Part shown: positions 1-64,000 of the stretch, piece by piece
How positions within the stretch are numbered: position 1 is the stretch's first letter
Layout: the number at the start of each line of letters is the position of its first letter
Assembly (NCBI GenBank): GCA_947628695.1
Contig: CANRAV010000008.1
Span: 20,951 to 84,950, forward strand
From: an uncultured Clostridia bacterium
GTDB lineage: Bacteria; Bacillota; Clostridia; Oscillospirales; CAG-382
DNA: 64,000 bases
Direction of reading: 5' to 3'
Notes under the pieces: generated by a model
The model's database searches: none
Told to the model about the DNA's origin: nothing
Seen by the model: only the letters and a program-made list of their open reading frames with translations
Made by a program: the position numbers and the translations under genes

Positions 1-1
1 C

Positions 2-241
2 ACCTGCAGGGGCGACCCCGCAAGCCACTTCGGCGGCCGCAAGGCGGCGGCTTTGCGGCGCGCCGCGCGGTTTTTTGTGAAGACGGCGGGCGAAGGCGGC
101 AGGATAAGGGTAAAGCTTTTCGGCATACCCTTCCGCGCGCGGTACAATAGGACGCGCTTTGACCTTTTGGAGCTTATAGTAAAGGACGGAAAACCGAAAC
201 GCCTTGTGCACACCAAGGGCGTTTTGAACACGGAGAACTGA
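2..241 (+). CDS. Partial hypothetical protein, 5' end outside window
   Basis: The frame is open from base 2 to a TGA ending at 241, so this is the C-terminal ~79 residues of a longer protein. The track's TTG start at 53 is only the first permissible codon. The fragment is basic (RKAAALRRAARFF) and ends in a hydrophobic/charged stretch around LFGIPFRARYNRTRFDLLEL. I do not recognise the family. The stop lies one base before the thrC start codon, so the two are probably translationally coupled in one operon. Confidence 0.55.
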   Translation, partial: TCRGDPASHFGGRKAAALRRAARFFVKTAGEGGRIRVKLFGIPFRARYNRTRFDLLELIVKDGKPKRLVHTKGVLNTEN

Positions 242-242
242 T

Positions 243-1724
243 ATGTTGTACGGCAGCACAAGGGGCGGCGACGAGGGTCGTTCGTCCGCCTATGTTATAA
301 AGAACGGCCTGGCTCGCGACGGCGGGCTTTTCGTGCCTATGGAGACACCCGCGCTTGACGGCGCGGCCTTGGACGCGCTCCTTCCGCTCCGCTACGCGGA
401 GAGGGCGGCAAGGATACTGCACCTGTTCCTTGACGACTACACGGAAGAGGAGCTTGCCTCTGCGGCGGAGGCGGCATACGCGAAGGCGCGCTTCGGCGCG
501 AACCCCGCGCCCGTGGCCACTGCCGGCGGGAACAGCGTTTTGGAGCTGTGGCACGGCCCGACAAGTGCGTTTAAGGACATGGCGCTGCAGATAATGCCCA
601 GACTTTTGTCGCTCTCGCTTGAAAAGTGCGGGGAGGAGCGCGACGCGCTGATCCTCGTCGCCACATCGGGCGACACGGGCAAGGCTGCCCTTGCGGGATA
701 CGCGGACGTGCCGCGTGTGAGAATACAGGTCTTCTACCCCGTGGACGGCGTAAGCCGCATACAGAAGCTGCAGATGCAGACGCAGGAGGGCAAAAACGTC
801 TCCGTCTGCGCCGTGAAGGGCAATTTTGACGACGCGCAGACTGCCGTAAAGCGCATCTTTGCAAGCGAAGCGGCCTCAAAGCAGCTTGAAGGACAGGGAC
901 TTTTCTTCTCCAGCGCCAACTCTATAAACTGGGGCAGGCTTGCGCCGCAGATTGTTTACTATGTATCGGCCTACCTCGATATGGTATCGGCAGGCGCCGT
1001 AAAGCGCGGGCAGGCGATAAACGTCACCGTGCCGACCGGCAACTTCGGCAACATCTTGGCGGCCTATATCGCAAAGCAGATGGGGCTTCCGATAAAGAAG
1101 CTTGTCTGCGCTTCCAACCGCAACAACGTGCTTACGGACTTCTTCGGCACCGGCGTTTACGACCGCCGAAGGCCGTTTTATACAACAACCTCGCCCTCGA
1201 TGGATATACTTATATCAAGCAACCTCGAAAGGCTTCTTTACTTCAGGCTCGGCACCGGGGAGTGCGCACGCCTTATGAAGGCGCTTGCGGACACCGGTAC
1301 CTACAGCATAGACGCGGGCACAAGATCGGCGCTTGCCGACGACTTTGCCGCGGGCTTCTGCCCGGAGGAAGAGACGGCGCAGACAATAAAGGCCTACTTT
1401 GAAAACGGCTATCTCTGCGACCCGCACACTGCTGTGGCTCTTTACTGCGCGGACAAGTACAGGGCGGAAAGCGGGGACAACACGCCCATGCTTGCGGTTT
1501 CCACCGCTTCGCCCTACAAGTTCCCGCAGGCGGTGCTTTCGGCCCTTGGGCTTCCCGTGCCGGAGGACGACTTCGGCTGTATAGACGCGCTGCAGGCAGC
1601 AAGCGGGGTTTGCCCGCCCGCGAACCTTGCGTCTCTGAAGGACAAGGGCGTTCGCTTTACCGCCGCCTGCGAGAAGGAGGACATCGGCGCGGCTGTCGCG
1701 GAGTTTGCCGCGATCAGGAGTTAA
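243..1724 (+). CDS. thrC: Threonine synthase
   Basis: PLP-dependent threonine synthase converts O-phospho-L-homoserine to threonine, the last step of threonine biosynthesis in the cytoplasm. The 493-residue protein is of normal length for the long ThrC class. It opens with the family signature LYGSTRGGDEG, and the PLP lysine is K111 within HGPTSAFKDMALQ. The phosphate-binding loop VATSGDTGKAA and the NSINWGRLAPQ segment follow. The ATG sits one base after the upstream stop, implying coupling. Its stop codon overlaps the stop of a convergent DUF1540 gene by 4 bases. There is no frameshift, and I consider the assignment secure. Confidence 0.97.
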   Translation: MLYGSTRGGDEGRSSAYVIKNGLARDGGLFVPMETPALDGAALDALLPLRYAERAARILHLFLDDYTEEELASAAEAAYAKARFGANPAPVATAGGNSVLELWHGPTSAFKDMALQIMPRLLSLSLEKCGEERDALILVATSGDTGKAALAGYADVPRVRIQVFYPVDGVSRIQKLQMQTQEGKNVSVCAVKGNFDDAQTAVKRIFASEAASKQLEGQGLFFSSANSINWGRLAPQIVYYVSAYLDMVSAGAVKRGQAINVTVPTGNFGNILAAYIAKQMGLPIKKLVCASNRNNVLTDFFGTGVYDRRRPFYTTTSPSMDILISSNLERLLYFRLGTGECARLMKALADTGTYSIDAGTRSALADDFAAGFCPEEETAQTIKAYFENGYLCDPHTAVALYCADKYRAESGDNTPMLAVSTASPYKFPQAVLSALGLPVPEDDFGCIDALQAASGVCPPANLASLKDKGVRFTAACEKEDIGAAVAEFAAIRS

Positions 1725-1912
1725 GACAGGTCTGTTTTAGGGCGAAAAGTTGCGCACACCGTCTCCGACGAGCAGCAGGCGTTCTCGGGGCCGACGGCTA
1801 TCTTCCCCGCCATGCACCTTCTGTCCCCGTCGTGAAATTCACAGCTTTTAACGGCACAGTTTATGCCCTTTACGCATTTTTCGTCGCCGCAGCCGCAGCT
1901 TTTTCCGTTCAT
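1721..1912 (-). CDS. DUF1540 domain protein
   Basis: This 63-residue protein contains the cysteine pattern of DUF1540: NCAVKSCEFHDGDRRCMAGK followed by CCSSETVCATF. It has nine cysteines, including an N-terminal SCGCGDEKC cluster, which suggests metal binding. The function of DUF1540 is not established; such proteins are common in spore-forming Clostridia. The ORF track gives a 408-aa ORF (to 2947), but only this last part is real, since the upstream part is antisense to the metallophosphoesterase gene. The ATG at 1912 is preceded by an AAAGG-type ribosome site. The gene converges on thrC with overlapping stop codons. Confidence 0.8.
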   Translation of the reverse strand: MNGKSCGCGDEKCVKGINCAVKSCEFHDGDRRCMAGKIAVGPENACCSSETVCATFRPKTDLS

Positions 1913-1993
1913 GTTTTGTACCTTGCCTTTCTTTGATATGCGGGTATTATGTGCAAAATTCAGCAATTTTATTACCTTAGGATGTGAATAAAA

Positions 1994-2344
1994 ATGTATC
2001 TTGCAAAGTATATCGCCTGTGCGCTTGTGTTTGCGGCGGCTGTTGTCTTCGTGGCGCGTACCTGCGACGCTACGGAAAGGAAAAGCCGCAGCGGCATGCT
2101 TGCGCGCGTGCTGCTTTCGTTCATTCTGTTTGCGCTGCTTACGGTCATATGGTATTACGCCACGGTTAAGAACTTCACCTTTAAGTGGTTCGTTAATGCC
2201 GTAAGGATCGTCTCTGCGGTTTTGTACCTGCTTGTTCTGCCGGACATTTGGCGCGACGGCAGGTACGCAAAGCCCGGTGCGGAGGCGCCGAAGGATTCGG
2301 ATGCTTCGGCGGCTTTGAAAGCGGAAGAAAAAAAGGAAGAGTAA
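1994..2344 (+). CDS. Small membrane protein, unknown function
   Basis: This 116-residue protein has an N-terminal hydrophobic helix (about residues 5-22), a second one (about 37-55, LLSFILFALLTVIWYYA) and a third (about 65-85, VRIVSAVLYLLVLPDIW). A charged cytoplasmic-type tail ends in KAEEKKEE. No catalytic motif is visible and I do not recognise the family. It ends 3 bases before the metallophosphoesterase start, so both are likely co-transcribed. The track start at 1994 is accepted, although the upstream ribosome site is weak. Confidence 0.65.
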   Translation: MYLAKYIACALVFAAAVVFVARTCDATERKSRSGMLARVLLSFILFALLTVIWYYATVKNFTFKWFVNAVRIVSAVLYLLVLPDIWRDGRYAKPGAEAPKDSDASAALKAEEKKEE

Positions 2345-2347
2345 AAT

Positions 2348-3046
2348 ATGCCGCTTTACACTATCGCCGACCTGCACCTCTCCGAGGGCGCAGATAAGCC
2401 CATGGACGTTTTCGGCCCCGCCTGGGCAAACCACAAGGCGCGGCTGGAGGCGGCCTGGAGGGCGCTTGTCGGCGAGGAGGACACCGTCGTAATACCCGGG
2501 GACATCTCCTGGGGCATGAAGTTTGACAGCGCGGAGAGGGACCTTCTCTTTATAGACAGCCTCCCGGGGAAGAAGATAATAGGCAAGGGCAACCACGACT
2601 ATTGGTGGAACACCCTTACAAAGCTTAACGCCTTTGTGGAAAGCATCGGCGCAAAGAGCATTCATTTCCTCCACAACAACGCCTACCGCGTAGAGGGCAA
2701 GGTGATATGCGGCACGCGCGGCTGGTTCCCGGACGCAAGCTACGGCGAGAACGACGCGAAGGTGGCCCTTCGCGAGGCAGGCAGGCTTCGCCGCTCGATA
2801 GAGTGCGGGCTTTCCCTTGCCGAAGAGGGCGACGAGCTTACCGTCTTCCTGCACTACCCGCCCGTCTTCGGCGGCGTGAAGTGCGCGCCTGTGGCGGAGG
2901 TGCTTGCGGAGTACCGCGTCCGCCGCTGCTACTACGGGCACCTGCACGGCGTGCCTGCGGCGGCGCTTGAGAAAAGCGTGGGATTTACCGATCTTTACCT
3001 CGTTTCTTCAGACAAGCTGGGGTTTACACCTCTTTTAATTGAGTAG
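2348..3046 (+). CDS. Calcineurin-like metallophosphoesterase
   Basis: The 232-residue protein has the metal-binding motifs of calcineurin-like phosphoesterases in order: IADLHLS near the N-terminus, VIPGDISWGM (about 48-57), GKGNHDYWW (about 77-85), FLHYPP (about 170) and YGHLHG (about 197). These residues coordinate the dinuclear metal centre. It lacks a signal peptide, so it is cytoplasmic. The substrate cannot be inferred; short clostridial proteins of this type are usually annotated only as metallophosphoesterase. It follows the small membrane protein by 3 bases and precedes the PLP enzyme by 24 bases, suggesting an operon. Confidence 0.88.
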   Translation: MPLYTIADLHLSEGADKPMDVFGPAWANHKARLEAAWRALVGEEDTVVIPGDISWGMKFDSAERDLLFIDSLPGKKIIGKGNHDYWWNTLTKLNAFVESIGAKSIHFLHNNAYRVEGKVICGTRGWFPDASYGENDAKVALREAGRLRRSIECGLSLAEEGDELTVFLHYPPVFGGVKCAPVAEVLAEYRVRRCYYGHLHGVPAAALEKSVGFTDLYLVSSDKLGFTPLLIE

Positions 3047-3070
3047 AACCGTTTTTAAGAGGAGCTTTTT

Positions 3071-4234
3071 ATGTTAGACAAGACAAATAAGCAGTTTGGA
3101 CGCAAGCCGGATTCCGTGGTTGTTCACGGATACGAGGGCTGCGACCCGCTTACCGGCGCGGTAAGCTACCCCATATATCAGACCACTACATACAGGAACC
3201 CGGGGCTGGGCTCCGACATACGCTTCAGCTACTCCCGCTGCGACAACCCGACAAGGCTGGAGCTTGAGAACACCGTGGCGCTTTTGGAGGGCGGGACGGC
3301 CGGCTTTGCCTTTGCAAGCGGGCTTGCCGCCGTGGCGGCGACCTTTTCGCTGCTCAAGTCCGGCGACCACGTGGTCATTTCGGACGACATATACGGCGGC
3401 GCTTACCGCCAGATGGAGGAAATTTGGAAGCCGCTTGGCGTGCTGTTTACCCCGGTTGACGTGGGGGACACGGCCGCGGTGCGGGCGGCAGTCTGCGCCG
3501 ACACGCGCATGATATACCTCGAAAGCCCCACAAACCCGATGATGAAGGTCGCAGACATTGCGGAAATCGCAAAGATAAGCAGGGACTGCGGTGCGATACT
3601 CGCAGTTGACAACACGTTCCTGACGCCGTATTTTCAAAAGCCCATCGCCCTCGGTGCCGACCTCGTCATACACAGCGGGACGAAGTTCCTTGCCGGCCAC
3701 CACGACACGACCGCAGGCTTTGTGGTCGTGAACGACGAGAAGCTGGAGGAGCGCATGCGCCTTATACTGCGGACGGAGGGCAGCGGCCTTTCGCCGTTCG
3801 ACAGCTGGCTTGTGATGCGCGGCATAAAGACGCTTGCACTGCGCATGAAGCGGCACGAGGAAAACGCCGTAAAGGTTGCGGATTTCTTAAAGACACATAA
3901 GGCTGTGGAGAAGGTCTACTTCGTCGGCGACCCCGACCACCCCTCGTATGAGGTGACAAAGAAGCAGACGACGGGCTTCGGCGGCATGATAAGCTTTACG
4001 CTTAAGGACGAAAGCAAGGTGGAAAAGGCGCTTTGCGGCGGAGACATGATAATGTTTGCGGAAAGCCTCGGCGGTACCGCAACGCTTATCACCTACCCGC
4101 AGACGCAGACGCACGCGTCCATCCCCGCAGAGGTGCGGCAGAAAATCGGCATCACCTCTAAGCTTATACGCCTCTCCGTCGGGATAGAGGACGCCGAGGA
4201 CATCATCGCCGACCTTGAGAAGATGCTGTCATAG
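3071..4234 (+). CDS. Cys/Met metabolism PLP-dependent lyase/synthase
   Basis: This 387-residue protein belongs to the gamma family of PLP enzymes (cystathionine gamma-synthase, cystathionine gamma-lyase, methionine gamma-lyase, O-acetylhomoserine sulfhydrylase). The PLP lysine is K205 in HSGTKFLAGHHDT. Other family marks are YSRCDNPTRLELE, the SPTNPMMKV segment and VDNTFLTPYFQKP. Length is typical. Sequence alone does not separate synthase from lyase. The start is ATG 3071 after AGAGGAG. The nearby thrC could share phosphohomoserine/homoserine metabolism. A repeat element directly follows the stop codon. Confidence 0.87.
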   Translation: MLDKTNKQFGRKPDSVVVHGYEGCDPLTGAVSYPIYQTTTYRNPGLGSDIRFSYSRCDNPTRLELENTVALLEGGTAGFAFASGLAAVAATFSLLKSGDHVVISDDIYGGAYRQMEEIWKPLGVLFTPVDVGDTAAVRAAVCADTRMIYLESPTNPMMKVADIAEIAKISRDCGAILAVDNTFLTPYFQKPIALGADLVIHSGTKFLAGHHDTTAGFVVVNDEKLEERMRLILRTEGSGLSPFDSWLVMRGIKTLALRMKRHEENAVKVADFLKTHKAVEKVYFVGDPDHPSYEVTKKQTTGFGGMISFTLKDESKVEKALCGGDMIMFAESLGGTATLITYPQTQTHASIPAEVRQKIGITSKLIRLSVGIEDAEDIIADLEKMLS

Positions 4235-4236
4235 GC

Positions 4237-4520
4237 CCCACCACTCACTACGTTCGCGGCGGGGGCCCCGATTTGTTTCCCCAAAAAATCTTACGATTTT
4301 TCGGGGACCCCGAATAGGCTAATAGGTTGGCTCTTGGGAAAATGCGATTTTCCCAAGAGCCTTCGGTTTATTATAGATTCCCGTTCACTCGCGTCTCGCG
4401 CCTTGCCCCCTCCGCGGGGCGGCGTCAAGGCACTCGCGGGAATCCAAGGAGAATTTTCCGCGGTACGTGCCCGCGGAAAATTCAAGTTTTATTGTATGCT
4501 CGCTTCGCTCGCGGGGCGGG
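4237..4520 (+). repeat. Family A palindromic repeat, copy A1
   Basis: Intergenic composite of consecutive palindromes. First comes a CCCCAAAAAATC...GATTTTTCGGGG hairpin. Then GGCTCTTGGGAAAA...TTTTCCCAAGAGCC, then an arm GATTCCCG pairing with CGGGAATC around a GC-rich core. Next is GAATTTTCCGCGG...CCGCGGAAAATTC, and finally GCTCGCTTCGCTCGC. The same order recurs at 12074, 47564, 58525 and 63488. No transposase is present, so it resembles a MITE/REP-like non-autonomous element. Confidence 0.85.
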
Positions 4521-4552
4521 AAGCGCGGCGCGGTACAATAGATGAAAGGCTT

Positions 4553-4575
4553 CATACGTGCGACCGGCCTAATTA
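4553..4575 (+). repeat. Family B repeat, truncated left end only
   Basis: CATACGTGCGACCGGCCTAA matches the left end of the full family B elements (for example at 7524), then the match stops. It lies between A1 and the hicAB promoter, indicating that repeats have been pieced together here. Confidence 0.6.
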
Positions 4576-4618
4576 TCGCTGCGTCGCTGCCTTCGTTGCC
4601 TTTTGGAAAAAACATCCA

Positions 4619-4647
4619 TTGACAAATACACACAAAGTGTGTATAAT
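4619..4647 (+). promoter_or_regulatory. hicAB promoter with palindromic operator
   Basis: TTGACA (4619-4624), a 17-base spacer and TATAAT (4642-4647) form a consensus sigma-A promoter. The spacer holds an inverted repeat TACACAC-AAA-GTGTGTA overlapping the -10 element. Such a site is a natural operator for the ribbon-helix-helix domain of HicB, giving autorepression. The operator role is inference; the palindrome is visible. Confidence 0.85.
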
Positions 4648-4670
4648 AGTATTGTTCGGGAGGACAGGTG

Positions 4671-4844
4671 ATGAAGACAAAAGACTTAATAAAGCTTTTG
4701 GAGAAAAACGGGTGGAAATTCGTACGTCACGGCGCAAATCACGACGTGTACGCCAAGGGGAAGGAAATAGAGGCAGTCGTCAGGCACAAAGAGATGGACG
4801 AAAGGCTGGCGCAGGCCATTATTAAACGCAGAGGCCTGAAATAG
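4671..4844 (+). CDS. hicA: HicA-type mRNA interferase toxin
   Basis: This 57-residue ORF is below the track cutoff. It has the HicA fold pattern: KDLIKLLEKNGWKFVRHGANHDVY, with the catalytic histidine in the HGxNHDxY motif, then AVVRHKEMDERLAQAIIKRRG. HicA toxins bind and cleave mRNA. The ATG is 7 bases after GGGAGG. The stop is 19 bases before hicB, whose product should neutralise it. Transcription should come from the operator-bearing promoter just upstream. The gene looks intact. Confidence 0.92.
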   Translation: MKTKDLIKLLEKNGWKFVRHGANHDVYAKGKEIEAVVRHKEMDERLAQAIIKRRGLK

Positions 4845-4863
4845 GCACGCGGGAGGTAAATTT

Positions 4864-5256
4864 ATGAAATACGCATATCCGATAATTTTAAGCAAGGGGA
4901 AAACAAGCGTGGTGGTCTACGTGCCGGATTTCGATATAAACACGGAAGGAGCCGACTACGCGGACGCGATAGAGATGGCGCGGGATGCCATAGGCATTGT
5001 CGGCATAGAGCTTCAGGACAGGGGGGAAAGCCTGCCCGTGCCCACGCCTGCGGGCGACGTAAAGGCGGAGGACGAAGGCGACATTGTGTCGCTTGTGGAC
5101 GTTGACTTTGCGGAATACCGTCGGCAAAATGCACAGCGCGCTGTACGCCGCAACGTAACGCTGCCGTCTTGGTTGGATTACGAGGCGGAGAAAAGCGGGA
5201 TAAACGTCTCTGCCGTCCTGCAAAAGGCGCTGAAGGAAGAACTTAGCTTGAGATAA
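4864..5256 (+). CDS. hicB: HicB-type antitoxin
   Basis: The 130-residue protein has an N-terminal HicB-like domain (YVPDFDINTEGADYADAIEM, about 18-37) that binds HicA. The C-terminal part NVTLPSWLDYEAEKSGINVS resembles a ribbon-helix-helix DNA-binding domain. It should neutralise HicA and repress the shared promoter through the TACACAC/GTGTGTA palindrome. The start ATG follows GGGAGGT. A second, closely similar HicB lies at 46715 without a HicA partner. A GC hairpin plus T-run terminator follows directly. Confidence 0.93.
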   Translation: MKYAYPIILSKGKTSVVVYVPDFDINTEGADYADAIEMARDAIGIVGIELQDRGESLPVPTPAGDVKAEDEGDIVSLVDVDFAEYRRQNAQRAVRRNVTLPSWLDYEAEKSGINVSAVLQKALKEELSLR

Positions 5257-5261
5257 GAATT

Positions 5262-5284
5262 GCGGAAAAAGCTTCCGCTTTTTT
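5262..5284 (+). terminator. Rho-independent terminator after hicB
   Basis: GCGGAA-AAAGC-TTCCGC stem followed by TTTTTT, starting 5 bases after the hicB stop. Confidence 0.85.
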
Positions 5285-5341
5285 CTTAAAAATACCATCC
5301 GCGCTGCGGACACCGCACTTCTTCACTCGCCGCCGGCGCAA

Positions 5342-5568
5342 CATACGTGCAGCAGGCCTAAACACAGTGAAAGCACCGCCTGCGTTGGCGGCTCGGGATT
5401 CCAAAGGGCTGTGCCCTTTGGGCCTAAAAAGCTATTGTTTTAAATAAGCCTTAAATAGAGAGCCATGAAGGGACCGAGTCCCTTCATATAAAAACACAGG
5501 CCGAGCGCGAGCTCGGCCAAGATAAAAAACAAAAAAGCGAAAAAGCGAGGCCGAGCGTGAGCTCGGCC
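5342..5568 (+). repeat. Family B palindromic repeat, copy B1
   Basis: Starts with CATACGTGC and contains three hairpins in order: CCAAAGGG/CCCTTTGG, TGAAGGGAC/GTCCCTTCA and GGCCGAGC/GCTCGGCC. The last hairpin is present twice here (5499-5518 and 5549-5568). Other copies are at 7524, 10619, 25352, 46457, 53398 and 54214. It sits immediately 3' of the first LRR/dockerin gene and may serve as its terminator. Confidence 0.87.
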
Positions 5569-5599
5569 TTAATAATAAAATCAATAATAAAGCACAGAC

Positions 5600-7342
5600 T
5601 TAGAACTCGGTGATGACGCCGGCGTCAAGCTGGAGTATGCGGGAGGCGTCGATATTGTTGACGGCGCTGTCGGCGTTCACGTCGGCAGCCGGGGAGGGGT
5701 CGGTGCCCTCAAGTTCGGCGTCGCCGGCGTCGTACCGCAGCACGAGAGAGGCGTCGATGTTGTTGATGCTTCCGTCGCCGTTGGCGTCTCCGAGCGCGGC
5801 GGGCACTTCAAGCATATCACCGCAGAAGATGCACACGTTGCCGTCATAGCAGTGAACGGTGCATTCCTCGCTCATCTTATACCAGTTCACGCTTTCGCCG
5901 TCTACGGTCGCGGTGCCGGTGACGGGGTAGTTTTCCTTTACGTAGTCGGTGGCTTCGATGCCGTCGGGCAGGATAAGGGAGTCTACGCTGTCGAGCAGGC
6001 AGCCGGCGGCGTATGCGCCGGTGAGTGCATTTGCAACGTAGGGCGACTTGACGTAGGCAAGCCCAAGCTCGTCGCAGCCGAGGAAGGCGCTGTCTTCGAT
6101 TTCCGCAACGCTTTCGGGGATGACAACGCTTGTGATGGCGCAGCAGCCGTAGAACGCGTTGGTTCTGACGGAGGTCACGCCGTCGGGTATTTCACTGACG
6201 CTGCAGCCCACGGCAAGCGCGTTTGTCGCCTTTTCGATGACGCAGTTGCCTTCGGAGCGGTAAACGGAGTTGCCGGCGCTAACGGTAAGCGCTTCAAGCG
6301 CGTCGCAGGCGCAAAGAATGCTTCCGTCCAGGAAGGCGACGTTTGCGGGGATGTTCAGGCTCTTTAGAGCCAGGCAGTTGGCGAACGCGTTGCGGCCGAT
6401 TTGGGAAACGCTGTCCGGAACGTAGACGCTTTCAATGGACGTGCAGTCCCAAAACGCACCGGTGCCGACGGAAGCGGTGCCCTCGGGCAGGGTCACGTCC
6501 GTAAGCGACATGCAGCGGTAGAACGCAAAGGTTCCGACGGAGGTCAAGCCCTCCGGGAGGGTTATGTCGGCAAGCGAGCGACACTCTGCAAAGGTGCTTT
6601 CCTCAATTGCCGTCACGCCCGACGGGACGGAAACGCCTGCAAGCGACCTGCAGCCGTTGAAGGCGTAGGCACCGATGGAGGTAAGGCTTTCGGGAAGCAC
6701 GGCGCTTTCAAGCGCGGTGCAGCGGTGGAACGCGTAGTCTCCGATGGAGGCGACGCCCTCCGGCACGGTTATGCCCGCAAGAGCGGAGCACCCGGCAAAC
6801 GCGCCGTAGCCGATGGAGACAAGCCCTTCGGGCAGCGAAACCTCCGCAAGAGACGAGCAGCCGAAGAAGGCGTACTCGCCAAGGGAAGTGACGCCCTCGG
6901 GGACGGTGACGCTTTCAAGAGAGGTGCAGTTGTAAAACACGCCGTTTCCCAGGGAGGTGACGCCCTCGGGCAGGGTCACGTCGGCAAGCGACGTGCAGAA
7001 GACAAACGCGCCTTCGCCTATGGAGGTGACGCTTTCCGGAACGGTCACGCTTGTAAGCGACGCGCAGTACATGAACGCCCACCGGCCGACGGAGGCAACG
7101 CCTTCCGTTATAACGACAGACTTGACGCTGTCGTAATAGTCGGCAATCCAAGGGTAGCTGCCGGAGGCGGAGTCGACCATCTCGCCTTCGCCGGAGACGG
7201 TCAGGGTGCCGTCGGCGGAAAGCTCCCAGCTAAGGTCGCCCCACTCGCCGCTTACGCCCTCCGCCGACGCGGGCAGGCCGACCGCGGAAAGCAGACTTAT
7301 AAGCAAAGCTGCGGTCAAAAAAAGGCTAAGTAGTTTTTTCAT
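5600..7342 (-). CDS. Secreted BspA-type LRR protein with C-terminal dockerin
   Basis: The 580-residue protein starts with a signal peptide (MKKLLSLFLTAALLISLLSA, cleavage near ASA-E). An N-terminal cap WGDLSWELSADGTLTVSGEG follows. Then come about 13 LRR_5/BspA repeats of the form LPEGVTSIGxxAFxxCxSL (about residues 70-420). A conserved module around DYVKENYPVTGTATVDG and CIFCG precedes a type I dockerin (about 518-580) with calcium loops DANGDGSINNID and DVNADSAVNNID. The second loop lacks the usual glycine. The dockerin should bind a cohesin elsewhere, displaying the LRR domain for adhesion or binding. No cohesin is in the window. It is the first of three paralogues. Confidence 0.9.
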   Translation of the reverse strand: MKKLLSLFLTAALLISLLSAVGLPASAEGVSGEWGDLSWELSADGTLTVSGEGEMVDSASGSYPWIADYYDSVKSVVITEGVASVGRWAFMYCASLTSVTVPESVTSIGEGAFVFCTSLADVTLPEGVTSLGNGVFYNCTSLESVTVPEGVTSLGEYAFFGCSSLAEVSLPEGLVSIGYGAFAGCSALAGITVPEGVASIGDYAFHRCTALESAVLPESLTSIGAYAFNGCRSLAGVSVPSGVTAIEESTFAECRSLADITLPEGLTSVGTFAFYRCMSLTDVTLPEGTASVGTGAFWDCTSIESVYVPDSVSQIGRNAFANCLALKSLNIPANVAFLDGSILCACDALEALTVSAGNSVYRSEGNCVIEKATNALAVGCSVSEIPDGVTSVRTNAFYGCCAITSVVIPESVAEIEDSAFLGCDELGLAYVKSPYVANALTGAYAAGCLLDSVDSLILPDGIEATDYVKENYPVTGTATVDGESVNWYKMSEECTVHCYDGNVCIFCGDMLEVPAALGDANGDGSINNIDASLVLRYDAGDAELEGTDPSPAADVNADSAVNNIDASRILQLDAGVITEF

Positions 7343-7409
7343 GGCTTTATTCCTTTCAAAAGCTTTGTTTCAAGGGACAAAGCGCGGCAAATGACGTCCC
7401 TTAAGTATC

Positions 7410-7437
7410 ATTATACATCAAAAGCATAATTTGTCAA
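7410..7437 (-). promoter_or_regulatory. Promoter of first LRR/dockerin gene
   Basis: Reading the minus strand: TTGACA (7437-7432), a 16-base spacer and TATAAT (7415-7410), about 67 bases before the ATG. It is consensus at both boxes. Confidence 0.8.
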
Positions 7438-7462
7438 GAAACCGCTTGAAAGCGAAGCTTGA

Positions 7463-7505
7463 AGTAATAGGTAATAAGTAATAGTGAATAAGTGTCTTCA
7501 CTCGC
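7463..7505 (+). repeat. Family C repeat (TAATAGTGAATAAGTG)
   Basis: AATAGGTAATAAGTAATAGT plus GAATAAGTG is a short AT-rich element that recurs near 25553, 25630, 50341, 55750 and 55925, often as facing inverted halves. Here it abuts the left end of B2. Its function is unknown. Confidence 0.6.
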
Positions 7506-7523
7506 CGCTTCGCGTCGGCGCTC

Positions 7524-7702
7524 CATACGTGCGACCGGCCTTTACACGGCGCAGGCGCGGCCTGCGTTGCCAGCTCGGGATTCCAAAGGGTGCCAACCCT
7601 TTGGCTCTAAAAAGCTATGTTTTTCTATAAACTTAACCCAAAACAGCCATGAAGGGACCGAGTCCCTTCATATAAAAACCAAGGCCGAGCGTGAGCTCGG
7701 CC
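7524..7702 (+). repeat. Family B palindromic repeat, copy B2
   Basis: Same order as B1: CATACGTGCGACCGGCC, the hairpin CCAAAGGGTTGG-type (here CCAAAGGGTGCCAACCCTTT), then TGAAGGGAC/GTCCCTTCA, then GGCCGAGC/GCTCGGCC. It lies 3' of the second LRR/dockerin gene. Confidence 0.87.
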
Positions 7703-7745
7703 ATAATAATATAAATAAATCAATAATAAATAATCAAAGCAAAGG

Positions 7746-9296
7746 CTAAAGCGCATCGACAACGCCGGCGTCAAGCTTGAGTATGCGGGAGGCGTCTACG
7801 TTGTTGACGAAGCCGTCTTCGATGACGTCGAGGAGGGCAAGCTGCTCTTCGGTCGGCGTTTCGACGCCGGCGTCGTATTTAAGCACGGCCGTCGCGTCGA
7901 TGTTGTTTACAAGCCCGTCGCCGTTGCCGTCGCCGAGGTTCTCGGGTCTGCGGTGCGCACCGCACACGTCGCAGTACTCGTCGTCTTCGTTTTCAAACAC
8001 GTGGTCGGCCGTGTCCTTCGCGGCGCCGCAGACGGAGCAGGCGTGCCAGTGGCGTTTGCTGTTGCTTGACCAGGTGTCTTCGTATTCGTGGTCGGCCGCT
8101 TCAAGAGTCTTGCCGCAGACGGTGCACTCCTGCCAATGCTGCGTTTCGTCGCACTTCCAAACAAAGCTGTGGGTCACCTCGCGCTTTTCGCCGCAGATGC
8201 TGCAGTCCTCGTCACAGGCGGCCTCGTAGAAGTGAAGGTCGCAGTCCTCGGTCTTCTTGTACCAAGTCGCGCTTTCGCCGCCTACGGTCACGGTGCCGGT
8301 GAAGGGGTAGCTGCCTTTTACAAAGTCGTTCGCGGGGACGCCGTCGGCAAGGATTACCGTCCCGGCTTTGGCAAGGACTATCCCCGCGTCCGTCCCGTCA
8401 TCTATGTCCGGGAACTGTTTATCCGTAAGAAGCTTTGCTATATCGGGCGACTTTATGTAAACAAGCTTAAGCGGGCAGCCGTTGAAGGCGCCCCAATCGA
8501 TAAAGGTGACGGACTTCGGGACGGTTACGCTTTCAATTGCGGAACAGCTTGAGAACATATGATCTTCGACGGTCTTAAGCCCTTCGGGGAGGACTATCTC
8601 CGTAAGGGAGGTGCAGCCGGCGAACGCGGAGTCTCCGATCTCGCTGACGCTGTCGGGGATAGCAATGCTTTCAAGGGTGGAGCAGCCCCAGAAGGCGCAA
8701 CCGCCGATCTCGGTGACGGTATAGGGAAGGGTTATGCCCGTGAGAGACGAGCAGCCCCGAAACGCGTCGTCCCCGATAGAAGTGACGCCGTACGGAATGA
8801 CGCTGTTTTTGCAGCCGGCGATAAGGGTATCGGTCGCTGTCTCTATGATGCAGTCGCCCGCACTGTGGTAGACGGCGTTCCCCGCGCCGACGGTCATCCT
8901 CTCAAGCCCGGAGCAGCTATAAAACAGGCACTCGCCCAGGGAGGTGACGCTGTCGGGGACGGCAATGCTTTTAAGGGCGGAGCAGTTCCAAAAGGCGCCA
9001 TCGCCGATTTCGGTGACGCCGTCGGGAAGGGTTATGCCCGTGAGAGACGAGCAGCCATTGAATGTGTGTTCTTCGATAACGGTTACGCCGTCGGGAATGT
9101 TGACGCTTGCAAGAGAATTGCAGCCTTCAAACGCATGACTTCCGATAGAAACAACACTGTCGGGAACGGTTATGCTCTTTATACCTCGGCAGAAGTAAAA
9201 CGCACTGCCGGCGATAAGCCTTGTGCCCTCGGGTATTTCACAGTCGCCATTTATGCTGTCCCTTGCCTTTAACAGGTTTTTGCCGATGTACAGCAT
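7746..9296 (-). CDS. C-terminal part of split LRR/dockerin protein
   Basis: This 516-residue ORF has about 10 LRR_5 repeats (for example LPDGVTEIGDGAFWNC). The shared DFVKGSYPFTGTVTVGG module follows. Then comes a Cys/His-rich stretch with two HWxxCxVCG repeats (HWQECTVCGKT and HWHACSVCGAA). A C-terminal dockerin (DGNGDGLVNNID, DVIEDGFVNNVD) ends the protein. It has no signal peptide of its own because the first ATG in the frame lies inside the repeat domain. If translated alone it would stay in the cytoplasm, which makes little sense for a dockerin protein. It is best read as the downstream part of the interrupted gene. Confidence 0.7.
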   Translation of the reverse strand: MLYIGKNLLKARDSINGDCEIPEGTRLIAGSAFYFCRGIKSITVPDSVVSIGSHAFEGCNSLASVNIPDGVTVIEEHTFNGCSSLTGITLPDGVTEIGDGAFWNCSALKSIAVPDSVTSLGECLFYSCSGLERMTVGAGNAVYHSAGDCIIETATDTLIAGCKNSVIPYGVTSIGDDAFRGCSSLTGITLPYTVTEIGGCAFWGCSTLESIAIPDSVSEIGDSAFAGCTSLTEIVLPEGLKTVEDHMFSSCSAIESVTVPKSVTFIDWGAFNGCPLKLVYIKSPDIAKLLTDKQFPDIDDGTDAGIVLAKAGTVILADGVPANDFVKGSYPFTGTVTVGGESATWYKKTEDCDLHFYEAACDEDCSICGEKREVTHSFVWKCDETQHWQECTVCGKTLEAADHEYEDTWSSNSKRHWHACSVCGAAKDTADHVFENEDDEYCDVCGAHRRPENLGDGNGDGLVNNIDATAVLKYDAGVETPTEEQLALLDVIEDGFVNNVDASRILKLDAGVVDAL

Positions 9297-9491
9297 GCCG
9301 TTTTCCCAGTTGCTTTCGTCCCTGCTGTACGCCGTTGCGTTAAAGGCGCTATTGCCTATGCAGGTGACGCTTTCGGGGATTTTTATGTCTGCAAGCGAGT
9401 TGCACTGGCTGAACGCGGTTTCGCCGATATAGGTTAGGCTTTCGGGAAGATCGACATGCTCAAGCTCGCGGCAGCAGGCGAAGGCGTTGAA

Positions 9492-9989
9492 TTATATGCG
9501 TGTGACGCCCTCGGGGATGCTTATGCTTTTAAGAGACTCGCAGCCGAAAAACGCGTAGCCGCCTATTTCGGTGACGCTGTCCGGAAGGGTTATTTCCTCA
9601 AGGGACGTGCAGTCCATAAAGGCGCTGTTCCCTATGGAAGTGACGGTGCTCGGTATAGTCACGCTTGTAAGCCTTTCGGCCTGCGCAAAGGCGTTGGCGC
9701 CAATGGAAGTGATGCCCTCGGATATTACGACGGCTTCTACGCTTTCTTTGTTGTAAAACTTCCAACCGTCGTCCGGACCCAGCGGATCCATCGGCCCTTC
9801 GCCGGTGACGGTGAGGACACCGTCAAGCGAAAGGTGCCAGGACAGATTGCCCCAGGTGCGGTTCAGCTCCACGCCGGCTGCGGGCGGCTTTTTCCACGGG
9901 AGCGATACGGTGCTTTCACCCACTGCGGTAAGCGACAGCGCGCTCAGCGCAAAGGCAAGCGTCAACAGAATTGCCATGAACCTTTTCAT
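9492..9989 (-). CDS. N-terminal part of split LRR/dockerin protein
   Basis: The 165-residue fragment starts at ATG 9989, 8 bases after GGAGGT. The track's longer start at 10076 is not supported. It has a signal peptide (MKRFMAILLTLAFALSALSL) and the cap motif TWGNLSWHLSLDGVLTVTGEG. Three to four LRR_5 repeats follow, up to GVTRI before a TAA. It lacks the dockerin, so a protein from this ORF would be secreted but could not attach through cohesin. A -10 like TATAAT lies at 10081-10076 without a clear -35. Confidence 0.75.
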   Translation of the reverse strand: MKRFMAILLTLAFALSALSLTAVGESTVSLPWKKPPAAGVELNRTWGNLSWHLSLDGVLTVTGEGPMDPLGPDDGWKFYNKESVEAVVISEGITSIGANAFAQAERLTSVTIPSTVTSIGNSAFMDCTSLEEITLPDSVTEIGGYAFFGCESLKSISIPEGVTRI

Positions 9990-10210
9990 TTTTCGGTACC
10001 TCCGTTTTTTATTTTGTCCATCGACAGCGCGATGGAATCGAGCTGAAGCAAAGCGGTTTTTATGCTTCCGATTCAATTATACATCAAAAAAAAAAAAAAC
10101 AACAACATTAAATCAAAAAAAACATTAAAAAAGTAAGAAAAAGGCAAAGACTTGTTTTCTTTATCAAGCCCGCACGGTCTGCGCCTTTCGGGAAAAACGG
10201 TAAAAAACTA

Positions 10211-10239
10211 TTGACAAATTGCCCGGACGGGTATATAAT
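10211..10239 (+). promoter_or_regulatory. Antitoxin RNA promoter, locus 1
   Basis: TTGACA (10211-10216), 17-base spacer and TATAAT (10234-10239). The spacer holds CCCG-GA-CGGG, a small inverted repeat. Confidence 0.88.
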
Positions 10240-10245
10240 GCAAGT

Positions 10246-10348
10246 AGAAAAAGGGCGTGGCCGATAAGCGGTTGACCCCAACTGTTGGTTTACCTACTCA
10301 AAAGAGCAGGCGACCGCCGCTGTCGGAATCAGTGGCGGTCATTTTTTT
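10246..10348 (+). ncRNA. Antisense antitoxin RNA, locus 1
   Basis: Predicted RNA of about 100 nt from the consensus promoter to a terminator hairpin GACCGCCGCTG/CAGTGGCGGTC (10312-10340) plus seven T. The 5' part reads GGGCGTGGCCGATAAGCGG. A middle hairpin CCTACTC/GAGCAGG precedes the terminator. The RNA converges on the small toxin gene and covers its stop codon and 3' UTR, the usual geometry of type I antitoxins such as RatA. The same RNA recurs at loci 2, 3a, 3b and (truncated) 4. Confidence 0.82.
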
Positions 10349-10431
10349 CGATTGTTGTGCTTGAAACACAAGTCGATAACCGAAAGTATGATTGCAACGA
10401 AGCCGAAAAAGACCTCATATGTAATGTACAT
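10339..10431 (-). CDS. Small hydrophobic type I toxin, locus 1
   Basis: A 30-codon ORF, far below the track cutoff: MYITYEVFFGFVAIILSVID then a basic tail ending NNRKK. It has one transmembrane helix, an acidic residue near the start and a positive C-terminus, like holin-like/TxpA-type membrane toxins. The ATG follows AAAGGAGGT with ideal spacing. Its own promoter lies at 10559-10532. The stop TGA is the first part of the antitoxin terminator stem. Family assignment is inference; the peptide, promoter and ribosome site are visible. Paralogous loci are at 47306 and 53886. Confidence 0.82.
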   Translation of the reverse strand: MYITYEVFFGFVAIILSVIDLCFKHNNRKK

Positions 10432-10531
10432 ACGACTACCTCCTTTCCTCGCCAAACAAGCGAAAGCTTGATGCTTTGAAAAGAAGGAGCCAACCGCCTA
10501 CCGTTATGGTCAACGCCCTGATTCTAATTTT

Positions 10532-10559
10532 ATTATACAACAAAATTATAATTTGTCAA
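10532..10559 (-). promoter_or_regulatory. Toxin promoter, locus 1
   Basis: Minus strand TTGACA (10559-10554), 16-base spacer, TATAAT (10537-10532). The ~100-nt leader contains GGTAGGCGGTTGGCTCC and a hairpin just before the ribosome site. Confidence 0.87.
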
Positions 10560-10569
10560 CACAAAAACG

Positions 10570-10607
10570 TCGCCGCGCAAGTAAGCCTGCGCGGCGATTT
10601 TGCTTTT
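10570..10607. terminator. Hairpin bounding the toxin module, locus 1
   Basis: TCGCCGCGCA-N8-TGCGCGGCGA followed by TTTTGCTTTT on the plus strand. The same hairpin lies immediately upstream of the toxin promoter at loci 2 and 3, so it is a conserved boundary of the module. Confidence 0.8.
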
Positions 10608-10618
10608 ATTGTGCGCTC

Positions 10619-10795
10619 CATACGTGCGATAAACCTAAACATCAATGCGGCGCAGCCTGCGTTGGCGGCTCGGGATTCCAAAGGGCTGTGCCCTTTGGGC
10701 CTAAAAAGCTATTGTTTTAAATAAGCCTAATTTAGAGAGCCATGAAGGGACCGAGTCCCTTCATATAAAGACACAGGCCGAGCCGGGGCTCGGCC
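10619..10795 (+). repeat. Family B palindromic repeat, copy B3
   Basis: CATACGTGCGATAAACC, CCAAAGGG/CCCTTTGG, TGAAGGGAC/GTCCCTTCA and a variant last hairpin GGCCGAGCC-GG-GGCTCGGCC. It separates TA locus 1 from the third LRR/dockerin gene and lies 3' of that gene. Confidence 0.86.
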
Positions 10796-10827
10796 ATAAT
10801 AATAAAATCAATAATAAAGCACAAATC

Positions 10828-11970
10828 CTAAAACCCGCCGATAACGCCTGCGTCAAGCTGCAGTATGCGTGACGCGTCGATGTTGTTGACTGCGCTGTCG
10901 GCGTTGACGTCGGCCGCTGCGAGTGCGGTGCTTTCGAGGGAGGCGACGCCTGCGTCGTATTGGAGGACGAGGGAGGCGTCGATATTGTTCACGGCTCCGT
11001 CGCCGTTCGCGTCGCCGAGGAGGGCTGTCGATTCCCTCACGTGGCCGCAGACGCTGCAGATGTCGCCGTCGTACCCGTGCTCTGCCTCGTCGGCCTTTTC
11101 GCCGCAGACGCTGCATTCGTGCCAGTGCTTGGCGTCGTCGCTCTTCCAGCCGGTGTAGCTGTGTACGTGATCCTCGGGCGTCCCGCCGGTGGACGGGTCG
11201 TCGGCAGACGGCTCTTCGGACGGCTCGTCTTCGCCGCGCACGTGTCCGCAGATGGCGCACACGTCGTCCTCGTAGAGGTGCACGGCGCATTCCCCGCTCT
11301 TTTTGTACCAGTTGACCTTCTCGCCGCCGAAGGTTGCGGCGCCGGTGACGGGGTATTCTCCTTTTACGTAGTCGGTGACGGTGATACCGTCGGAAAAGAC
11401 AACGGTCTTTGCGTGTTCAAGCAGCCCGCCGCCGGCGGTGAAGCTTGTAAGCATGGCCGCAACAACCGGCGATTTGACGTAAACCAGCGCAAGCGAGTCA
11501 CAGCCGTAGAACACGTCCGCGCCGATGTAGTTTACTTTTTCGGGCACGGTGATGCTTTCAATTAAAGGGCAGCCGCTGAATGCGGCGGCGTGGAGGAAGA
11601 AAAGGCCTGCGGGCAGGTTCACGCTTTTAAGCTTCTCGCAGCCGGCGAAGGCGCTTACGCCGATATAATCCACGCTGTCGGGAAGTGACACGCTTTCAAG
11701 CGCCGTGAAGTAGTAGAACGTGTCGTCGCCGACGGAGGTGATCCCGTCCGATATTACTATGGATTTTACGCTTTCGCTGTAGAGGCGCCAGGCGTCCTCG
11801 CTGTTGTGCTTTCGGTCGTCCATCCTGCCGGCGCCGGTGACGGTAAGCGTGCCGTCGGAGCCAAGCTCCCAGGTCAAATTGCCCCAGGTGCCGCCTTTCG
11901 CCGCCGCGGTGACCGTAAACGCGCCGAACGCAAGCGCAAGCGTCAGGAGAAGTGCCGTAAATCTCTTCAT
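10828..11970 (-). CDS. Secreted LRR protein with Cys/His module and dockerin
   Basis: The start is ATG 11970, preceded by GGAGG; the track's 12039 start adds 23 unlikely residues. The 380-residue protein has a signal peptide (MKRFTALLLTLALAFGAFTV), the WGNLTWELGSDGTLTVTG cap and only four LRR_5 repeats (about 60-165). The shared DYVKGEYPVTGAATFGG and CAICG module follows, then an acidic Pro/Ser linker (DEPSEEPSADDPSTGG). An HWHECSVCG repeat and a dockerin (DANGDGAVNNID, DVNADSAVNNID) complete it. It is a short paralogue of the two genes downstream and likely shares the same cohesin partner. Confidence 0.9.
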   Translation of the reverse strand: MKRFTALLLTLALAFGAFTVTAAAKGGTWGNLTWELGSDGTLTVTGAGRMDDRKHNSEDAWRLYSESVKSIVISDGITSVGDDTFYYFTALESVSLPDSVDYIGVSAFAGCEKLKSVNLPAGLFFLHAAAFSGCPLIESITVPEKVNYIGADVFYGCDSLALVYVKSPVVAAMLTSFTAGGGLLEHAKTVVFSDGITVTDYVKGEYPVTGAATFGGEKVNWYKKSGECAVHLYEDDVCAICGHVRGEDEPSEEPSADDPSTGGTPEDHVHSYTGWKSDDAKHWHECSVCGEKADEAEHGYDGDICSVCGHVRESTALLGDANGDGAVNNIDASLVLQYDAGVASLESTALAAADVNADSAVNNIDASRILQLDAGVIGGF

Positions 11971-12010
11971 ATTTAAAGCCTCCGATTTGAAAAATTCATC
12001 CCACATTTCA

Positions 12011-12039
12011 ATTATACCGCGCAGCAAACGAAAAAGCAA
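12011..12039 (-). promoter_or_regulatory. Promoter of third LRR/dockerin gene
   Basis: Minus strand TTGCTT (12039-12034), 17-base spacer and TATAAT (12016-12011). The -35 is imperfect. Confidence 0.65.
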
Positions 12040-12073
12040 GACAAACTTTCGAAGGGCGCAGCCCGCCCAAAAC

Positions 12074-12358
12074 TGCGAGCGAAGCGAGCATATAACAATT
12101 ACGAAAAATCCGGCGACAGGTGCGCCGGATTTTTCTCCTTGGATTCCCGCGAGTGCCTACCACTCACCCCTGCGGGGCGGGGGGTAGGCGCGAGGCGCGA
12201 GCGAACGGGAATCTATAATGACTGAAGGCTCTTGGAAAAGCCGCGCTTTTCCAAGAGCCAACCTATTAGCTAAACCGGGGTCCCCGCCGCGAACGTAGTG
12301 AGTGGTGGGGATTAAAATCGGGGGTACCCCCGAAAAGCCGCAAGGCTTTTTGGGGGAT
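12074..12358 (-). repeat. Family A palindromic repeat, copy A2 (inverted)
   Basis: Reverse orientation of A1. Hairpins include GGCTCTTGGAAAAG/CTTTTCCAAGAGCC and AAAAGCC-GCAA-GGCTTTT. GAAAAATCCGGCG/CGCCGGATTTTTC replaces the usual GAATTTTCCGCGG stem. It fills the space between an LRR gene and the 3' end of asnA. Confidence 0.85.
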
Positions 12359-12359
12359 A

Positions 12360-13364
12360 TTACAGAAGTTCTATGCCGTTTTCCCTGCAGACAGCGAGCG
12401 TTTCCGCGTCCCAGACGGAGCTTTGCACCTCGCCGATGTGCGCCTTGCCGAGCAGCAGCATGCACAGCCGCGACTGGCCGATGCCCCCGCCTATCGTGCA
12501 GGGAAGCTTCCCGTCCAGAAGCAGGCGGTGGAAAAGAAGCGAAGCGCGCGCTTCCTCGCCGGAGGCCTTAAGCTGCGCAGCAAGCGCCTTTTCGTCCACG
12601 CGCACGCCCATAGAGCTGACCTCGAAGGCGCAGCCCAAAACCTCGTTCCAATATATGATGTCGCCGTTAAGCGCCCAGTCGTCGTAGTCGGGCGCGCGTC
12701 CGTCGTGCGGGAACCCGTCGGAAAGCGGAGCACCTATGTGCATAAGGAACACAAGCCCGTGCTTTTTGGCAATCTCGTTCTCGCGCGCCTTGCGGTCAAG
12801 CTGCGGATAGGCGCGCTCCAGCTCCTCGGCGTTTACAAACACCGGCTCCTTGGGAAGCTCGGTCTTCACCGCCGGAAAGCGCACTTTAAGCTGCTCCAGC
12901 GTGTCATGTATCACGGCGCATATCGCGCGCACCGTGTCCTTCAGGTAGTCCTCGTTCCTCTGTTCGCGCGTTATGACCCGCTCCCAGTCCCACTGGTCGA
13001 CGTAGACGGAGTGCAGGTTGTCCAGCTCCTCGTCGCGGCGGATGGCGTTCATGTCGGTGTAAAGCCCCTCCCCGGGGCCGAAGCCGTAGCGGTAAAGCGC
13101 GTAGCGCTTCCACTTGGCAAGCGAATGCACCACCACCGCGTCCTTGCCGGTAAATGGTATGTCAAAGCGAACCGCGCGTTCAACGCCGTTCAGGTCGTCG
13201 TTAAGGCCCGTTTCGGGGCTTACGAAAAGCGGCGCCGACACGCGCTGCAAAAGCAGCTTTTCTTCCAGACCGCGCGCAAAGATGCCCTTTATCGCGCCGA
13301 TGGCGTACTGCGTGTCGTGCAGGTCAAGCGCGCTTTTGTACCCGCGCGGAATTTGCGTTTTCAT
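12360..13364 (-). CDS. asnA: Aspartate--ammonia ligase (asparagine synthetase A)
   Basis: AsnA makes asparagine from aspartate, ammonia and ATP in the cytoplasm, using a class II aminoacyl-tRNA-synthetase-like fold. The 334-residue length is typical. Recognisable segments are YKSALDLHDTQYAIGAIKG, APLFVSPETGLNDDLNG, VERAVRFDI, the SVYVDQWDWERVI stretch and the C-terminal CTIGGGIGQSRLCMLLLGK. It begins one base after the upstream E2-like stop, so the two are coupled. Family A repeat A2 touches its 3' end. Confidence 0.96.
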   Translation of the reverse strand: MKTQIPRGYKSALDLHDTQYAIGAIKGIFARGLEEKLLLQRVSAPLFVSPETGLNDDLNGVERAVRFDIPFTGKDAVVVHSLAKWKRYALYRYGFGPGEGLYTDMNAIRRDEELDNLHSVYVDQWDWERVITREQRNEDYLKDTVRAICAVIHDTLEQLKVRFPAVKTELPKEPVFVNAEELERAYPQLDRKARENEIAKKHGLVFLMHIGAPLSDGFPHDGRAPDYDDWALNGDIIYWNEVLGCAFEVSSMGVRVDEKALAAQLKASGEEARASLLFHRLLLDGKLPCTIGGGIGQSRLCMLLLGKAHIGEVQSSVWDAETLAVCRENGIELL

Positions 13365-14270
13365 CTATTCTACGTTCTCCACAATCGTTTCCGGCGGCCT
13401 GTCAAGCAGCCGGGGGTTTTTAATTAGGGTTTTGAAAAGCTTCAATGCCGAAGCGTAATAGTGCCCGTCGCATATCCTGTCGTCCGTGGTGACGTTGTAG
13501 TCAATGTACACCTTCTTCGCCACGGTGCCGTCCTTCTGCGCCTCGTAAACCCTGCGCTTTGCACCGTAGGATATGAAAATGGGGCAGTTGCCGAACTCGT
13601 AAAGGTGGTGGAAAATGGAGGGTATGCCAAGCGAGCCCATAGAGGTTATGTACATAGAGGCGTGGAACGGGCTTGCCTGTATAAGCGAGCGCGGCATAAG
13701 GTCGTGCCTGTCCATAAACCGAAGCATCCGCATGATAAAGCGAAGCACAAAGCCGGGTATGTGGTTGAGCACCTTCGTGACCGAGTCAAAGGGGTTCTCG
13801 TCGCTGCTTTCGCGGAACTTCGTTATCTCGGTGTTGAAAAGCCTGTAAACGTCGTCTGCCGTGCAGGCGAGGTCCGGGCGGATTTTTATAACCGTCTCCT
13901 CCGCGTTAAGCGTAAGCTCCTTCTTTATAGTCATGCACACGTCGAGGTTGTACCGGGCGTATATCTTGCGGTTGCTTACAAAGCGGTTAAGCGCAGGACG
14001 CGCCGCAAGCGTGCGGGCATAAGCCGCCACCATAACGTGCAGCATGCTGAAGCCCTTAAGCCCTTCGGCGTTCTTCTCCCTGATGTACCTGTCTACCGGG
14101 CCGACGTCGAAGCTGTCCTTGATGAGGTTTACGTTGCTTGTCGCGTTCGGGCATATGTACGGAAAAAGAGCCACAATGGGGTCAAGCGAGCGAAGCTTTC
14201 TTCCCTCTTTCCTGTCGCCGAAGCGCTTTTTGCGCACGGGAGCTGCGGGTTTAACAGTCGTTTCCGGCAT
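13365..14270 (-). CDS. 2-oxoacid dehydrogenase E2-like acyltransferase domain protein
   Basis: The 301-residue protein resembles the catalytic domain of 2-oxoacid dehydrogenase acyltransferases (CAT-like fold) without lipoyl or subunit-binding domains. The family's DHRxxDG catalytic motif appears as TTDDRICDGHYYASALK near residue 275, with the histidine replaced by aspartate. SMGSLGIPSIFHHLYEFG is also family-like. Loss of the histidine could mean altered chemistry, so the enzymatic role is uncertain. It lies directly upstream of asnA. The N-terminus is basic and the start codon is not certain. Confidence 0.7.
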   Translation of the reverse strand: MPETTVKPAAPVRKKRFGDRKEGRKLRSLDPIVALFPYICPNATSNVNLIKDSFDVGPVDRYIREKNAEGLKGFSMLHVMVAAYARTLAARPALNRFVSNRKIYARYNLDVCMTIKKELTLNAEETVIKIRPDLACTADDVYRLFNTEITKFRESSDENPFDSVTKVLNHIPGFVLRFIMRMLRFMDRHDLMPRSLIQASPFHASMYITSMGSLGIPSIFHHLYEFGNCPIFISYGAKRRVYEAQKDGTVAKKVYIDYNVTTDDRICDGHYYASALKLFKTLIKNPRLLDRPPETIVENVE

Positions 14271-14297
14271 GCCGGTGCACCGCCTTTCGTTGTGTTA

Positions 14298-14924
14298 TTA
14301 TGCAATGGTTGAATAGTCGGACCCCAAAAGCCCGGACATAAGCGAGTCGTATTCCGTTTCTATCTTCGTCGAGGCGGCCTGAAAACGCTCCGACACTATA
14401 AGCACCTGCTCGCAGTAAGCGGTGTAATAGCTGTCATAGGCGCTGTCCTCCCCGGCGATAAGCGTGCGAGTCCTCCGTATAAGCTCCGTACAGGCGGACT
14501 TAAGGCCCGTAAAGGTCGTCTCAAGCTCCGTGCGCTTCTGCCGGTAGGCGTGCCCGGAGGGAACGGAGTACTTCTTTAACACCTTGTCAAAGTCCGAAAG
14601 CGCCTTGTCCATTGCCGTGTAGGCATTTTGAAGCTCCGTATCCGCGTGGGTGTTGAGGTAGAGAAGCGCGTCCGTCTGCTCGCCGGAATAAAGCTTCATA
14701 AGCGCGGTTTGGCTGAGGTTTATGCTTGCGTAGGGGATGGACAAAACCACGTCCCCCGCGCGCTTGTACACCACGGAAAGCGCCGCTGCAAGCTTGTCCT
14801 CCTCGGCGGAAAGCGCGGCAGTCTCCGCACCGTCTCCCGTCTCCGCCGCGGTGCTGCCGACGGCGCCGAGACAGAAGGCGGTCAAAATCACCGCCATGCA
14901 AAGCGTGACAAGCGCCTTTTTCAT
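14298..14924 (-). CDS. Secreted alpha-helical protein, unknown function
   Basis: The 208-residue protein has a clear signal peptide (MKKALVTLCMAVILTAFCLG, cleavage near AAA-E). The rest is largely helical and charged, with few cysteines. No known domain is recognised. It sits between coaD and the E2-like gene on the same strand with a 2-base gap after coaD, so it is likely co-transcribed with the rsmD-coaD pair. It could be a small cell-envelope helical-bundle protein; that is inference from composition only. Confidence 0.7.
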   Translation of the reverse strand: MKKALVTLCMAVILTAFCLGAVGSTAAETGDGAETAALSAEEDKLAAALSVVYKRAGDVVLSIPYASINLSQTALMKLYSGEQTDALLYLNTHADTELQNAYTAMDKALSDFDKVLKKYSVPSGHAYRQKRTELETTFTGLKSACTELIRRTRTLIAGEDSAYDSYYTAYCEQVLIVSERFQAASTKIETEYDSLMSGLLGSDYSTIA

Positions 14925-14926
14925 AT

Positions 14927-15394
14927 TTACACGTCCTTTCGGCTTTCTATGACAACGCCGTCCGGTATGAACGGCCTGTAATCCTTCCCGTGCTTTATCA
15001 TTTCCCTGACCGCAGTGGAGGAGATAAGCCGCATCTCCGGCGACGCGGGGATGTAGAGAGTTTCCACCCCGTTTATCGCCTTGTTGGCGGCGAAGATAAC
15101 GTCCTCGTACTCAAGGTCAAGGCCGCACCTTATGCCCTTTACTATAAGGTCGGCGCCGTATTTTGCGGCAAGGTCGGCTGCCCAGCCGCTGTCGGAGACG
15201 ACAAGGACGTTTTCAAAACGGGAAAACGCCTGCTTTACAAAGCGCTCCCTCTCCTCGGCGGAGAACATATACCTCTTTTCGGTGTTGGTGCTTACGGCCA
15301 CGACAACGCCGTCGAACAGCGCCGCAAGGCGGCTTATATAGTCGTAATGTCCTACGGTTATCGGGTCAAAGCTGCCGGTGCAAAGCACCTTCAT
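14927..15394 (-). CDS. coaD: Phosphopantetheine adenylyltransferase
   Basis: CoaD transfers AMP from ATP to 4'-phosphopantetheine, the penultimate step of coenzyme A synthesis. The 155-residue protein begins KVLCTGSFDPITVGHYDYI, with the nucleotidyltransferase TGSFDPxTxGH motif. It also has IVKGIRCGLDLEYED and the C-terminal ISSTAVREM motif of the family. Its start overlaps the rsmD stop by 4 bases (ATGA), the classic rsmD-coaD arrangement in Firmicutes. Confidence 0.97.
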   Translation of the reverse strand: MKVLCTGSFDPITVGHYDYISRLAALFDGVVVAVSTNTEKRYMFSAEERERFVKQAFSRFENVLVVSDSGWAADLAAKYGADLIVKGIRCGLDLEYEDVIFAANKAINGVETLYIPASPEMRLISSTAVREMIKHGKDYRPFIPDGVVIESRKDV

Positions 15395-15945
15395 ATAACG
15401 TCCGCCTCGCTTCTCAAAATCGTGATATACGTCTTCCCGTAGCGGTAAAGCTTAGCCGTGTACCCGTCCGGCGGAAGAGGTATCCCGCCCTCGGCGCTTT
15501 CGCACACGGCGATGCAGCCCTCCGCAAGAAGCCCCGCGGCCGATATGCGCTTTAAAACCTCGTCAAGGAAGCCGTCCTTGTAGGGCGGGTCCAGAAACAC
15601 AAGGTCAAAAGAGGCCTTGCCGGAAGCGGTTTTGACATACTCCCGCCAGTCTGCGCATATGACGCGCGCGTCCCTTTCGAAGCCCGCCTTCGCGGCGTTT
15701 GCGCGTATTATCTCCGCCGCTTTTTTGCTGCTGTCCACTATAACGGCGGAGGCGGCTCCTCGGCTTAAAGCCTCTAAGGCCAGCTGGCCGCTGCCGCCGA
15801 AGAGGTCAAGCACGCGCCTGCCCTCTATATTGAACTGTATGGCGGAGAAGGCCGCTTCCTTCACGCGCTCCGCAGTAGGCCGCGTGTCCTCCCCCGGCAG
15901 GGTCGAAAGCCTTACTCCCCTTGCCTTGCCTGTTATTATCCTCAT
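15391..15945 (-). CDS. rsmD: 16S rRNA (guanine966-N2)-methyltransferase
   Basis: RsmD methylates G966 of 16S rRNA during small-subunit assembly using S-adenosylmethionine. The 184-residue protein shows MRIITGKARGVRL at the start, TRPTAERVKEAAFSAIQF, the SAM-binding loop VLDLFGGSGQLALEALSRGA and the catalytic DPPY tetrad in LVFLDPPYKDGFLDEV. Length is normal. It overlaps coaD by 4 bases and is the first gene of that pair. Confidence 0.96.
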   Translation of the reverse strand: MRIITGKARGVRLSTLPGEDTRPTAERVKEAAFSAIQFNIEGRRVLDLFGGSGQLALEALSRGAASAVIVDSSKKAAEIIRANAAKAGFERDARVICADWREYVKTASGKASFDLVFLDPPYKDGFLDEVLKRISAAGLLAEGCIAVCESAEGGIPLPPDGYTAKLYRYGKTYITILRSEADVI

Positions 15946-16003
15946 AAAAACCTCTTTTTCACTGCCATTTTAACGCAAAGCGGCCGCTTTTGCAAGCACT
16001 TTT

Positions 16004-17662
16004 TTACCCCTCGGAAGAGTCCGCAGCTGCGCTGCCCTCCGCAGCGGTTTCCTCCGCAGAGGATTCGTCGCCCTCGGCGAGAACCGCGGCGTAAATGCCC
16101 TTTCCGCTTATTTCAAAGGAGGCATAGCCGTTTTCCGTAACGGGGTACGGCTCGTCGCCGACCTCCGCAAAGGAGCCGCTTTCCGCGTCGTATTTCAAAA
16201 GCTTAACGCTTCCGCCGCTGAAGTCCGCGCCAAGGTTCACGCCAAGCTCCACGCCCTGCGGTATCTCCTGCTCGCTCTCGCGCACTATAAGCACAAAGCT
16301 GCCTGTTTCGTATCCCGCGTCTTCAAGCGCCTTCATAGCCGCTTCGGCGCCCTTGCCGCCGTTTATTGTCACGGCAAGCTCCAACCCCTCGTCGCCCTCC
16401 GGGTAGACGGCGCCTGAGGGAAGGGTCCAAATGTAGCTGTCGCCGCAGACGGCATAAGCCTTCCTGTCCCCGAGTGCGGCTATCGCCTCCAGGGTGCCGG
16501 CGCTAAGGTGCGTGCTCTCCGATATGTCAAGCTCCACGGCCTCCGCGCCCCAGTCCGCGCTTTCGTCCGCCGCGCCGCCGGCCGCGACGGTGACGTCGAT
16601 AACCGTGTCGGCGTAAACCGTCTCCTTTTCCGGCACGCTCTGCCCGAACACCGTGCCAAGCGGGTATTCCCGCGTGGATTCCTCCTTCACGGTGCCGAGA
16701 GTAAGGCCAAGCTCCGCAAGCTTTGCATCCGCCTCCTCGACGGTAAGCCCGGTCAGAGAGGGCATCTCGAACCCGCCGGCAAGCGTGCTGAGCACAAGGT
16801 CGACCTTGTCGCCGTAATAGGCGGTCACGTCCTCCGCAGGCGTCTGCGAAAGCACCGTCCCGTCCGCAAAGCCGCTTTCCCTGTAGCTTATCTCGCCCAC
16901 GTTCAGCCGGCATGCAAACAGAAGCTCCACGGCCTCTTCAAAGCTCTTGCCGCCGAGGGGCGGAACCGTGACAGAGTCCGTATAGCTGTTTATTGTCATC
17001 GTAAATTTGTCCGTGGCCTTCAAAACCGTGCCCTCGGCGACCTCGCCGCCGTTGTCGTAGGTGAAGGCGGATATGCAGCCGTTGCCGACGCCGGTTGTGC
17101 TTGCCTTGTAGACGCGAAGGACGTTTTCCTTCTTTATCCCGCATTCCTCAAGCCAAAGGAAGGCGTCCTCAACCTCCGACCCGACAAGGCTTGTGTAGGC
17201 GGTGCTGAACTCCCTGCCGCTGACGGTTATCTCCACGGAACGGCAAACGCCGTCGTCGTCGCAGTAAAGCGTCGTCCCTGCGGGCGGGTGCTGCGCCGTT
17301 ATCTGCCCCTTGGGGGCTGTGCTGTTGTTGTCATATATCACTGCGGGCTGTATCGGGTTTATGCGCTTTGCAAGCTCTTCGTCCCACATTTGCCCGACGA
17401 GGTCGGGGGCGGTAAGCGTGCCTATGGAAGACGGCGCACTGACAGTGCTGTCCTCCGAAGGCTCCGCATACGAAGACTCCGCAGGCTGTTCCGAGGATTC
17501 CCCGCCGCCGTCCCTGCCGCACCTTACGAATATAAAGACGCACGCAAGCACAATCAAAAGCAGCGCCCCGGCAGCCGCGGCGACGAAGGTCTCCCTTTTG
17601 ATGCCCGATTTCTTCGGCTCTTCCCCGTTTTCCTCCGGTGAAAAGCTGTTTTTACTGTCCAT
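16004..17662 (-). CDS. Membrane-anchored protein with PASTA-like repeats
   Basis: The 552-residue protein has a short charged cytoplasmic N-terminus, then one transmembrane helix (about 27-47, AAAAGALLLIVLACVFIFVR). An acidic Ser/Glu linker and about four PASTA-like domains follow (about 85-370). The clearest is MPSLTGLTVEEADAKLAELG. A divergent C-terminal region and an Ala/Glu-rich tail end the protein. PASTA domains bind muropeptides or beta-lactams. Unlike PknB-type proteins it carries no kinase domain, so it may be a wall-sensing or scaffolding protein. A consensus promoter lies upstream. Confidence 0.82.
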   Translation of the reverse strand: MDSKNSFSPEENGEEPKKSGIKRETFVAAAAGALLLIVLACVFIFVRCGRDGGGESSEQPAESSYAEPSEDSTVSAPSSIGTLTAPDLVGQMWDEELAKRINPIQPAVIYDNNSTAPKGQITAQHPPAGTTLYCDDDGVCRSVEITVSGREFSTAYTSLVGSEVEDAFLWLEECGIKKENVLRVYKASTTGVGNGCISAFTYDNGGEVAEGTVLKATDKFTMTINSYTDSVTVPPLGGKSFEEAVELLFACRLNVGEISYRESGFADGTVLSQTPAEDVTAYYGDKVDLVLSTLAGGFEMPSLTGLTVEEADAKLAELGLTLGTVKEESTREYPLGTVFGQSVPEKETVYADTVIDVTVAAGGAADESADWGAEAVELDISESTHLSAGTLEAIAALGDRKAYAVCGDSYIWTLPSGAVYPEGDEGLELAVTINGGKGAEAAMKALEDAGYETGSFVLIVRESEQEIPQGVELGVNLGADFSGGSVKLLKYDAESGSFAEVGDEPYPVTENGYASFEISGKGIYAAVLAEGDESSAEETAAEGSAAADSSEG

Positions 17663-17701
17663 TAAAACCTTTCCTTTCTGAAGTTAAAAAGACACATACT
17701 T

Positions 17702-17730
17702 ATTATTGCACATTTTTCTCGTTTTGTCAA
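17702..17730 (-). promoter_or_regulatory. Promoter of PASTA protein gene
   Basis: Minus strand TTGACA (17730-17725), 17-base spacer, AATAAT (17707-17702), about 40 bases from the ATG. Confidence 0.7.
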
Positions 17731-17859
17731 TAGGCGGCGGCTTTCGACATATTTCGCGCCTCCTTTCACTAAAACCGCTGCTGCCGCATAGTATGATGTT
17801 GAAGGGCAGACCTTTATTCTGCCTGCTGTTTTGATATTTATTACTTGGAGGAAACCATT

Positions 17860-18717
17860 ATGAGTGAAAGAACAGGCTTTCAGTCTCACGGCTGCGGCAA
17901 GCCCTCCGACCCGATTTGCTGCATAACCGCAAACAAAATCTTTGATTCCGCAAGGGACAAGGACTGTCTGGAGGATATAAGAGTTTACCTTTGCGACTGC
18001 GCGCAGGACGCCGTTGACCACGCAACCGCCGTTCGCTGCAAGGGCGTGGAGGTCATCACCACCGACATCACGGTAGATCCCGTGCCGTTCAACAAGGGCT
18101 ATTATCAGGTACTTATAAGGTACTACCTGTGCGTTACAGCCGAGGTCTGCGTCTGCGCAAAGTCCTACGAGGTGAGGGGACTGGCCGTTTACGACAAAAA
18201 GATAATCCTTTACGGCAGCGAGAAAAACGTAAGCGTTTTCACCTCCGACCCGAAGAACAACGGCTTCTGCAGGCAGCCGCCTGTGCTTGACTGCGAAAGC
18301 GAGCCCACGCTGCCGACGGTGGTCGTGGAGGTCGCTTCCCCCATCTGCCTCGACATCAAGCTTGTGGAGCGCTGCCGCGGCTTCGGAAGCTGCTGCTGCA
18401 ATATCGACAGCATCCCCGAAAGCGTCAAGGGCCGCTTCGACGGCTGCTTTGTCGACGGCATGGGCGTAAACGAGCTGTTTGTCTCCGTGGGCGTGTTCTC
18501 TGTCATACGCATGGAGCGCCCCGTGCAGATAGTAGTTCCCGCAACCCGCTTCTGCCTGCCCGACAAGGACAGCACCCCCGCTTCCGCCTCGACCGACCCG
18601 TGCAGCGTCTTCGGCAGGATGAGCTTCCCCATGGAGGAGTTCTTCCCCTACGCCGATGGCACCTCCGGCGGGAACAGGAGCGGTACCGGCGGAGAGGGCT
18701 GCGGCTGCGGCAGATAA
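17860..18717 (+). CDS. Cysteine-rich protein of unknown function
   Basis: The start is ATG 17860, 8 bases after GGAGG, giving 285 residues. The protein has about 24 cysteines, concentrated in SHGCGKPSDPICC near the start, CLCDC/CVCA-type pairs in the middle, FGSCCCN (about 187) and a Gly-rich GEGCGCGR terminus. It has no signal peptide or membrane segment. The beta-strand-like alternating sequence (VEVITTDITVDPVPFNKGYY) and cysteine content recall clostridial spore-coat or exosporium proteins, but I cannot assign a named family. A small GGCAGA/TCTGCC hairpin lies in the leader. Confidence 0.75.
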   Translation: MSERTGFQSHGCGKPSDPICCITANKIFDSARDKDCLEDIRVYLCDCAQDAVDHATAVRCKGVEVITTDITVDPVPFNKGYYQVLIRYYLCVTAEVCVCAKSYEVRGLAVYDKKIILYGSEKNVSVFTSDPKNNGFCRQPPVLDCESEPTLPTVVVEVASPICLDIKLVERCRGFGSCCCNIDSIPESVKGRFDGCFVDGMGVNELFVSVGVFSVIRMERPVQIVVPATRFCLPDKDSTPASASTDPCSVFGRMSFPMEEFFPYADGTSGGNRSGTGGEGCGCGR

Positions 18718-18731
18718 AGAAGGACGCATAA

Positions 18732-18762
18732 GGCCGGGGTGAAATCGCCCCGGCCGCTTTTT
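18732..18762 (+). terminator. Terminator after Cys-rich gene
   Basis: GGCCGGGG-N8-CCCCGGCC stem then GCTTTTT. The following ~200 bases to 18969 hold no gene I can support. Confidence 0.88.
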
Positions 18763-18969
18763 ATGCTCGCCTCTCTGCGGGCGAGGGAAAATGAGTGCAG
18801 ACGGGACGAACCGAGGCGAAGCTGTACAAAAGTAATGCAAGCCGAGGTTCGTTCCGAACGAAAAAAAGAAAAAATGAGAAGGCAAACGGAAGCGCGAGCG
18901 GACGTTTACTTCCTTTTAAAAGTTTAAAAATTTTTTCGTGTTCTGTGCCATTTTCACCGGCCGCAGCAC

Positions 18970-18998
18970 TTGATTTATGGAAGTTTTCGGTGTATAAT
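18970..18998 (+). promoter_or_regulatory. Promoter of pcrA operon
   Basis: TTGATT (18970-18975), 17-base spacer, TATAAT (18993-18998), 35 bases before the pcrA ATG. Confidence 0.75.
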
Positions 18999-19033
18999 GA
19001 GAGTTGGAAAAAATCTGTTTCGGAGGTAAATAT

Positions 19034-21430
19034 ATGCCCTGCAGTGCAGACAAAAAGTTTACGGAGACGAAGAGAAAGCTTTTTGACAAGCTGTACAACA
19101 AGCTTAACGACAGGCAGCGGGAGGCGCTTTACACCGTGAACGGCCCGCTTTTGGTGCTTGCCGGCGCCGGCAGCGGGAAGACGACGGTGCTTGTAAACCG
19201 CATATCCCACATAATCACCTTCGGCAATTTATATATGGACGAGACCGTCCCTGCGGACGGTGAGGCTTTGCTTCCGGTTATGGAAAAGCTTCTCGAAAGC
19301 GGCACGGAGGGCGAGATAAGAAAGCTTCTTTCCACCCTCTGTACCGACGCGGCGAACCCGTGGGAGGTGCTTTGCATCACCTTTACCAACAAGGCCGCAA
19401 GCGAGTTTAAGGCGAGGCTGCAAGCCCTTCTCGGCGAGCGCGCCGCGGACCTTTGGGCGGGAACCTTCCACTCTGTCTGCGTGCGCATACTGCGCCGGCA
19501 CATAGAGCTTTTGGGCTACGGGAAGAGCTTTACCATATACGACGCGGACGACAGCAAGCGCGTAATTGCCGACATCATGAAGGGGCTTGGGATAGACGAC
19601 GACGTCCTCTCCCCGCGCACGGTTCAAAACAGCATAAGCCGCGCCAAGGAGAGCTGCGTGGAGTGTGACGAATACGCAAAGGACGCGGAAGGCGACGCAC
19701 GCGCGGAGGACATTGCAAAGGTCTACAAGCTTTACACAAAGCAGCTTAAGGAGGCAAACGCGCTTGACTTTGACGATATAATTCTGCTTACGCTTAAGCT
19801 TTTTACAAACGAAAAAGAGGTTCTCTTAAAGTATCAAAAGCAGTTTAAGTACATACTTGTGGACGAGTATCAGGACACAAACCTTTCGCAAAGCCGCCTT
19901 ATAAACATGCTTGGCGCGCACTACCGCAACGTGTGCGTCGTCGGGGACGACGACCAAAGCATCTACTCGTTCCGCGGGGCTACGGTGGAGAACATCCTGG
20001 GCTTTGACAAGGTTTACAAGGACTGCAAGGTGATAAGGCTGGAGCAGAATTATCGCTCTACGCAGACCATTCTGTCTGCCGCAAACGCCGTTATTGCCAA
20101 CAACGCCACCCGCAAGGGGAAGAATCTGTGGACGGACTGCAGAGAGGGCGAACGCATTGTTTTGAAAAAGCAGCTTACGCAAAGCGACGAAGCCGGCTAC
20201 ATAGTGCAGTACATCAAGGACAGGGTCGCGGCAGGCGAGGCCGATTACAGCGACTTTGCGGTGCTTTACCGCCTTAACGCGCAGGCGAACGCGCTGGAGA
20301 TAATTTTCAGCAAAAGCCGCGTTCCGTACAGGATTTTCGGCAGCGTCAGGTTTTACGAGCGCAAGGAGATAAAGGATCTGATAAGCTACCTTGCGGTGAT
20401 AAGCAACCCTGCGGACGACACGCGCCTTAAGCGCATAATAAACGTGCCGAAGCGCGGCATCGGCTCCACCACGACGCAGGCGCTTTTCGAAGCGGCCGAA
20501 AGCGTGGGCGGCGTGTACGAGGCGCTTACGCGCATAGACGAGTTCCCGGAGATAGGGAAGGGGTCGGCGAAGCTTAAGGAGTTTTTGGCGCTTATCGAGG
20601 AGCTGCGCGCTTACGCGGCGGAGGCGAAGCCCTCCGACGTTGTGAAGCGCGTCATAGAGCGCACCGGTTACAGGGAGATGCTTGAAGCGGGCGACGAGCC
20701 GGACAAGGCGCAGCTGCTTGACGAGCTTATCTCCTCCGCTTTGGCATTTGAGGAGCAGGCGGAGGAGCCGACGGTGGAGACCTTCCTTGCCGACATCGCG
20801 CTTATAACGGACATAGACAACTACGACGAGGGCGCAAACGCCGTGACCCTTATGACGGTGCACAGCGCGAAGGGGCTGGAGTTCCCGACTGTGTTCCTGC
20901 CCGGCTTTGAAGAAGGGGTCTTCCCCGGCGACCAAAGCGCGGTAAGCGACAAGGCGCTGGAGGAGGAGCGGCGGCTTGCCTACGTGGCGATAACCCGCGC
21001 AAAGAAGCAGGTTGTCATAACGCACACGAACACAAGGCTTCTTTACGGACAGACGAAGCAGAATCCGCTTTCGCGCTTCGCTTTGGAGATACCAAAGAAC
21101 CTCGTCCGCATAGAGCAGGCGGAAAGAACCCCGCACAACAACGTCTCGGAGGCGAAAAGGAGGTACGTGACCTCTCAGCAGTCGTTTGTGAAGAACACAA
21201 GCCACGTACCCGCCATGAGGGCGGAGAAGAAGAGCTTTGTCGCAGTCGCCGTGGGCGACACGGTGGAGCATGCGACCTTCGGCAGGGGCGTTGTCAGATC
21301 GGTCACGGACATGGGCGCCGACGCTATGTATGAGATAGATTTTGAAAAGGTCGGCACAAAAAAGCTTATGGCAAGCTTTGCGCGGCTTAAAACGTTAAAC
21401 TCTGAGGGAGAAGACAATGGCAGAAATTAA
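19034..21430 (+). CDS. pcrA: UvrD/PcrA-type ATP-dependent DNA helicase
   Basis: A superfamily 1A 3'-5' DNA helicase used in repair and replication restart. The start is ATG 19034 after GGAGGT (the track start at 19004 lacks a ribosome site), giving 798 residues. Helicase motifs in order are LNDRQREALY (Q motif), LAGAGSGKTT (Walker A), VDEYQDTN (Walker B), GDDDQSIYSFRGA, LEQNYRST, VTLMTVHSAKGLEFP and AYVAITRAKK. The C-terminal DTVEHATFGRGVV part resembles the PcrA RNA-polymerase-interacting Tudor-like domain. It overlaps the next gene by 14 bases. Confidence 0.95.
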   Translation: MPCSADKKFTETKRKLFDKLYNKLNDRQREALYTVNGPLLVLAGAGSGKTTVLVNRISHIITFGNLYMDETVPADGEALLPVMEKLLESGTEGEIRKLLSTLCTDAANPWEVLCITFTNKAASEFKARLQALLGERAADLWAGTFHSVCVRILRRHIELLGYGKSFTIYDADDSKRVIADIMKGLGIDDDVLSPRTVQNSISRAKESCVECDEYAKDAEGDARAEDIAKVYKLYTKQLKEANALDFDDIILLTLKLFTNEKEVLLKYQKQFKYILVDEYQDTNLSQSRLINMLGAHYRNVCVVGDDDQSIYSFRGATVENILGFDKVYKDCKVIRLEQNYRSTQTILSAANAVIANNATRKGKNLWTDCREGERIVLKKQLTQSDEAGYIVQYIKDRVAAGEADYSDFAVLYRLNAQANALEIIFSKSRVPYRIFGSVRFYERKEIKDLISYLAVISNPADDTRLKRIINVPKRGIGSTTTQALFEAAESVGGVYEALTRIDEFPEIGKGSAKLKEFLALIEELRAYAAEAKPSDVVKRVIERTGYREMLEAGDEPDKAQLLDELISSALAFEEQAEEPTVETFLADIALITDIDNYDEGANAVTLMTVHSAKGLEFPTVFLPGFEEGVFPGDQSAVSDKALEEERRLAYVAITRAKKQVVITHTNTRLLYGQTKQNPLSRFALEIPKNLVRIEQAERTPHNNVSEAKRRYVTSQQSFVKNTSHVPAMRAEKKSFVAVAVGDTVEHATFGRGVVRSVTDMGADAMYEIDFEKVGTKKLMASFARLKTLNSEGEDNGRN

Positions 21431-22673
21431 ACCGATAAGGGCGCTTAGGTATACGGAAAAGGCGGGGCAGCTTGCCCTTAATGTGTGCCCGCCCTACGAC
21501 ATAATAAGCGAGGAGGAGAGGGAGGAGCTTATAAAGGGCAGTCCCTACAACCTTGTGCGGCTTGAAAAGCCGGAGGGCGAGAACCGCTATGTTCGCGCCG
21601 CGAAGCTTTTGGAGTCCTGGCTTGAAAACGGCATACTCGCAAGGGACAGGAAGGAGGCCGTATTCGTCTACGGCGAGGACTTTGAGGTCGCAGGCGTGCG
21701 GTATTCCCTCAAGGGCATAATATGCCTTTGCAGGCTGTACCCCTTCTCGGAGGGTGTCGTCCTCCCGCACGAGAACACTCTTTCCGGCGCCAAGGCAGAC
21801 AGGTTTGAGCTTATGAAGGCAACGCACTGCGGCTTCTCTTCGATATACGGGCTTTACGACGACGCCGACGGTGCCGTGACCGGCACGGTAAAGCGCGCTG
21901 CGGCGAAGGCGCCTGTACAGTGCTTCACCGACGGCGAGAAGGTTACGCACTCCCTTTGGGTGATAGACGACCCGGCGGAGATAGCCTCCGTCGTCCGCGC
22001 TATGGCGCCGAAGCAGATATTCATTGCCGACGGACACCACAGGTACGAGACGGCGCTTAAGCTGCGCGATTATCTGGCGGAGCGCGGCGAGTGCCCGGAG
22101 GGGCGCGACTACGTGCTTATGACCCTTGTCGATCTCGACAACGAGGGGCTTGTCGTCTTCCCCACGCACCGGCTTGTGCGCGGGCTGGAGATTGACAAGG
22201 CTGCGCTTTTGAAGGCGCTTTCCGCAGACTTTGAGATAGAAGAGCACGACGACGTTTGGAAGGCGGAAGCGGTGCTTAAACGCCACCTTGACAGGCCGGC
22301 CTTTGCGCTTTACACGGGCGGAAGCGGCTTTACGCTGCTTCTCTTCAAAGGCACAATCCCCGACGGCGGCGACGGCGGGCTTAAGGCGCTGGACGTTTCG
22401 GTGCTTCACGACCGCATACTTGAAGGCTGCCTCGGCATAGACAAACAGAACATGGCAGAGCAGCGGAACCTTTCCTACACGCGGGACATAAAGGAAGCGG
22501 CGGAAGCCGTCAAAAGCGGCGCGGCAAGCGCGGCGTTTATCTTAAACGCCACCAAGGTAAGCGAGATAAAAAGCGTCTCCCTTGCCGGCGGGAGGATGCC
22601 GCAGAAGTCCACCTATTTTTACCCCAAGCTTAAAACGGGGCTTGTTATGAACACAATCGAGGACAGAGACTGA
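21417..22673 (+). CDS. DUF1015 family protein
   Basis: This 418-residue protein matches the DUF1015 family: IKPIRALRYTEK at the start, CPPYDIISEEER, PHENTLSGAKADRFELMKAT, and FIADGHHRYETALKLRDYLAE in the middle. The biochemical role is not established, although the ADGHHR segment looks catalytic or ligand-binding. Its start overlaps the end of pcrA and its stop is 13 bases before valS, so the three genes form an operon. Confidence 0.9.
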   Translation: MAEIKPIRALRYTEKAGQLALNVCPPYDIISEEEREELIKGSPYNLVRLEKPEGENRYVRAAKLLESWLENGILARDRKEAVFVYGEDFEVAGVRYSLKGIICLCRLYPFSEGVVLPHENTLSGAKADRFELMKATHCGFSSIYGLYDDADGAVTGTVKRAAAKAPVQCFTDGEKVTHSLWVIDDPAEIASVVRAMAPKQIFIADGHHRYETALKLRDYLAERGECPEGRDYVLMTLVDLDNEGLVVFPTHRLVRGLEIDKAALLKALSADFEIEEHDDVWKAEAVLKRHLDRPAFALYTGGSGFTLLLFKGTIPDGGDGGLKALDVSVLHDRILEGCLGIDKQNMAEQRNLSYTRDIKEAAEAVKSGAASAAFILNATKVSEIKSVSLAGGRMPQKSTYFYPKLKTGLVMNTIEDRD

Positions 22674-22685
22674 AAGGACTTACAT

Positions 22686-25319
22686 ATGAAAAAACAGCTT
22701 GAAAAGAAATACTGTCCTAAGGAGGTTGAGGACAGGCTGTACGCTTTTTGGAGCGAGAAGGGCTATTTCACCCCCTCGGACGACCGGAAGGGCAGAGACA
22801 GCTATACGATAGTGATACCCCCGCCCAACATCACCGGGCAGCTGCACATGGGGCATGCGCTTGACAACACTCTTCAGGACATACTTATAAGGTACAAAAG
22901 GATGTGCGGCTTTGACACGCTTTGGCTTCCCGGTACCGACCACGCGTCCATAGCCACGGAGGCGAAAATTGTCGAAGCCATGCGCAAGGAAGGCCTTACC
23001 AAGGACGACGTCGGCAGGGAGGGCTTCCTCAAGCGCGCCTGGGAGTGGAACGACAAGTTCGGGAACCGCATTATAGAGCAGCTTAAAAAGCTCGGCTCCT
23101 CCTGCGACTGGACACGCAGACGCTTTACCATGGACGAGGGCTGCTCCAAGGCCGTTAAGGAGGTTTTCGTCCACCTTTACGAAAAGGGGCTTATCTACCG
23201 CGGCAAGCGCATTATAAACTGGTGCCCGCACTGCCTTACCTCCATATCGGACGCAGAGGTCAACTACGAGGAGCAGGCAGGCCATTTCTGGCACATACGC
23301 TACCCCTTTAAGGACGGAAGCGGCTATTTGCAGCTTGCAACCACAAGGCCGGAGACGCTTCTCGGCGATACGGCGGTTGCCGTAAACCCGAACGACGAAA
23401 GGTACAAGGCCTTTATAGGGAAAACGCTTGTCCTCCCCCTTGTAGGGCGCGAGATACCCGTCATAGCCGACGAGTACGTGGAACAGGACTTCGGCACCGG
23501 TGTTGTTAAGATAACGCCCGCGCACGACCCCAACGACTTTGAGGTCGGGGCAAGGCATTCCCTTGAGATAATAAACGTTATGACCGACGACGCGAGGATT
23601 ACGGACGACTATCCCGCCTACGCCGGCATGGACCGCTTTGAGGCGAGGAAGGCCATCGTAAAGGATCTTGAAGCGGGAGGCTTCCTTGTAAAGGTAGAGG
23701 ATCACGCGCACAACGTGGGCACCTGCTACCGCTGCGGCTCCACTATCGAGCCGCGTGCGTCATTACAGTGGTTTGTCAAGATGGAGGAGCTTGCAAAGCC
23801 CGCAATAGAGGCTGTCAGAAACGGCAGCGTCCGCTTCGTGCCGGAGCGCTTTGACAAGACCTATTTCAACTGGATGGAAAACATACGCGACTGGTGCATA
23901 TCGCGCCAGCTTTGGTGGGGGCACCGCATACCCGCCTTTTACTGTGACGGCTGCGGCGAGCTTGTCGTTACCAAAGAGGAAAGCGCCCTCTGCCCGAAGT
24001 GTGGCAAGCCCATGCGGCAGGATCCCGACACGCTTGACACCTGGTTCAGCTCTGCCCTGTGGCCGTTCTCGACCCTCGGCTGGCCGGACGACACGGAGGA
24101 TTTGAAGCGCTTCTACCCGACAAACACCCTTGTGACGGGCTACGACATTATAACCTTCTGGGTTTCGCGCATGATCTTCTCGGGGCTTGAGTACACCGGC
24201 AAGGCTCCCTTTGACACCGTGCTTATACACGGTCTTGTTCGCGACGAGCTTGGCAGGAAGATGTCGAAGTCCCTCGGCAACGGCATCGACCCGCTTGACA
24301 TTATCGACAGGTACGGTGCAGACGCACTTCGATTTACGCTTGCCTCCGGCAACGCGCCCGGCAACGACATGCGCTTTACCGACAAGAAGGTGGAAGCCTC
24401 CCGCAACTTCGGCAACAAGCTTTGGAACGCTGCGCGCTTCGTGCTTATGAACCTTTCGGACGACGGCTTCGACCCGGACAGCATCGACGTTTCCACCCTT
24501 GAAACCGAGGATAAGTGGATAATAAGCCGCTGCAACAGCCTTGTTCGCGAGGTGCGCGACAACCTTGACGGCTTTGAGCTTGGCGTTGCCGCGGCGAAGC
24601 TTTACGACTTCGCCTGGGACTGCTTCTGCGACTGGTATATAGAGCTTGTAAAGCCCCGGCTTGCCGATAAGGAAAGCGAAAAGTGTCGCACTGCTCAGCA
24701 CACGCTGGTGTTTGTGCTTTCCCGCCTTATGAAGCTGCTTCACCCCTTTATGCCCTTCATAACCGAGGAGATATGGCAGACGCTTCCGCACAACGGAGAA
24801 AGCATCATGGTTTCCGACTTCCCGCAGTATGACGGCGCGCTTTCCTTCCCCGCGGACGAGGAGGCGATAGACGCCGTGACGGAGGCGATAAAGGCGCTTC
24901 GCAACCGCAGGGCGGAGCTTGGCGTTCCCCCTTCCCGCAAGGCGCACCTGTACATCAAGACCGAGAAGAAGGAGCTGTTCTCTCGCTCCGCCGCTTTCTT
25001 CGAAAAGCTGGCTTCCGCTTCCGCCGTCGAGACCGTGGACGCGTCCTTCACCGGCGAGGGCATGGTGCAGGCCGTGACCTTTAACGCCGTGCTCTACCTC
25101 CCCATGGAGGAGCTTGTGGACAAGGAAGCAGAGCGCGCCCGTCTTACGGCAGAGCTGGCAGACGCCGAAAGCGAGATCACCCGCGCCGCAGGCAAGCTTG
25201 CAAACGAGGGCTTCGTCGCCCGCGCTCCCGCCGCGCTTGTCGAGGCCGAACGCGACAAGGTGCAGCGCTTTACCGAAAAGGCTTCCCAGCTGCGCGACGC
25301 ACTTAAGGCTCTGGGCTGA
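22686..25319 (+). CDS. valS: Valyl-tRNA synthetase
   Basis: ValRS charges tRNA-Val and edits mischarged threonine. The 877-residue protein carries the class I HIGH motif as HMGH in [24 protein letters not shown] appears in [14 protein letters not shown], and the editing domain is indicated by [17 protein letters not shown]. The C-terminal coiled coil (about 810-877) is typical of ValRS. It is third in the pcrA operon. No T-box leader is present because it lies 13 bases after the preceding gene. A matching tRNA-Val is at 58324. Confidence 0.98.
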
Positions 25320-25351
25320 TTGGATTATTATTTCATATTGTATTTGATTAT

Positions 25352-25530
25352 GGCCGAGCTCGCGCTCGGCCTTGGCTTTTTTTACGGAGGGACTCGGTCC
25401 CTCCGTGGCTCTCTAAATAAGGCTTTTTTAACAACATAGCTTTTTATGCCCAAAGGGTTGGCACCCTTTGGAATCCCGAGCTGGCAACGCAGGCCGCGCC
25501 TGCGCCGTGTAAAGGTCGGCCGCACGTATG
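25352..25530 (-). repeat. Family B palindromic repeat, copy B4 (inverted)
   Basis: Begins GGCCGAGCTCGCGCTCGGCC followed by a T-rich run, 33 bases after valS, so it can act as the valS terminator. The middle hairpin is CGGAGGGAC/GTCCCTCCG, where other copies have TGAAGGGAC/GTCCCTTCA; both arms changed together. It ends CACGTATG. Confidence 0.86.
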
Positions 25531-25544
25531 AAACGCCGGCGCGG

Positions 25545-25712
25545 CGAAGTAATATGTAATAGGTAATAGTGAAAAAGTGCGGTGCCCGCTGCGCGGGCGT
25601 TATTTATTAATAATAAAGAAGTGAAGCAGTCTCGCTGCTTCACTACCGCACTTCTTCACTATTCACTCTTACTTCTTCACTAAATCCTCGCTCTTACTTT
25701 TTCACTAAATCC
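25545..25712. repeat. Family C repeats, facing copies
   Basis: TAATAGGTAATAGTGAAAAA plus GTGCGG on the left faces CCGCACTTCTTCACTATTCA on the right, with an internal GAAGTGAAGCAG/CTGCTTCAC hairpin. The right part continues as a 26-base direct repeat (CTTACTTCTTCACTAAATCC) whose second copy forms the last codons of the fic gene. Confidence 0.65.
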
Positions 25713-26308
25713 TCTGTCCTATACGCTCCGTATCCTTCGTAGTAGTAGCTGCGGTCGATTCCCTTCATATATACGTCGCGGCTGTCGGTCTCGTCGGTCA
25801 GCGCCGAGCAAAGAAGCTGCTTAATTTCGACGTCCTTCACGGGGCTGCGCTCCATGGCAGGCAGGTAGTCCTCCCTGTCGACCTTCGACCAGTCGACCAC
25901 GGTTCCCGTCGCCGACTTCAGCATCAGGTCAAGCCATATGCGCATGCTGCGGCCGTTCCCCTCGCGGAAGGGGTGGGCGACGTTCATCTCGACGTACTTC
26001 TCCACTATTTCGTCAAAATTCGACTGCGGCATCTTCTCAACGCTTTTCACCGCCGCCTCCAGGTACAAAGCCGGCGCAAAGCGGAAGCCGCCCTTCGCAA
26101 GGTTCACCGTCCGCATCTCGCCCGCAAAGCCGTAAACGTCGCAGAAAAGCCGGCGGTGTATCTCCCGCAGGGCGTCGAAGCTGCCGGGCTTCAGGCGGGC
26201 AAGCGCGCCGCTTTCGTAAAGCTCTGCAGCCCTTCTCTTGCTAAGGCGCTCTTCCTCCCGCGCCAGCAGTGCCGGATCCTCTATATTAAGCTTGTTTTTA
26301 AGTGCCAT
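25694..26308 (-). CDS. Fic-domain protein (probable AMP-transferase)
   Basis: Fic enzymes usually transfer AMP from ATP to target hydroxyls. The 204-residue protein has the catalytic loop HPFREGNGRSMRIW (H112 catalytic, E/N/G/R for ATP-Mg), matching HxFx(D/E)GNGRxxR. The preceding FAGEMRTVNLAKGGFRFAPA is the beta-hairpin (flap) region. No inhibitory (S/T)xxxE(G/N) helix is seen inside it and no small VbhA-like antitoxin gene is adjacent. It could be a lone Fic toxin or housekeeping type. Its last codons come from a family C repeat. Confidence 0.9.
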   Translation of the reverse strand: MALKNKLNIEDPALLAREEERLSKRRAAELYESGALARLKPGSFDALREIHRRLFCDVYGFAGEMRTVNLAKGGFRFAPALYLEAAVKSVEKMPQSNFDEIVEKYVEMNVAHPFREGNGRSMRIWLDLMLKSATGTVVDWSKVDREDYLPAMERSPVKDVEIKQLLCSALTDETDSRDVYMKGIDRSYYYEGYGAYRTEDLVKK

Positions 26309-26528
26309 GCGTCCTCGCCTCCCGTACTATTTTACCATTAAATAAGGGGAAAGTAAAGCGGGGAGAAAAATTTTTCGCGTCGGCGGCTTCGTCAGAACTT
26401 ACAAAATTTTCCGCAGGGGAAAGGCGGAGCTTAAGCAAATTCTGCCAAAAATGCGCCCGAGGTGACGGGTTTTGCGGCAAAATATGCCTTTATTGAAAAC
26501 TTTTTTAAAAAAGAGCAAAAAATTTTTC

Positions 26529-26557
26529 TTGTATATTTTAAAAGTGTATGCTATAAT
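26529..26557 (+). promoter_or_regulatory. Promoter of opp operon with long leader
   Basis: TTGTAT (26529-26534), 17-base spacer and TATAAT (26552-26557). The ~175-nt leader to the oppA GTG contains hairpins AAAGCCG/CGGCTTT (about 26584-26605) and GCCCGCGGCGCGGGC. I cannot assign a known riboswitch. The stretch 26309-26528 is AT-rich and shows no gene. Confidence 0.7.
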
Positions 26558-26739
26558 GTAAGCGTTTATGAAGAGGGGGAGTAAAGCCGTAATGTGCGGC
26601 TTTGCGTATGTGCCCGCGGCGCGGGCGTGATGCGAAGTGCGGCTGCCCCGATGTATATTTATTTTATGTAGACTTTTAAAGTGTATTTCCGTTAAAAACG
26701 GTGCATTTTAAAATAAAATCTTTTTAGGAGGAAACACAA

Positions 26740-29043
26740 GTGAAAAAGAAAATCCTTTGCTTTGCGCTTGCTCTTGTAATGTGCCTCTGCCTCGCTGCAT
26801 GCGGCGATAATGGCGACGACACTTCCAAGGCCGGCGACGCAAGCAACACTGAAAGCACCGCTTCCGGCACCGAAAGCGCTGCAGATGCAAGCAAAGCTGA
26901 AAGCACCGATGCCGAGAGCAGCGATGCCGGAAGCGAAGACAACAGCGAGGTTGCCGCAGGCCCTTACGAGGACCTCGATTGGGCAACTCTTGACGCGGGC
27001 GAATATGACGCAGCGTGCAAGGCTGTTTACGAGAGGGCTCTTGGCGAGTTTGATTCCGTATACGAAGCCGGCCGCAACGAGGTTGAGGATATCGGCCTTC
27101 GCTGGGCGCTTATGGCTATTGCGGAAGCTAAGCTTCTCGAATCCGGCGTTATGGTTCCCACCGGTACCCAGGGCGGTATGTATGCGATGAGCCATGCGGC
27201 TACCCGTACCATCACCTCCGTTCTTTGGGGCTCCGACACCAGCCGTTATCACAACGCCATAGTTGCCAACGAGCTTATAAAGAAGGAAGACCAGGACGCC
27301 ATGAAGGCTAAATGGACAGAGCTTATCGGCAAAGACGGCACAGAGTATGACGCTTTCGTTAAGCAGTACCTTGCGGACAAGGGCTACACCCTTAACGACA
27401 CCTACGCTATGGCATACGCCGGCGACCCCGTTACCTGGGACGTTCTTGCTACCTCTCAGGCACAGGACAGCGACGCTATCGTAAACACTTACGACGGCCT
27501 TGCAGAGTATGACGTACTCAACAAGCTTCAGCCTGCTCTTGCAGAGAGCTGGGAAGTTTCCGAAGACGGCACCGTTTACACCTTCCACATCCGCAAGGGT
27601 GTTAAGTGGGTTGACTATCAGGGCCGTGAAATAGCAGACGTTAAGGCAGACGACTGGGTTGCGGGTCTTCAGCACGCATGCGACTCTCACGGCGGTCTTG
27701 AGTACCTCCTTGAGGGCGTTGTTGTCAACTATTCCGAGTATATCAACGGCGACATAACCGACTTCAGCGAGGTTGGCGTTAAGGCTGTTGACGACTACAC
27801 GCTTCAGTACACCCTCCTTGGCAAGACCCCGTACTTCGAGACCATGCTCGGTTACTCCATTTTCGCTCCTCTCTGCCGTTCTTACTATGAATCCCAGGGC
27901 GGCGCATGGGGCGTAGACGAGTACAACGCAAGCGAGAACTATCAGTACGGTATCGACTATCAGCACATCGCTTACTGCGGCCCGTACCTTGTAACCAACG
28001 CAACGGCCAGCACCACCATCCGTTTCGAGGCTAACCCCACTTACTGGAACAAGGACAACATCAACATCAAGACCATCACCTGGTCCTATAACGACAGCAC
28101 CGATCCCACCCGTAACTACGAAGAGTGCAAGGCGGGCAAGGTTGTAAGCGCCAGCTTCAATGCTAACGTTCTCCCGCTTGCTCGTGATCAGAAGCCCGAG
28201 GGCGAGGACAAGACCTACTTCGACCTTTACAGCTACACCAGCGCTACCACCGCAACCACCTACAGCGGCTTCTACAACCTGAACCGCAAGGCGTTTGCAA
28301 ACGTTAACGACGAAACCAAGTGCGTTTCCACGCAGAGCGCCGAGGAGCAGGCACGCACCCGCACCGCTATCAACAACCAGCACTTCCGTCTCGCTATCTC
28401 CATGGGCGTTGACCGTGCTACCTACAATGCTGCCCAAACCGGTGAAGAGCTTAAGCTTAACTCTCTCCGCAACAGCTACACCCCCGGCAACTTCGTAACC
28501 CTTCCCAACGAGGCTACCGTTGAGATCAACGGCGAGTCTAAGACCTACCCGGCCGGCACCTTCTTTGGCAGGATAGTTCAGGACCAGATCGATGCCGACG
28601 GCATCAAGATTAAGGTTTGGGACGATGAGCTTCAGTCTTCCGACGGCTTTGACGGCTGGTACAACGTTGAGAACGCCAAGGAAGAGTTCGCAAAGGCAGT
28701 TGCAGAGCTTGCAGAGGTTGGCGTAGAGGTTTCCAAAGAGAATCCTATCCACCTCGACCTCCCGTATCCGAGCTCTGTACAGATTTACACCGACCGTGCA
28801 AACACATGGAAGCAGTCTGTTGAGGCCGCTCTCGACGGCGCTGTTGTCGTTGACCTTGTTGACTCAGTAGACATCAAGACTTGGCAGTACTGCGGCTATG
28901 TAACCGCTACCGGCGACCAGTCCAACTACAACATCTACGACCTCTCCGGTTGGAGCCCCGACTACGGCGATCCTCAGACCTACCTTGACACCTTCCTTCC
29001 GGATTACGCCGGCTATATGGCTAAGTGCATCGGTCTGTTCTAA
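26740..29043 (+). CDS. oppA: Oligopeptide ABC transporter substrate-binding lipoprotein
   Basis: Extracytoplasmic SBP_bac_5-type binding protein that delivers peptides to OppBC. It starts at GTG 26740 after GGAGGAA. The lipoprotein signal MKKKILCFALALVMCLCLAAC has its lipobox cysteine at C21. A Ser/Thr/Glu/Ala-rich linker to about residue 70 separates the anchor from the binding domain. Family segments include LAESWEVSEDGTVYTFHIRK and WSPDYGDPQTYLDTF. At 767 residues it is much longer than usual (~540). Codon choice (GCT, GTT, ACC) differs from neighbours, as expected for high expression. A strong terminator follows, so opp subunits are likely made at lower level. Confidence 0.93.
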   Translation: MKKKILCFALALVMCLCLAACGDNGDDTSKAGDASNTESTASGTESAADASKAESTDAESSDAGSEDNSEVAAGPYEDLDWATLDAGEYDAACKAVYERALGEFDSVYEAGRNEVEDIGLRWALMAIAEAKLLESGVMVPTGTQGGMYAMSHAATRTITSVLWGSDTSRYHNAIVANELIKKEDQDAMKAKWTELIGKDGTEYDAFVKQYLADKGYTLNDTYAMAYAGDPVTWDVLATSQAQDSDAIVNTYDGLAEYDVLNKLQPALAESWEVSEDGTVYTFHIRKGVKWVDYQGREIADVKADDWVAGLQHACDSHGGLEYLLEGVVVNYSEYINGDITDFSEVGVKAVDDYTLQYTLLGKTPYFETMLGYSIFAPLCRSYYESQGGAWGVDEYNASENYQYGIDYQHIAYCGPYLVTNATASTTIRFEANPTYWNKDNINIKTITWSYNDSTDPTRNYEECKAGKVVSASFNANVLPLARDQKPEGEDKTYFDLYSYTSATTATTYSGFYNLNRKAFANVNDETKCVSTQSAEEQARTRTAINNQHFRLAISMGVDRATYNAAQTGEELKLNSLRNSYTPGNFVTLPNEATVEINGESKTYPAGTFFGRIVQDQIDADGIKIKVWDDELQSSDGFDGWYNVENAKEEFAKAVAELAEVGVEVSKENPIHLDLPYPSSVQIYTDRANTWKQSVEAALDGAVVVDLVDSVDIKTWQYCGYVTATGDQSNYNIYDLSGWSPDYGDPQTYLDTFLPDYAGYMAKCIGLF

Positions 29044-29086
29044 TTAAATAGTCCGTTCACATTTAGTTAATGCTTAACTGATTTTG

Positions 29087-29120
29087 AAGGGGGTGGCTAA
29101 AACCCACCCCCTTTAAACTT
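29087..29120 (+). terminator. Attenuating terminator after oppA
   Basis: AAGGGGGTGG-N6-CCCACCCCCTT then TAAACTTTTAA. Located between oppA and oppB, it should reduce permease and ATPase expression relative to the binding protein. Confidence 0.82.
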
Positions 29121-29205
29121 TTAATTATAACACGCCCTTCGGGGCATGGCAGATTCCGACCGAAAAAAGCCCACAGAATCTAAACGATAGCGAGATGAAG
29201 AACCA

Positions 29206-30792
29206 ATGGGAAAATATATAGCTAAACGCCTCCTGCACGGCATAGTTTCCGTAATCATCGTTGTTCTTGTGGTAATGCTGCTGATATACAGCCTTATGGA
29301 CAGGGAACAGATATTCTCAAGCGATACTGTTTACGCCAAGCAGACAAACAATCAGCGCGTAACCTACAGGTACCAAAGGTGGGAGGATTACGGATACCTT
29401 GACTATTTCACCTTTTCCGATTATTTGAACAGCCTTGTCAAAAACGGCGAGCTGGACGAGGAGACGCGCGGCAAGGTTAAGCTTGGCAAAACCGCAGACG
29501 CGGACGGCGAGCTTACCGCAAAATACGCCGCCGAATTCCGCGATTATTACGAGAGTCAGGGCTTTACCGTGGAGAGGCTTGACACCGTTATGAGCGGCCG
29601 ACGCGTTGCCAACGGCGGCGCTGCGCAGCTTTTTGCCTACCGCGATATACCGCTTTACAAGCGCGCCTGGAGGTATTTTACCGGGATAGTCTTCTTTGAC
29701 AACATTCACTACGTGCCGCAGGAAAACGACATTGGCGAAAGGAAGCTTACCTTTACGCTTTACGACCCGTCAAAGCAGGACCCCGAGTCCGGCAAGAAGG
29801 TCTTCTCCCCCGCTATTTTGGGCAACGGTACAAAGCACAAGTACCTTGTTTACTTCGACGGCAAGTTCCCCTTTATTCACCAGAATATGGCGACGGTAAA
29901 GCTGGGGCTTTCATACAGCGTCAACATGAACGTTGACGTTTTCGACACCATGACGCTTTCGCAGGGCTCCTACACCCTGTCGAAGGTCACGTACCCGACC
30001 GGCAAGGTCGTTGACAGCGCCGACGACCTGCACACCGCCACGTATATAAGCGGCTCGCGCCAGACAAGCCAGCTGCTTATGGATCACTACACAGACGACT
30101 ATACTAACGTAAGCGCTGTGCTTGCCGGCTCTTCAAAGCTCGGGTATTCGTTTATAATAGGCATCATCTCCACCCTGATGGCCTACATTTTGGGCCTGCC
30201 CATAGGCCTGTTTATGGCGCTTCACAAGGACGGCGTTGTCGACAAAATCGGCACGGTTTACATAATGTTTATTATCGCCGTTCCTTCGCTTGCATACATC
30301 TTCTTATTCAAGGCGGTCGGCGGCAAAATGGGGCTGCCAACGCTGTTCAACATGGACTCGACAAGCAAGCTGATGTACGTACTGCCGATTGTTTCGCTTG
30401 CGCTGCCGAGCATAGCGAACCTTATGAAGTGGATGCGGCGGTACATGATAGATCAGATGAACTCCGACTACGTCAAGTTTGCCCGAAGCGGCGGACTTAC
30501 GGAGCGTGAGATATTCACCAAGCACGTCTGGAAGAACGCCGTCATACCCATTGTGCACGGCATACCGGGAAGCATCATCTTCGCAATGACCGGCGCGATT
30601 ATAACAGAGCGCGTGTACGTCGTTCCGGGCGCCGGCAACCTGCTTACAACGGCGATAAACATGCACGACAACAGCGTAATAGTCGGCGTAACGCTGTTCT
30701 ACGCACTGCTTTCTGTGGTGTCGCTTATTTTGGGCGACGTGCTTATGAGCATGATGGATCCGAGAATTTCGTTCACGGATAAGGCAAGGTAG
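29206..30792 (+). CDS. oppB: Oligopeptide ABC transporter permease with large insert
   Basis: The inner-membrane permease has TM1 at residues 8-30, then about 270 residues of predicted extracytoplasmic sequence. Five more helices follow (about 305-525). The EAA loop contacting the ATPases is DYVKFARSGGLTEREIFTKH. Standard OppB has ~306 residues, whereas this has 528; the excess lies between TM1 and TM2. The insert starts around MDREQIFSSDTVYAKQTNN and has no motif I recognise. The ORF is intact and followed 9 bases later by oppC. Confidence 0.9.
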   Translation: MGKYIAKRLLHGIVSVIIVVLVVMLLIYSLMDREQIFSSDTVYAKQTNNQRVTYRYQRWEDYGYLDYFTFSDYLNSLVKNGELDEETRGKVKLGKTADADGELTAKYAAEFRDYYESQGFTVERLDTVMSGRRVANGGAAQLFAYRDIPLYKRAWRYFTGIVFFDNIHYVPQENDIGERKLTFTLYDPSKQDPESGKKVFSPAILGNGTKHKYLVYFDGKFPFIHQNMATVKLGLSYSVNMNVDVFDTMTLSQGSYTLSKVTYPTGKVVDSADDLHTATYISGSRQTSQLLMDHYTDDYTNVSAVLAGSSKLGYSFIIGIISTLMAYILGLPIGLFMALHKDGVVDKIGTVYIMFIIAVPSLAYIFLFKAVGGKMGLPTLFNMDSTSKLMYVLPIVSLALPSIANLMKWMRRYMIDQMNSDYVKFARSGGLTEREIFTKHVWKNAVIPIVHGIPGSIIFAMTGAIITERVYVVPGAGNLLTTAINMHDNSVIVGVTLFYALLSVVSLILGDVLMSMMDPRISFTDKAR

Positions 30793-30801
30793 GTGAGATA
30801 G

Positions 30802-31782
30802 ATGGAGCACGTAAAATCTTTTGAAGAGTATACAGACGAGGAGCTTTTCTCCCGCGTCGACCACAACGAGTTCGAGTCGGAGCGCATAACCGCGCCGCGG
30901 TATTCCTACTGGAAGTCCGTGTTCCGCGTGTTCTTCCGCAACAAGGTGAACATCGTAATACTCGGCATTCTGCTTTTGGTCATTGTCTTCGCCTACGTAT
31001 ACCCCTTGATTATCGGCTACGACGCGAAGGTGGACCCGTATATCAATTTGATGGACTCTACCTCGAAGCACTTAAGGCCCTCTGCGGCTATTAAGAAGTA
31101 CGGCTTCAACCTGCACTGGATACTCGGCACCGGCGGTTCCGGTCAGTCGACCTTCGACGCGGTTTGGTACGGTTCTTCCATCTCCATATCGCTTGCGTTT
31201 ATCTGCGCCGCTATTAACATGACGATAGGCGTTATACTCGGCGCGATTTGGGGCTTTTCCAAGAAGGTGGACGCCTTCATGACCGAGATTTACAACATAG
31301 TGGGCAACGTGCCCATGATCCTTATAATTTCCGTTTTGGCGATGCTTTTCCAGCCGACCTTCTGGACGATGGTGTTCGCCATGACCGTTATCGGGTGGAT
31401 AGGGCTTGCCTACTTCATACGCACGCAGGTTGTCATCATCCGCGACAGGGAGTACAACCTTGCTTCCCGCTGCCTCGGCACCGGCACCTTTAAGATAGCG
31501 ATGAGGAACATACTTCCGTTTATGACCTCCGTTATCGTGACGATGCTTGCGACGGAGATACCAAGCTATATAAGCTATGAGGTGTTCTTAAGCTACATCG
31601 GCATGGGTATGAGCGATATGTCCCTCGGTAAGCTTATCTACGCTTCCGAGACGGCGATGGTAACCCCCGGCTGGGAGATAGAGTTCTGGGCGCCCGTTGT
31701 CGTTGCGTCCGTCATAACCGTGGTTCTCTACGTCGTCGGCCAGAACCTGGGCGACGCGTCCGACCCGCGCACGCATATGTGA
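30802..31782 (+). CDS. oppC: Oligopeptide ABC transporter permease
   Basis: The 326-residue partner permease has a cytoplasmic N-terminal segment, TM1 (about 52-72, VNIVILGILLLVIVFAYVYP) and five further helices. The EAA loop is REYNLASRCLGTGTFKIAMRN. FAMTVIGWIGLAYFIRTQV and the C-terminal NLGDASDPR are typical of DppC/OppC. Length is normal, in contrast to the enlarged OppB, OppD and OppF. It is embedded in the operon between oppB and oppD. Confidence 0.94.
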   Translation: MEHVKSFEEYTDEELFSRVDHNEFESERITAPRYSYWKSVFRVFFRNKVNIVILGILLLVIVFAYVYPLIIGYDAKVDPYINLMDSTSKHLRPSAAIKKYGFNLHWILGTGGSGQSTFDAVWYGSSISISLAFICAAINMTIGVILGAIWGFSKKVDAFMTEIYNIVGNVPMILIISVLAMLFQPTFWTMVFAMTVIGWIGLAYFIRTQVVIIRDREYNLASRCLGTGTFKIAMRNILPFMTSVIVTMLATEIPSYISYEVFLSYIGMGMSDMSLGKLIYASETAMVTPGWEIEFWAPVVVASVITVVLYVVGQNLGDASDPRTHM

Positions 31783-31792
31783 GGTGGGTTGT

Positions 31793-33553
31793 ATGGAAGA
31801 GAACAAAAAGGTTTTGCTGTCCGTCAAGGACTTAGAGGTCAAGTTCCGCGTTCGCGGCCGTGTGCTTACGGCAATACGCGGCATAACGCTTGACATTTAC
31901 GAGAACGAGTCTATCGCCATAGTGGGCGAGTCGGGCTCCGGCAAGTCCGTGTTTACAAAGACCTTCGCGGGGATGCTGGACTCCAACGGCTTTATCTCGA
32001 ACGGTTCGCTTATCTTTAACGACAGCGAGCTTGCCGACACCTCGGTCGCCTACGGGAAGATTGCGAAGAACTTTATAAGCTATTCAAAGAAGAAGCTTGA
32101 CGAGTATTCCCGCCTTGAACCGGGCGCGGAGATACAAAAGCAGCTTTTGAAGCTTCAAAGCGAGAGGAAGGCGAGGGCCGCCGTCCCCGAGGAGGCGCAG
32201 AAGAAGTACGAGAAGGAGCTTGCCGACCTCACGCACGAGCGGACGGAGATTTTCAACCTCAAGCAGACCTTCGACACAAGGAAAGAAAAGGACAAAATCC
32301 GCAAGGCCACGGCCGACATAGCCGAATACGACAAGAGAATTTCGGCCTTGAAGGCGGAGCACGAGAAATACGTCAAGCAGCGCGCTGCCGCCGCGAAGAA
32401 CGACTCCGCCTACAACGCGGAGTACGCGAAGAAGACGGCCGCGCTTAAGTCCGAGTACAGGGTAAAAATAGGCGGCCCTGCCACAGACAGGCAGAAAAAG
32501 CGCAACGAGATACTTGCGAAGGAGATATACCTGTCGATAGGCCGCTACCCGCTTCGCAAGCGCATAAAGCTTATGTTCGGCCTGCTTAAGGCGCTTAAGA
32601 AGGCAATGACGGTGGGCGTCAACCTCGACGACGACGCGGAGAGGAACAAGGTCTTCGACACCGTCGCTTTCCGCGTGCGCTACCTTGACGAAACGGCGGA
32701 AAAGCTTCACGGCACCTGCGTTTTGAACCTTGCAAACGTGAAGTACCAGGGCGACTGGACGCAGATACGCGGACGCCGCATTGCAACGGTTTTCCAGGAC
32801 CCCATGACCTCGCTTAACCCGATAATCACCATCGGTAAGCAGATAACAAGCGTTATCATGAAGCACCAGGGCTGCTCGGAGGCGGAGGCAAGACGCCGCG
32901 CGATAGAGCTTATGCACAAGGTGGGCATCCCCCATGCAGAGCAGCGCTTTGACGACTATCCCTTCCAGTACTCCGGCGGTATGAGGCAGCGCATTGTCAT
33001 TGCGATAGCGCTTTCCTGCCAGCCGAAGATACTCATATGCGACGAGCCGACAACAGCGCTTGACGTTACCATTCAGGCGCAGATTTTGAACCTTATTAAG
33101 GACTTGCAGAAGGAGTTCGGCTACACGATAGTGTTCATAACGCACGACCTTGGCGTCGTGGCCAACGTGGCCGACCGCGTTGCGGTGCTTTACGCCGGCC
33201 AGGTTGTGGAGCTTGGCAAGGTGGACGAGATCTTCTACGACCCGCGTCATCCTTACACCTGGGCGCTTTTAAGCTCGCTGCCGCAGCTGGCGCAAAGCGG
33301 TGACACGCTTTACTCCATAACCGGCACGCCGCCTTCCCTTTACAACAGCATCGTGGGCGACGCTTTTGCACCCCGCAACCCGTTCTGCCTGCGGATAGAC
33401 ACACTGAAAGAGCCGCCGATGTTCGACGTGACGGAGACGCACAAGGCGAAGACCTGGCTGCTTGATAAGCGGGCGCCGAAGATAGAAAGGCCGGAGGGAA
33501 TACAGGATATACACAAGAAGATCCTGGCGGCCTACAACATTGAAGAGATATAA
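31793..33553 (+). CDS. oppD: Oligopeptide ABC transporter ATPase with coiled-coil insertion
   Basis: The first ATPase subunit starts at ATG 31793 after AGGTGGG (the track's GTG at 31784 is less likely), giving 586 residues. Walker A is GESGSGKS (about 44-51), the Q-loop [11 protein letters not shown] (about 330), the signature YSGGMRQR (about 393) and Walker [15 protein letters not shown]. Between Walker A and the Q-loop there are about 240 extra charged residues with coiled-coil character (for example [20 protein letters not shown]). A normal OppD has ~335 residues. The C-terminal FAPRNPFCL motif of peptide transporters is kept. Confidence 0.92.
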
Positions 33554-33564
33554 GGAGGGCGGCA

Positions 33565-34857
33565 ATGATTAAAGAGAAAAAGAACCTCTTGGGCAATTGC
33601 CGCGTCGACGCGAACGGCAGGGAAATACTGCTTAGCCTTAAGGATGTGGACATCACCTTCGGCAAGGGCGACAACGCCGTGCACGCCGTAACCGGCGCCA
33701 CCTTCGACATCTACAAGGGCGAGACCTTCTCCCTTGTTGGCGAGTCGGGCTCCGGCAAAACCACAATAGGCCGCGCTGTTATACGCGTAAACCGACTTTC
33801 CGGCGGCGAGATACGCTACCGCGACACGGTCATTTCCGGCAAGATCCCGCACGCTGTCGACCGCGAGGTTATACGAAACATACAGATGGTGTTCCAGGAC
33901 CCGGCCGCGTCCCTTAACGAGCGCGCTACGGTTGACTACATCATTTCCGAGGGGCTTTACAACTTCCACCTTTACGAAAACGAGGCGGACAGGGTCCGCA
34001 AGGTGGAAAACATGATAGAGGAAGTCGGCCTATTGCCGGAGCATTTGACGCGCTACCCGCACGAGTTTTCCGGCGGCCAGCGTCAGCGCATAGGCATTGC
34101 CCGCGCCATGGTTATGGAGCCGGAGCTTGTCGTTGCGGACGAGCCTATCTCCGCGCTTGACGTATCCATACGCGCGCAGGTGCTTAACCTGATGAAGAAG
34201 TTCCAGAGGGAAAAGAACCTGACCTACCTGTTCATAGCGCACGACCTTTCCGTCGTTCGCTTCATATCCGACCGCATCGGCGTAATATACAAGGGACGCA
34301 TCGTGGAAATAGCCTCTGCGGAGGAGCTTTTCAACTTCCCGCTGCACCCCTACACGCACTCGCTGATTTCGGCGATACCTATTCCCGACCCGATTCTCGA
34401 AAAGCACAAGGTGCTTTACACCTACGACCCGTCTGTGCACGACTATTCCGTCGACAAGCCGGAGTTTGTGAACATCGGTCACGACCATTGGGTGTACGGC
34501 AACAAGGCGGAGATCGAGAAATACAAGGCACTTCGCGAAAAGGGCGAGCCTGTCAAGGCGATAACCGTCACCGACGACCCCGACAAGATCATGCAGTCCG
34601 TGAAGGAGAAGCAGGCCATCGACACTGCAAGCGAGGCGCAGTTCCTAAGCTCGCCCGTTCACGACACGGGCAGCCGGATTTACGCCGTGCTTTCCTTCCT
34701 GCTGCCGATACTGGGGCTTATCGCGGGGGCAATCTTCAAAAAGCGAAAATACATACGCAACTACAAAATGTGCAAGAAGGGCGCAATTGCCGGCTTTATC
34801 GTCATAGGCGTCTTTGTCCTCATATTCCTCCTCTTGCTGCTGCTCTCGGTGATCTGA
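33565..34857 (+). CDS. oppF: Oligopeptide ABC transporter ATPase with C-terminal membrane segment
   Basis: The second ATPase has 430 residues. Walker A is GESGSGKTT, the Q-loop [13 protein letters not shown], the signature FSGGQRQR and Walker [15 protein letters not shown], all in normal positions. After the usual OppF end there are about 100 extra residues with two predicted helices: [20 protein letters not shown], then [20 protein letters not shown] near the C-terminus. The ATPase would thus be tethered directly to the membrane, which is unusual for OppF. The next gene starts one base after its stop. Confidence 0.9.
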
Positions 34858-34858
34858 T

Positions 34859-36115
34859 TTGAGACGCGGCGGTAGAAGCGCGGGCGGCGCGAACCGCCCG
34901 ACAGTGAAGGACGTTGAGGTCTCCGGCAAGCATCTGGGGCTTCGCATTGCAGCAACGGTCTTCTTCATAGCGGTGGCCGTGGCTGCGTTTGCCACCTTCA
35001 TAAAGGAGCTTGTCGGCGTCGACGAGGGCTGGCAGGCGGTGCAGCCTTCAAGCGACGAAGGCGGCTACGGGGCAGAGCTTGTATTGAACTACAACATCGG
35101 CGCCTCCGGCGGCTCTGCCAAGGCGGAGCTTCGCGGCCTGCAGTCCGCCTATGCGGCGGCGCTTGCAAAGGCGGGGACGGCGTTCGACGCGCGCAGCGAC
35201 GCTGCGGGCAGCCTCGGTGTGCTCAACAGCGCGCCGAACAAAGAGGTAAGCGTAAACTCCGCGCTGTATTCCGCGCTGGAGCTGCTTGACAAAAACGGCT
35301 GCCGCACGGCCTTCCTCGGTCCTGCCTTCGACATTTACGACAACATCTTCTTCTGCGGGGACGACGCGGCGCTTGCCGACTTCGACCCGGAGAGCAACGA
35401 AACACTCAAAAAGCTGTTTGCGGACATAGCGGCCTACGCCGCAGATCCCGACAGCGTCGGTATAAAGCTTTTGGGCGGCGGCAAGGCGATGCTTTGCGTG
35501 TCGGACGAGTACCTTTCTTTTCTTGAGGAAGAGCAGCTTGCTCCGATTGTGGACTTTTACTGGATGAAAAACGCGTTCCTTGTGGATGCGGTTGCGGATT
35601 CTCTTATCGCAGAGGGCTACACCTGCGGCACCCTGACAAGCGGCGACGGCTACGCCCGCAACCTCGGCGCGGGCGGAGAGGGCTTCAGCCTGAACGTCTT
35701 CTCCTGCGCGACCGGTGCGCTTAATGTCGCGTGCAGGCTTGACTATACGGGCCCGGCTGCGCTTGTGACCCTGCGCAGCTTCCCGGTCGGTTCCGGGGAA
35801 GGCAGGTATTTTTACGTGACGGAAGAAGGGGCGGTAAAGCACCGTTTTCTCGGCTTCCCGGACGCACTTCCGCACGCGGGTGCGGAGAGCCTTGCGGCAA
35901 TATCAAAGAGCCTCTCTTGTGCCGAGACAGTGCTTAAGTGCGCGCCACTTATAACAGACGGCAGCGTGAGTAGCGAAAAGCTTGCGGCCCTTAACGGCAG
36001 CGGCGTCGACGCCGTGTGGCCGACCAAAGACTGCGTCTACGTCACAAGCGGCGACGTTACCGTCACCGCCCTCGCCTCCGGCCTGGAGCTTAAAAAGCTT
36101 CCCGCCGAAGAGTAG
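34859..36115 (+). CDS. Membrane-anchored ApbE-like protein (divergent)
   Basis: A 418-residue protein from a TTG start coupled to the oppF stop. It has one N-terminal transmembrane helix (about 28-47) and an extracytoplasmic domain. Several segments align by eye with ApbE FAD:protein FMN transferases: LNSAPNKEVSVNSALYSALE matches the LN...VS..LY..LE helix, AVADSLIAEG the KGYAVD..AD helix, and KHRFLGFPDALPHAG the H.I.DP.TG.P segment. The metal and FMN residues look altered, so it may be a non-catalytic relative. The assignment is inferred and moderately sure. Its location at the end of an opp operon is unusual. Confidence 0.55.
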   Translation: MRRGGRSAGGANRPTVKDVEVSGKHLGLRIAATVFFIAVAVAAFATFIKELVGVDEGWQAVQPSSDEGGYGAELVLNYNIGASGGSAKAELRGLQSAYAAALAKAGTAFDARSDAAGSLGVLNSAPNKEVSVNSALYSALELLDKNGCRTAFLGPAFDIYDNIFFCGDDAALADFDPESNETLKKLFADIAAYAADPDSVGIKLLGGGKAMLCVSDEYLSFLEEEQLAPIVDFYWMKNAFLVDAVADSLIAEGYTCGTLTSGDGYARNLGAGGEGFSLNVFSCATGALNVACRLDYTGPAALVTLRSFPVGSGEGRYFYVTEEGAVKHRFLGFPDALPHAGAESLAAISKSLSCAETVLKCAPLITDGSVSSEKLAALNGSGVDAVWPTKDCVYVTSGDVTVTALASGLELKKLPAEE

Positions 36116-36160
36116 CCGCGGCAAAAACGGGCTTCCCCCGCGAAGAGCGGACAAAAAACA

Positions 36161-36197
36161 AAGCGGATTTGTGCCTTTCGCACAGATCCGCTTTTTA
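36161..36197 (+). terminator. Terminator of opp operon
   Basis: AAGCGGATTTGTGC-CTTTC-GCACAGATCCGCTT followed by TTTT. Confidence 0.9.
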
Positions 36198-36227
36198 GCT
36201 TTCATTAAAAACATTTTGCAAAAGATG

Positions 36228-36256
36228 TTGACTTATACACCCATTGAGTGTATAAT
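36228..36256 (+). promoter_or_regulatory. Promoter and palindromic operator of AbiE-like pair
   Basis: TTGACT (36228-36233), 17-base spacer, TATAAT (36251-36256). TATACAC-N7-GTGTATA spans the spacer and the -10, a likely operator for the HTH protein encoded next. Confidence 0.83.
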
Positions 36257-36274
36257 ATAAGCGAGGTGAGAAAA

Positions 36275-36925
36275 ATGACGCTTCGTGAAATGCGCAAAAG
36301 CCTTGGAGACACGCAAAGCGAGTTTGCAGCACGCTACAACATACCGTTCCGCACAGTTCAGAACTGGGAGTCCGGCCAGCGCAAGCCGCCGGAATATGTG
36401 CTAAGCCTTTTGGAGGCACGCATACGCCGCGATTTGGTAAATCGCAGAACGGCGGTGTTGCCGAAGTACGACCCGCACAAGGGCGACCTTCCGAGAAGGC
36501 GCGACTACGTCGGCGCTTTTGGGTGGCTTCGCGCAGTCCGCGACCGCTTAGGTGGAGACGTGGTTTTTGCGCTGGATGAAGCGCTTATGTGCGAAGGGCT
36601 GTTCAGCGGACGAAGCGACGAGTATATCGTTTGGGCATACGGCAGCGACAAGGTCAATCGGTTCAACGGCGCCGCACTGCTCGGCGACAGCGTAAGCCCA
36701 CACAGCGTAAAGGAGAGAGACGGCGTTTTGTATACCGACTTCAACCGCACGCTGGCGGACTCTTTTGCCAACGAGGCGATACTGGACATGCAGGGGATAA
36801 CGGAGGCTGTCGGTAAGTACTACTTTAAGCACGGAGAAAGCTTTGACGGCATATCCGTTGCGCCGCAGTACCAGGACAGGTTTGATATATTGGCAAGGGA
36901 AGCGGCCGATTACTACGGCAGCTGA
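36275..36925 (+). CDS. HTH-domain protein, probable antitoxin of AbiE-like pair
   Basis: The start is ATG 36275 after GAGGTGAG; the track start at 36248 lies within the operator. The 216-residue protein has an N-terminal XRE-like helix-turn-helix (about 5-50, DTQSEFAARYNIPFRTVQNW) and a C-terminal domain of unknown fold with no recognised motif. It precedes an AbiEii-type nucleotidyltransferase by 11 bases, so by analogy with abiEi/abiEii it should be the antitoxin and autorepressor. This role is inferred from order, the HTH and the palindrome in the promoter. It is not a recognisable classical AbiEi. Confidence 0.72.
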   Translation: MTLREMRKSLGDTQSEFAARYNIPFRTVQNWESGQRKPPEYVLSLLEARIRRDLVNRRTAVLPKYDPHKGDLPRRRDYVGAFGWLRAVRDRLGGDVVFALDEALMCEGLFSGRSDEYIVWAYGSDKVNRFNGAALLGDSVSPHSVKERDGVLYTDFNRTLADSFANEAILDMQGITEAVGKYYFKHGESFDGISVAPQYQDRFDILAREAADYYGS

Positions 36926-36936
36926 GAGGTGGGCTT

Positions 36937-37671
36937 ATGAGCATAACAGCAGAGGAAAGGCTGATGTACAGCGTTATGAAGGCCGTTTACGACGGCGGTA
37001 TTCCCATAAGCTTCAAGGGCTCTATGGTGCTTAAGGCTTGCCTGCTTGAAGCGGGCTGCACAGAGGAAACGCGTCACACTGTTGACATCGACGCAAACTG
37101 GAACACCCTTTCTACGCCGACGGGTAAGCAGATGGAGCAGTCGTTCGAGAAGGCACTTCAAAAGAGCGGGATCGACCTGGATGTACGGCTTTACAGAATG
37201 TACGGCGAAGGCCGCTCTGCCGGATTTGAGCTTGTTGACAGGGCGACCGGGGAGATTTTGTTTACTATGGATGTTGACGTAAACCGTCCCGCCGTACCCA
37301 CAAGAATATACGAAGTAGAAGGTTTTCGCTTCCGCGGTGCCGTTCCCGCACAGATGATTGCCGACAAGCTTGCGACGGTTTCTACGGAAAAGGTTTTTCG
37401 AAGGATCAAAGACGTTGTAGACTTGTACTATTTGTCGAAAACAATCCCCTGCGACCGTGCGGCGGTGGAGAGCGCGCTGGCAAACAGCAAGAGAACGCTT
37501 GGCGATTTTTCGGACTTTTTGCATAGAACCGAGGAGCTGCGCCACGCCTACGAAAAGTTCCGCTTTGAAGGAGGCGTCGGCAAGCCAAGCTTTGAGACCG
37601 TTTACGACGGGGCGTTGTCGTATATACGCGGCTTTGCGGCGTATATAGAGAAGCAAAAATCGGAGGAGTGA
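36937..37671 (+). CDS. AbiEii-type nucleotidyltransferase toxin
   Basis: The 244-residue protein resembles the nucleotidyltransferase AbiEii/AbiGii family, toxins of type IV-like TA and phage-abortive systems. ISFKGSMVLKACL corresponds to the FKGGTAL motif, and RHTVDIDANW to the R.S.DIDL metal-binding aspartates. A later MDVDV may supply the third acidic residue. QMIADKLATVSTEKVFRRIKDVVDLYYL is the family's KL/R.KD.xDL segment. The start follows GAGAGGTGGG. The pair has its own promoter and a strong terminator, so it is a self-contained module. Confidence 0.85.
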   Translation: MSITAEERLMYSVMKAVYDGGIPISFKGSMVLKACLLEAGCTEETRHTVDIDANWNTLSTPTGKQMEQSFEKALQKSGIDLDVRLYRMYGEGRSAGFELVDRATGEILFTMDVDVNRPAVPTRIYEVEGFRFRGAVPAQMIADKLATVSTEKVFRRIKDVVDLYYLSKTIPCDRAAVESALANSKRTLGDFSDFLHRTEELRHAYEKFRFEGGVGKPSFETVYDGALSYIRGFAAYIEKQKSEE

Positions 37672-37700
37672 ACCTACATCTTCACTCCTCCGCGTGCTTT
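37661..37700 (+). terminator. Terminator of AbiE-like pair
   Basis: CGGAGGAGTGAA-N8-TTCACTCCTCCG then CGTGCTTTATTA. The left arm lies inside the last codons of the toxin gene. Confidence 0.85.
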
Positions 37701-37748
37701 ATTATAGCCCCGCAAGCTTGCATTGAATCAAACGATGCCGGCTTTACC

Positions 37749-38975
37749 TTAAATCATCCAAATCGGGACGATAAGGGTCTTGCGGTCGATTGCAGAAAGC
37801 TCCTCCCTAAGGCACAGTATCGCGCCGGCACCGCGCGGCAGCGTGCCTTTGTCAAGTATCTTAAACGCGCCTGCAAGCTCTGAACCGGGATTTGACGCCT
37901 TCTTGATTTCAAGCGGATGCGTCTCGCCGTCGCTTTCGATTACAAGGTCGATCTCGTTTGACTCTTTATCCCGGTAGTAATGGAAATTGCATTCCTTCAC
38001 GTCGTTGTGATACGTCTTGACGATCTCCGCCACTGCGTAGTTTTCAAGAATCGCGCCGTTTATCGCGCCGTTCATTAAAATCACGGGGCTTGAATATCCG
38101 GTCAAATATGCGGCAAGCCCGGTGTCAAAGAAATACATTTTAGGCGTTTTTACGGTGCGTTTGAGAAGATTGTTTGAGTAAGGACGCAGGTAGAAAATCA
38201 CCCCGGACTTCTCCATAACCGCAAGCCAGCGCTTGGCGGTGTCGTCGGAGACGCCGACGTCTTTAGCGATGTCGTGGACGTTAAGCATCTGCCCGACGCG
38301 GCAGGCGGCCGCGCGGATGAAATCCGCATAAAGCAGCTTGTCAACGCCCGGGATCATGTCCGAGACGTCGCGGTCGATGTAAGTTTGAACGTAGGAGCTG
38401 TAAAACACATCCCTATCCGTGTACTTTCCGCTGCGGTGCGCGGGCATTGCGCCGCGCCAGATGCGCTCATACATCTCGGCGGCAGTGCACGGCGCAAGGT
38501 GCGCCCTGCGGGAATTGACGGCGTCAAGCCCGACCGTAAACGGGCTTGTCTCGCCGTCGCCGTAAAGCTCGCTTTGCGACAAGGTCGACATGTGGACTAT
38601 GGCCGTGCGTCCCGCCAAAGATTCCCTTGCAAGATCCATAAGCCTAAACGCCTGCGACCCCGTAAGCCAGTACGAACCGGGAGAAGCACCTTCGTCGACC
38701 TTGATTTTGATGTAAGAGAAAAGCTCCGGCGCGTACTGCACCTCGTCAATAAGCACCGGCGCGGGGTGAACCTCAAGGAAAAGCGCAGGGTCGGTCTTCG
38801 CCAGTCTGCGCTCGTCGACGTTGTCAAGCGTCACCCTGCCGCGTCCGCTGCCCTCCATAAGGTGCTGCAGCATTGTCGATTTCCCGACCTGCCGCGGGCC
38901 GGTCACCAGAATGCAGGCGTACTCCCTGCTTATCTCGGCAATTTTCTTTTCAAGAGTTCTTTTGATGTAAGCCAT
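37749..38975 (-). CDS. AAA ATPase with DUF4143 domain
   Basis: The start ATG 38975 follows GGAGGCG; the track's longer version is not supported. The 408-residue protein has Walker A in CILVTGPRQVGKSTML (about 20-35) and Walker B in APVLIDEVQYAPELF (about 79). A winged-helix-like middle (AKDVGVSDDTAKRWLAVMEK) precedes the C-terminal DUF4143 nuclease-like motif NEIDLVIESDG. This family (PF13173 plus DUF4143) is common in gut bacteria with unknown role, possibly defence- or TA-related. It converges on the AbiE-like pair. Confidence 0.88.
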   Translation of the reverse strand: MAYIKRTLEKKIAEISREYACILVTGPRQVGKSTMLQHLMEGSGRGRVTLDNVDERRLAKTDPALFLEVHPAPVLIDEVQYAPELFSYIKIKVDEGASPGSYWLTGSQAFRLMDLARESLAGRTAIVHMSTLSQSELYGDGETSPFTVGLDAVNSRRAHLAPCTAAEMYERIWRGAMPAHRSGKYTDRDVFYSSYVQTYIDRDVSDMIPGVDKLLYADFIRAAACRVGQMLNVHDIAKDVGVSDDTAKRWLAVMEKSGVIFYLRPYSNNLLKRTVKTPKMYFFDTGLAAYLTGYSSPVILMNGAINGAILENYAVAEIVKTYHNDVKECNFHYYRDKESNEIDLVIESDGETHPLEIKKASNPGSELAGAFKILDKGTLPRGAGAILCLREELSAIDRKTLIVPIWMI

Positions 38976-39009
38976 TAAATCGCCTCCGGCTAAAATCGCA
39001 TCCAATCGT

Positions 39010-39038
39010 ATTATAGCCGGAAACAGTGGAAAAGTCAA
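39010..39038 (-). promoter_or_regulatory. Promoter of DUF4143 ATPase gene
   Basis: Minus strand TTGACT (39038-39033), 17-base spacer, TATAAT (39015-39010). Confidence 0.75.
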
Positions 39039-39127
39039 GCCCTGTTTTGAAAAAGCGTCGCTCCTACGCACCGCAGCTTAGGCAGTCACTACGCCGAGAG
39101 GGGAAGGGTCAAACGTTCGGAGATAGC

Positions 39128-39157
39128 GCAAAAAACGGCACCCGTGCGGGTGCCGTT
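39128..39157 (-). terminator. Terminator of proS
   Basis: Reading minus: AACGGCACCCG-CA-CGGGTGCCGTT followed by TTTTTGCGC, 26 bases after the proS stop. Confidence 0.87.
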
Positions 39158-39182
39158 GCTTTTGCCGTAGTATGGACTTTGT

Positions 39183-40619
39183 TTAATACGCCTTGCCCCA
39201 GTAGACCATGGCCTTGGCCTCTTTGCCGCAGCAGACGCACTTGGTGTCGATTTGCTCCTGCTCGAAGGGGATGCAGCGCGAGCAGACGCCCGTCTTTTCC
39301 TTAACGGCGTCCTCGCACGCCTCGTCACCGCACCACATCGCCTTTATAAACCCGTCGCCGTGCTCCGCAAGGCAATGTGTTATCTCGTCAAGACTGCGGC
39401 AGGCGTAGGTCCTGCGGTCCCTGTTCTCGGTAGCGGCGGCAAGCATAAGCCTTTCCGCCTCCGCAAGCTTCTCCGCAACGGCGTCTTCTATCCCCTCAAG
39501 AGGCAGAACGCTCTTCTCGCCGTTGCAGCGCAGGCAGGCGACGCACTGCCCGTTTTCGATGTCCCTCGGTCCAAGCTCTATGCGCAGGGGAACGCCCTTC
39601 ATCTCGTACTCCGCAAACTTCCAGCCTGCCGAGTTCTCGCTTTCGTCCAGCTTTACGCGGAACCTTGCCTTAAGCGTGTCGGCAAGCTCGCGGCAGCGCT
39701 CCAAAACGCCCTCCTTGTGCTGTGCCACGGGGATGATAACGACCTGCACGGGTGCCACGGCGGGCGGCAGAACAAGCCCGTTGTCGTCGCCGTGCGTCAT
39801 GATTATCGCGCCGATAAGGCGGGTGGTAACGCCCCAGCTTGTCTGGAAGGGGTAAACCTTGCGGTTCTCCTTGTCAGTGTAGGTTATGTCAAAGGCCTTT
39901 GCAAACCCGTCACCGAAGAAGTGGCTTGTCCCGGCCTGAAGCGCCTTGCCGTCGTGCATAAGCGCCTCTATGCAATAGGTGGAAACGGCACCTGCGAACT
40001 TGTCGCTTTCGGTCTTTTTGCCCTTTACAACCGGTATGCAAAGCGACTTTTCGCAGAAATCCGCATATATGTCAAGCATCTTCTCGGTCTCCGCAATGGC
40101 CTCCTCGGCCGTCGCGTGGACGGTGTGCCCTTCCTGCCAGAGGAACTCGCGGCTCCTGAGGAAGGGACGCGTCGTCTTCTCCCACCTGACGACGCTGACC
40201 CACTGGTTGTAAAGCTTAGGCAGGTCGCGGTAGGAGTGTATTATGTTGGCATAATGCTCGCAAAAAAGCGTCTCGGACGTCGGGCGGACGCAAAGCCTGT
40301 CCTCAAGCACCTCATTGCCGCCCATGGTTACCCAGGCAACCTCGGGCGCAAAGCCCTCTACATGGTCCTTCTCTTTTTGCAGAAGGCTTTCGGGTATGAA
40401 CATAGGCATGCACACGTTCTCGTGCCCGGTGGCCTTGAACATCCCGTCCAAGATGCGCTGTATGTTCTCCCATATCGCGTAGCCGTACGGGCGTATGACC
40501 ATGCAGCCCTTTACGCTTGTGTACTCTATAAGCTCTGCCTTCTTGACTATGTCGGTATACCACTTGGCAAAGTCCTCGTCCCTGCCGGTGATAGCCTCTA
40601 CCTTTTTCTTCTCTGCCAT
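39183..40619 (-). CDS. proS: Prolyl-tRNA synthetase (archaeal/eukaryal-like type)
   Basis: ProRS charges tRNA-Pro. The start ATG 40619 follows GGAGG; the track extends 18 codons too far. The 478-residue enzyme is the shorter ProS type without the INS editing domain. Class II motifs are [17 protein letters not shown] (motif 1 region), [20 protein letters not shown] (motif 2) and a motif 3 near the middle. The C-terminal zinc-type region has CxxC pairs ([25 protein letters not shown]) as expected. It has its own consensus promoter and a terminator; no T-box is evident. Confidence 0.96.
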
Positions 40620-40657
40620 ATGCCCTCCGGAAACCAAAAATTTAGTGGTTTTTAGTA

Positions 40658-40686
40658 TTGTATTTTGCAGCAAACTAATGTATAAT
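40658..40686 (+). promoter_or_regulatory. Promoter of large surface protein gene
   Basis: TTGTAT (40658-40663), 17-base spacer, TATAAT (40681-40686), with an ~85-nt leader. Confidence 0.65.
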
Positions 40687-40697
40687 ATGTAATTGAC

Positions 40698-40726
40698 AGT
40701 ATAGCACCTTTTTGCGAAGCTGTCAA
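40698..40726 (-). promoter_or_regulatory. Promoter of proS
   Basis: Minus strand TTGACA (40726-40721), 17-base spacer, TATACT (40703-40698). It overlaps the divergent promoter region of the surface-protein gene. Confidence 0.75.
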
Positions 40727-40745
40727 GCGCTTTGGTTTAAGCGCT
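40726..40745. promoter_or_regulatory. Inverted repeat between divergent promoters
   Basis: AGCGCTT-TGGTTT-AAGCGCT sits just upstream of the proS -35 and in the leader of the surface-protein gene. It could be a regulator site or an RNA hairpin near the surface-protein ribosome site. Confidence 0.5.
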
Positions 40746-40774
40746 AAGCATATTTTTGGATATGGAGGCGTTTT

Positions 40775-43051
40775 ATGAAGAAATTCTTATCATTGCTTTT
40801 GATCTTTACATTATGCCTGGGCGGCTTTACCCTGCGCTCTTTTGCGGAGGAAAGCGGCGACGTCAACACAGCGGCCGATGAATCGACCGGGTCGGGTCCT
40901 TCTTTTAACCTGCCGCCTCAGCCGGGCAGCACAAGCGAAGGGACGGAGCCGTCGGAAGAGCCTTCGGAGCCGGATGATACGCCTTCCGCAGAGAGCTCGG
41001 AAGATGTACCGGGCGACGTATCGGCCGAAGAGCCTTCGGAGGCGGAGCCTTCCTTAGACGAAACCTCGGACGAATCGTCAATCGCGGCGGAGACCTCCGA
41101 CGAGACAACCGAGGACGAGTCGTCAAATGCGGAGGAAACCTCCGGCGAGACCTCCGACGAGACTACGGAGGACACGTCGGGTGAGCACTGCGCCGTCAGC
41201 GTAAAAAAGACGGGCAGCGGGCAGGTGACCTATGACAGCGACGTGAAGTACGCCGTAGGCGACACGCTTACCCTGACCCTTGATCCTACGGACGGCATGG
41301 GCGTAAAGTCCGTTGCCGTAAACGGCGAGGCTGTAGACGTGCCGTTTGTCAAAGCGGGCGAGAGCATCCCTCTTGACATCACCGTTGAGGGCGACACGGA
41401 GATAGAGGTGGAGTTTGCAGAGGCGATACGCGTAATCGTGGCCTGGGGGCTTGGCGGTACCGTTACGGCAAACGGCAAAGAGATACCCAACAACGCGGGC
41501 TTTATGGTTATAAGGGGCAGCGACCTTTCGCTGCGCATAATGACTAACGCCAACCAGGCGATAGACACGGTTACAAACTACAGCGCCGACATTACGCAAA
41601 GCATTCGCGGCGGCATCTATGAGATAAAAGACATACAAGACGGTTATTATATCAGCGTGAATTTCCGCGAGACCGGGAGCACCGAGGTCAACAAGTACAC
41701 CATAACCGTTAATGCAGAAGGCGGCGGCACCGTCAGCCCCTCCGGCCGCGTCAGCGTGGAGCAGGGCTCGCAGCTTGTGCTGGAGCTTACCCCTGACGAG
41801 GGCTTCAGGGCGGACAGCGTGACATATCGCGGCAAGACGGAGAAGCTTACGGGCAACACCTACACCGTGAAAGAGGTATACGAGGACGCAACGGTTACGG
41901 TTCGCTTCGTTTCCTCCGAAACGCCTGACGAAAGCTCTTCGGTGACGTCATCCGCCCCCGAAAGCAGCGAGGAGCCCGAGCGTCCCACCGGCGGCGGGCT
42001 TACGCGTGAGGATCTTGAAAAGCTTGTTTCCGGTGACGAGCTTAGGGTGGATCTTTCCTCTCAAAGCATTATGACAAAGGACGCGCTTGAATACATCAAC
42101 ACTGTTGTCAAGGAAGGCAAGAGCGTTTTCATAGGCGTGTCCGGCAAATATTGGTGGACCCTTCCGGCCGGCGCGGCGTTCTCAACCGCCGCAGTTACGG
42201 ATGACGGGGTCAACCTTGGCGTGATGCTCAACGACGGCGAGGACAGCGACGAGATGAACCGCCTTGTAAAGCTGTCTTTAAGCGCGGGAACGTACGACTT
42301 TTCAGGCAGCGTCACCGTTGAAAGGCTTTCTTCCGCAGCCTTCCCGGCAGGCACCAAAATAAAGGTTTATATGGGCGACTCCTTCGAGCCCGGCGACACG
42401 GTGGAGTGGCTGCGTTACGACACCGTGGCGAAGAGCTTTGCACCTATGAACGGTGCAGACGGGCTGCTTGCGGTTGTCGACCGTGACAGGTCCGTGTCGC
42501 TTGAGATGCCCGAAATGAAAGGTATGCTTGTGAAGTACACCGGCGACAGCCGCAGGATAGACCTCAGCTGGGACGGCGCGCAGTGCGGCCTTTCCGTACC
42601 GGGCGACGCAAGCGTCGGCGACGACGGCATAAGCAGCATGTCGATAGTCTGGAAGGACGGCTTTGACCTTAAGCTTGACGTCGACGTCAAGGACGGCTTT
42701 GAGGTTAAAAGCATAAGCTCCGACAAGCTGCAGCTTAAGCTTTCCGCAGGCGGCAAGGACGTTACGGAAAACGGCGCAAACGGCGCGATAGGCAAGGTGA
42801 CCGTAACCGCAGCGGCTCCCTTCCAAAACGGCGCTGTAAGCATAACGACCGGCGAAGAAACCGGCGGAAGCACCAAGGCGTCCGCTGCGGTTCCCTGGGA
42901 CATTATAGTGCTTGTGGCGGTTATTGTCGTGGCGGTTGTCGCAGGCGGCATAGTGTTTGTGGTAAAGTGGCGTCAAAGCGGTGACGACGATGACGATGAC
43001 GACTACGAGGACGACACCGACGACGACTCTGACGCGGAGGACGCCGAATAA
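40775..43051 (+). CDS. Large membrane-anchored surface protein
   Basis: This 758-residue protein has a signal peptide (MKKFLSLLLIFTLCLGGFTL, cleavage near SFA-E). A long Ser/Glu/Thr/Asp-rich linker follows (about 25-130, repeats of ETSDET). Two bacterial-surface repeat domains come next (about 130-220 and 300-380; TVNAEGGGTVSPSGRVSVEQ). The C-terminal part shares WTLPAGAAFS-type segments with the PASTA protein at 16004, which has IWTLPSGAVYPEG. A transmembrane helix (about 710-735) and a tail of consecutive Asp/Glu follow. It is probably displayed outside with the acidic tail in the cytoplasm. No enzymatic motif is seen. Confidence 0.8.
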   Translation: MKKFLSLLLIFTLCLGGFTLRSFAEESGDVNTAADESTGSGPSFNLPPQPGSTSEGTEPSEEPSEPDDTPSAESSEDVPGDVSAEEPSEAEPSLDETSDESSIAAETSDETTEDESSNAEETSGETSDETTEDTSGEHCAVSVKKTGSGQVTYDSDVKYAVGDTLTLTLDPTDGMGVKSVAVNGEAVDVPFVKAGESIPLDITVEGDTEIEVEFAEAIRVIVAWGLGGTVTANGKEIPNNAGFMVIRGSDLSLRIMTNANQAIDTVTNYSADITQSIRGGIYEIKDIQDGYYISVNFRETGSTEVNKYTITVNAEGGGTVSPSGRVSVEQGSQLVLELTPDEGFRADSVTYRGKTEKLTGNTYTVKEVYEDATVTVRFVSSETPDESSSVTSSAPESSEEPERPTGGGLTREDLEKLVSGDELRVDLSSQSIMTKDALEYINTVVKEGKSVFIGVSGKYWWTLPAGAAFSTAAVTDDGVNLGVMLNDGEDSDEMNRLVKLSLSAGTYDFSGSVTVERLSSAAFPAGTKIKVYMGDSFEPGDTVEWLRYDTVAKSFAPMNGADGLLAVVDRDRSVSLEMPEMKGMLVKYTGDSRRIDLSWDGAQCGLSVPGDASVGDDGISSMSIVWKDGFDLKLDVDVKDGFEVKSISSDKLQLKLSAGGKDVTENGANGAIGKVTVTAAAPFQNGAVSITTGEETGGSTKASAAVPWDIIVLVAVIVVAVVAGGIVFVVKWRQSGDDDDDDDYEDDTDDDSDAEDAE

Positions 43052-43063
43052 GGCGTGACCCTT

Positions 43064-44026
43064 ATGAAATACGACGTTACGGCGCTTGGAGAGGCGCTTA
43101 TAGACTTTACCGAGGAGGGACGGACGGAAGGCGGTTTTCCGCTTTTCGCCGCCAACCCCGGCGGCGCGCCGTGCAACGTTTTGTCCATGCTGAAAAGGCT
43201 GGGGCACAGCGCCGCGTTTATCGGCAAGGTGGGGAGGGACATGTTCGGCACCCTCCTTGTAAGCGCGCTTGAGGGCGCGGGTATCTGCACGCGCGGTGCG
43301 GTAAGCGACCCATCCGTAAACACGACCCTTGCCTTTGTCGGCACGGACTCCGTGGGCGAACGCAGCTTTTCCTTCTACCGCGAAAACGGCGCGGACGCCA
43401 TGCTTGCGCCCGAGGACGTCGACTTAGGGCTTGTGGAGGACGCGCGCGTCTTCCACTTCGGCACCCTGTCGCTTACGCACCCCTCCTGCCGCGCGGCGAC
43501 GGAGAGGGCGCTTTCCGCCGCAAAGGCTTCTGGCACGCTTGTGTCGCTTGACCCGAACATACGCCTGCCGCTTTGGGAAAGTGCGGAGGCAGCCAAGGAG
43601 GGTGCACTCTTCGCGCTTGACTTTTGCGACATACTTAAAATATCGGATGACGAGCTTCGCTTTGTCACCGGGGAAGGGGAGGTTTCCGCAGGGGCCTCCT
43701 CTCTGCTTTCGCGGTATCCGGGGATAAAGCTTCTCACCGTCACCTGCGGGAAAGACGGCGCGTACGCCTTCTGCGGCGGGGAAAGCGCCTTCTGCCCCGC
43801 CTTCGACTGCGGGAAGACGGTGGACACCACAGGCGCAGGCGACACCTTCTGCGCCTGCGTACTGTCCTACGTCTTAAAAAACGGCGTCTGCGGCCACGGG
43901 GAGGCTGCACTTTACGGCATGCTTCGCTTCGCATCCGCCGCCGCAGGACTTGTGACGACAAAAAAAGGGGCGTTTGCCTCCATGCCGTCTGCGGCGGAGG
44001 TAAACGCCCTTATTACAAAAGCTTAA
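43064..44026 (+). CDS. PfkB-family carbohydrate kinase (fructokinase-like)
   Basis: PfkB/ribokinase-family sugar kinase of about 320 residues. N-terminal motif: GEALIDFTEE and NPGGAPCNVLSMLKRLGHSA. C-terminal signature with the catalytic aspartate: DTTGAGDTFCACVLSYVL. It is most like fructokinases, but substrate specificity is not certain. The start could be ATG 43064 or GTG 43055. It follows the surface protein by 12 bases and converges on ackA with only 5 bases between stops. Confidence 0.88.
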   Translation: MKYDVTALGEALIDFTEEGRTEGGFPLFAANPGGAPCNVLSMLKRLGHSAAFIGKVGRDMFGTLLVSALEGAGICTRGAVSDPSVNTTLAFVGTDSVGERSFSFYRENGADAMLAPEDVDLGLVEDARVFHFGTLSLTHPSCRAATERALSAAKASGTLVSLDPNIRLPLWESAEAAKEGALFALDFCDILKISDDELRFVTGEGEVSAGASSLLSRYPGIKLLTVTCGKDGAYAFCGGESAFCPAFDCGKTVDTTGAGDTFCACVLSYVLKNGVCGHGEAALYGMLRFASAAAGLVTTKKGAFASMPSAAEVNALITKA

Positions 44027-44031
44027 GCCCT

Positions 44032-45234
44032 TTACTTTACCAAAGCCAAAGTGTCGCGAGCTATGACAAGCTCCTCGTCGGTGGGTATCACAAATACGCG
44101 CACCCTGCTTCCGTCCGCCGATATGTCGGCAGGAGCGGGGAGCTTTTTTGCCATGCGGTTCTTCTCCGCGTCCACCTTTATGCCGAGGTAGTCAAGCCCT
44201 TCGAGCGAGTCAAAGCGCACATGCTCGTCGTTCTCGCCTATGCCGGCGGTGAAGACCACGGCGTCAACGCCGTTCATTGCGGCGGTGTACGCGCCGATGA
44301 ACTTCTTTATCTGGTAAACGAGTATGCCGTATGCAAGGGCTGCGTCCTTGTTGCCCTCGTCTATCGCCTTGTGTATGTCGCGTAGGTCGCTTGAAACGCC
44401 GGAAACGCCGAGGATGCCGCAGTTCTTGTTCATCCAGTTGCCTATCTCGTCAACCGATATGCCCTCCTTCTGCATCACGTAGGGGACAACCGCGGGGTCG
44501 ATGCCGCCGCAGCGCGAGCCCATGATTATGCCGTCAAGCGGGGTAAAGCCCATGCTTGTGTCGACTACCTTACCGCCCTTTACGGCGCTTATGGAGGAGC
44601 CGTTGCCGAGGTGGCAGGTGATTATCTTTGTCTCCTCTGCCGGCTTGTTTAAATATTTAAGGCATTCCTGCGTCACGTATCTGTGGGAGGTGCCGTGCGC
44701 GCCGTAGCGCTTTATGTTGTGCTTCCTTGCGACGTTTATGTCGATGGGGAAGGTAGAGGCGTACTCCGGTATGGTAGAGTGGAACGACGTGTCTATCACC
44801 AGCACCATGGGCGTGTCGGGCATAACGCTTTTGCAGCCCTTGATGCCCTGAAGGTGCGGGATGGTGTGCAGCGGCGCAAGGTCAACGCAGCGCTCTAAGG
44901 CCTCTATCGCCTCGTCGGTGACAAGCGTAGGCTTTGTAAGCCAGGGACCGCCCTGAACCACGCGGTGACCTATCGCGGATATCTGCCCCATGTCGGTAAG
45001 CACGCCGTGCTTCTTGTCCAAAATGGCGTCTATCATGGCACGTGTCGCCTCGTTGTGCGTGGGCATTGCAAGCTCTGCCCTGTACTGCACGCCGTCGGCA
45101 AGCCGCGTGTGCGTGATCCTGCCGTCAATGCCTATCCTCTCGCAAATTCCCTTTGCCAAAACCTGCTCGTTGTCCATATCGAAAAGCTGATATTTAAGAG
45201 ACGAGCTGCCTGCGTTTACAACAAGTATAAACAT
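44032..45234 (-). CDS. ackA: Acetate kinase
   Basis: AckA interconverts acetyl phosphate plus ADP and acetate plus ATP, providing fermentative ATP. ATG 45234 is 8 bases after GGAG; the track's upstream starts are too close or unsupported. The 400-residue length is standard. Motifs: FILVVNAGSSSLKYQLF at the start, GHRVVQGG, VLVIDTSFHSTIPEYA, HLGNGSS and VFTAGIGENDEHVR. No pta is adjacent. It is divergent from tmcAL, whose enzyme uses acetate and ATP. Confidence 0.97.
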   Translation of the reverse strand: MFILVVNAGSSSLKYQLFDMDNEQVLAKGICERIGIDGRITHTRLADGVQYRAELAMPTHNEATRAMIDAILDKKHGVLTDMGQISAIGHRVVQGGPWLTKPTLVTDEAIEALERCVDLAPLHTIPHLQGIKGCKSVMPDTPMVLVIDTSFHSTIPEYASTFPIDINVARKHNIKRYGAHGTSHRYVTQECLKYLNKPAEETKIITCHLGNGSSISAVKGGKVVDTSMGFTPLDGIIMGSRCGGIDPAVVPYVMQKEGISVDEIGNWMNKNCGILGVSGVSSDLRDIHKAIDEGNKDAALAYGILVYQIKKFIGAYTAAMNGVDAVVFTAGIGENDEHVRFDSLEGLDYLGIKVDAEKNRMAKKLPAPADISADGSRVRVFVIPTDEELVIARDTLALVK

Positions 45235-45316
45235 AAACATTCTCCTTAATAAGATATTCAAACAAGAACATTATACTTCCAAATTTCAAATAATGCAATA
45301 GAAAAGGCTGAAAGTT

Positions 45317-46435
45317 ATGGAAAAAACCTTTCGCACTGCCGCAATTATTTGCGAGTACAACCCCTTCCACTACGGGCACATGCACCAGATAAAGGTCGTA
45401 AAGGAAAGCGCCGGCCTTGTCGTCGGCATTATGAGCGGCGACTTCGTCCAGAGGGGCGACGTCGCAGTCGCCGGCAAGTACAGCCGTGCAGCCGCAGCCG
45501 TGGACGGCGGGATGGATCTCGTCTTGGAGCTGCCCTTCCCCTACTGCCTCGCCTCCGCGTCCGACTTCGCCGCAGCAGGCGTGCGCCTTGCCGCCGCAGT
45601 GGGTGCCGACGCGCTCGCCTTCGGCTGTGAAGACCCTGCCGAATCCTTGCTCCCCATAGCGCATTCACTTGCGGACGGCACGCTTAAGACCCGTGCCCCC
45701 GCCCTTATCGCCGCCGATAAGACGCTTTCCTACCCCCGCGCGCTGCAGGCAGCCGCCGCCGAGCAATGCGGCGCCGCTTCCGCCGCCGCAATGCAAAAGC
45801 CCAACAACATCCTCGCTTGCGAGTACCTGGCCGCCATAGAAAGCGAACACCTCCCCCTGCAGCCCATCTTCGTAAAGCGCGACGGCCGCTATCGCTCCTC
45901 CTCCGACATACGAAGCCGCAAAAACATGCGTCCCGCGCTGCCGTTCCCCGCGCACTTTGCGGAGCGCCGCAGCCTCCGATACGCCGAGCGCGCAGTCCTC
46001 TACGCGCTGCGCACCTCGACAGACGGCGTCTTCTACGGCGTGGACGCCTCCCTCGCCGCAAGGATAAAAGCCGCTGCCTGCGCCTCTGCCACGCTTGACG
46101 AGCTCGTCGGGCGCGTCACCTGCAAGCAGTACACCGCCGCGCGCGTGCGCCGCGCCGCGCTTGCCGTTTGGCTTAAAATAAGCGCCGACGCCGTAAAAGC
46201 GCCGCCCTGCTTTACAAACCTGCTTGCCGCAAACAAGCGCGGGCTTGCCTTCCTGCGCAGTCGCAGCGGCGCGCATTCGCTCCCCGTCATAACCAAACCC
46301 GCCGACTACAAAAACCGACCCGGCATCGCGCCTGTCTACGAGGCCGCCGTCGCCGCCGCCGAGTGCGCCGCCCTCTGCTGCCCCGTCCTTCCCCCCTACG
46401 GCTCACCGTTTAGGGGAAGGCCATATATTGTTTGA
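45317..46435 (+). CDS. tmcAL: tRNA(Met) cytidine acetate ligase
   Basis: TmcAL (YlbM) activates acetate with ATP to acetyl-AMP and makes N4-acetylcytidine at the wobble base of elongator tRNA-Met. The 372-residue protein begins AAIICEYNPFHYGHMHQI, the nucleotidyltransferase HxGH motif. SGDFVQRGDVAVAGKYSRA and ELPFPYCLASASDFAAAGV follow. LPLQPIFVKRDGRYRSSSDI is a later family segment. It lies 82 bases from the divergent ackA start. A family B repeat follows its stop. Confidence 0.93.
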   Translation: MEKTFRTAAIICEYNPFHYGHMHQIKVVKESAGLVVGIMSGDFVQRGDVAVAGKYSRAAAAVDGGMDLVLELPFPYCLASASDFAAAGVRLAAAVGADALAFGCEDPAESLLPIAHSLADGTLKTRAPALIAADKTLSYPRALQAAAAEQCGAASAAAMQKPNNILACEYLAAIESEHLPLQPIFVKRDGRYRSSSDIRSRKNMRPALPFPAHFAERRSLRYAERAVLYALRTSTDGVFYGVDASLAARIKAAACASATLDELVGRVTCKQYTAARVRRAALAVWLKISADAVKAPPCFTNLLAANKRGLAFLRSRSGAHSLPVITKPADYKNRPGIAPVYEAAVAAAECAALCCPVLPPYGSPFRGRPYIV

Positions 46436-46456
46436 TTTTTTTGGTTTTGTTTTTGT

Positions 46457-46639
46457 GGACGGGCTTTTCGCCCGTCCTTGGTTTTTATTATGAAGGGACT
46501 CGGTCCCTTCATGGCTGTTTTGGGTTAAGTTTACAGAAAAACACAGCTTTTTAGAGCCAAAGGGTTGGCACCCTTTGGAATCCCGAGCCGGCAACGCAGG
46601 CAGCGCTTTCACTGTGTTTAGGTCGGCTGCACGTATAAA
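46457..46639 (-). repeat. Family B palindromic repeat, copy B5 (inverted)
   Basis: Starts with GGACGGGC-TTTT-CGCCCGTCC, a stem unlike the usual GGCCGAGC one but in the same place. TGAAGGGAC/GTCCCTTCA, CCAAAGGG/CCCTTTGG and the CACGTATAA end follow. It lies between tmcAL and the orphan hicB. Confidence 0.85.
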
Positions 46640-46663
46640 CGCAGGTGCGGCAAAAATTTTTGT

Positions 46664-46692
46664 TGACAAATACGCATTAAAGGCGTATAACA
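46664..46692 (+). promoter_or_regulatory. Promoter and operator-like palindrome of orphan hicB
   Basis: TTGACA (46664-46669), 17-base spacer, TATAAC (46687-46692). ATACGC-N7-GCGTAT spans the spacer and overlaps the -10. Confidence 0.8.
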
Positions 46693-46714
46693 ATAAACGT
46701 AGGAGGGGAGGAAC

Positions 46715-47107
46715 ATGAAAAATTCATATCCTATCGTTTTAACGCCTGAGAAAAAGGGCTTTACCGTCTATATCCCCGACTTTGACATAAACACGGAGGG
46801 CGACGATATGACGGAGGCTATAGAAATGGCACGCGACGCCATAGGACTTATGGGCATTGATATTGAGGACGACGGAAACGCTCTGCCAAATCCGCGGGCA
46901 CTTCGGGACGTGCAGGCGGCAGAGGGCGCTGTCGTCTCTCTCGTGGATGTCGACTTTGCGGAATATCGCCGCAAAAATGAAATGAGAACTGTCAAGAAAA
47001 ATTGCACCCTGCCCGGCTGGCTTTGCTATGAGGCCGAAAAAGCAAATATAAACTTCTCACAGGCTTTGCAAGCCGCACTAAAGCGCGAGCTTCACATAAC
47101 AGACTGA
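46715..47107 (+). CDS. Orphan HicB-type antitoxin/regulator
   Basis: The 130-residue protein is same-length and collinear with HicB at 4864 (shared blocks: DFDINTEG, EAIEMARDAIG, VVSLVDVDFAEYRR, YEAEK). It keeps both the HicA-binding half and the C-terminal ribbon-helix-helix-like half (NCTLPGWLCYEAEKANINFS). No hicA lies upstream, where only 22 bases separate -10 and ATG, or downstream. It may be a leftover regulator that still represses its own promoter. The type I toxin promoter 90 bases downstream has a related palindrome. Confidence 0.88.
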   Translation: MKNSYPIVLTPEKKGFTVYIPDFDINTEGDDMTEAIEMARDAIGLMGIDIEDDGNALPNPRALRDVQAAEGAVVSLVDVDFAEYRRKNEMRTVKKNCTLPGWLCYEAEKANINFSQALQAALKRELHITD

Positions 47108-47157
47108 TAACGGTGTACAGGCTGACTGCTCGCATGTGACGCCGGATAACACAAAAA

Positions 47158-47190
47158 TCGCCGCGCAGTTTTTCTTGCGCGGCGACATTT
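47158..47190. terminator. Hairpin between hicB and type I TA locus 2
   Basis: TCGCCGCGCA-N8-TGCGCGGCGA then CATTTCT. It can terminate hicB and is the same boundary hairpin seen at TA loci 1 and 3. Confidence 0.8.
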
Positions 47191-47193
47191 CTA

Positions 47194-47221
47194 TTGACAA
47201 AATTCGCTAAAAGCGTATAAT
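47194..47221 (+). promoter_or_regulatory. Toxin promoter, locus 2
   Basis: TTGACA (47194-47199), 16-base spacer, TATAAT (47216-47221). The spacer has CGCT-AAA-AGCG. Confidence 0.87.
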
Positions 47222-47305
47222 ATTTTCGAAGGGCGTTATAGCCATAACGGTAGGCGGTTGGCTCCTCCTTTCTCGCTTTCTAAGCGAGGGGAAGGAGGGA
47301 TGCCG

Positions 47306-47404
47306 ATGTTTTTTGATTCATTTGAATCGATTTTCGTGCTTATAAGCATGATATGCGACCTTATACAATTGGTCGTTACAATCGTAAAAATGCGCAAAAA
47401 ATGA
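47306..47404 (+). CDS. Small hydrophobic type I toxin, locus 2
   Basis: A 32-codon ORF: MFFDSFESIFVLISMICDLI then a Val-rich helix and VKMRKK. It has one transmembrane helix, acidic residues at the start and a basic end. The second of two nearby ATGs is chosen because AAGGAGGG lies 7 bases before it, whereas the first ATG is too close. The leader hairpin CCTCCTT...GAAGGAGG masks that ribosome site. The stop TGA begins the antitoxin terminator stem. Holin-like/TxpA-type membrane toxins are the nearest known concept; no experimental relative is claimed. Confidence 0.83.
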   Translation: MFFDSFESIFVLISMICDLIQLVVTIVKMRKK

Positions 47405-47497
47405 CCGCCACTGGACTCAACAGCGGCGGTCGCCTGCTCTTTTGAGTAGGTAGCGTCTAAATTTGGGGCCAACCGCTTATCGGCGGCGCCCTTTACT
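47395..47497 (-). ncRNA. Antisense antitoxin RNA, locus 2
   Basis: Minus-strand RNA of about 100 nt. 5' part: GGGCGCCGCCGATAAGCGG then TTGGCCCC. A CCTACTC/GAGCAGG hairpin follows, then terminator GACCGCCGCTG/CAGTGGCGGTC and ATTTTTTGCG. It converges on and overlaps the toxin stop codon and 3' UTR. Its near-identity in structure with the RNAs at 10246, 53644 and 53797 supports one RNA family. Confidence 0.84.
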
Positions 47498-47503
47498 GTT
47501 TGT

Positions 47504-47532
47504 ATTATATACCTAACAAGAGAATTTGTCAA
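47504..47532 (-). promoter_or_regulatory. Antitoxin RNA promoter, locus 2
   Basis: Minus strand TTGACA (47532-47527), 17-base spacer, TATAAT (47509-47504). Confidence 0.88.
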
Positions 47533-47563
47533 GTGTTTTTACAAAAATGCCTCGTCACAAAAC

Positions 47564-47801
47564 CGCGAGCGAAGCGAGCATACAATCAAACTTGAATTTT
47601 CCGCGGGCATGTACCGCGGAAAATTCTCCTTGGATTCCCGCGAGTGCCTACCCCCACCCTCGCGGGGTGGGGGCAGGCGCGAGACGCGAGTGAACGGGAA
47701 TCTATAATAAACCGAAGGCTCTTGAGAAAGCCGCGCTTTCTCAAGAGCCAACCTTTTAGTCTTAACAGGGGCCCCCGTAAAGCCGTAAGGCTTTATGGGG
47801 A
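47564..47801 (-). repeat. Family A palindromic repeat, copy A3 (inverted)
   Basis: Contains GAATTTTCCGCGG/CCGCGGAAAATTC, the GATTCCCG/CGGGAATC arms, GGCTCTTGAGAAAG/CTTTCTCAAGAGCC and TAAAGCC-GTAA-GGCTTTA. It lies between the locus 2 antitoxin promoter and the 3' end of the SDR gene. Confidence 0.86.
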
Positions 47802-47805
47802 ATTT

Positions 47806-48519
47806 TTATGTCCATCCGCCGTTAACATCCACTGTCGCTCCTGTGATGTACGAAGCCGCGTCCGACGCCAAAAACCACGCCGCCTCCGCCACGTCGCGAG
47901 GCGTGCCGAGCCGCTCCATCGGTATTTCGTCCACTATAGCGGAGATGTCCTCCGCAGAGAGGCTTGCGTTCATATCCGTGTCAATAATCCCGGGGGCGAT
48001 GCAGTTGACGCGCACGCCGCAGAAGCCCGCCTCCTTGGCAAGCGCCTTGGTAAGGCCTATGACGGCGGCCTTTGCGGCGGAATAGTCCGCCTCGCAGGAG
48101 GCGCCGACCTCGCCCCAAACGGAGGAGATGTTGATTATGCAGCCGCCCTTGCGGCTTATCATCCCGGGCAGGAAGGCGCGGCAGCAGTTAAGGGTGCCGA
48201 ACAGGTTCACGTCGTACATAGCACGCGCGTCCTCAGGCTTTATGTCCTGAAACAGCCCGAAAAGAGCCCTTCCCGCGTTGTTTATAAGCACGTCGGGGAA
48301 TAGGCCGTCGGCCTCTATGGCGTTTCGCATGGCAAGGACCTGCGCACTGTCGGCAACGTCGGCGCGGTAAAGCGCGCAGCCCGTCTTCTGCCGAAGCGCC
48401 TCTGCCGCCTCTGCGCTTGAATTGTAGTTTGCAAGCACTCTCCAACCGCGTTCGGCAAACAGCGCGGCGCAGCCCGCGCCTATCCCGCGGGAGGCACCTG
48501 TTATCAGAACCGTTTTCAT
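47806..48519 (-). CDS. Short-chain dehydrogenase/reductase (FabG-like)
   Basis: The 237-residue NAD(P)-dependent oxidoreductase has the Rossmann motif TGASRGIGAG, NNAG at about 87, the catalytic serine in INISSVWGEVG and YSAAKAA (Tyr-Lys). The C-terminal YITGATVDVNGGWT is typical of FabG-like 3-oxoacyl-ACP reductases. Without fab neighbours the substrate is open. The start overlaps the RNase J stop by 4 bases, so they are co-transcribed. A3 touches its 3' end. Confidence 0.9.
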   Translation of the reverse strand: MKTVLITGASRGIGAGCAALFAERGWRVLANYNSSAEAAEALRQKTGCALYRADVADSAQVLAMRNAIEADGLFPDVLINNAGRALFGLFQDIKPEDARAMYDVNLFGTLNCCRAFLPGMISRKGGCIINISSVWGEVGASCEADYSAAKAAVIGLTKALAKEAGFCGVRVNCIAPGIIDTDMNASLSAEDISAIVDEIPMERLGTPRDVAEAAWFLASDAASYITGATVDVNGGWT

Positions 48520-50249
48520 ACGCTTACGTCCACAATGACGGGGATGACCATCGGCCTCTTCTTCGTCTTGCCGAACAGCTTTGAAGAGACGGCCTCCTTC
48601 ACCTTCGCCTTAATTGATGCGGCGTCTTTGTTGCCGTGGCCGAAGCACTCGTTCACCGTCTTTTTCACCTGTGCGCGCACGTCCTCCATAAGGCTGTCCT
48701 GCTCGCGCAGGAATATAAAGCCCTTGGAGATGATTTCCACTTCCGAAAGCAGCGCGCGGTAGCCGAGGTCGGCCGCGAAGACGATGATAAGCATACCGTC
48801 CTCCGCAAGCAGGCGGCGCTCCTTAAGCACTGCGTTGCCCACGTCGCCGGTGCCGTTGCCGTCCACGTACACCTGCCCGCTTTGCACCGTCTCGCCGAAC
48901 TTCGCCTTCTTCGCCTCTATTTCAAGCGCGCGTCCCTGCTCCGGTATGAAGATGTTTGCCTCGTCCATGCCAAGCATCGCGGCAAGCTCCGCGTGCCTTC
49001 TAAGGTGCTTGTATTCCCCGTGTACGGGCATAAAATATTCCGGCTTTAAAAGGTTGTGCAGTATCTTCAGCTCTTCGGAGCAGGCGTGGCCGGAGACGTG
49101 AACGTCCGGCTCGTCGTCGCTTATCATGTCCACCCCGCGCTTCAAAAGCTCGTTTACGATGTGGGAAATAAGCTTTTCGTTGCCGGGAATGGGCGACGCG
49201 GAGAGGATGACAAGGTCGCCCTTTCCAAGCTGAACCTGGCTGTGCTCGCCAAGCGCCATGCGGTACAGTGCGCTCATCGGCTCTCCCTGGCTGCCCGTGG
49301 TTATAAGGGTCAGCTGCTCTTTTTTATACCGCTTCATGTCGGAAAGCTCTATAAGAGTGCCCTCCGGGATGTTCATGTAGCCAAGCCGCTCCGCAGCGCG
49401 CATGACGTTTATCATGCTGCGCCCGGTCACGGCAACCTTGCGCCCGTACTTTACCGAGGCGTTTATAATCTGCTGTATCCTGTGTATGTTCGAGGAAAAG
49501 GTCGCTATGACTATGCGCTCGTCGCAATTGCAGAATATGCGGTCGAAAGAAGCGCCGACAATGCGCTCCGACGGGGTAAAGCCTGCGCGCTCTACATTGG
49601 TGCTGTCGCACATGAAAAGGCGCACGCCCTCCTCGCCCAGCTCTGCAAAGCGGTGCAGGTCAATGGGCGCGTCGTCTATCGGGGTGAGGTCTATCTTAAA
49701 GTCGCCGGAATGCACCACCGTCCCCTGCGGGGTCTGCAGCGCTATCGCGACGGAATCCGCAATAGAGTGGTTGACGCGCACAAACTCCGCCGTAAAACAG
49801 CCGACCGTCACGCTTTCTCCTGCCTTAAGCTCTATAAGGCGGGCGGTGTGCGGAAGCCTGTGCTCCTGCAGCTTGTTTTCCAGTATGCCAAGCGTCAGCC
49901 TCGTCGCGTAAACGGGGACATCGAACTGCTTAAGCAGATATGGAACCGCGCCGACGTGATCCTCGTGCCCGTGCGTTATGAACAGCGCCTTAAACTTTTC
50001 GGCATTCTGCTCTAAATAAGCAAAGTCCGGTATGACCAGATCTATGCCCAGCATGTCGTCCTCCGGGAAGGAAACGCCGCAGTCGATGACAACAATGTCG
50101 TCGCCGCACTCTATGGCGGTTATGTTCCTTCCTATGCCGTCCACGCCCCCAAGCGGAATTATCTTAAGCTTTTCCGCACGTGCCTTGGCAGCCGGCGCCT
50201 TCTTCTTAGCCGCCGACTTCTTTTCTTTTGCTTTGGTTGATTTTGCCAT
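48516..50249 (-). CDS. rnj: Ribonuclease J
   Basis: A metallo-beta-lactamase/beta-CASP RNase with 5'-3' exo- and endonuclease activity in mRNA decay and rRNA processing. The 577-residue protein has a Lys/Ala-rich N-terminal extension (about 1-27). Then come IIPLGGVDGIGRNITAIE, the catalytic HGHEDHVGAVPYLL (about 95), HSGDFKIDLTP, the beta-CASP region and HVSGHACSEELK. Its promoter is 200 nt upstream. By family knowledge it would be the main 5' exonuclease acting on the antisense RNAs in this genome; that link is inference. Confidence 0.95.
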   Translation of the reverse strand: MAKSTKAKEKKSAAKKKAPAAKARAEKLKIIPLGGVDGIGRNITAIECGDDIVVIDCGVSFPEDDMLGIDLVIPDFAYLEQNAEKFKALFITHGHEDHVGAVPYLLKQFDVPVYATRLTLGILENKLQEHRLPHTARLIELKAGESVTVGCFTAEFVRVNHSIADSVAIALQTPQGTVVHSGDFKIDLTPIDDAPIDLHRFAELGEEGVRLFMCDSTNVERAGFTPSERIVGASFDRIFCNCDERIVIATFSSNIHRIQQIINASVKYGRKVAVTGRSMINVMRAAERLGYMNIPEGTLIELSDMKRYKKEQLTLITTGSQGEPMSALYRMALGEHSQVQLGKGDLVILSASPIPGNEKLISHIVNELLKRGVDMISDDEPDVHVSGHACSEELKILHNLLKPEYFMPVHGEYKHLRRHAELAAMLGMDEANIFIPEQGRALEIEAKKAKFGETVQSGQVYVDGNGTGDVGNAVLKERRLLAEDGMLIIVFAADLGYRALLSEVEIISKGFIFLREQDSLMEDVRAQVKKTVNECFGHGNKDAASIKAKVKEAVSSKLFGKTKKRPMVIPVIVDVSV

Positions 50250-50340
50250 AAAATACCAAACGTACGCATTATAAATGCTTACGCCTTCTGTTCTCCTTTG
50301 TTCATTATGTATTTATATAACCCGGGGGACGCAAAAGCTT

Positions 50341-50418
50341 AAGTAATAGGTAACAGGTAATAGTGAATAAGTGCGGAAGAAAAAGCTTCACTCTTCACTA
50401 TTACCTCTTCACTAAGCC
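50341..50418. repeat. Family C repeat, facing copies
   Basis: AAGTAATAGGTAACAGGTAA and TAGTGAATAAGTGCGG face TTCACTCTTCACTATTACCT. It forms an imperfect inverted repeat inside the rnj leader. Confidence 0.65.
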
Positions 50419-50454
50419 CCTGCTTCCGGGCAAAGTCCAAAAATCCACACCTAT

Positions 50455-50483
50455 ATTATGCCCCATTTTTTCCTTCTTGTCAA
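50455..50483 (-). promoter_or_regulatory. Promoter of rnj-SDR operon
   Basis: Minus strand TTGACA (50483-50478), 17-base spacer, CATAAT (50460-50455). The long leader crosses the family C repeat. Confidence 0.7.
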
Positions 50484-50537
50484 GAGTAAAAAAGACGGCA
50501 TATAATGAGGTTGGGAAAACTTTGGTCAAAGTGCCAC

Positions 50538-50565
50538 TTGACAATCCGTAAAATAATGGTATCAT
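50538..50565 (+). promoter_or_regulatory. Promoter of murA
   Basis: TTGACA (50538-50543), 16-base spacer, TATCAT (50560-50565), about 65 bases before the murA ATG. Confidence 0.7.
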
Positions 50566-50630
50566 ATATACGTATGCGTGTGCGTATACGAAAAAGAATA
50601 AAAGCAACGGCATCCGAGAGGGTTTTATAT

Positions 50631-51920
50631 ATGGATAAAATTGTTATAAACGGCGGCAGGCCGCTTTACGGGACGATAGAGGTCGGCGGGATGAAGAATT
50701 CCAGCCTTCCCATACTTTTTGCGACTATCCTTGTAAAAGGAGAGTGCGTTATAGAAAATCTGCCGCCGATAGACGACGTTTCATCTGCATTATCGATGCT
50801 TCAAAGCATGGGCGCGGAGGTGCGCATGCTTGACCGCACGACTGCCGCAGTCGACACAAGGAACATACGCTGCGGCTCTGCCCCTTACGAGGAGGCGCGC
50901 CACATGCGCGCTTCGTACTACATAGCGGGGGCGGAGCTTGGCAGGTTCGGCAGGGCGGTTGTGCCGCTTCCCGGCGGCTGTGACTTCGGGCAGAGACCCA
51001 TTGACCAGCACATCAAGGGCTTTGAGGCATTGGGGGCTTCCGTCTCGCTTGACGGGGGCTATATCAGGGCAGAGGCGCCCGGCGGCCTTATGGGCGACAG
51101 CGTGTTTATGGACGTTGTTTCCGTGGGTGCTACCATCAACATAATACTTGCCGCCGCGCTTGCGGAGGGCGTTACCACGATAGACGGCGCTGCCAAGGAG
51201 CCGCACGTCGTTGACCTTGCCAACTTCCTTAACGCCTGCGGTGCGGACATAACCGGCGCAGGCACAGATGTTATACGTATTAAAGGCGTCGCCTCCTTAA
51301 GCGGTGCTTCCTACACCGTGCTTCCCGACATGATAGAGGCCGGTACCTATATGATAGCGGCGGCTGCCACACGCGGCAGTGTGACGATAAGCAACGTCAT
51401 CCCCAAGCACCTTGATTCCGTCACCGCAAAGCTGCGCGAGATGGGCGCGGAGGTTGAGGAGAACGACACCTCCGTTGTCGTTTCCGCTGCCGGCGCTTCC
51501 TTCAAGGGCGTCCGCGTAAAGACCCAGCCGTATCCCGGCTTCCCCACAGACATGAACCCGCAGATGTGCGTGATGATGTGCCTTGCCGAGGGCGACAGCC
51601 AGCTTAGGGAAGGCGTTTGGGACAACCGCTTCCGCTACGTGAAGGAGCTTGTGCGCATGGGTGCGCAGATAGATGTAGAGCCGAAGATGGCCTACGTAAA
51701 GGGCGTTGGAAGGCTTACAGGCGCTTCCGTTAAGGCCGTTGACCTGCGCGCAGGCGCTGCCATGGTCATTGCCGGCCTTGCCGCGGAGGGGACCACCGAG
51801 ATAACGGACATTTATCACATAGAGCGCGGATACGAAAACATGGTGGAAAAGCTTAAGGCACTCGGCGCGGATATCGAAAAGACAGAGGCGCCGGAAAGCT
51901 TCCGCTCCGCAGCCGTGTAA
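50631..51920 (+). CDS. murA: UDP-N-acetylglucosamine 1-carboxyvinyltransferase
   Basis: MurA transfers enolpyruvyl from PEP to UDP-GlcNAc, the first committed step of peptidoglycan synthesis. The start is ATG 50631 after AGAGGG; the track's N-terminal 42 codons lie over the promoter. The 429-residue protein has INGGRPLYGTIEVGGMKNSS at the start and C117 in LPGGCDFGQRPIDQH, equivalent to the catalytic/fosfomycin-target cysteine. RYVKELVRMGAQ and DLRAGAAMVIAGL are further family segments. Confidence 0.97.
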   Translation: MDKIVINGGRPLYGTIEVGGMKNSSLPILFATILVKGECVIENLPPIDDVSSALSMLQSMGAEVRMLDRTTAAVDTRNIRCGSAPYEEARHMRASYYIAGAELGRFGRAVVPLPGGCDFGQRPIDQHIKGFEALGASVSLDGGYIRAEAPGGLMGDSVFMDVVSVGATINIILAAALAEGVTTIDGAAKEPHVVDLANFLNACGADITGAGTDVIRIKGVASLSGASYTVLPDMIEAGTYMIAAAATRGSVTISNVIPKHLDSVTAKLREMGAEVEENDTSVVVSAAGASFKGVRVKTQPYPGFPTDMNPQMCVMMCLAEGDSQLREGVWDNRFRYVKELVRMGAQIDVEPKMAYVKGVGRLTGASVKAVDLRAGAAMVIAGLAAEGTTEITDIYHIERGYENMVEKLKALGADIEKTEAPESFRSAAV

Positions 51921-51940
51921 GTTTACGGGGATGTTAATTT

Positions 51941-53386
51941 ATGAAAAAAGCTTTGTTTTTATCGCTTGCGGCGGTGCTTCTTATCGCCGCAGTTCTCGTT
52001 TCTTCCTGCGTCGGCATTGAGCCGTCGACTGCGGAAAGCAGCGCGGCGGATTCCGCAGCGGACACCTCGGGCGCGGACTCGCAGCCGGCTGCAAGCACGG
52101 CAGAGCCTTCGCTTGGCGACGGGACTTCGTCCCCCGCAGAGGAAAGCGCGTCTCCTTCCGTGACGGAGAGCGCTCCGTCCGAAGAGGAGCCGGCGTCTCA
52201 GCCCGAAAGCACCGCAAATTCCACTGACGGCGACCCGCAGGAAAAGAAGGTTGTAAGCTTCCTTGCCTGTCCGGACAACATAATACACCCCTCGGTGTAC
52301 TACAACGCCCTGCAGATTGCGGCGGCGGAGAAGGGCGTCGACCCCGACTATTCAAACCTCCAAACGGCGGACTACAACTTCGCCCCGATGTACGACGACA
52401 TAAAGCAGCTTATCGCTTCCGCCGACCTGTCCTACATAAACGTCGAGACGCTTATCGGCGGCAACTCCAACCCTATAAACGGCTACCCCATGTTCAACTC
52501 GCCGGAGGCGGCAGGTGAAACGCTTCTCTCCCTGGGCTTTGATGTGTTCAATCTCGCCCACAACCACATGCTTGACAGCGGCGACGACCGCTACCTTATA
52601 AACTGCGACCGCTTCTTTACAGAGCGCGGAGGCACGACCATAGGCTATTACGAGAACAGCGCCGACACCGAGAACATCGTCGTTGTCGAGCGGAACGGCA
52701 TACGCATCGCCTTCCTCGCCTACACCTACGCGACCAACGGGATTACCCTTTCCTCCTCTGCGCAGACCTTCATTCCCTATATGGACGAGGCGCTAATAAA
52801 GCGGCAGATGGCCATTGCCAAGGAGAGGGCAGACCTTGTGTTCGTCTCCATGCACTGGGGCGACGAGGACAGCTTCACCCCCAACGGCAGCCAGCGCAGC
52901 ATTGCGCAGCTGCTTGTCGACGAGGGCGCCGACGTCATCATCGGCATGCACCCGCACGTCATACAGGAGGCAAAATGGGTCACCCGCGAGGACGGAAGCC
53001 GCTGCTTCCTCGTCTACTCGCTCGGCAACCTCGTAAGCGGCATGTACGGCGGCAAGAACGCGCTTGGGCTTATGCTTTCGCTTGACATCGTCAAAGAGGG
53101 GAACAACACCCCCTACGTAGACAATGTTCGCCTTACCCCCACCGTGTGCCACTACGTCAAAAAGGCAAGCGTAAACCCGCAGATGGACACCGGCTTCAGG
53201 GATTTTAAAATCTATAGGCTGGAAAATTATACAGAGGAGCTCGCCGCAAACCACGGCTGCCACCAAAACGGCGGCAAAATTACAAGCTTCGACCCGGAGC
53301 TTGACGGCTCCTTCAGCCTCGCCACTCTTAAAGCAAAGGTTAAAAAGATCATCCCTGCCGAGTTCCTGCCTGCTTTTCTGCAGTGA
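51941..53386 (+). CDS. CapA/PgsA-type lipoprotein (metallophosphatase fold)
   Basis: CapA-family proteins are linked to poly-gamma-glutamate capsule synthesis and have a calcineurin-like fold. The 481-residue protein has a lipoprotein signal ending VSSC (C23) and a Ser/Glu/Ala linker (about 28-105). Then come SYINVETLIGG, GFDVFNLAHNHMLDSG (metal-binding NH), FVSMHWGDE and GMHPHVIQEAKW (metal-binding histidines). No pgsBC genes are nearby, so a general cell-wall phosphatase role is also possible. It sits 20 bases after murA. Confidence 0.88.
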   Translation: MKKALFLSLAAVLLIAAVLVSSCVGIEPSTAESSAADSAADTSGADSQPAASTAEPSLGDGTSSPAEESASPSVTESAPSEEEPASQPESTANSTDGDPQEKKVVSFLACPDNIIHPSVYYNALQIAAAEKGVDPDYSNLQTADYNFAPMYDDIKQLIASADLSYINVETLIGGNSNPINGYPMFNSPEAAGETLLSLGFDVFNLAHNHMLDSGDDRYLINCDRFFTERGGTTIGYYENSADTENIVVVERNGIRIAFLAYTYATNGITLSSSAQTFIPYMDEALIKRQMAIAKERADLVFVSMHWGDEDSFTPNGSQRSIAQLLVDEGADVIIGMHPHVIQEAKWVTREDGSRCFLVYSLGNLVSGMYGGKNALGLMLSLDIVKEGNNTPYVDNVRLTPTVCHYVKKASVNPQMDTGFRDFKIYRLENYTEELAANHGCHQNGGKITSFDPELDGSFSLATLKAKVKKIIPAEFLPAFLQ

Positions 53387-53397
53387 GTTTATTATTT

Positions 53398-53574
53398 GGC
53401 CGAGCTCACGCTCGGCCTTGGTTTTTAATGAAGGGACTCGGTCCCTTCATGGCTCTCTAATTAAGGCTTATTAAAGACAATAGCTTTTTAGAGCCAAAGG
53501 GTTGGCACCCTTTGGAAACCCAATTTGGCAACGCAGGCTGCGCTTAAGCCGTGTAAGGGCCGTCTGCACGTATG
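53398..53574 (-). repeat. Family B palindromic repeat, copy B6 (inverted)
   Basis: GGCCGAGCTCACGCTCGGCC, TGAAGGGAC/GTCCCTTCA, CCAAAGGG/CCCTTTGG and end CACGTATG. It follows capA by 11 bases. With B7 at 54214 it frames TA locus 3 as an inverted pair. Confidence 0.87.
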
Positions 53575-53608
53575 AGGTGCGGGTGCTTTTTGGAAAATAT
53601 AAAAAAGC

Positions 53609-53637
53609 TTGACAAATTGCTTTGCAAAGTATATAAT
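53609..53637 (+). promoter_or_regulatory. Antitoxin RNA promoter, locus 3 copy a
   Basis: TTGACA (53609-53614), 17-base spacer, TATAAT (53632-53637). The spacer holds the perfect palindrome CTTTGCAAAG. Confidence 0.87.
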
Positions 53638-53643
53638 ATAGTC

Positions 53644-53743
53644 GAAGGGCAAAGCCGATATGCGGTTAGCTCCAATATGTAGTTTTACCTACCTTAAAAA
53701 GTAGGCGACCGCTGCTGCCGGAACAGTGGCGGTCATTTTTTGC
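53644..53743 (+). ncRNA. Antisense-type antitoxin RNA, locus 3 copy a
   Basis: Same RNA family: GGGCAAAGCCGATATGCGG then TTAGCTCC, hairpin CCTAC/GTAGG, terminator GACCGCTGCTG/CAGTGGCGGTC (53707-53734) and ATTTTTTGCG. It is the outer of two tandem copies and does not itself overlap the toxin gene, so it would act in trans unless transcription reads through. Confidence 0.78.
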
Positions 53744-53761
53744 GAAAAATATTAAAAAAGC

Positions 53762-53790
53762 TTGACAAATTGCTTTGCCAAGTATATAAT
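53762..53790 (+). promoter_or_regulatory. Antitoxin RNA promoter, locus 3 copy b
   Basis: TTGACA (53762-53767), 17-base spacer, TATAAT (53785-53790). It differs from copy a by one base in the spacer palindrome (CTTTGCCAAG). Confidence 0.87.
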
Positions 53791-53796
53791 ATAGTC

Positions 53797-53896
53797 GAAG
53801 GGCAGAGCCGATATGCGGTTAGCTCCTGCATAGCTAATTACCTACTAAAATAAGTAGGCGACCGCTGCTGCTGGAACAGTGGCGGTCATTTTTTCC
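53797..53896 (+). ncRNA. Antisense antitoxin RNA, locus 3 copy b
   Basis: GGGCAGAGCCGATATGCGG then TTAGCTCC, hairpin CCTACT/AGTAGG, terminator GACCGCTGCTG/CAGTGGCGGTC (53860-53887) and ATTTTTTCC. It directly converges on the toxin gene and covers its ancestral stop codon. Confidence 0.82.
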
Positions 53897-54022
53897 GTAA
53901 GCTCATAATTGCTATTATAAGGCTTGCAATGCTTGTGATCAGGCCTAAAAGGCTGATTATAACATTAAAAGGCTGATTATAACATTAAAGAAGCCAAAAA
54001 AAGCGTCATATGTGACAAACAT
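53886..54022 (-). pseudogene. Type I toxin gene broken by a 20-bp tandem duplication
   Basis: From ATG 54022 (after AAGGAGGTGGAG) the peptide reads MFVTYDAFFGFFNVIISLL and then hits TAA at 53957-53959 after two more codons. The cause is a perfect tandem duplication of AAAAGGCTGATTATAACATT (53947-53966 and 53967-53986), which shifts the frame. Removing one copy restores a 38-residue peptide ending SLRKK that stops in the antitoxin terminator stem, exactly like loci 1 and 2. Promoter and ribosome site are intact, so only a 21-residue peptide would now be made. Confidence 0.85.
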
Positions 54023-54128
54023 CCTCTCCACCTCCTTCCTTCGCTTGGAAAGCGAGTTCGGATGCACCGTAAGGCGCATCAAGGCGGAGCTAACCGCACA
54101 CCGATATGGCCGTGCCCTTCTTACGTAC

Positions 54129-54156
54129 ATTATACACCTTTAGCGAAATTTGTCAA
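54129..54156 (-). promoter_or_regulatory. Toxin promoter, locus 3
   Basis: Minus strand TTGACA (54156-54151), 16-base spacer, TATAAT (54134-54129). The sequence CGCTAAAGGTGTATAAT resembles the locus 2 toxin promoter. Confidence 0.85.
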
Positions 54157-54164
54157 TATAAATG

Positions 54165-54200
54165 TTGCCGCGCAAGAAAACAGCGCGGCAATTTTTATTT
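54165..54200. terminator. Hairpin bounding the toxin module, locus 3
   Basis: TTGCCGCGC-N9-GCGCGGCAA followed by TTTTTATTTT on plus, directly upstream of the toxin promoter. Confidence 0.8.
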
Positions 54201-54213
54201 TCATCCCACACCT

Positions 54214-54390
54214 CATACGTGTGACTGGCCTATACATGGCTGAAACGCAGCCTGCGTTGCCAAATTGGGTTTCCAAAGGGCTGTGCCCTTTGGGCCTAAA
54301 AAGCTATGTTGTTCAATAAGCCTAATTCAGAGAGCCATGAAGGGACAAAAGTCCCTTCATTAAAAACCAAGGCCGAGCGTGAGCTCGGCC
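54214..54390 (+). repeat. Family B palindromic repeat, copy B7
   Basis: CATACGTGTGACTGGCC, CCAAAGGG/CCCTTTGG, TGAAGGGAC-AAAA-GTCCCTTCA and GGCCGAGC/GCTCGGCC. It forms the right side of the inverted pair around TA locus 3. Confidence 0.87.
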
Positions 54391-54480
54391 ACAAAAATAA
54401 AAGCCATAAAAATAAAAGCGCAAAGAAGTGCATACAAATCCCCAAACCGGCGTAGAATTAAAAAAACGGAGGGGCAAGCG

Positions 54481-55680
54481 ATGAGACGGATTTGCGCATT
54501 TTTAAGCTTTGTACTTATCATAACGCACGCTGCGGGCGTGGCGGTATTTGCGGAGGAGAGCTACGGGGTATACCCGCCGGCGTTTTCGGTATTTGAGGGC
54601 TGGGCGGAGGAGGCGCCGGCGGCCTCGTTCGGCGGCGAGCTTGACTGCAAGGGCGCGGTGCTTATGGAGTCGGGCACGGGGAAGGTGCTTTACGCAAGCG
54701 GCGAGAAGGAGCGGCTGCCGATAGCATCGGTGACGAAGATAATGTCGACGCTGCTGGTGGTGGAGGCGATAGACAGCGGCAAGATTACCGTCGGCGAGAA
54801 GGCGACGGTAAGCGCGTACGCGGCTTCCATGGGCGGAAGCCAGGTGTTTTTGGAGCCTGGCGAGCAGATGACGGTGCACGAGCTTCTGAAGTGTTTGGTG
54901 GTCGCCTCGGCCAACGACGCGGCGGTGACGCTTGCAGAGCACATCTACGGCAGTGCCGAGGGCTTTGTCGCCGCCATGAACGAGCGCGCGGGCGAGCTTG
55001 GGATGGAGAACACCTGCTTTGTCAACACCACGGGGCTTGACGACGGGGGCTATTCCTCGGCGGAGGACGTGGCGCTTATGACGCGGGAGCTTTTAAAGCA
55101 CCCCATGATTTTCGAATACACGACGATATGGATGGACACAATACGTGACGGTGCCTTCGGGCTTACAAACACCAACCGCCTTATACGCTTCTACAAGGGC
55201 GCGAACGGCATGAAGACGGGCTTTACGACGGAGGCGATGTACTGCGTTTCCGCCACCGCAGAGCGCGACGGGATGCAGCTTATAGCCGTCATACTCGGCG
55301 CGCCGACTTCCGATGCGCGCTTTGCCGCCGCAAAGAAGCTTTTGGACTTCGGCTTTGCCAACTACCGAACGGAGACGCCGAAGGTTCCCGCACTGCCCGA
55401 CCTTGCGGTAAGCGGCGGTACGGAGGCGGCCGTTTCGGTGGAAGCGAAGGCGCCTACGCTGCTTTTGGAAAAGGGCAAGGCGGAGCTTACCTGCACCCCG
55501 GAGCTGCCGGAAAGCGTCGCTGCACCCGTCAAAGCGGGGCAGACGGTGGGGACACTTAGGATAAAACAGGGAGACACAGAGCTTTGCACCGTGCCGATAA
55601 CGGCGAAAACCGAGGTAAAGCTTATGAGCTTTGGGGAAATGTTAAAGCAAATTTGGAAAAAAATACTATCTTTTGTTTAA
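54481..55680 (+). CDS. dacF: D-alanyl-D-alanine carboxypeptidase (DacF-like)
   Basis: A serine-type penicillin-binding carboxypeptidase that trims the stem peptide of peptidoglycan. The start is ATG 54481 after GGAGGGG, giving 399 residues; the track start at 54379 lies in the repeat region. Signal peptide: MRRICAFLSFVLIITHAAG. Active-site motifs: SVTK in LPIASVTKIMSTLLVVEA, SAND in VVASANDAAVTLAEHIYGS and KTG in ANGMKTGFTTEA. The C-terminal PBP5-like domain and an amphipathic tail (FGEMLKQIWKKILSFV) indicate membrane association. Confidence 0.94.
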   Translation: MRRICAFLSFVLIITHAAGVAVFAEESYGVYPPAFSVFEGWAEEAPAASFGGELDCKGAVLMESGTGKVLYASGEKERLPIASVTKIMSTLLVVEAIDSGKITVGEKATVSAYAASMGGSQVFLEPGEQMTVHELLKCLVVASANDAAVTLAEHIYGSAEGFVAAMNERAGELGMENTCFVNTTGLDDGGYSSAEDVALMTRELLKHPMIFEYTTIWMDTIRDGAFGLTNTNRLIRFYKGANGMKTGFTTEAMYCVSATAERDGMQLIAVILGAPTSDARFAAAKKLLDFGFANYRTETPKVPALPDLAVSGGTEAAVSVEAKAPTLLLEKGKAELTCTPELPESVAAPVKAGQTVGTLRIKQGDTELCTVPITAKTEVKLMSFGEMLKQIWKKILSFV

Positions 55681-55685
55681 TTTGC

Positions 55686-55714
55686 TTGACAAACGCACAT
55701 TTCAAAGGTATAAT
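55686..55714 (+). promoter_or_regulatory. Promoter upstream of pgi
   Basis: TTGACA (55686-55691), 17-base spacer, TATAAT (55709-55714), 317 bases before pgi. The leader contains a family C inverted pair; no other gene is visible. Confidence 0.75.
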
Positions 55715-55749
55715 ACCGTTGTATCACTATCGCTAAGCTTCGCTTAGAG

Positions 55750-55975
55750 TGAATAGGTAATAAGTAATAGTGAAGAAGTGCGGAAGAAAAAGCTACGCTT
55801 TTTCGACATTATATTATATATTGTTTAATATAAATCAAAGCTTTATCTGATTGACGATGTGCTTGCCTTTGAGGCTTTAGCCGCAAATCAGCACCCGCAT
55901 ATTTAAATGAAATACCGTCCGCGCAGCGGACTCCGCACTTATTCACTTTTCACTATTACTTCTTCACTTCGCCCC
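55750..55975. repeat. Family C inverted pair enclosing AT-rich segment
   Basis: GTAATAGTGAAGAAGTGCGG on the left faces CCGCACTTATTCACTTTTCA continuing CTATTACTTC on the right. About 150 bases of AT-rich DNA without an ORF lie between them. The layout looks MITE-like. It occupies most of the gap between dacF and pgi. Confidence 0.65.
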
Positions 55976-56030
55976 GCGCCGGCAATTCGTTTTTCACTGA
56001 ACATTTATATCTGAAGGATAAGGTCGTATA

Positions 56031-57377
56031 ATGCCTGTAAGACTTGTTGAAAAATACGCTGCAGAATTTATAGAGCCCGGAAAGCTTGCCGCCGTGCGTT
56101 CGCGCCTGGCGGCCGCCGACGCATGCCTTATGGAGCATCCCGGCGGGAACGACTTTAAGGGCTGGTACGACCTTCCGATAAACTACAACAGGGACGAGGT
56201 CGCGCAGATAGAGGCGGCGGCCGCGAAGATACAGGCAAACAGCGAGGTCCTTATCGTAATAGGCGTGGGCGGTTCGTACCTCGGCGCAAGGGCCGCGGTG
56301 GAGTTTTTGCACTCTCAGTACTACAATTCGCTTAAAAAGGACACGCCGGACATATATTTTGTGGGCAACAGCTTTTCCGGCGACGATCTGCACGACGTGC
56401 TCTCCGCCTGCGAGGGGAGAGAGGTGTCGCTTAACGTCATCTCCAAATCCGGCACCACTACGGAAAGCGCCGTTGCCTTCCGATTCGTGCGGGACTTTAT
56501 GCTTCGCCGCTACAATGCAGAGCAGTTAAGGGAGCGCATTTTCGTCACAACCGATAAGGAAAAGGGCGCGCTTAAGGCCTTTGCGGACAGGGAGGGGTAC
56601 GAGACCTTTGTCGTCCCGGACGACATTGGAGGCAGGTACTCGGTGCTTACGGCGGTCGGCCTTCTGCCCATTGCCGTTTCCGGCGCTGATATACGCGCCA
56701 TACTCGGCGGCGCGCTTGACATGAAGAACAGGCTTGACCTGCAGGGCATGAGCAACGACGCGTACCGCTATGCGGCGTACCGCAACATGTTCTACGAGCA
56801 GGGCAGGACGGTGGAGATGCTTGGCTGCTTCGAGCCGTCGTTCAGGATGATGACGGAGTGGTGGAAGCAGCTTTTCGGCGAGAGCGAGGGCAAGAACGGG
56901 AAGGGCATTTTCCCGGCCTCCGTCACGCTTACTACGGATTTGCATTCCATAGGTCAATATATACAGGACGGGCGCAGAATGCTTTTTGAAACCGTTGTAA
57001 AGCAGAAGGAGACCCGGTACGAGATGCGCGTTCCGGGCATGAACACGGATATAGACGGGCTGGGCTTCCTTGCGGGGGAGCGGCTTTCGGACGTCAACGA
57101 CAGGGCGTATCTCGGCACGCTTCTGGCACACACCGCGGGCGGGGTGCCCAATATAGTGATAGAGTACGACCGTCGGGACGAGCACGATTTCGGCGAGCTT
57201 GTGTATTTCTTCTTTGTCGCCTGCGCCATGTCGGCGTATATGCTTGGCGTCAACCCCTTTGACCAGCCGGGCGTGGAGGCATACAAGAAGAACATGTTTG
57301 CGCTTATAGGCAAGCCGGGATATGAAAAGCAGAAAAAGGAACTTTTGAATAAAATAGAAAGCCTTTACAAAGAATAG
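56031..57377 (+). CDS. pgi: Glucose-6-phosphate isomerase
   Basis: Pgi interconverts glucose-6-phosphate and fructose-6-phosphate. The 448-residue protein is of the shorter Firmicutes type. Sugar-phosphate binding motifs: LIVIGVGGSYLGARAAVEF and LNVISKSGTTTESAVAFR. Catalytic regions include FEPSFRMMTEWWKQLFGESE and the C-terminal QPGVEAYKKNMF lysine motif. A start with weak ribosome site (AAGGATAAGG) follows a long leader. The downstream P-loop gene starts 14 bases later. Confidence 0.97.
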   Translation: MPVRLVEKYAAEFIEPGKLAAVRSRLAAADACLMEHPGGNDFKGWYDLPINYNRDEVAQIEAAAAKIQANSEVLIVIGVGGSYLGARAAVEFLHSQYYNSLKKDTPDIYFVGNSFSGDDLHDVLSACEGREVSLNVISKSGTTTESAVAFRFVRDFMLRRYNAEQLRERIFVTTDKEKGALKAFADREGYETFVVPDDIGGRYSVLTAVGLLPIAVSGADIRAILGGALDMKNRLDLQGMSNDAYRYAAYRNMFYEQGRTVEMLGCFEPSFRMMTEWWKQLFGESEGKNGKGIFPASVTLTTDLHSIGQYIQDGRRMLFETVVKQKETRYEMRVPGMNTDIDGLGFLAGERLSDVNDRAYLGTLLAHTAGGVPNIVIEYDRRDEHDFGELVYFFFVACAMSAYMLGVNPFDQPGVEAYKKNMFALIGKPGYEKQKKELLNKIESLYKE

Positions 57378-57391
57378 GAGACAAAAGAACC

Positions 57392-57805
57392 ATGGTAAAA
57401 CTGAAAATCGGGCTTCAGGGCTCAGGGAAAACGAGAATGCTTGTTGACGAGGTGCACGAGGCATCCACAAAGTCAAAGGGCATAGTCGTGTGCATAGAGT
57501 ACGGCGGTAAGCTTACTTATCACATACGCACCTCCGCAAGGCTTATCGACGCGAAGGATTACAGCATAAAGGACGCACTTTCCCTTTACGGCTTCGTGTG
57601 CGGGACGCTTGCCTGCAACTACGACATAACGGAGCTGTTCATAGACAGCGCGCTTAAGATATGCGGCGACGACGTCAAGGCCTTTGAAGAGTTTATGTAC
57701 AAGCTGGACGACATCTCCGGGAAGATAGGCGTTGACTGCTTCATTACAGCCTCCATCTCCGACGAGGAGCTTCCCGAAGGGCTTAAAAAGTACCTTGCGG
57801 AATGA
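57392..57805 (+). CDS. Small P-loop protein, unknown function
   Basis: The 137-residue protein has a clear Walker A, KIGLQGSGKTRMLVDEV (about 5-21), and an aspartate-containing strand ITELFIDSALKICG (about 79) that may be Walker B. It has no further recognised domain and no membrane segment. It resembles very short ATPases often auto-annotated as PilT-like, without real support. Its stop overlaps the start of a membrane protein by 4 bases (ATGA), suggesting the two work together. Confidence 0.75.
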   Translation: MVKLKIGLQGSGKTRMLVDEVHEASTKSKGIVVCIEYGGKLTYHIRTSARLIDAKDYSIKDALSLYGFVCGTLACNYDITELFIDSALKICGDDVKAFEEFMYKLDDISGKIGVDCFITASISDEELPEGLKKYLAE

Positions 57806-58251
57806 AACGCGCAAAGGATATTGCCTTTATAACGTTTTTGTGCTTTTCGCTTTTGGTGCTTGCACTGCTTGTGGTGATAAGCTCTGCGGCGCACCTCTAC
57901 GGCGACAGCGCAAGCGGTGAGGAGACGCTTTCGGCCTTTGCTTCCGATTTGGCAGACGGGGGAGCAATGCTTTTCGTGTACTCTGTTGCCGTGGGGCTTA
58001 GCTTTTTGATCTTCGATATAAAGCCGCTTCCCGCGTTTTGGAAACGGGCGCTGCACGTCGTTCTGAACTACGCGCTTATGACGGCGTTCTTCGTGCTTTT
58101 GACCGCCGGCAGGAGCGGACGCGGCGCGATGATGCTTTTGCTTACCTTTATTTTTATAGCGGTGTACATAGCGGGCGCGCTTATATGCCGGGGGCTTGCA
58201 AAGCTTGAAGCGCTAAAACCGAAGAAAACGAAAAAGTCCGAAAAAAATTAA
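57802..58251 (+). CDS. Four-helix membrane protein, DUF3021-like
   Basis: This 149-residue protein has four hydrophobic helices (about 8-30, 54-72, 83-102, 107-128) and a basic tail ending KKTKKSEKN. The layout and the segment FWKRALHVVLNYALMTAFFV recall DUF3021, but this is by eye only. It overlaps the P-loop gene by 4 bases. A tRNA promoter follows immediately. Confidence 0.7.
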   Translation: MKRAKDIAFITFLCFSLLVLALLVVISSAAHLYGDSASGEETLSAFASDLADGGAMLFVYSVAVGLSFLIFDIKPLPAFWKRALHVVLNYALMTAFFVLLTAGRSGRGAMMLLLTFIFIAVYIAGALICRGLAKLEALKPKKTKKSEKN

Positions 58252-58259
58252 AAAAGGTA

Positions 58260-58288
58260 TTGACAAGCGGGTAACAACGTGTTATAAT
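58260..58288 (+). promoter_or_regulatory. Promoter of tRNA-Val
   Basis: TTGACA (58260-58265), 17-base spacer, TATAAT (58283-58288), 36 bases before the tRNA. Confidence 0.85.
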
Positions 58289-58323
58289 CTGTCTTGCCGG
58301 TCGGGAAAGCCGGCAGGACGCAT

Positions 58324-58399
58324 GGGGGTTTAGCTCAGCTGGGAGAGCATCTGCCTTACAAGCAGGCGGTCATAGGTTCGAGCCCTATAGTCCCCACCA
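58324..58399 (+). tRNA. tRNA-Val (anticodon TAC)
   Basis: A 76-nt cloverleaf with encoded CCA. Acceptor GGGGGTT/AGTCCCC (G-U pairs allowed), D-stem GCTC/GAGC. Anticodon stem TCTGC/GCAGG with loop CTTACAA. T-arm ATAGG-TTCGAGC-CCTAT. The anticodon TAC reads GUA/GUG. Confidence 0.95.
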
Positions 58400-58400
58400 A

Positions 58401-58434
58401 GGCCCCGTCTTAAATCAGGCGGGGCTTTTGTTTC
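58401..58434 (+). terminator. Terminator-like hairpin between the two tRNAs
   Basis: GCCCCG-N11-CGGGGC-type stem followed by TTTTGTTT, just after the tRNA-Val CCA. Confidence 0.7.
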
Positions 58435-58443
58435 CCAATAAGT

Positions 58444-58517
58444 GCGAGTGTAGCTCAATGGCAGAGCGTCCGCTTCCCAAGCCGAATACGCGGGTTCGAT
58501 TCCCGTCACTCGCTCCA
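58444..58517 (+). tRNA. tRNA-Gly (anticodon CCC)
   Basis: A 74-nt cloverleaf with encoded CCA. Acceptor GCGAGTG/CACTCGC is perfect and T-arm GCGGG-TTCGATT-CCCGT fits. Anticodon loop TTCCCAA gives CCC, reading GGG. The anticodon stem TCCGC/GCCGA contains one C-C mismatch. A family A repeat follows within about 10 bases. Confidence 0.92.
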
Positions 58518-58524
58518 TTTTTCC

Positions 58525-59045
58525 CCATTGCTCGCTTGCGCTCGCAACGGGGGCCCCGGTTTAGGCTAAAAGGTTGGCACTTGAGAAAACGCAGTTTTCT
58601 CAAGTGCCTTCGGTTTATTATAGATTCCCGTTCACTCGCGCCTGCGGTGTTTCCCCCAAAAACCTGACGGTTTTCGGGGGTGCCCCCGATTTGTTTCCCC
58701 AAAAAATCTTACGATTTTTCGGGGACCCCTTTAACTTTTCCCATAAAGCCTTACGGCTTTACGGGGACCCCGGTTTAGACTAATAGGTTGGCTCTTGAGG
58801 AAACGCAGTTTTCTCAAGAGCCTTCAGTTATTATAGATTCCCGTTCACTCGCGTCTCGCGCCTACCCCCACCCCGCGGGGGTGAGGGGTAGGCACTCGCG
58901 GGAATCCAAGGAGAATTTTCCGCGGCACCTGTCCGCGGAAAATTCGTTATTTGATTGTATGCTCGCTTCGCTCGCGTCTTTTGCGGCTTCGCCGCTGTTC
59001 GCTTCGCTCGCGGGATTGCGGCTTCGCCGCCGTTCGCGGGGCGGG
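58525..59045 (+). repeat. Family A palindromic repeats, copy A4 (two nested units)
   Basis: The first unit has GGCACTTGAGAAAA/TTTTCTCAAGTGCC and breaks off into chained hairpins AAAACC-TGAC-GGTTTT, AAAATC-TTAC-GATTTT and AAAGCC-TTAC-GGCTTT, separated by GGGG/CCCC runs. The second unit is complete: GGCTCTTGAGGAAA/TTTTCTCAAGAGCC, the GATTCCCG/CGGGAATC arms and GAATTTTCCGCGG/CCGCGGAAAATTC. A tail of TTCGCTTCGCTCGCGG-like repeats follows. Confidence 0.85.
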
Positions 59046-59166
59046 CGGCGGCAGATTTTTTCGGCGCTTTTGCCAAAAGTTGCGCATCGTTTGATATATG
59101 TGCTTGATTTTCGCAAAAGTATTTGGTATAATGGTGTAATAAAAGGCGAAAGGCGGTGTTTTATCT

Positions 59167-59952
59167 GTGCCGCGTATAAAGACGGTTGTCTTTGCAAATC
59201 AAAAGGGCGGCGTGGGTAAGACCACCTCGGCGGTGAACGTCGCCGCCTGTCTTGCCGCAAGCGGAAACAGAGTTCTGCTTGCGGACTGCGACCCGCAGGG
59301 CAACGCGACAAGCGGGCTTGGCGTCAGCAAGAGGGACGGAGCCGCCTCTGTTTACGACCTGCTTATCGGCAGGGTGAAGGCGGCGGACGCCGTGCGGAAG
59401 ACCGCCTTTGAAGGGCTTTACATCATCCCCTCCGGCATCGACCTTGTCGGCGCGGAGATAGAGCTTGTGGACGAGCCGAGGCGGGAGTTCCGCCTTCGGG
59501 ACGGGCTTGAAGAGGTAAAGGGTGAGTTTGACTACATAGTGCTTGACAGCCCGCCGTCCTTGGGGCTGCTTACAATGAACGCGCTTATCGCCGCAGACGG
59601 GGTCGTGGTGCCCCTGCTTTGCGAGTACTATTCGCTTGAGGGGTTAAGCCAGCTTACGGCGACGGTAAGGCAGATACAAAAGCGTTACAACCCTGCCTTG
59701 GAGCTTACGGGTGTGCTTGTCAACATGTACGACGGGCGCTTAAACCTGTCGCTTCAGGTGCTTGGAGAGATAAAAAAATACTTCGGTGCAAAGCTTTTCA
59801 AAACTCCGGTGCCGCGCAACGTGCGGCTTAGCGAGGCTCCCAGCTACGGAGAGCCGATAAATATTTACGACAAAAGCTCTAAGGGTGCGAAGGCCTACGA
59901 GGCGGTCGCTTCAGAGCTTGCCGAAAGGTGCGGAGGGGCGTATGGCGCTTAA
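59167..59952 (+). CDS. parA: ParA/Soj chromosome-partitioning ATPase
   Basis: Walker-type ATPase that works with ParB in chromosome segregation and, in Firmicutes, replication control. It starts at GTG 59167 after AAAGGCGGTG. The 261-residue protein has the deviant Walker A KGGVGKTTSAVNVAACLA, Walker A' VLLADCDPQGNATSGLG and Walker B FDYIVLDSPPSLGLLTMNAL. Length fits Soj. It overlaps parB by 11 bases, the canonical order. Confidence 0.96.
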   Translation: MPRIKTVVFANQKGGVGKTTSAVNVAACLAASGNRVLLADCDPQGNATSGLGVSKRDGAASVYDLLIGRVKAADAVRKTAFEGLYIIPSGIDLVGAEIELVDEPRREFRLRDGLEEVKGEFDYIVLDSPPSLGLLTMNALIAADGVVVPLLCEYYSLEGLSQLTATVRQIQKRYNPALELTGVLVNMYDGRLNLSLQVLGEIKKYFGAKLFKTPVPRNVRLSEAPSYGEPINIYDKSSKGAKAYEAVASELAERCGGAYGA

Positions 59953-60850
59953 AAAGAAGGGGCTTGGAAGGGGGCTTGACGCCCTGCTTTCCGACAACAG
60001 AATAGAAGACGCCGAGGGGGCTTCTCCCGCCGGGATAACCGTGCTTCGCGCCGCTGATATAGAGCCGAACCCTTCGCAGGCGCGGCGGCATTTTGACAGG
60101 GAGGCGCTTGAAGAGCTGGCAGAGTCGATAAAGCAACACGGCCTGCTTCAGCCGCTTACGGTGCGCCGCAAGGAGAACGGCTTTTACGAGATTATAGCGG
60201 GCGAGCGCCGCTGGCGCGCCTGCAAGATAGCCGGCATTTCGGAGATACCCGCCGTCGTCAAGGAGGCGGACGACCGCACCGCGGCGGAGCTTTCGCTTAT
60301 CGAGAACCTGCAAAGGGAGGACTTAAACCCCGTCGAGGAGGCGAACGGCTACCGCGCGCTTGTGGAGGGCTTCGGCCTTACGCAGGAGCAGGCGGCGGAG
60401 CGCGTGGGCAAGTCCCGCGCGGCGGTTGCCAACTCCATGCGCATACTTAAGCTGCCGGCTGCGGTGCTTTCGATGGTGGAAGCGGGGACTTTAAGCTTCG
60501 GCCACGCGCGCACGCTGCTGCCGCTTTGCGGCGTGCTTACGGACGCGGCGCTTGCGGAGAAGGCGGCGGCCATTGCGGAAAACGGCGCCTCCGTGCGTGA
60601 GACGGAGCGGATTGTAAAGGCCGCCCTGGAGGAGAAGCCGAAGGAGGAAAAGAAGGCGCCCTCCCCGGTTGAGGACAGCTACTACAAGCGGCTTGAAAGC
60701 AGGATATCGGAGACGCTTGGCAGACACGCGTCGATAAGCCGCAGGGACGGAGGAAAGGGCACGCTTGTGCTTTCGTATTCCGGCACGGGCGACCTTGAGA
60801 CGCTTATAAAATCAATATGCGGGAACAATATCTTCGACGAGGAGATTTAA
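59942..60850 (+). CDS. parB: ParB/Spo0J chromosome-partitioning protein
   Basis: A CTP-dependent clamp binding parS. The start is ATG 59942 after GGAGGGG, overlapping parA; the track start at 59885 is inside parA. The 302-residue protein has the N-terminal ParA-activating basic patch (KKKGLGRGLDALLS). The CTPase domain contains GERRWRACKIAG (arginine-rich GERRxRA motif) and ENLQREDLNPVEEANGY. The HTH has LTQEQAAERVGKSRAAVANS. No parS (TGTTTCACGTGAAACA) was noticed in the window. Confidence 0.96.
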   Translation: MALKKKGLGRGLDALLSDNRIEDAEGASPAGITVLRAADIEPNPSQARRHFDREALEELAESIKQHGLLQPLTVRRKENGFYEIIAGERRWRACKIAGISEIPAVVKEADDRTAAELSLIENLQREDLNPVEEANGYRALVEGFGLTQEQAAERVGKSRAAVANSMRILKLPAAVLSMVEAGTLSFGHARTLLPLCGVLTDAALAEKAAAIAENGASVRETERIVKAALEEKPKEEKKAPSPVEDSYYKRLESRISETLGRHASISRRDGGKGTLVLSYSGTGDLETLIKSICGNNIFDEEI

Positions 60851-60869
60851 ATCATAAGGAGACACAGGT

Positions 60870-62156
60870 ATGATAGACATCAAATTTCTGCGTGAAAACC
60901 CGGAAAAGGTAAAGGAAAACATAAAAAACAAGTTTCAAGAGGGCAAGCTGCACCTTGTTGACAAGGCGGTGGAGCTTGACAAGAGACTACGCGAGATAAA
61001 GCAGGAGGTGGAAGCCCTCCGTGCGGAGCGCAACAAGGCAAGCAAGCTTATAGGCGGCCTTATGGCGAAGGGACAGAAGGACGAGGCGGAGGCTCTTAAG
61101 GCGGAGATCGCCGCAAAGGGCGAGCGCACGGCAGCCCTTGACGCCGAGGAAAAGGACACCGAGGAGAAGCTTAAGGACGTGATGATGGTCATCCCGAACA
61201 TCATTGATCCATCCGTCCCGATAGGAAAGGACGACAGCGAGAACGTAGAGCTGGAGCGCTTTGGCGAGCCGAAGGTTCCCGACTTTGAGATCCCCTATCA
61301 CACGGAGATAATGGAAAGCTTCGGCGGCATAGACCTTGACAGCGCAAGGAACGTTTCCGGCAACGGCTTCTACTACCTTATGGGCGACATCGCAAGGCTG
61401 CACTCGGCAGTCCTCGCCTACGCAAGGGACTTTATGATAAACAAGGGCTTTACCTACTGCGTTCCGCCCTTTATGATAAGAAGCAGCGTCGTTTCCGGCG
61501 TTATGAGCTTTGCGGAAATGGACAGCATGATGTACAAGATAGAGGGCGAGGACCTCTACCTCATCGGCACAAGCGAGCACAGCATGATAGGCAAGTTCAT
61601 CGACACGGTCATTCCCGCGGCGAAGCTTCCGCAGACGCTGACAAGCTACAGCCCCTGCTTCCGCAAGGAGAAGGGCGCGCACGGCATAGAGGAGCGCGGC
61701 GTTTACCGCATACATCAGTTCGAGAAGCAGGAGATGATTGTCGTCTGCAAGCCGGAGGACAGCATGGCCTGGTACGACAGGATGTGGAGATACTCTGTCG
61801 AGCTGTTCCGCTCGCTTGACATACCCGTTCGCACGCTGGAGTGCTGCAGCGGCGACCTTGCGGATTTGAAGGTTAAAAGCCTTGACGTCGAGGCCTGGTC
61901 GCCCCGTCAGAAGAAGTACTTTGAGGTTTGCTCCTGCTCCAACCTCGGCGACGCACAGGCGCGCCGCCTTAAGATACGCATAGACGACGGCGGGAAGAAG
62001 TACTTTGCGCACACGCTTAACAACACGGTTGTCGCTCCCCCGCGCATGCTTATCGCGTTCTTGGAGAACAACCTGCAGGCCGACGGCAGCGTCGCCATAC
62101 CCGCAGCCCTTAGGCCTTACATGGGCGGTATGGAAGCTATAACGAAAAAACAGTAG
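60870..62156 (+). CDS. serS: Seryl-tRNA synthetase
   Basis: SerRS charges tRNA-Ser and tRNA-Sec. The 428-residue protein has the N-terminal coiled-coil tRNA arm (about 28-100, LDKRLREIKQEVEALRAER) and class II motif 2 (SPCFRKEKGAHGIEERGVYRIHQFEKQE). The C-terminal motif 3 is NNTVVAPPRMLIAFLENN. The start follows AAGGAGACA. It follows parB by 19 bases and may share its transcript. Confidence 0.97.
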   Translation: MIDIKFLRENPEKVKENIKNKFQEGKLHLVDKAVELDKRLREIKQEVEALRAERNKASKLIGGLMAKGQKDEAEALKAEIAAKGERTAALDAEEKDTEEKLKDVMMVIPNIIDPSVPIGKDDSENVELERFGEPKVPDFEIPYHTEIMESFGGIDLDSARNVSGNGFYYLMGDIARLHSAVLAYARDFMINKGFTYCVPPFMIRSSVVSGVMSFAEMDSMMYKIEGEDLYLIGTSEHSMIGKFIDTVIPAAKLPQTLTSYSPCFRKEKGAHGIEERGVYRIHQFEKQEMIVVCKPEDSMAWYDRMWRYSVELFRSLDIPVRTLECCSGDLADLKVKSLDVEAWSPRQKKYFEVCSCSNLGDAQARRLKIRIDDGGKKYFAHTLNNTVVAPPRMLIAFLENNLQADGSVAIPAALRPYMGGMEAITKKQ

Positions 62157-62185
62157 GCGTTTAATTTTCAGAGAGGGGTTCCGCA

Positions 62186-62617
62186 TTGGATAATCTGCTT
62201 GGCATAGGCTCGGCAAAACAGCTTTGGTGGTGCTTTGCCTTGGGGTTCATGGCTGCCTGCGTTTGGGCGTTCTGCGTCAAGTTCGTTGCGGGCAGGCTTA
62301 TCGGCGCGCTCGTGCGCGAGGACGCCTGCGACGGGAAGAGCGCGCTTACGCTTTCGCAGCTTGGCTGCAAGGGCTTTTTGTACCGCTTTGCGCTTCGCAA
62401 GGGTACAACGCTTTCGGAGGCGGTTCCCTTCGTTTCGGAAGACGACGCCGAAAAGCGCTATTACCTAAAGCCCGAGGCAAAGGAAAAGATGCTTCAAAAA
62501 TACGGCGAGGGCACAAAGGGCCTTATGTCGCTTGTGCTGACTCTTCTTGCGGCGCTTATAGCCGCCGCGGTGATTGCGGCGCTTATTCCGACCGCCGTAA
62601 AATACCTGGGCTTATAA
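62186..62617 (+). CDS. Hypothetical two-helix membrane protein
   Basis: The 143-residue protein starts at TTG 62186 after GAGAGGGG. It has an N-terminal helix (about 13-35, LWWCFALGFMAACVWAFCVK), a soluble middle rich in Lys/Glu and a C-terminal helix (about 113-140). No motif is recognised. It is flanked by serS (29 bases) and the MORN protein (20 bases). Confidence 0.7.
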   Translation: MDNLLGIGSAKQLWWCFALGFMAACVWAFCVKFVAGRLIGALVREDACDGKSALTLSQLGCKGFLYRFALRKGTTLSEAVPFVSEDDAEKRYYLKPEAKEKMLQKYGEGTKGLMSLVLTLLAALIAAAVIAALIPTAVKYLGL

Positions 62618-62637
62618 TTATCGGAAGGTGGTTTTCA

Positions 62638-63486
62638 GTGGCACAGAAAAAGAGAATAAATCCAATTCTAATGGTAGTCATAATTGCGCTTGTGTTTGTG
62701 CTTGTCACCGTGGTGACGGTGCTTGCGCTTGGGTATCGCTACACGTCCGACAACGGCATAAGATTTATAGGCAAAATAGAGGGCGGAACACCCTGGGAAG
62801 GCAAGCTTAAGTATGAAAGCGGCGTCACCGCAAAGCTTGACAAGGCGAACAGAACGATAAACTACGACAACGGCGACGTGTACGTGGGCGACATCGACAT
62901 ACTCTGCCGCGACGGTTACGGAGAGATGACCTTTGCCAACGGCGACAAGTACGTCGGCGAGTGGCGCGACGACGTCATGGACGGAGAGGGCACCTTCTAC
63001 TACGCCAACGGCGACATCTATGCGGGCGATTTCAAGAGCTTTAAGCGCGACGGTGACGGCGTTTTCACCTGGGCAAACGGCGACGTTTACCAGGGGCACT
63101 ACGTCGACGACCTGATGGACGGCTACGGCGAGTTTACCTGGGCAAACGGCGACAGCTACAAGGGCAGCTACTCTAAGGGCGCGCGCAACGGAGAGGGCAC
63201 GCTTGTGCTTAACACCTCCGACGGCGGCGTCGAGAGGTACGAGGGCGACTGGGTCGACGACAAGCGGCAGGGAAACGGCGTGCTTGACTACACAAACGGC
63301 GACCGCTATTCCGGCAGCTTTATAAACGGCCTTCCGGACACGAGACTGCTTGACGAAAACGGCGAGTTTGTGGTGCTTGAAAACGGCGAGTTCAGCCACG
63401 GCGCAGAGGCTATTTACACCCACGCCGACGGCAGACAGTACACCGGGTACTTTATGGAAGGGAAGTCCATTATAAACGAAGAATAA
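62638..63486 (+). CDS. Membrane-anchored MORN-repeat protein
   Basis: The start GTG 62638 follows GGAAGGTGG; the track's long version (from 62224) runs through the preceding gene. The 282-residue protein has a basic N-terminus, one transmembrane helix (about 12-35, ILMVVIIALVFVLVTVVTVL) and about seven MORN repeats (YxGxxxxGxGxxxxxNGDxY, for example KYVGEWRDDVMDGEGTFYYA). MORN domains bind lipids or proteins. The repeats would lie outside the membrane. Confidence 0.87.
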   Translation: MAQKKRINPILMVVIIALVFVLVTVVTVLALGYRYTSDNGIRFIGKIEGGTPWEGKLKYESGVTAKLDKANRTINYDNGDVYVGDIDILCRDGYGEMTFANGDKYVGEWRDDVMDGEGTFYYANGDIYAGDFKSFKRDGDGVFTWANGDVYQGHYVDDLMDGYGEFTWANGDSYKGSYSKGARNGEGTLVLNTSDGGVERYEGDWVDDKRQGNGVLDYTNGDRYSGSFINGLPDTRLLDENGEFVVLENGEFSHGAEAIYTHADGRQYTGYFMEGKSIINEE

Positions 63487-63487
63487 A

Positions 63488-63822
63488 AATCCCCCAAAAA
63501 CCTGACGGTTTTCGGGGGTACCCCCGATTGATTTTCCCCCAAAAATCTGACGATTTTCGGGGGACCCCCATTATGACTAATAGGTTGGCACTTGAGAAAA
63601 CGCGGTTTTCTCAAGTGCCTTCGGCTTATTATAGATTCCCGTTCGCTCGCGCCTCGCGCCTACCCCCACCCCGCGGGGGTGAGTGTAGGCACTCGCGGGA
63701 ATCCAAGGAGAATTTTCCGCGGTACATGCCCGCGGAAAATTCGTTATTTATTATATGCTCGCTTCGCTCGCGGTTTTAGGCGACTCCGTCGCTGTTCGCT
63801 TCGCTCGCGGGCGGGACGGGAA
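63488..63822 (+). repeat. Family A palindromic repeat, copy A5
   Basis: Chained hairpins AAAACC-TGAC-GGTTTT and AAAATC-TGAC-GATTTT, then GGCACTTGAGAAAA/TTTTCTCAAGTGCC, the GATTCCCG/CGGGAATC arms, GAATTTTCCGCGG/CCGCGGAAAATTC and the GCTCGCTTCGCTCGCGG tail. Confidence 0.86.
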
Positions 63823-63837
63823 TTTTTGTTAAAAAGC

Positions 63838-63866
63838 TTGACAAATTGCGCGGGCGGGTATATAAT
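63838..63866 (+). promoter_or_regulatory. Antitoxin RNA promoter, locus 4
   Basis: TTGACA (63838-63843), 17-base spacer, TATAAT (63861-63866). Confidence 0.85.
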
Positions 63867-63871
63867 ACTAA

Positions 63872-63923
63872 TAGTAAAGGGCGCCGCCGATAAGCGGTTG
63901 ACCCCAAGTTTAGAAGTTACCTA
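63872..63923 (+). ncRNA. Truncated antitoxin RNA, locus 4
   Basis: The 5' half of the antitoxin RNA (GGGCGCCGCCGATAAGCGG, TTGACCCC, TTACCTA) is present. It is then replaced at 63924 by a copy of the A5 tail, so hairpin 2 and the terminator are missing within the window. Confidence 0.65.
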
Positions 63924-64000
63924 ATTTATTATATGCTCGCTTCGCTCGCGGTTTTAGGCGACTCCGTCGCTGTTCGCTTCGCTCGCGGGCGGGACGGGAA
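63924..64000 (+). repeat. 77-bp direct repeat of A5 tail at window end
   Basis: Identical to 63746-63822 at an offset of 178 bases; it runs to the last base of the window. It could be a tandem duplication or a contig-end artefact. Confidence 0.75.

Follow-up and report, generated by a model that had tools for sequence, protein, structure and literature searches.

A composite palindromic repeat at gene ends in an uncultured Clostridia bacterium and its relatives

The hairpin chain behind tRNA-Gly and its copies

The window considered here, a 64,000-nucleotide stretch of one contig of an uncultured Clostridia bacterium, carries a tRNA-Gly (ccc) gene at 58444 to 58517 on the forward strand, identified with ARAGORN and Rfam. 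After a gap of 5 nt, a chain of hairpins begins at 58523 and continues on the same strand to about 58976. We found that this chain consists of two joined copies, the first truncated and the second full, of a composite repeat with four kinds of part: hairpins of a type called U1, hp2 (a hairpin of 15 bp), a three-way junction, and hp4, the last hairpin. In sense order it reads U1, hp2, the left part of a junction, three U1, a second hp2, the three-way junction, hp4 and a TTATTTGATTGTATG box. The initial annotation had placed a chain of palindromes at 58525 to 59045; the chain is there, but that span omits the first bases of U1, and part of the anatomy had been missed.

Each U1 unit has the form CCCC..GGGG followed by a third arm, CCCC. 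The first unit, at 58523 to 58557, reads CCCC-ATTGC..GCAAC-GGGGGCCCC; hp2 of the first copy (GGCACTTGAGAAAAC/GTTTTCTCAAGTGCC) follows at 58576 to 58608, where a covariance model of hp2 (R1) matched contig positions C8:79516-79590, and the left part of the junction (ATTATAGATTCCCGTTCACTCGCG) occupies 58617 to 58640. The U1 units of the second copy lie at 58653 to 58687 (CCCCC-AAAAACC TGAC GGTTTTC-GGGGGTGCCCCC), 58697 to 58729 (CCCC-AAAAAATC TTAC GATTTTTC-GGGGACCCC) and 58740 to 58771 (CCC-ATAAAGCC TTAC GGCTTTA-CGGGGACCCC). The second hp2 (GGCTCTTGAGGAAAC/GTTTTCTCAAGAGCC, 58790 to 58822) and hp4 (GAATTTTCCGCGG/CCGCGGAAAATTC, 58913 to 58945) were delimited from sequence and covariation. Between them, the three-way junction at 58836 to 58906 is supported by covariation and by a covariance model of junction and hp4 (R2), which matched 58833 to 58945 with 131.7 bits. 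The junction comprises an outer stem (GATTCCCG/CGGGAATC, 58836 to 58843 and 58899 to 58906), a mini-hairpin AC-TCGC-GT (58847 to 58854) and, within the same interval, a variable hairpin GCCTACC..GGTAGGC. The box that closes the chain, TTATTTGATTGTATG at 58947 to 58961, resembles the TTTTATTGTAT box found 3' of hp4 in a second genus of the family, g2.

No T run follows hp4; at this locus a terminator-like hairpin with a T run lies further on, at 59026 to 59052, where it ends a series of GCTCGCTTCGCTCGCG/GCGGCTTCGCCGC repeats (58961 to 59052) that includes a run of GCTCGC/GCGGCTTCGCCGC at 58977 to 59048, beyond the hairpin chain. Outside the element, a promoter-like site at 59104 to 59132 precedes a gene with a GTG start (59167 to 59952, forward strand), which we call ParA-like ATPase after a sequence motif only. 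Folding of the stretch as RNA gave z = -8.0, and folding of its complement as DNA gave z = -9.5.

The window contains four further copies, at 4.2, 12.1, 47.6 and 63.5 kb. The copy at 4236 to 4513 (forward strand), with two U1, hp2, junction and hp4, stands directly 3' of a TAG stop; that at 63490 to 63773 (forward) begins 4 nt 3' of a TAA stop, and that at 47564 to 47802 (reverse) 5 nt 3' of the stop codon of a fabG-like gene. In the copy at 12075 to 12356 (reverse), the hp4 stem has been replaced (AAAAATCCGGCG/CGCCGGATTTTT), as the initial annotation had reported. The paired stem variants it described are likewise all present: GGCTCTTGGGAAAA/TTTTCCCAAGAGCC at 4.3 kb, GGCTCTTGGAAAAG/CTTTTCCAAGAGCC at 12.2 kb, and GGCACTTGAGAAAA/TTTTCTCAAGTGCC at both 58576 to 58608 and 63.6 kb. 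The variation it listed for a small hairpin also holds, its AAAGCC-GCAA-GGCTTT being the opposite-strand reading of AAAGCC-TTGC-GGCTTT at 12.3 kb.

Across the 1.97 Mb genome, R1 found 39 hp2 matches in 34 loci, antisense echoes of the palindrome excluded, and R2 found 32 junction matches; copies were taken through a first-look filter that some may have escaped, so that these counts are possibly a minimum. At 24 of the 34 hp2 loci the element starts 0-6 nt 3' of a stop codon or, at the locus studied here, of the tRNA; at five the upstream reading frame enters the element and takes its stop inside, and the remaining five have no clear gene end at the element start. All three types of stop codon precede the element, and where it abuts a gene end it has the sense of the adjoining gene. 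The same holds genus-wide, where copies begin 0-9 nt past a stop codon (or tRNA end) and are nearly always in sense. Among the copies of this genome, hp2 and hp4 types combine as mosaics.

Other repeats share this neighborhood. A second family, in which a leader AAAGGGCGCCGCCGATAAGCGGTTGGCCCC comes after a promoter-like TTGACA..TATAAT, often sits just past the hairpin chain (window 10201 to 10609, 47144 to 47541, 53594 to 54411 and 63830 to 63907), and a perfect direct duplication of 77 bp (63746 to 63822 and 63924 to 64000) flanks the promoter-like site at 63.8-63.9 kb. A dispersed repeat of about 200 nt, its copies 74-90% alike, occurs seven times in the window (5278 to 5532, 7511 to 7758, 10613 to 10817, 25338 to 25531, 46431 to 46636, 53388 to 53583 and 54205 to 54411). 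A further one, repeat C (..GGCGCGGTACAATAGATGAAAGGCTTCATACG..CCAAAGGGCTGTGCCCTTTGG..), lies 3' of many chain copies that have no promoter repeat, for example at loci L042, L007 and L031 of this genome.

Distribution in relatives

R2 detected junction and hp4 in four of the seven genomes of the genus, and across the family it matched 19 of 63 genomes, most of them in genus g2 and one in a third genus. The element thus spans at least two genera of one family of gut Clostridia, and three by model score. Copies in sister species share one layout: a stop codon, a few nucleotides, at least one U1, a linker, the junction, TAAGG and hp4. At loci with an upstream gene, their U1 start lies no more than about 9 nt from the stop codon, two larger distances being an artefact of a U1 pattern that missed the first unit. 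They have no hp2, so we consider hp2 an addition in the present genome. Genus g2 shows the same layout. Tandem arrays of four U1 directly past a stop codon were seen at L318 (genome G004, 3' of asnA) and L352 (genome G001).

Judged by their flanks, G001 and G004 carry copies at matching places, within what appear to be mutS-mutL and pgk-tpiA operons, the gene names having been read from sequence only. The mutS copies of the two genomes differ by compensated stem changes, TTTTTG/CAAAAA against TTTCCG/CGGAAA. In relatives without the element, the orthologous genes usually have a terminator-like hairpin about 5-45 nt past the stop. The element had no Rfam match at gathering score and no match in phage and plasmid collections, and scanning the genomes of other species for a pattern taken from the linker of this genome gave none.

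Covariation and the scarcity of wobble pairs

The stems covary strongly. Among 14 distinct hp2 copies, both sides had changed in 11 of 15 pairs, and 99.5% of cells were paired, compared with 86.2% in shuffled alignments, none of which reached the observed pairing in 500 trials, and 39-59% in slid versions. All 38 hp2 copies taken together gave Watson-Crick pairs in 563 of 570 cases, even though some stems (GGCTCTTGAG, GATAATTGAG, GGCACCCCGG) have almost no sequence in common. For the junction, 44 distinct copies from four species of the genus showed double-sided change in 14 of 24 pairs, and 47 distinct rows, with the second genus included, in 21 of 24; in the latter set 192 cells were changed on both sides and four on one, and 97.6% of cells were paired compared with 77.8% after shuffling, figures helped by the fact that the junction alignment, unlike that of hp2, was made to fit the structure. 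The outer stem of the junction takes more than ten sequences and is complementary in all rows but one, which the script parsed poorly. Even the 2-bp mini-stem RC-TCGC-GY covaries (G-C/C-G, A-T/C-G, G-C/T-A, A-T/T-A) around its invariant TCGC loop. The other conserved unpaired parts are ACTYGC, AAGG, CAC(A/C)TGT and TTATTGTAT. The initial annotation's reading of the paired changes left no place for random unpaired changes in the arms, and none occurred in the 38 hp2 and 47 junction copies. In its covariation the element exceeds both the shuffled and the slid controls, as a structured RNA should.

Tolerance of wobble pairs, also expected of a structured RNA, tells otherwise. RNA-selected stems normally tolerate G.U pairs. 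We counted 4 G.U and 16 A.C among 1,091 cells of the element stems (0.37% G.U; for hp2 alone, 3 G.U and 4 A.C among 570 pairs) against 39 G.U and no A.C among 427 cells of the stems of 20 distinct tRNAs from the same loci (9.1% G.U; Fisher p 6.6e-18, a rough comparison whose p is only indicative because the cells are not independent, given shared descent and exchange between copies). The near-absence of G.U indicates that pairing is kept as Watson-Crick, as would follow from copying of one arm onto the other in replication or from a role of the DNA fold itself. These counts suggest that it is at the DNA level that pairing is maintained. Template switching by the polymerase from one arm to the other, with selection in addition, is the simplest account, and selection on RNA alone fits poorly. 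Template switching can introduce several compensatory changes at once and can invert a loop (PMC8794818, PMC8604942). Since a stem of 2 bp does not offer enough length for arm-to-arm copying, part of the covariation must be due to selection, and the conserved loops and the retention of copies at the same loci in sister species likewise show selection at work. The initial annotation had offered selection for the fold or arm-to-arm gene conversion as alternatives; arm copying now seems the likelier of the two, with selection acting beside it.

An unrelated repeat suggests that such copying takes place in this lineage. Repeat X, about 223 nt long with 14-86 BLAST matches per genome in six relatives (G001 to G006; loci L118 to L147 and L148 to L267, for example L118 at 1501-1763 and L119 at 1501-1769), is flanked in 60 of 68 copies by a duplicated local terminator-like hairpin (20-37 bp), whose two copies nearly always end exactly at the junctions with the repeat and presumably started identical. 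In 51 pairs of equal length, over about 522 bp of stem, we found six single and two double compensatory changes (both G-C to T-A), where independent mutation would by our own estimate yield about 0.02 double changes. The loops differ more than the stems (17 of 280 positions), and in the right-hand hairpin copy the loop is inverted over an unchanged stem at L189 and L210 and, by eye, at L184 and L188. From the double changes and the inversions, arm copying and loop flipping seem to occur here. Repeat X orientation relative to genes was uninformative, most copies lying between apparently convergent ORFs.

Repeat X is probably a MITE whose target hairpin becomes duplicated, judging by the likeness of its ends (CAGACCGCTGACAAAG, CAGANTGCTGAGAAAG) to those of an IS1182-family element in G001 (CAGACTGTCGAAAAAG/CAGCCTGTCGAAAAAG; 12-13 of 16 bases). 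That element starts directly 3' of a hairpin and encodes a transposase matching NF033551 with 403.6 bits (L268 at 1064-2515, contig G001:C19; also L169, L221 and L289). At L289 the end of the IS lies past the rplL terminator, which in G004 (L293) stands without an IS end. IS1272, a member of the IS1182 family, replaces stem-loops (PMC5678879, PMC4923244).

The same evidence bears on the view that the element is a conventional structured RNA (a 3' UTR regulator, a non-coding RNA or a terminator), shaped by selection on the RNA fold alone through stepwise compensatory mutation. This view would lead one to expect the sense orientation at gene 3' ends, the covariation seen in the three-way junction with its invariant loops and 2-bp stem, and the RNA fold z-score. 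Against it, G.U pairs are rarer than A.C pairs in the element, the reverse of the tRNAs, and there is no Rfam match; its terminator version is further opposed by placement in the apparent mutS-mutL and pgk-tpiA operons and by the missing T run past hp4. We regard it as unlikely.

Spread, comparison with known systems and interpretation

A RAYT-like enzyme acting in trans, for which the initial annotation proposed a search, is not supported: Y1_Tnp had no match in this genome (G000, 87% complete), and across the family it exceeded the cut-off in 3 of the 19 element-bearing genomes compared with 14 of the 44 without the element. Nor was an IS1182 transposase found in this genome. At L337 and L347 the far side of the element carries a second copy of the final bases of the upstream gene, and at L368 one of the stop region; these duplications hint at insertion or tandem events without a constant rule, no constant target duplication being seen at the element and no empty site at the loci examined. 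Replacement of a terminator by the element in the manner of IS1272 is possible. The element starts where the terminator region would be, but U1 follows the stop more closely (0-9 nt) than do many native terminators in relatives (about 5-45 nt), and no empty site was found at the loci examined. A resemblance between the hp2 linker and repeat X (an R1 match with E 1.7e-4 in G003, plus a pattern) was taken as chance, because the element copies of sister species have no hp2.

The element could still be a non-autonomous mobile element, its single-stranded or cruciform DNA fold being acted on by an enzyme in trans, so that perfect pairing is needed and insertion is biased to the strand exposed at gene 3' ends. 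High copy number, patchy distribution, wobble-free pairing as DNA would show, and the duplications at L337, L347 and L368 speak for such an element; the enzyme searches, which found none, and the want of a constant target duplication speak against it, and we find it improbable. More doubtful still is the particular form in which a hypothetical enzyme reads the perfectly paired single-stranded fold and places it sense-wise directly past stop codons, where the target may be the strand that lies exposed at the ends of transcribed genes. Very unlikely, finally, is a view of the palindromes as functionless, with template switching keeping them perfect and recombination among copies spreading them. 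Homogenised arms and inverted loops do occur in this genus and hp2/hp4 types are mosaic, but the invariant loops, the covarying 2-bp stem, the single orientation at stop codons and the shared loci in sister species ask for selection.

The closest parallels are the REP and BIME sequences of enterobacteria and Pseudomonas, which are, as the element is, multi-copy extragenic palindromes, imperfect repeats in mosaic chains that lie between genes and at 3' ends and whose stems change with compensation. The element differs in being far larger and composite, with a three-way junction, and in abutting stop codons in one orientation; no RAYT was found for it either. REP palindromes are marked at one foot by the tetranucleotide GTAG or CGTC (PMC3733652), and by eye we saw neither at a foot of the palindromes of the element. 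IS1182-family elements, such as IS1272/TnSha1, and their MITEs are present at gene ends in the same genus, in association with terminator hairpins (PMC5678879, PMC4923244). Repeat X has ends of this kind, whereas inspection of the element by eye showed no CAGWCTGTCGAAAAAG-like terminal inverted repeats, and no duplicated hairpin was seen at its edges. The hairpin elements of fungal and sponge mitochondria (double-hairpin elements, RHE) look mobile, insert hairpins in tandem and spread by a mechanism that is unsettled (PMC2800124); the element is set apart from them by its bacterial chromosome, conserved junction and fixed place past stop codons. RNA hairpins maintained by template switching, with multiple compensatory changes per event and loop inversion, have been described for rRNA, microRNA and yeast genes (PMC8794818, PMC8604942), whereas ours is a dispersed bacterial repeat family.

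The element is a REP-like repeat without an Rfam entry. Its position, orientation and conserved loops suggest a REP-kind element of mRNA 3' ends and intercistronic regions. Alongside the anatomy, the place past stop codons and the nearly wobble-free covariation documented above, we favor, with a probability of about 0.5, the reading that it is a non-coding multi-copy element that acts as a piece of the mRNA 3' end and whose stems are kept by arm copying together with selection. It would be transcribed as the 3' UTR or an intercistronic part of the host mRNA and fold there; by analogy with REPs, the folded element may shield the upstream message from 3' exonucleases and uncouple neighboring genes. 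DNA polymerase would switch template between the arms of extruded hairpins, both sides changing in one event, and this may be the main reason that the stems stay perfect palindromes, while selection would keep the loops and the fold. A REP-like role alone leaves the tight link to stop codons unexplained.

Covariation is commonly taken as proof of a selected RNA fold. Here it is very strong yet without wobble, which points to a mutational process, arm copying, that can itself create covariation. A simple control, which could be applied elsewhere, is to count G.U pairs against those in tRNAs from the same genomes, and repeat X between its duplicated terminators supplies hairpin pairs with an identical start, a clean clock for hairpin evolution. 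The element itself is a natural series, extending over more than one genus, in which the spread of palindromes to gene ends can be studied.
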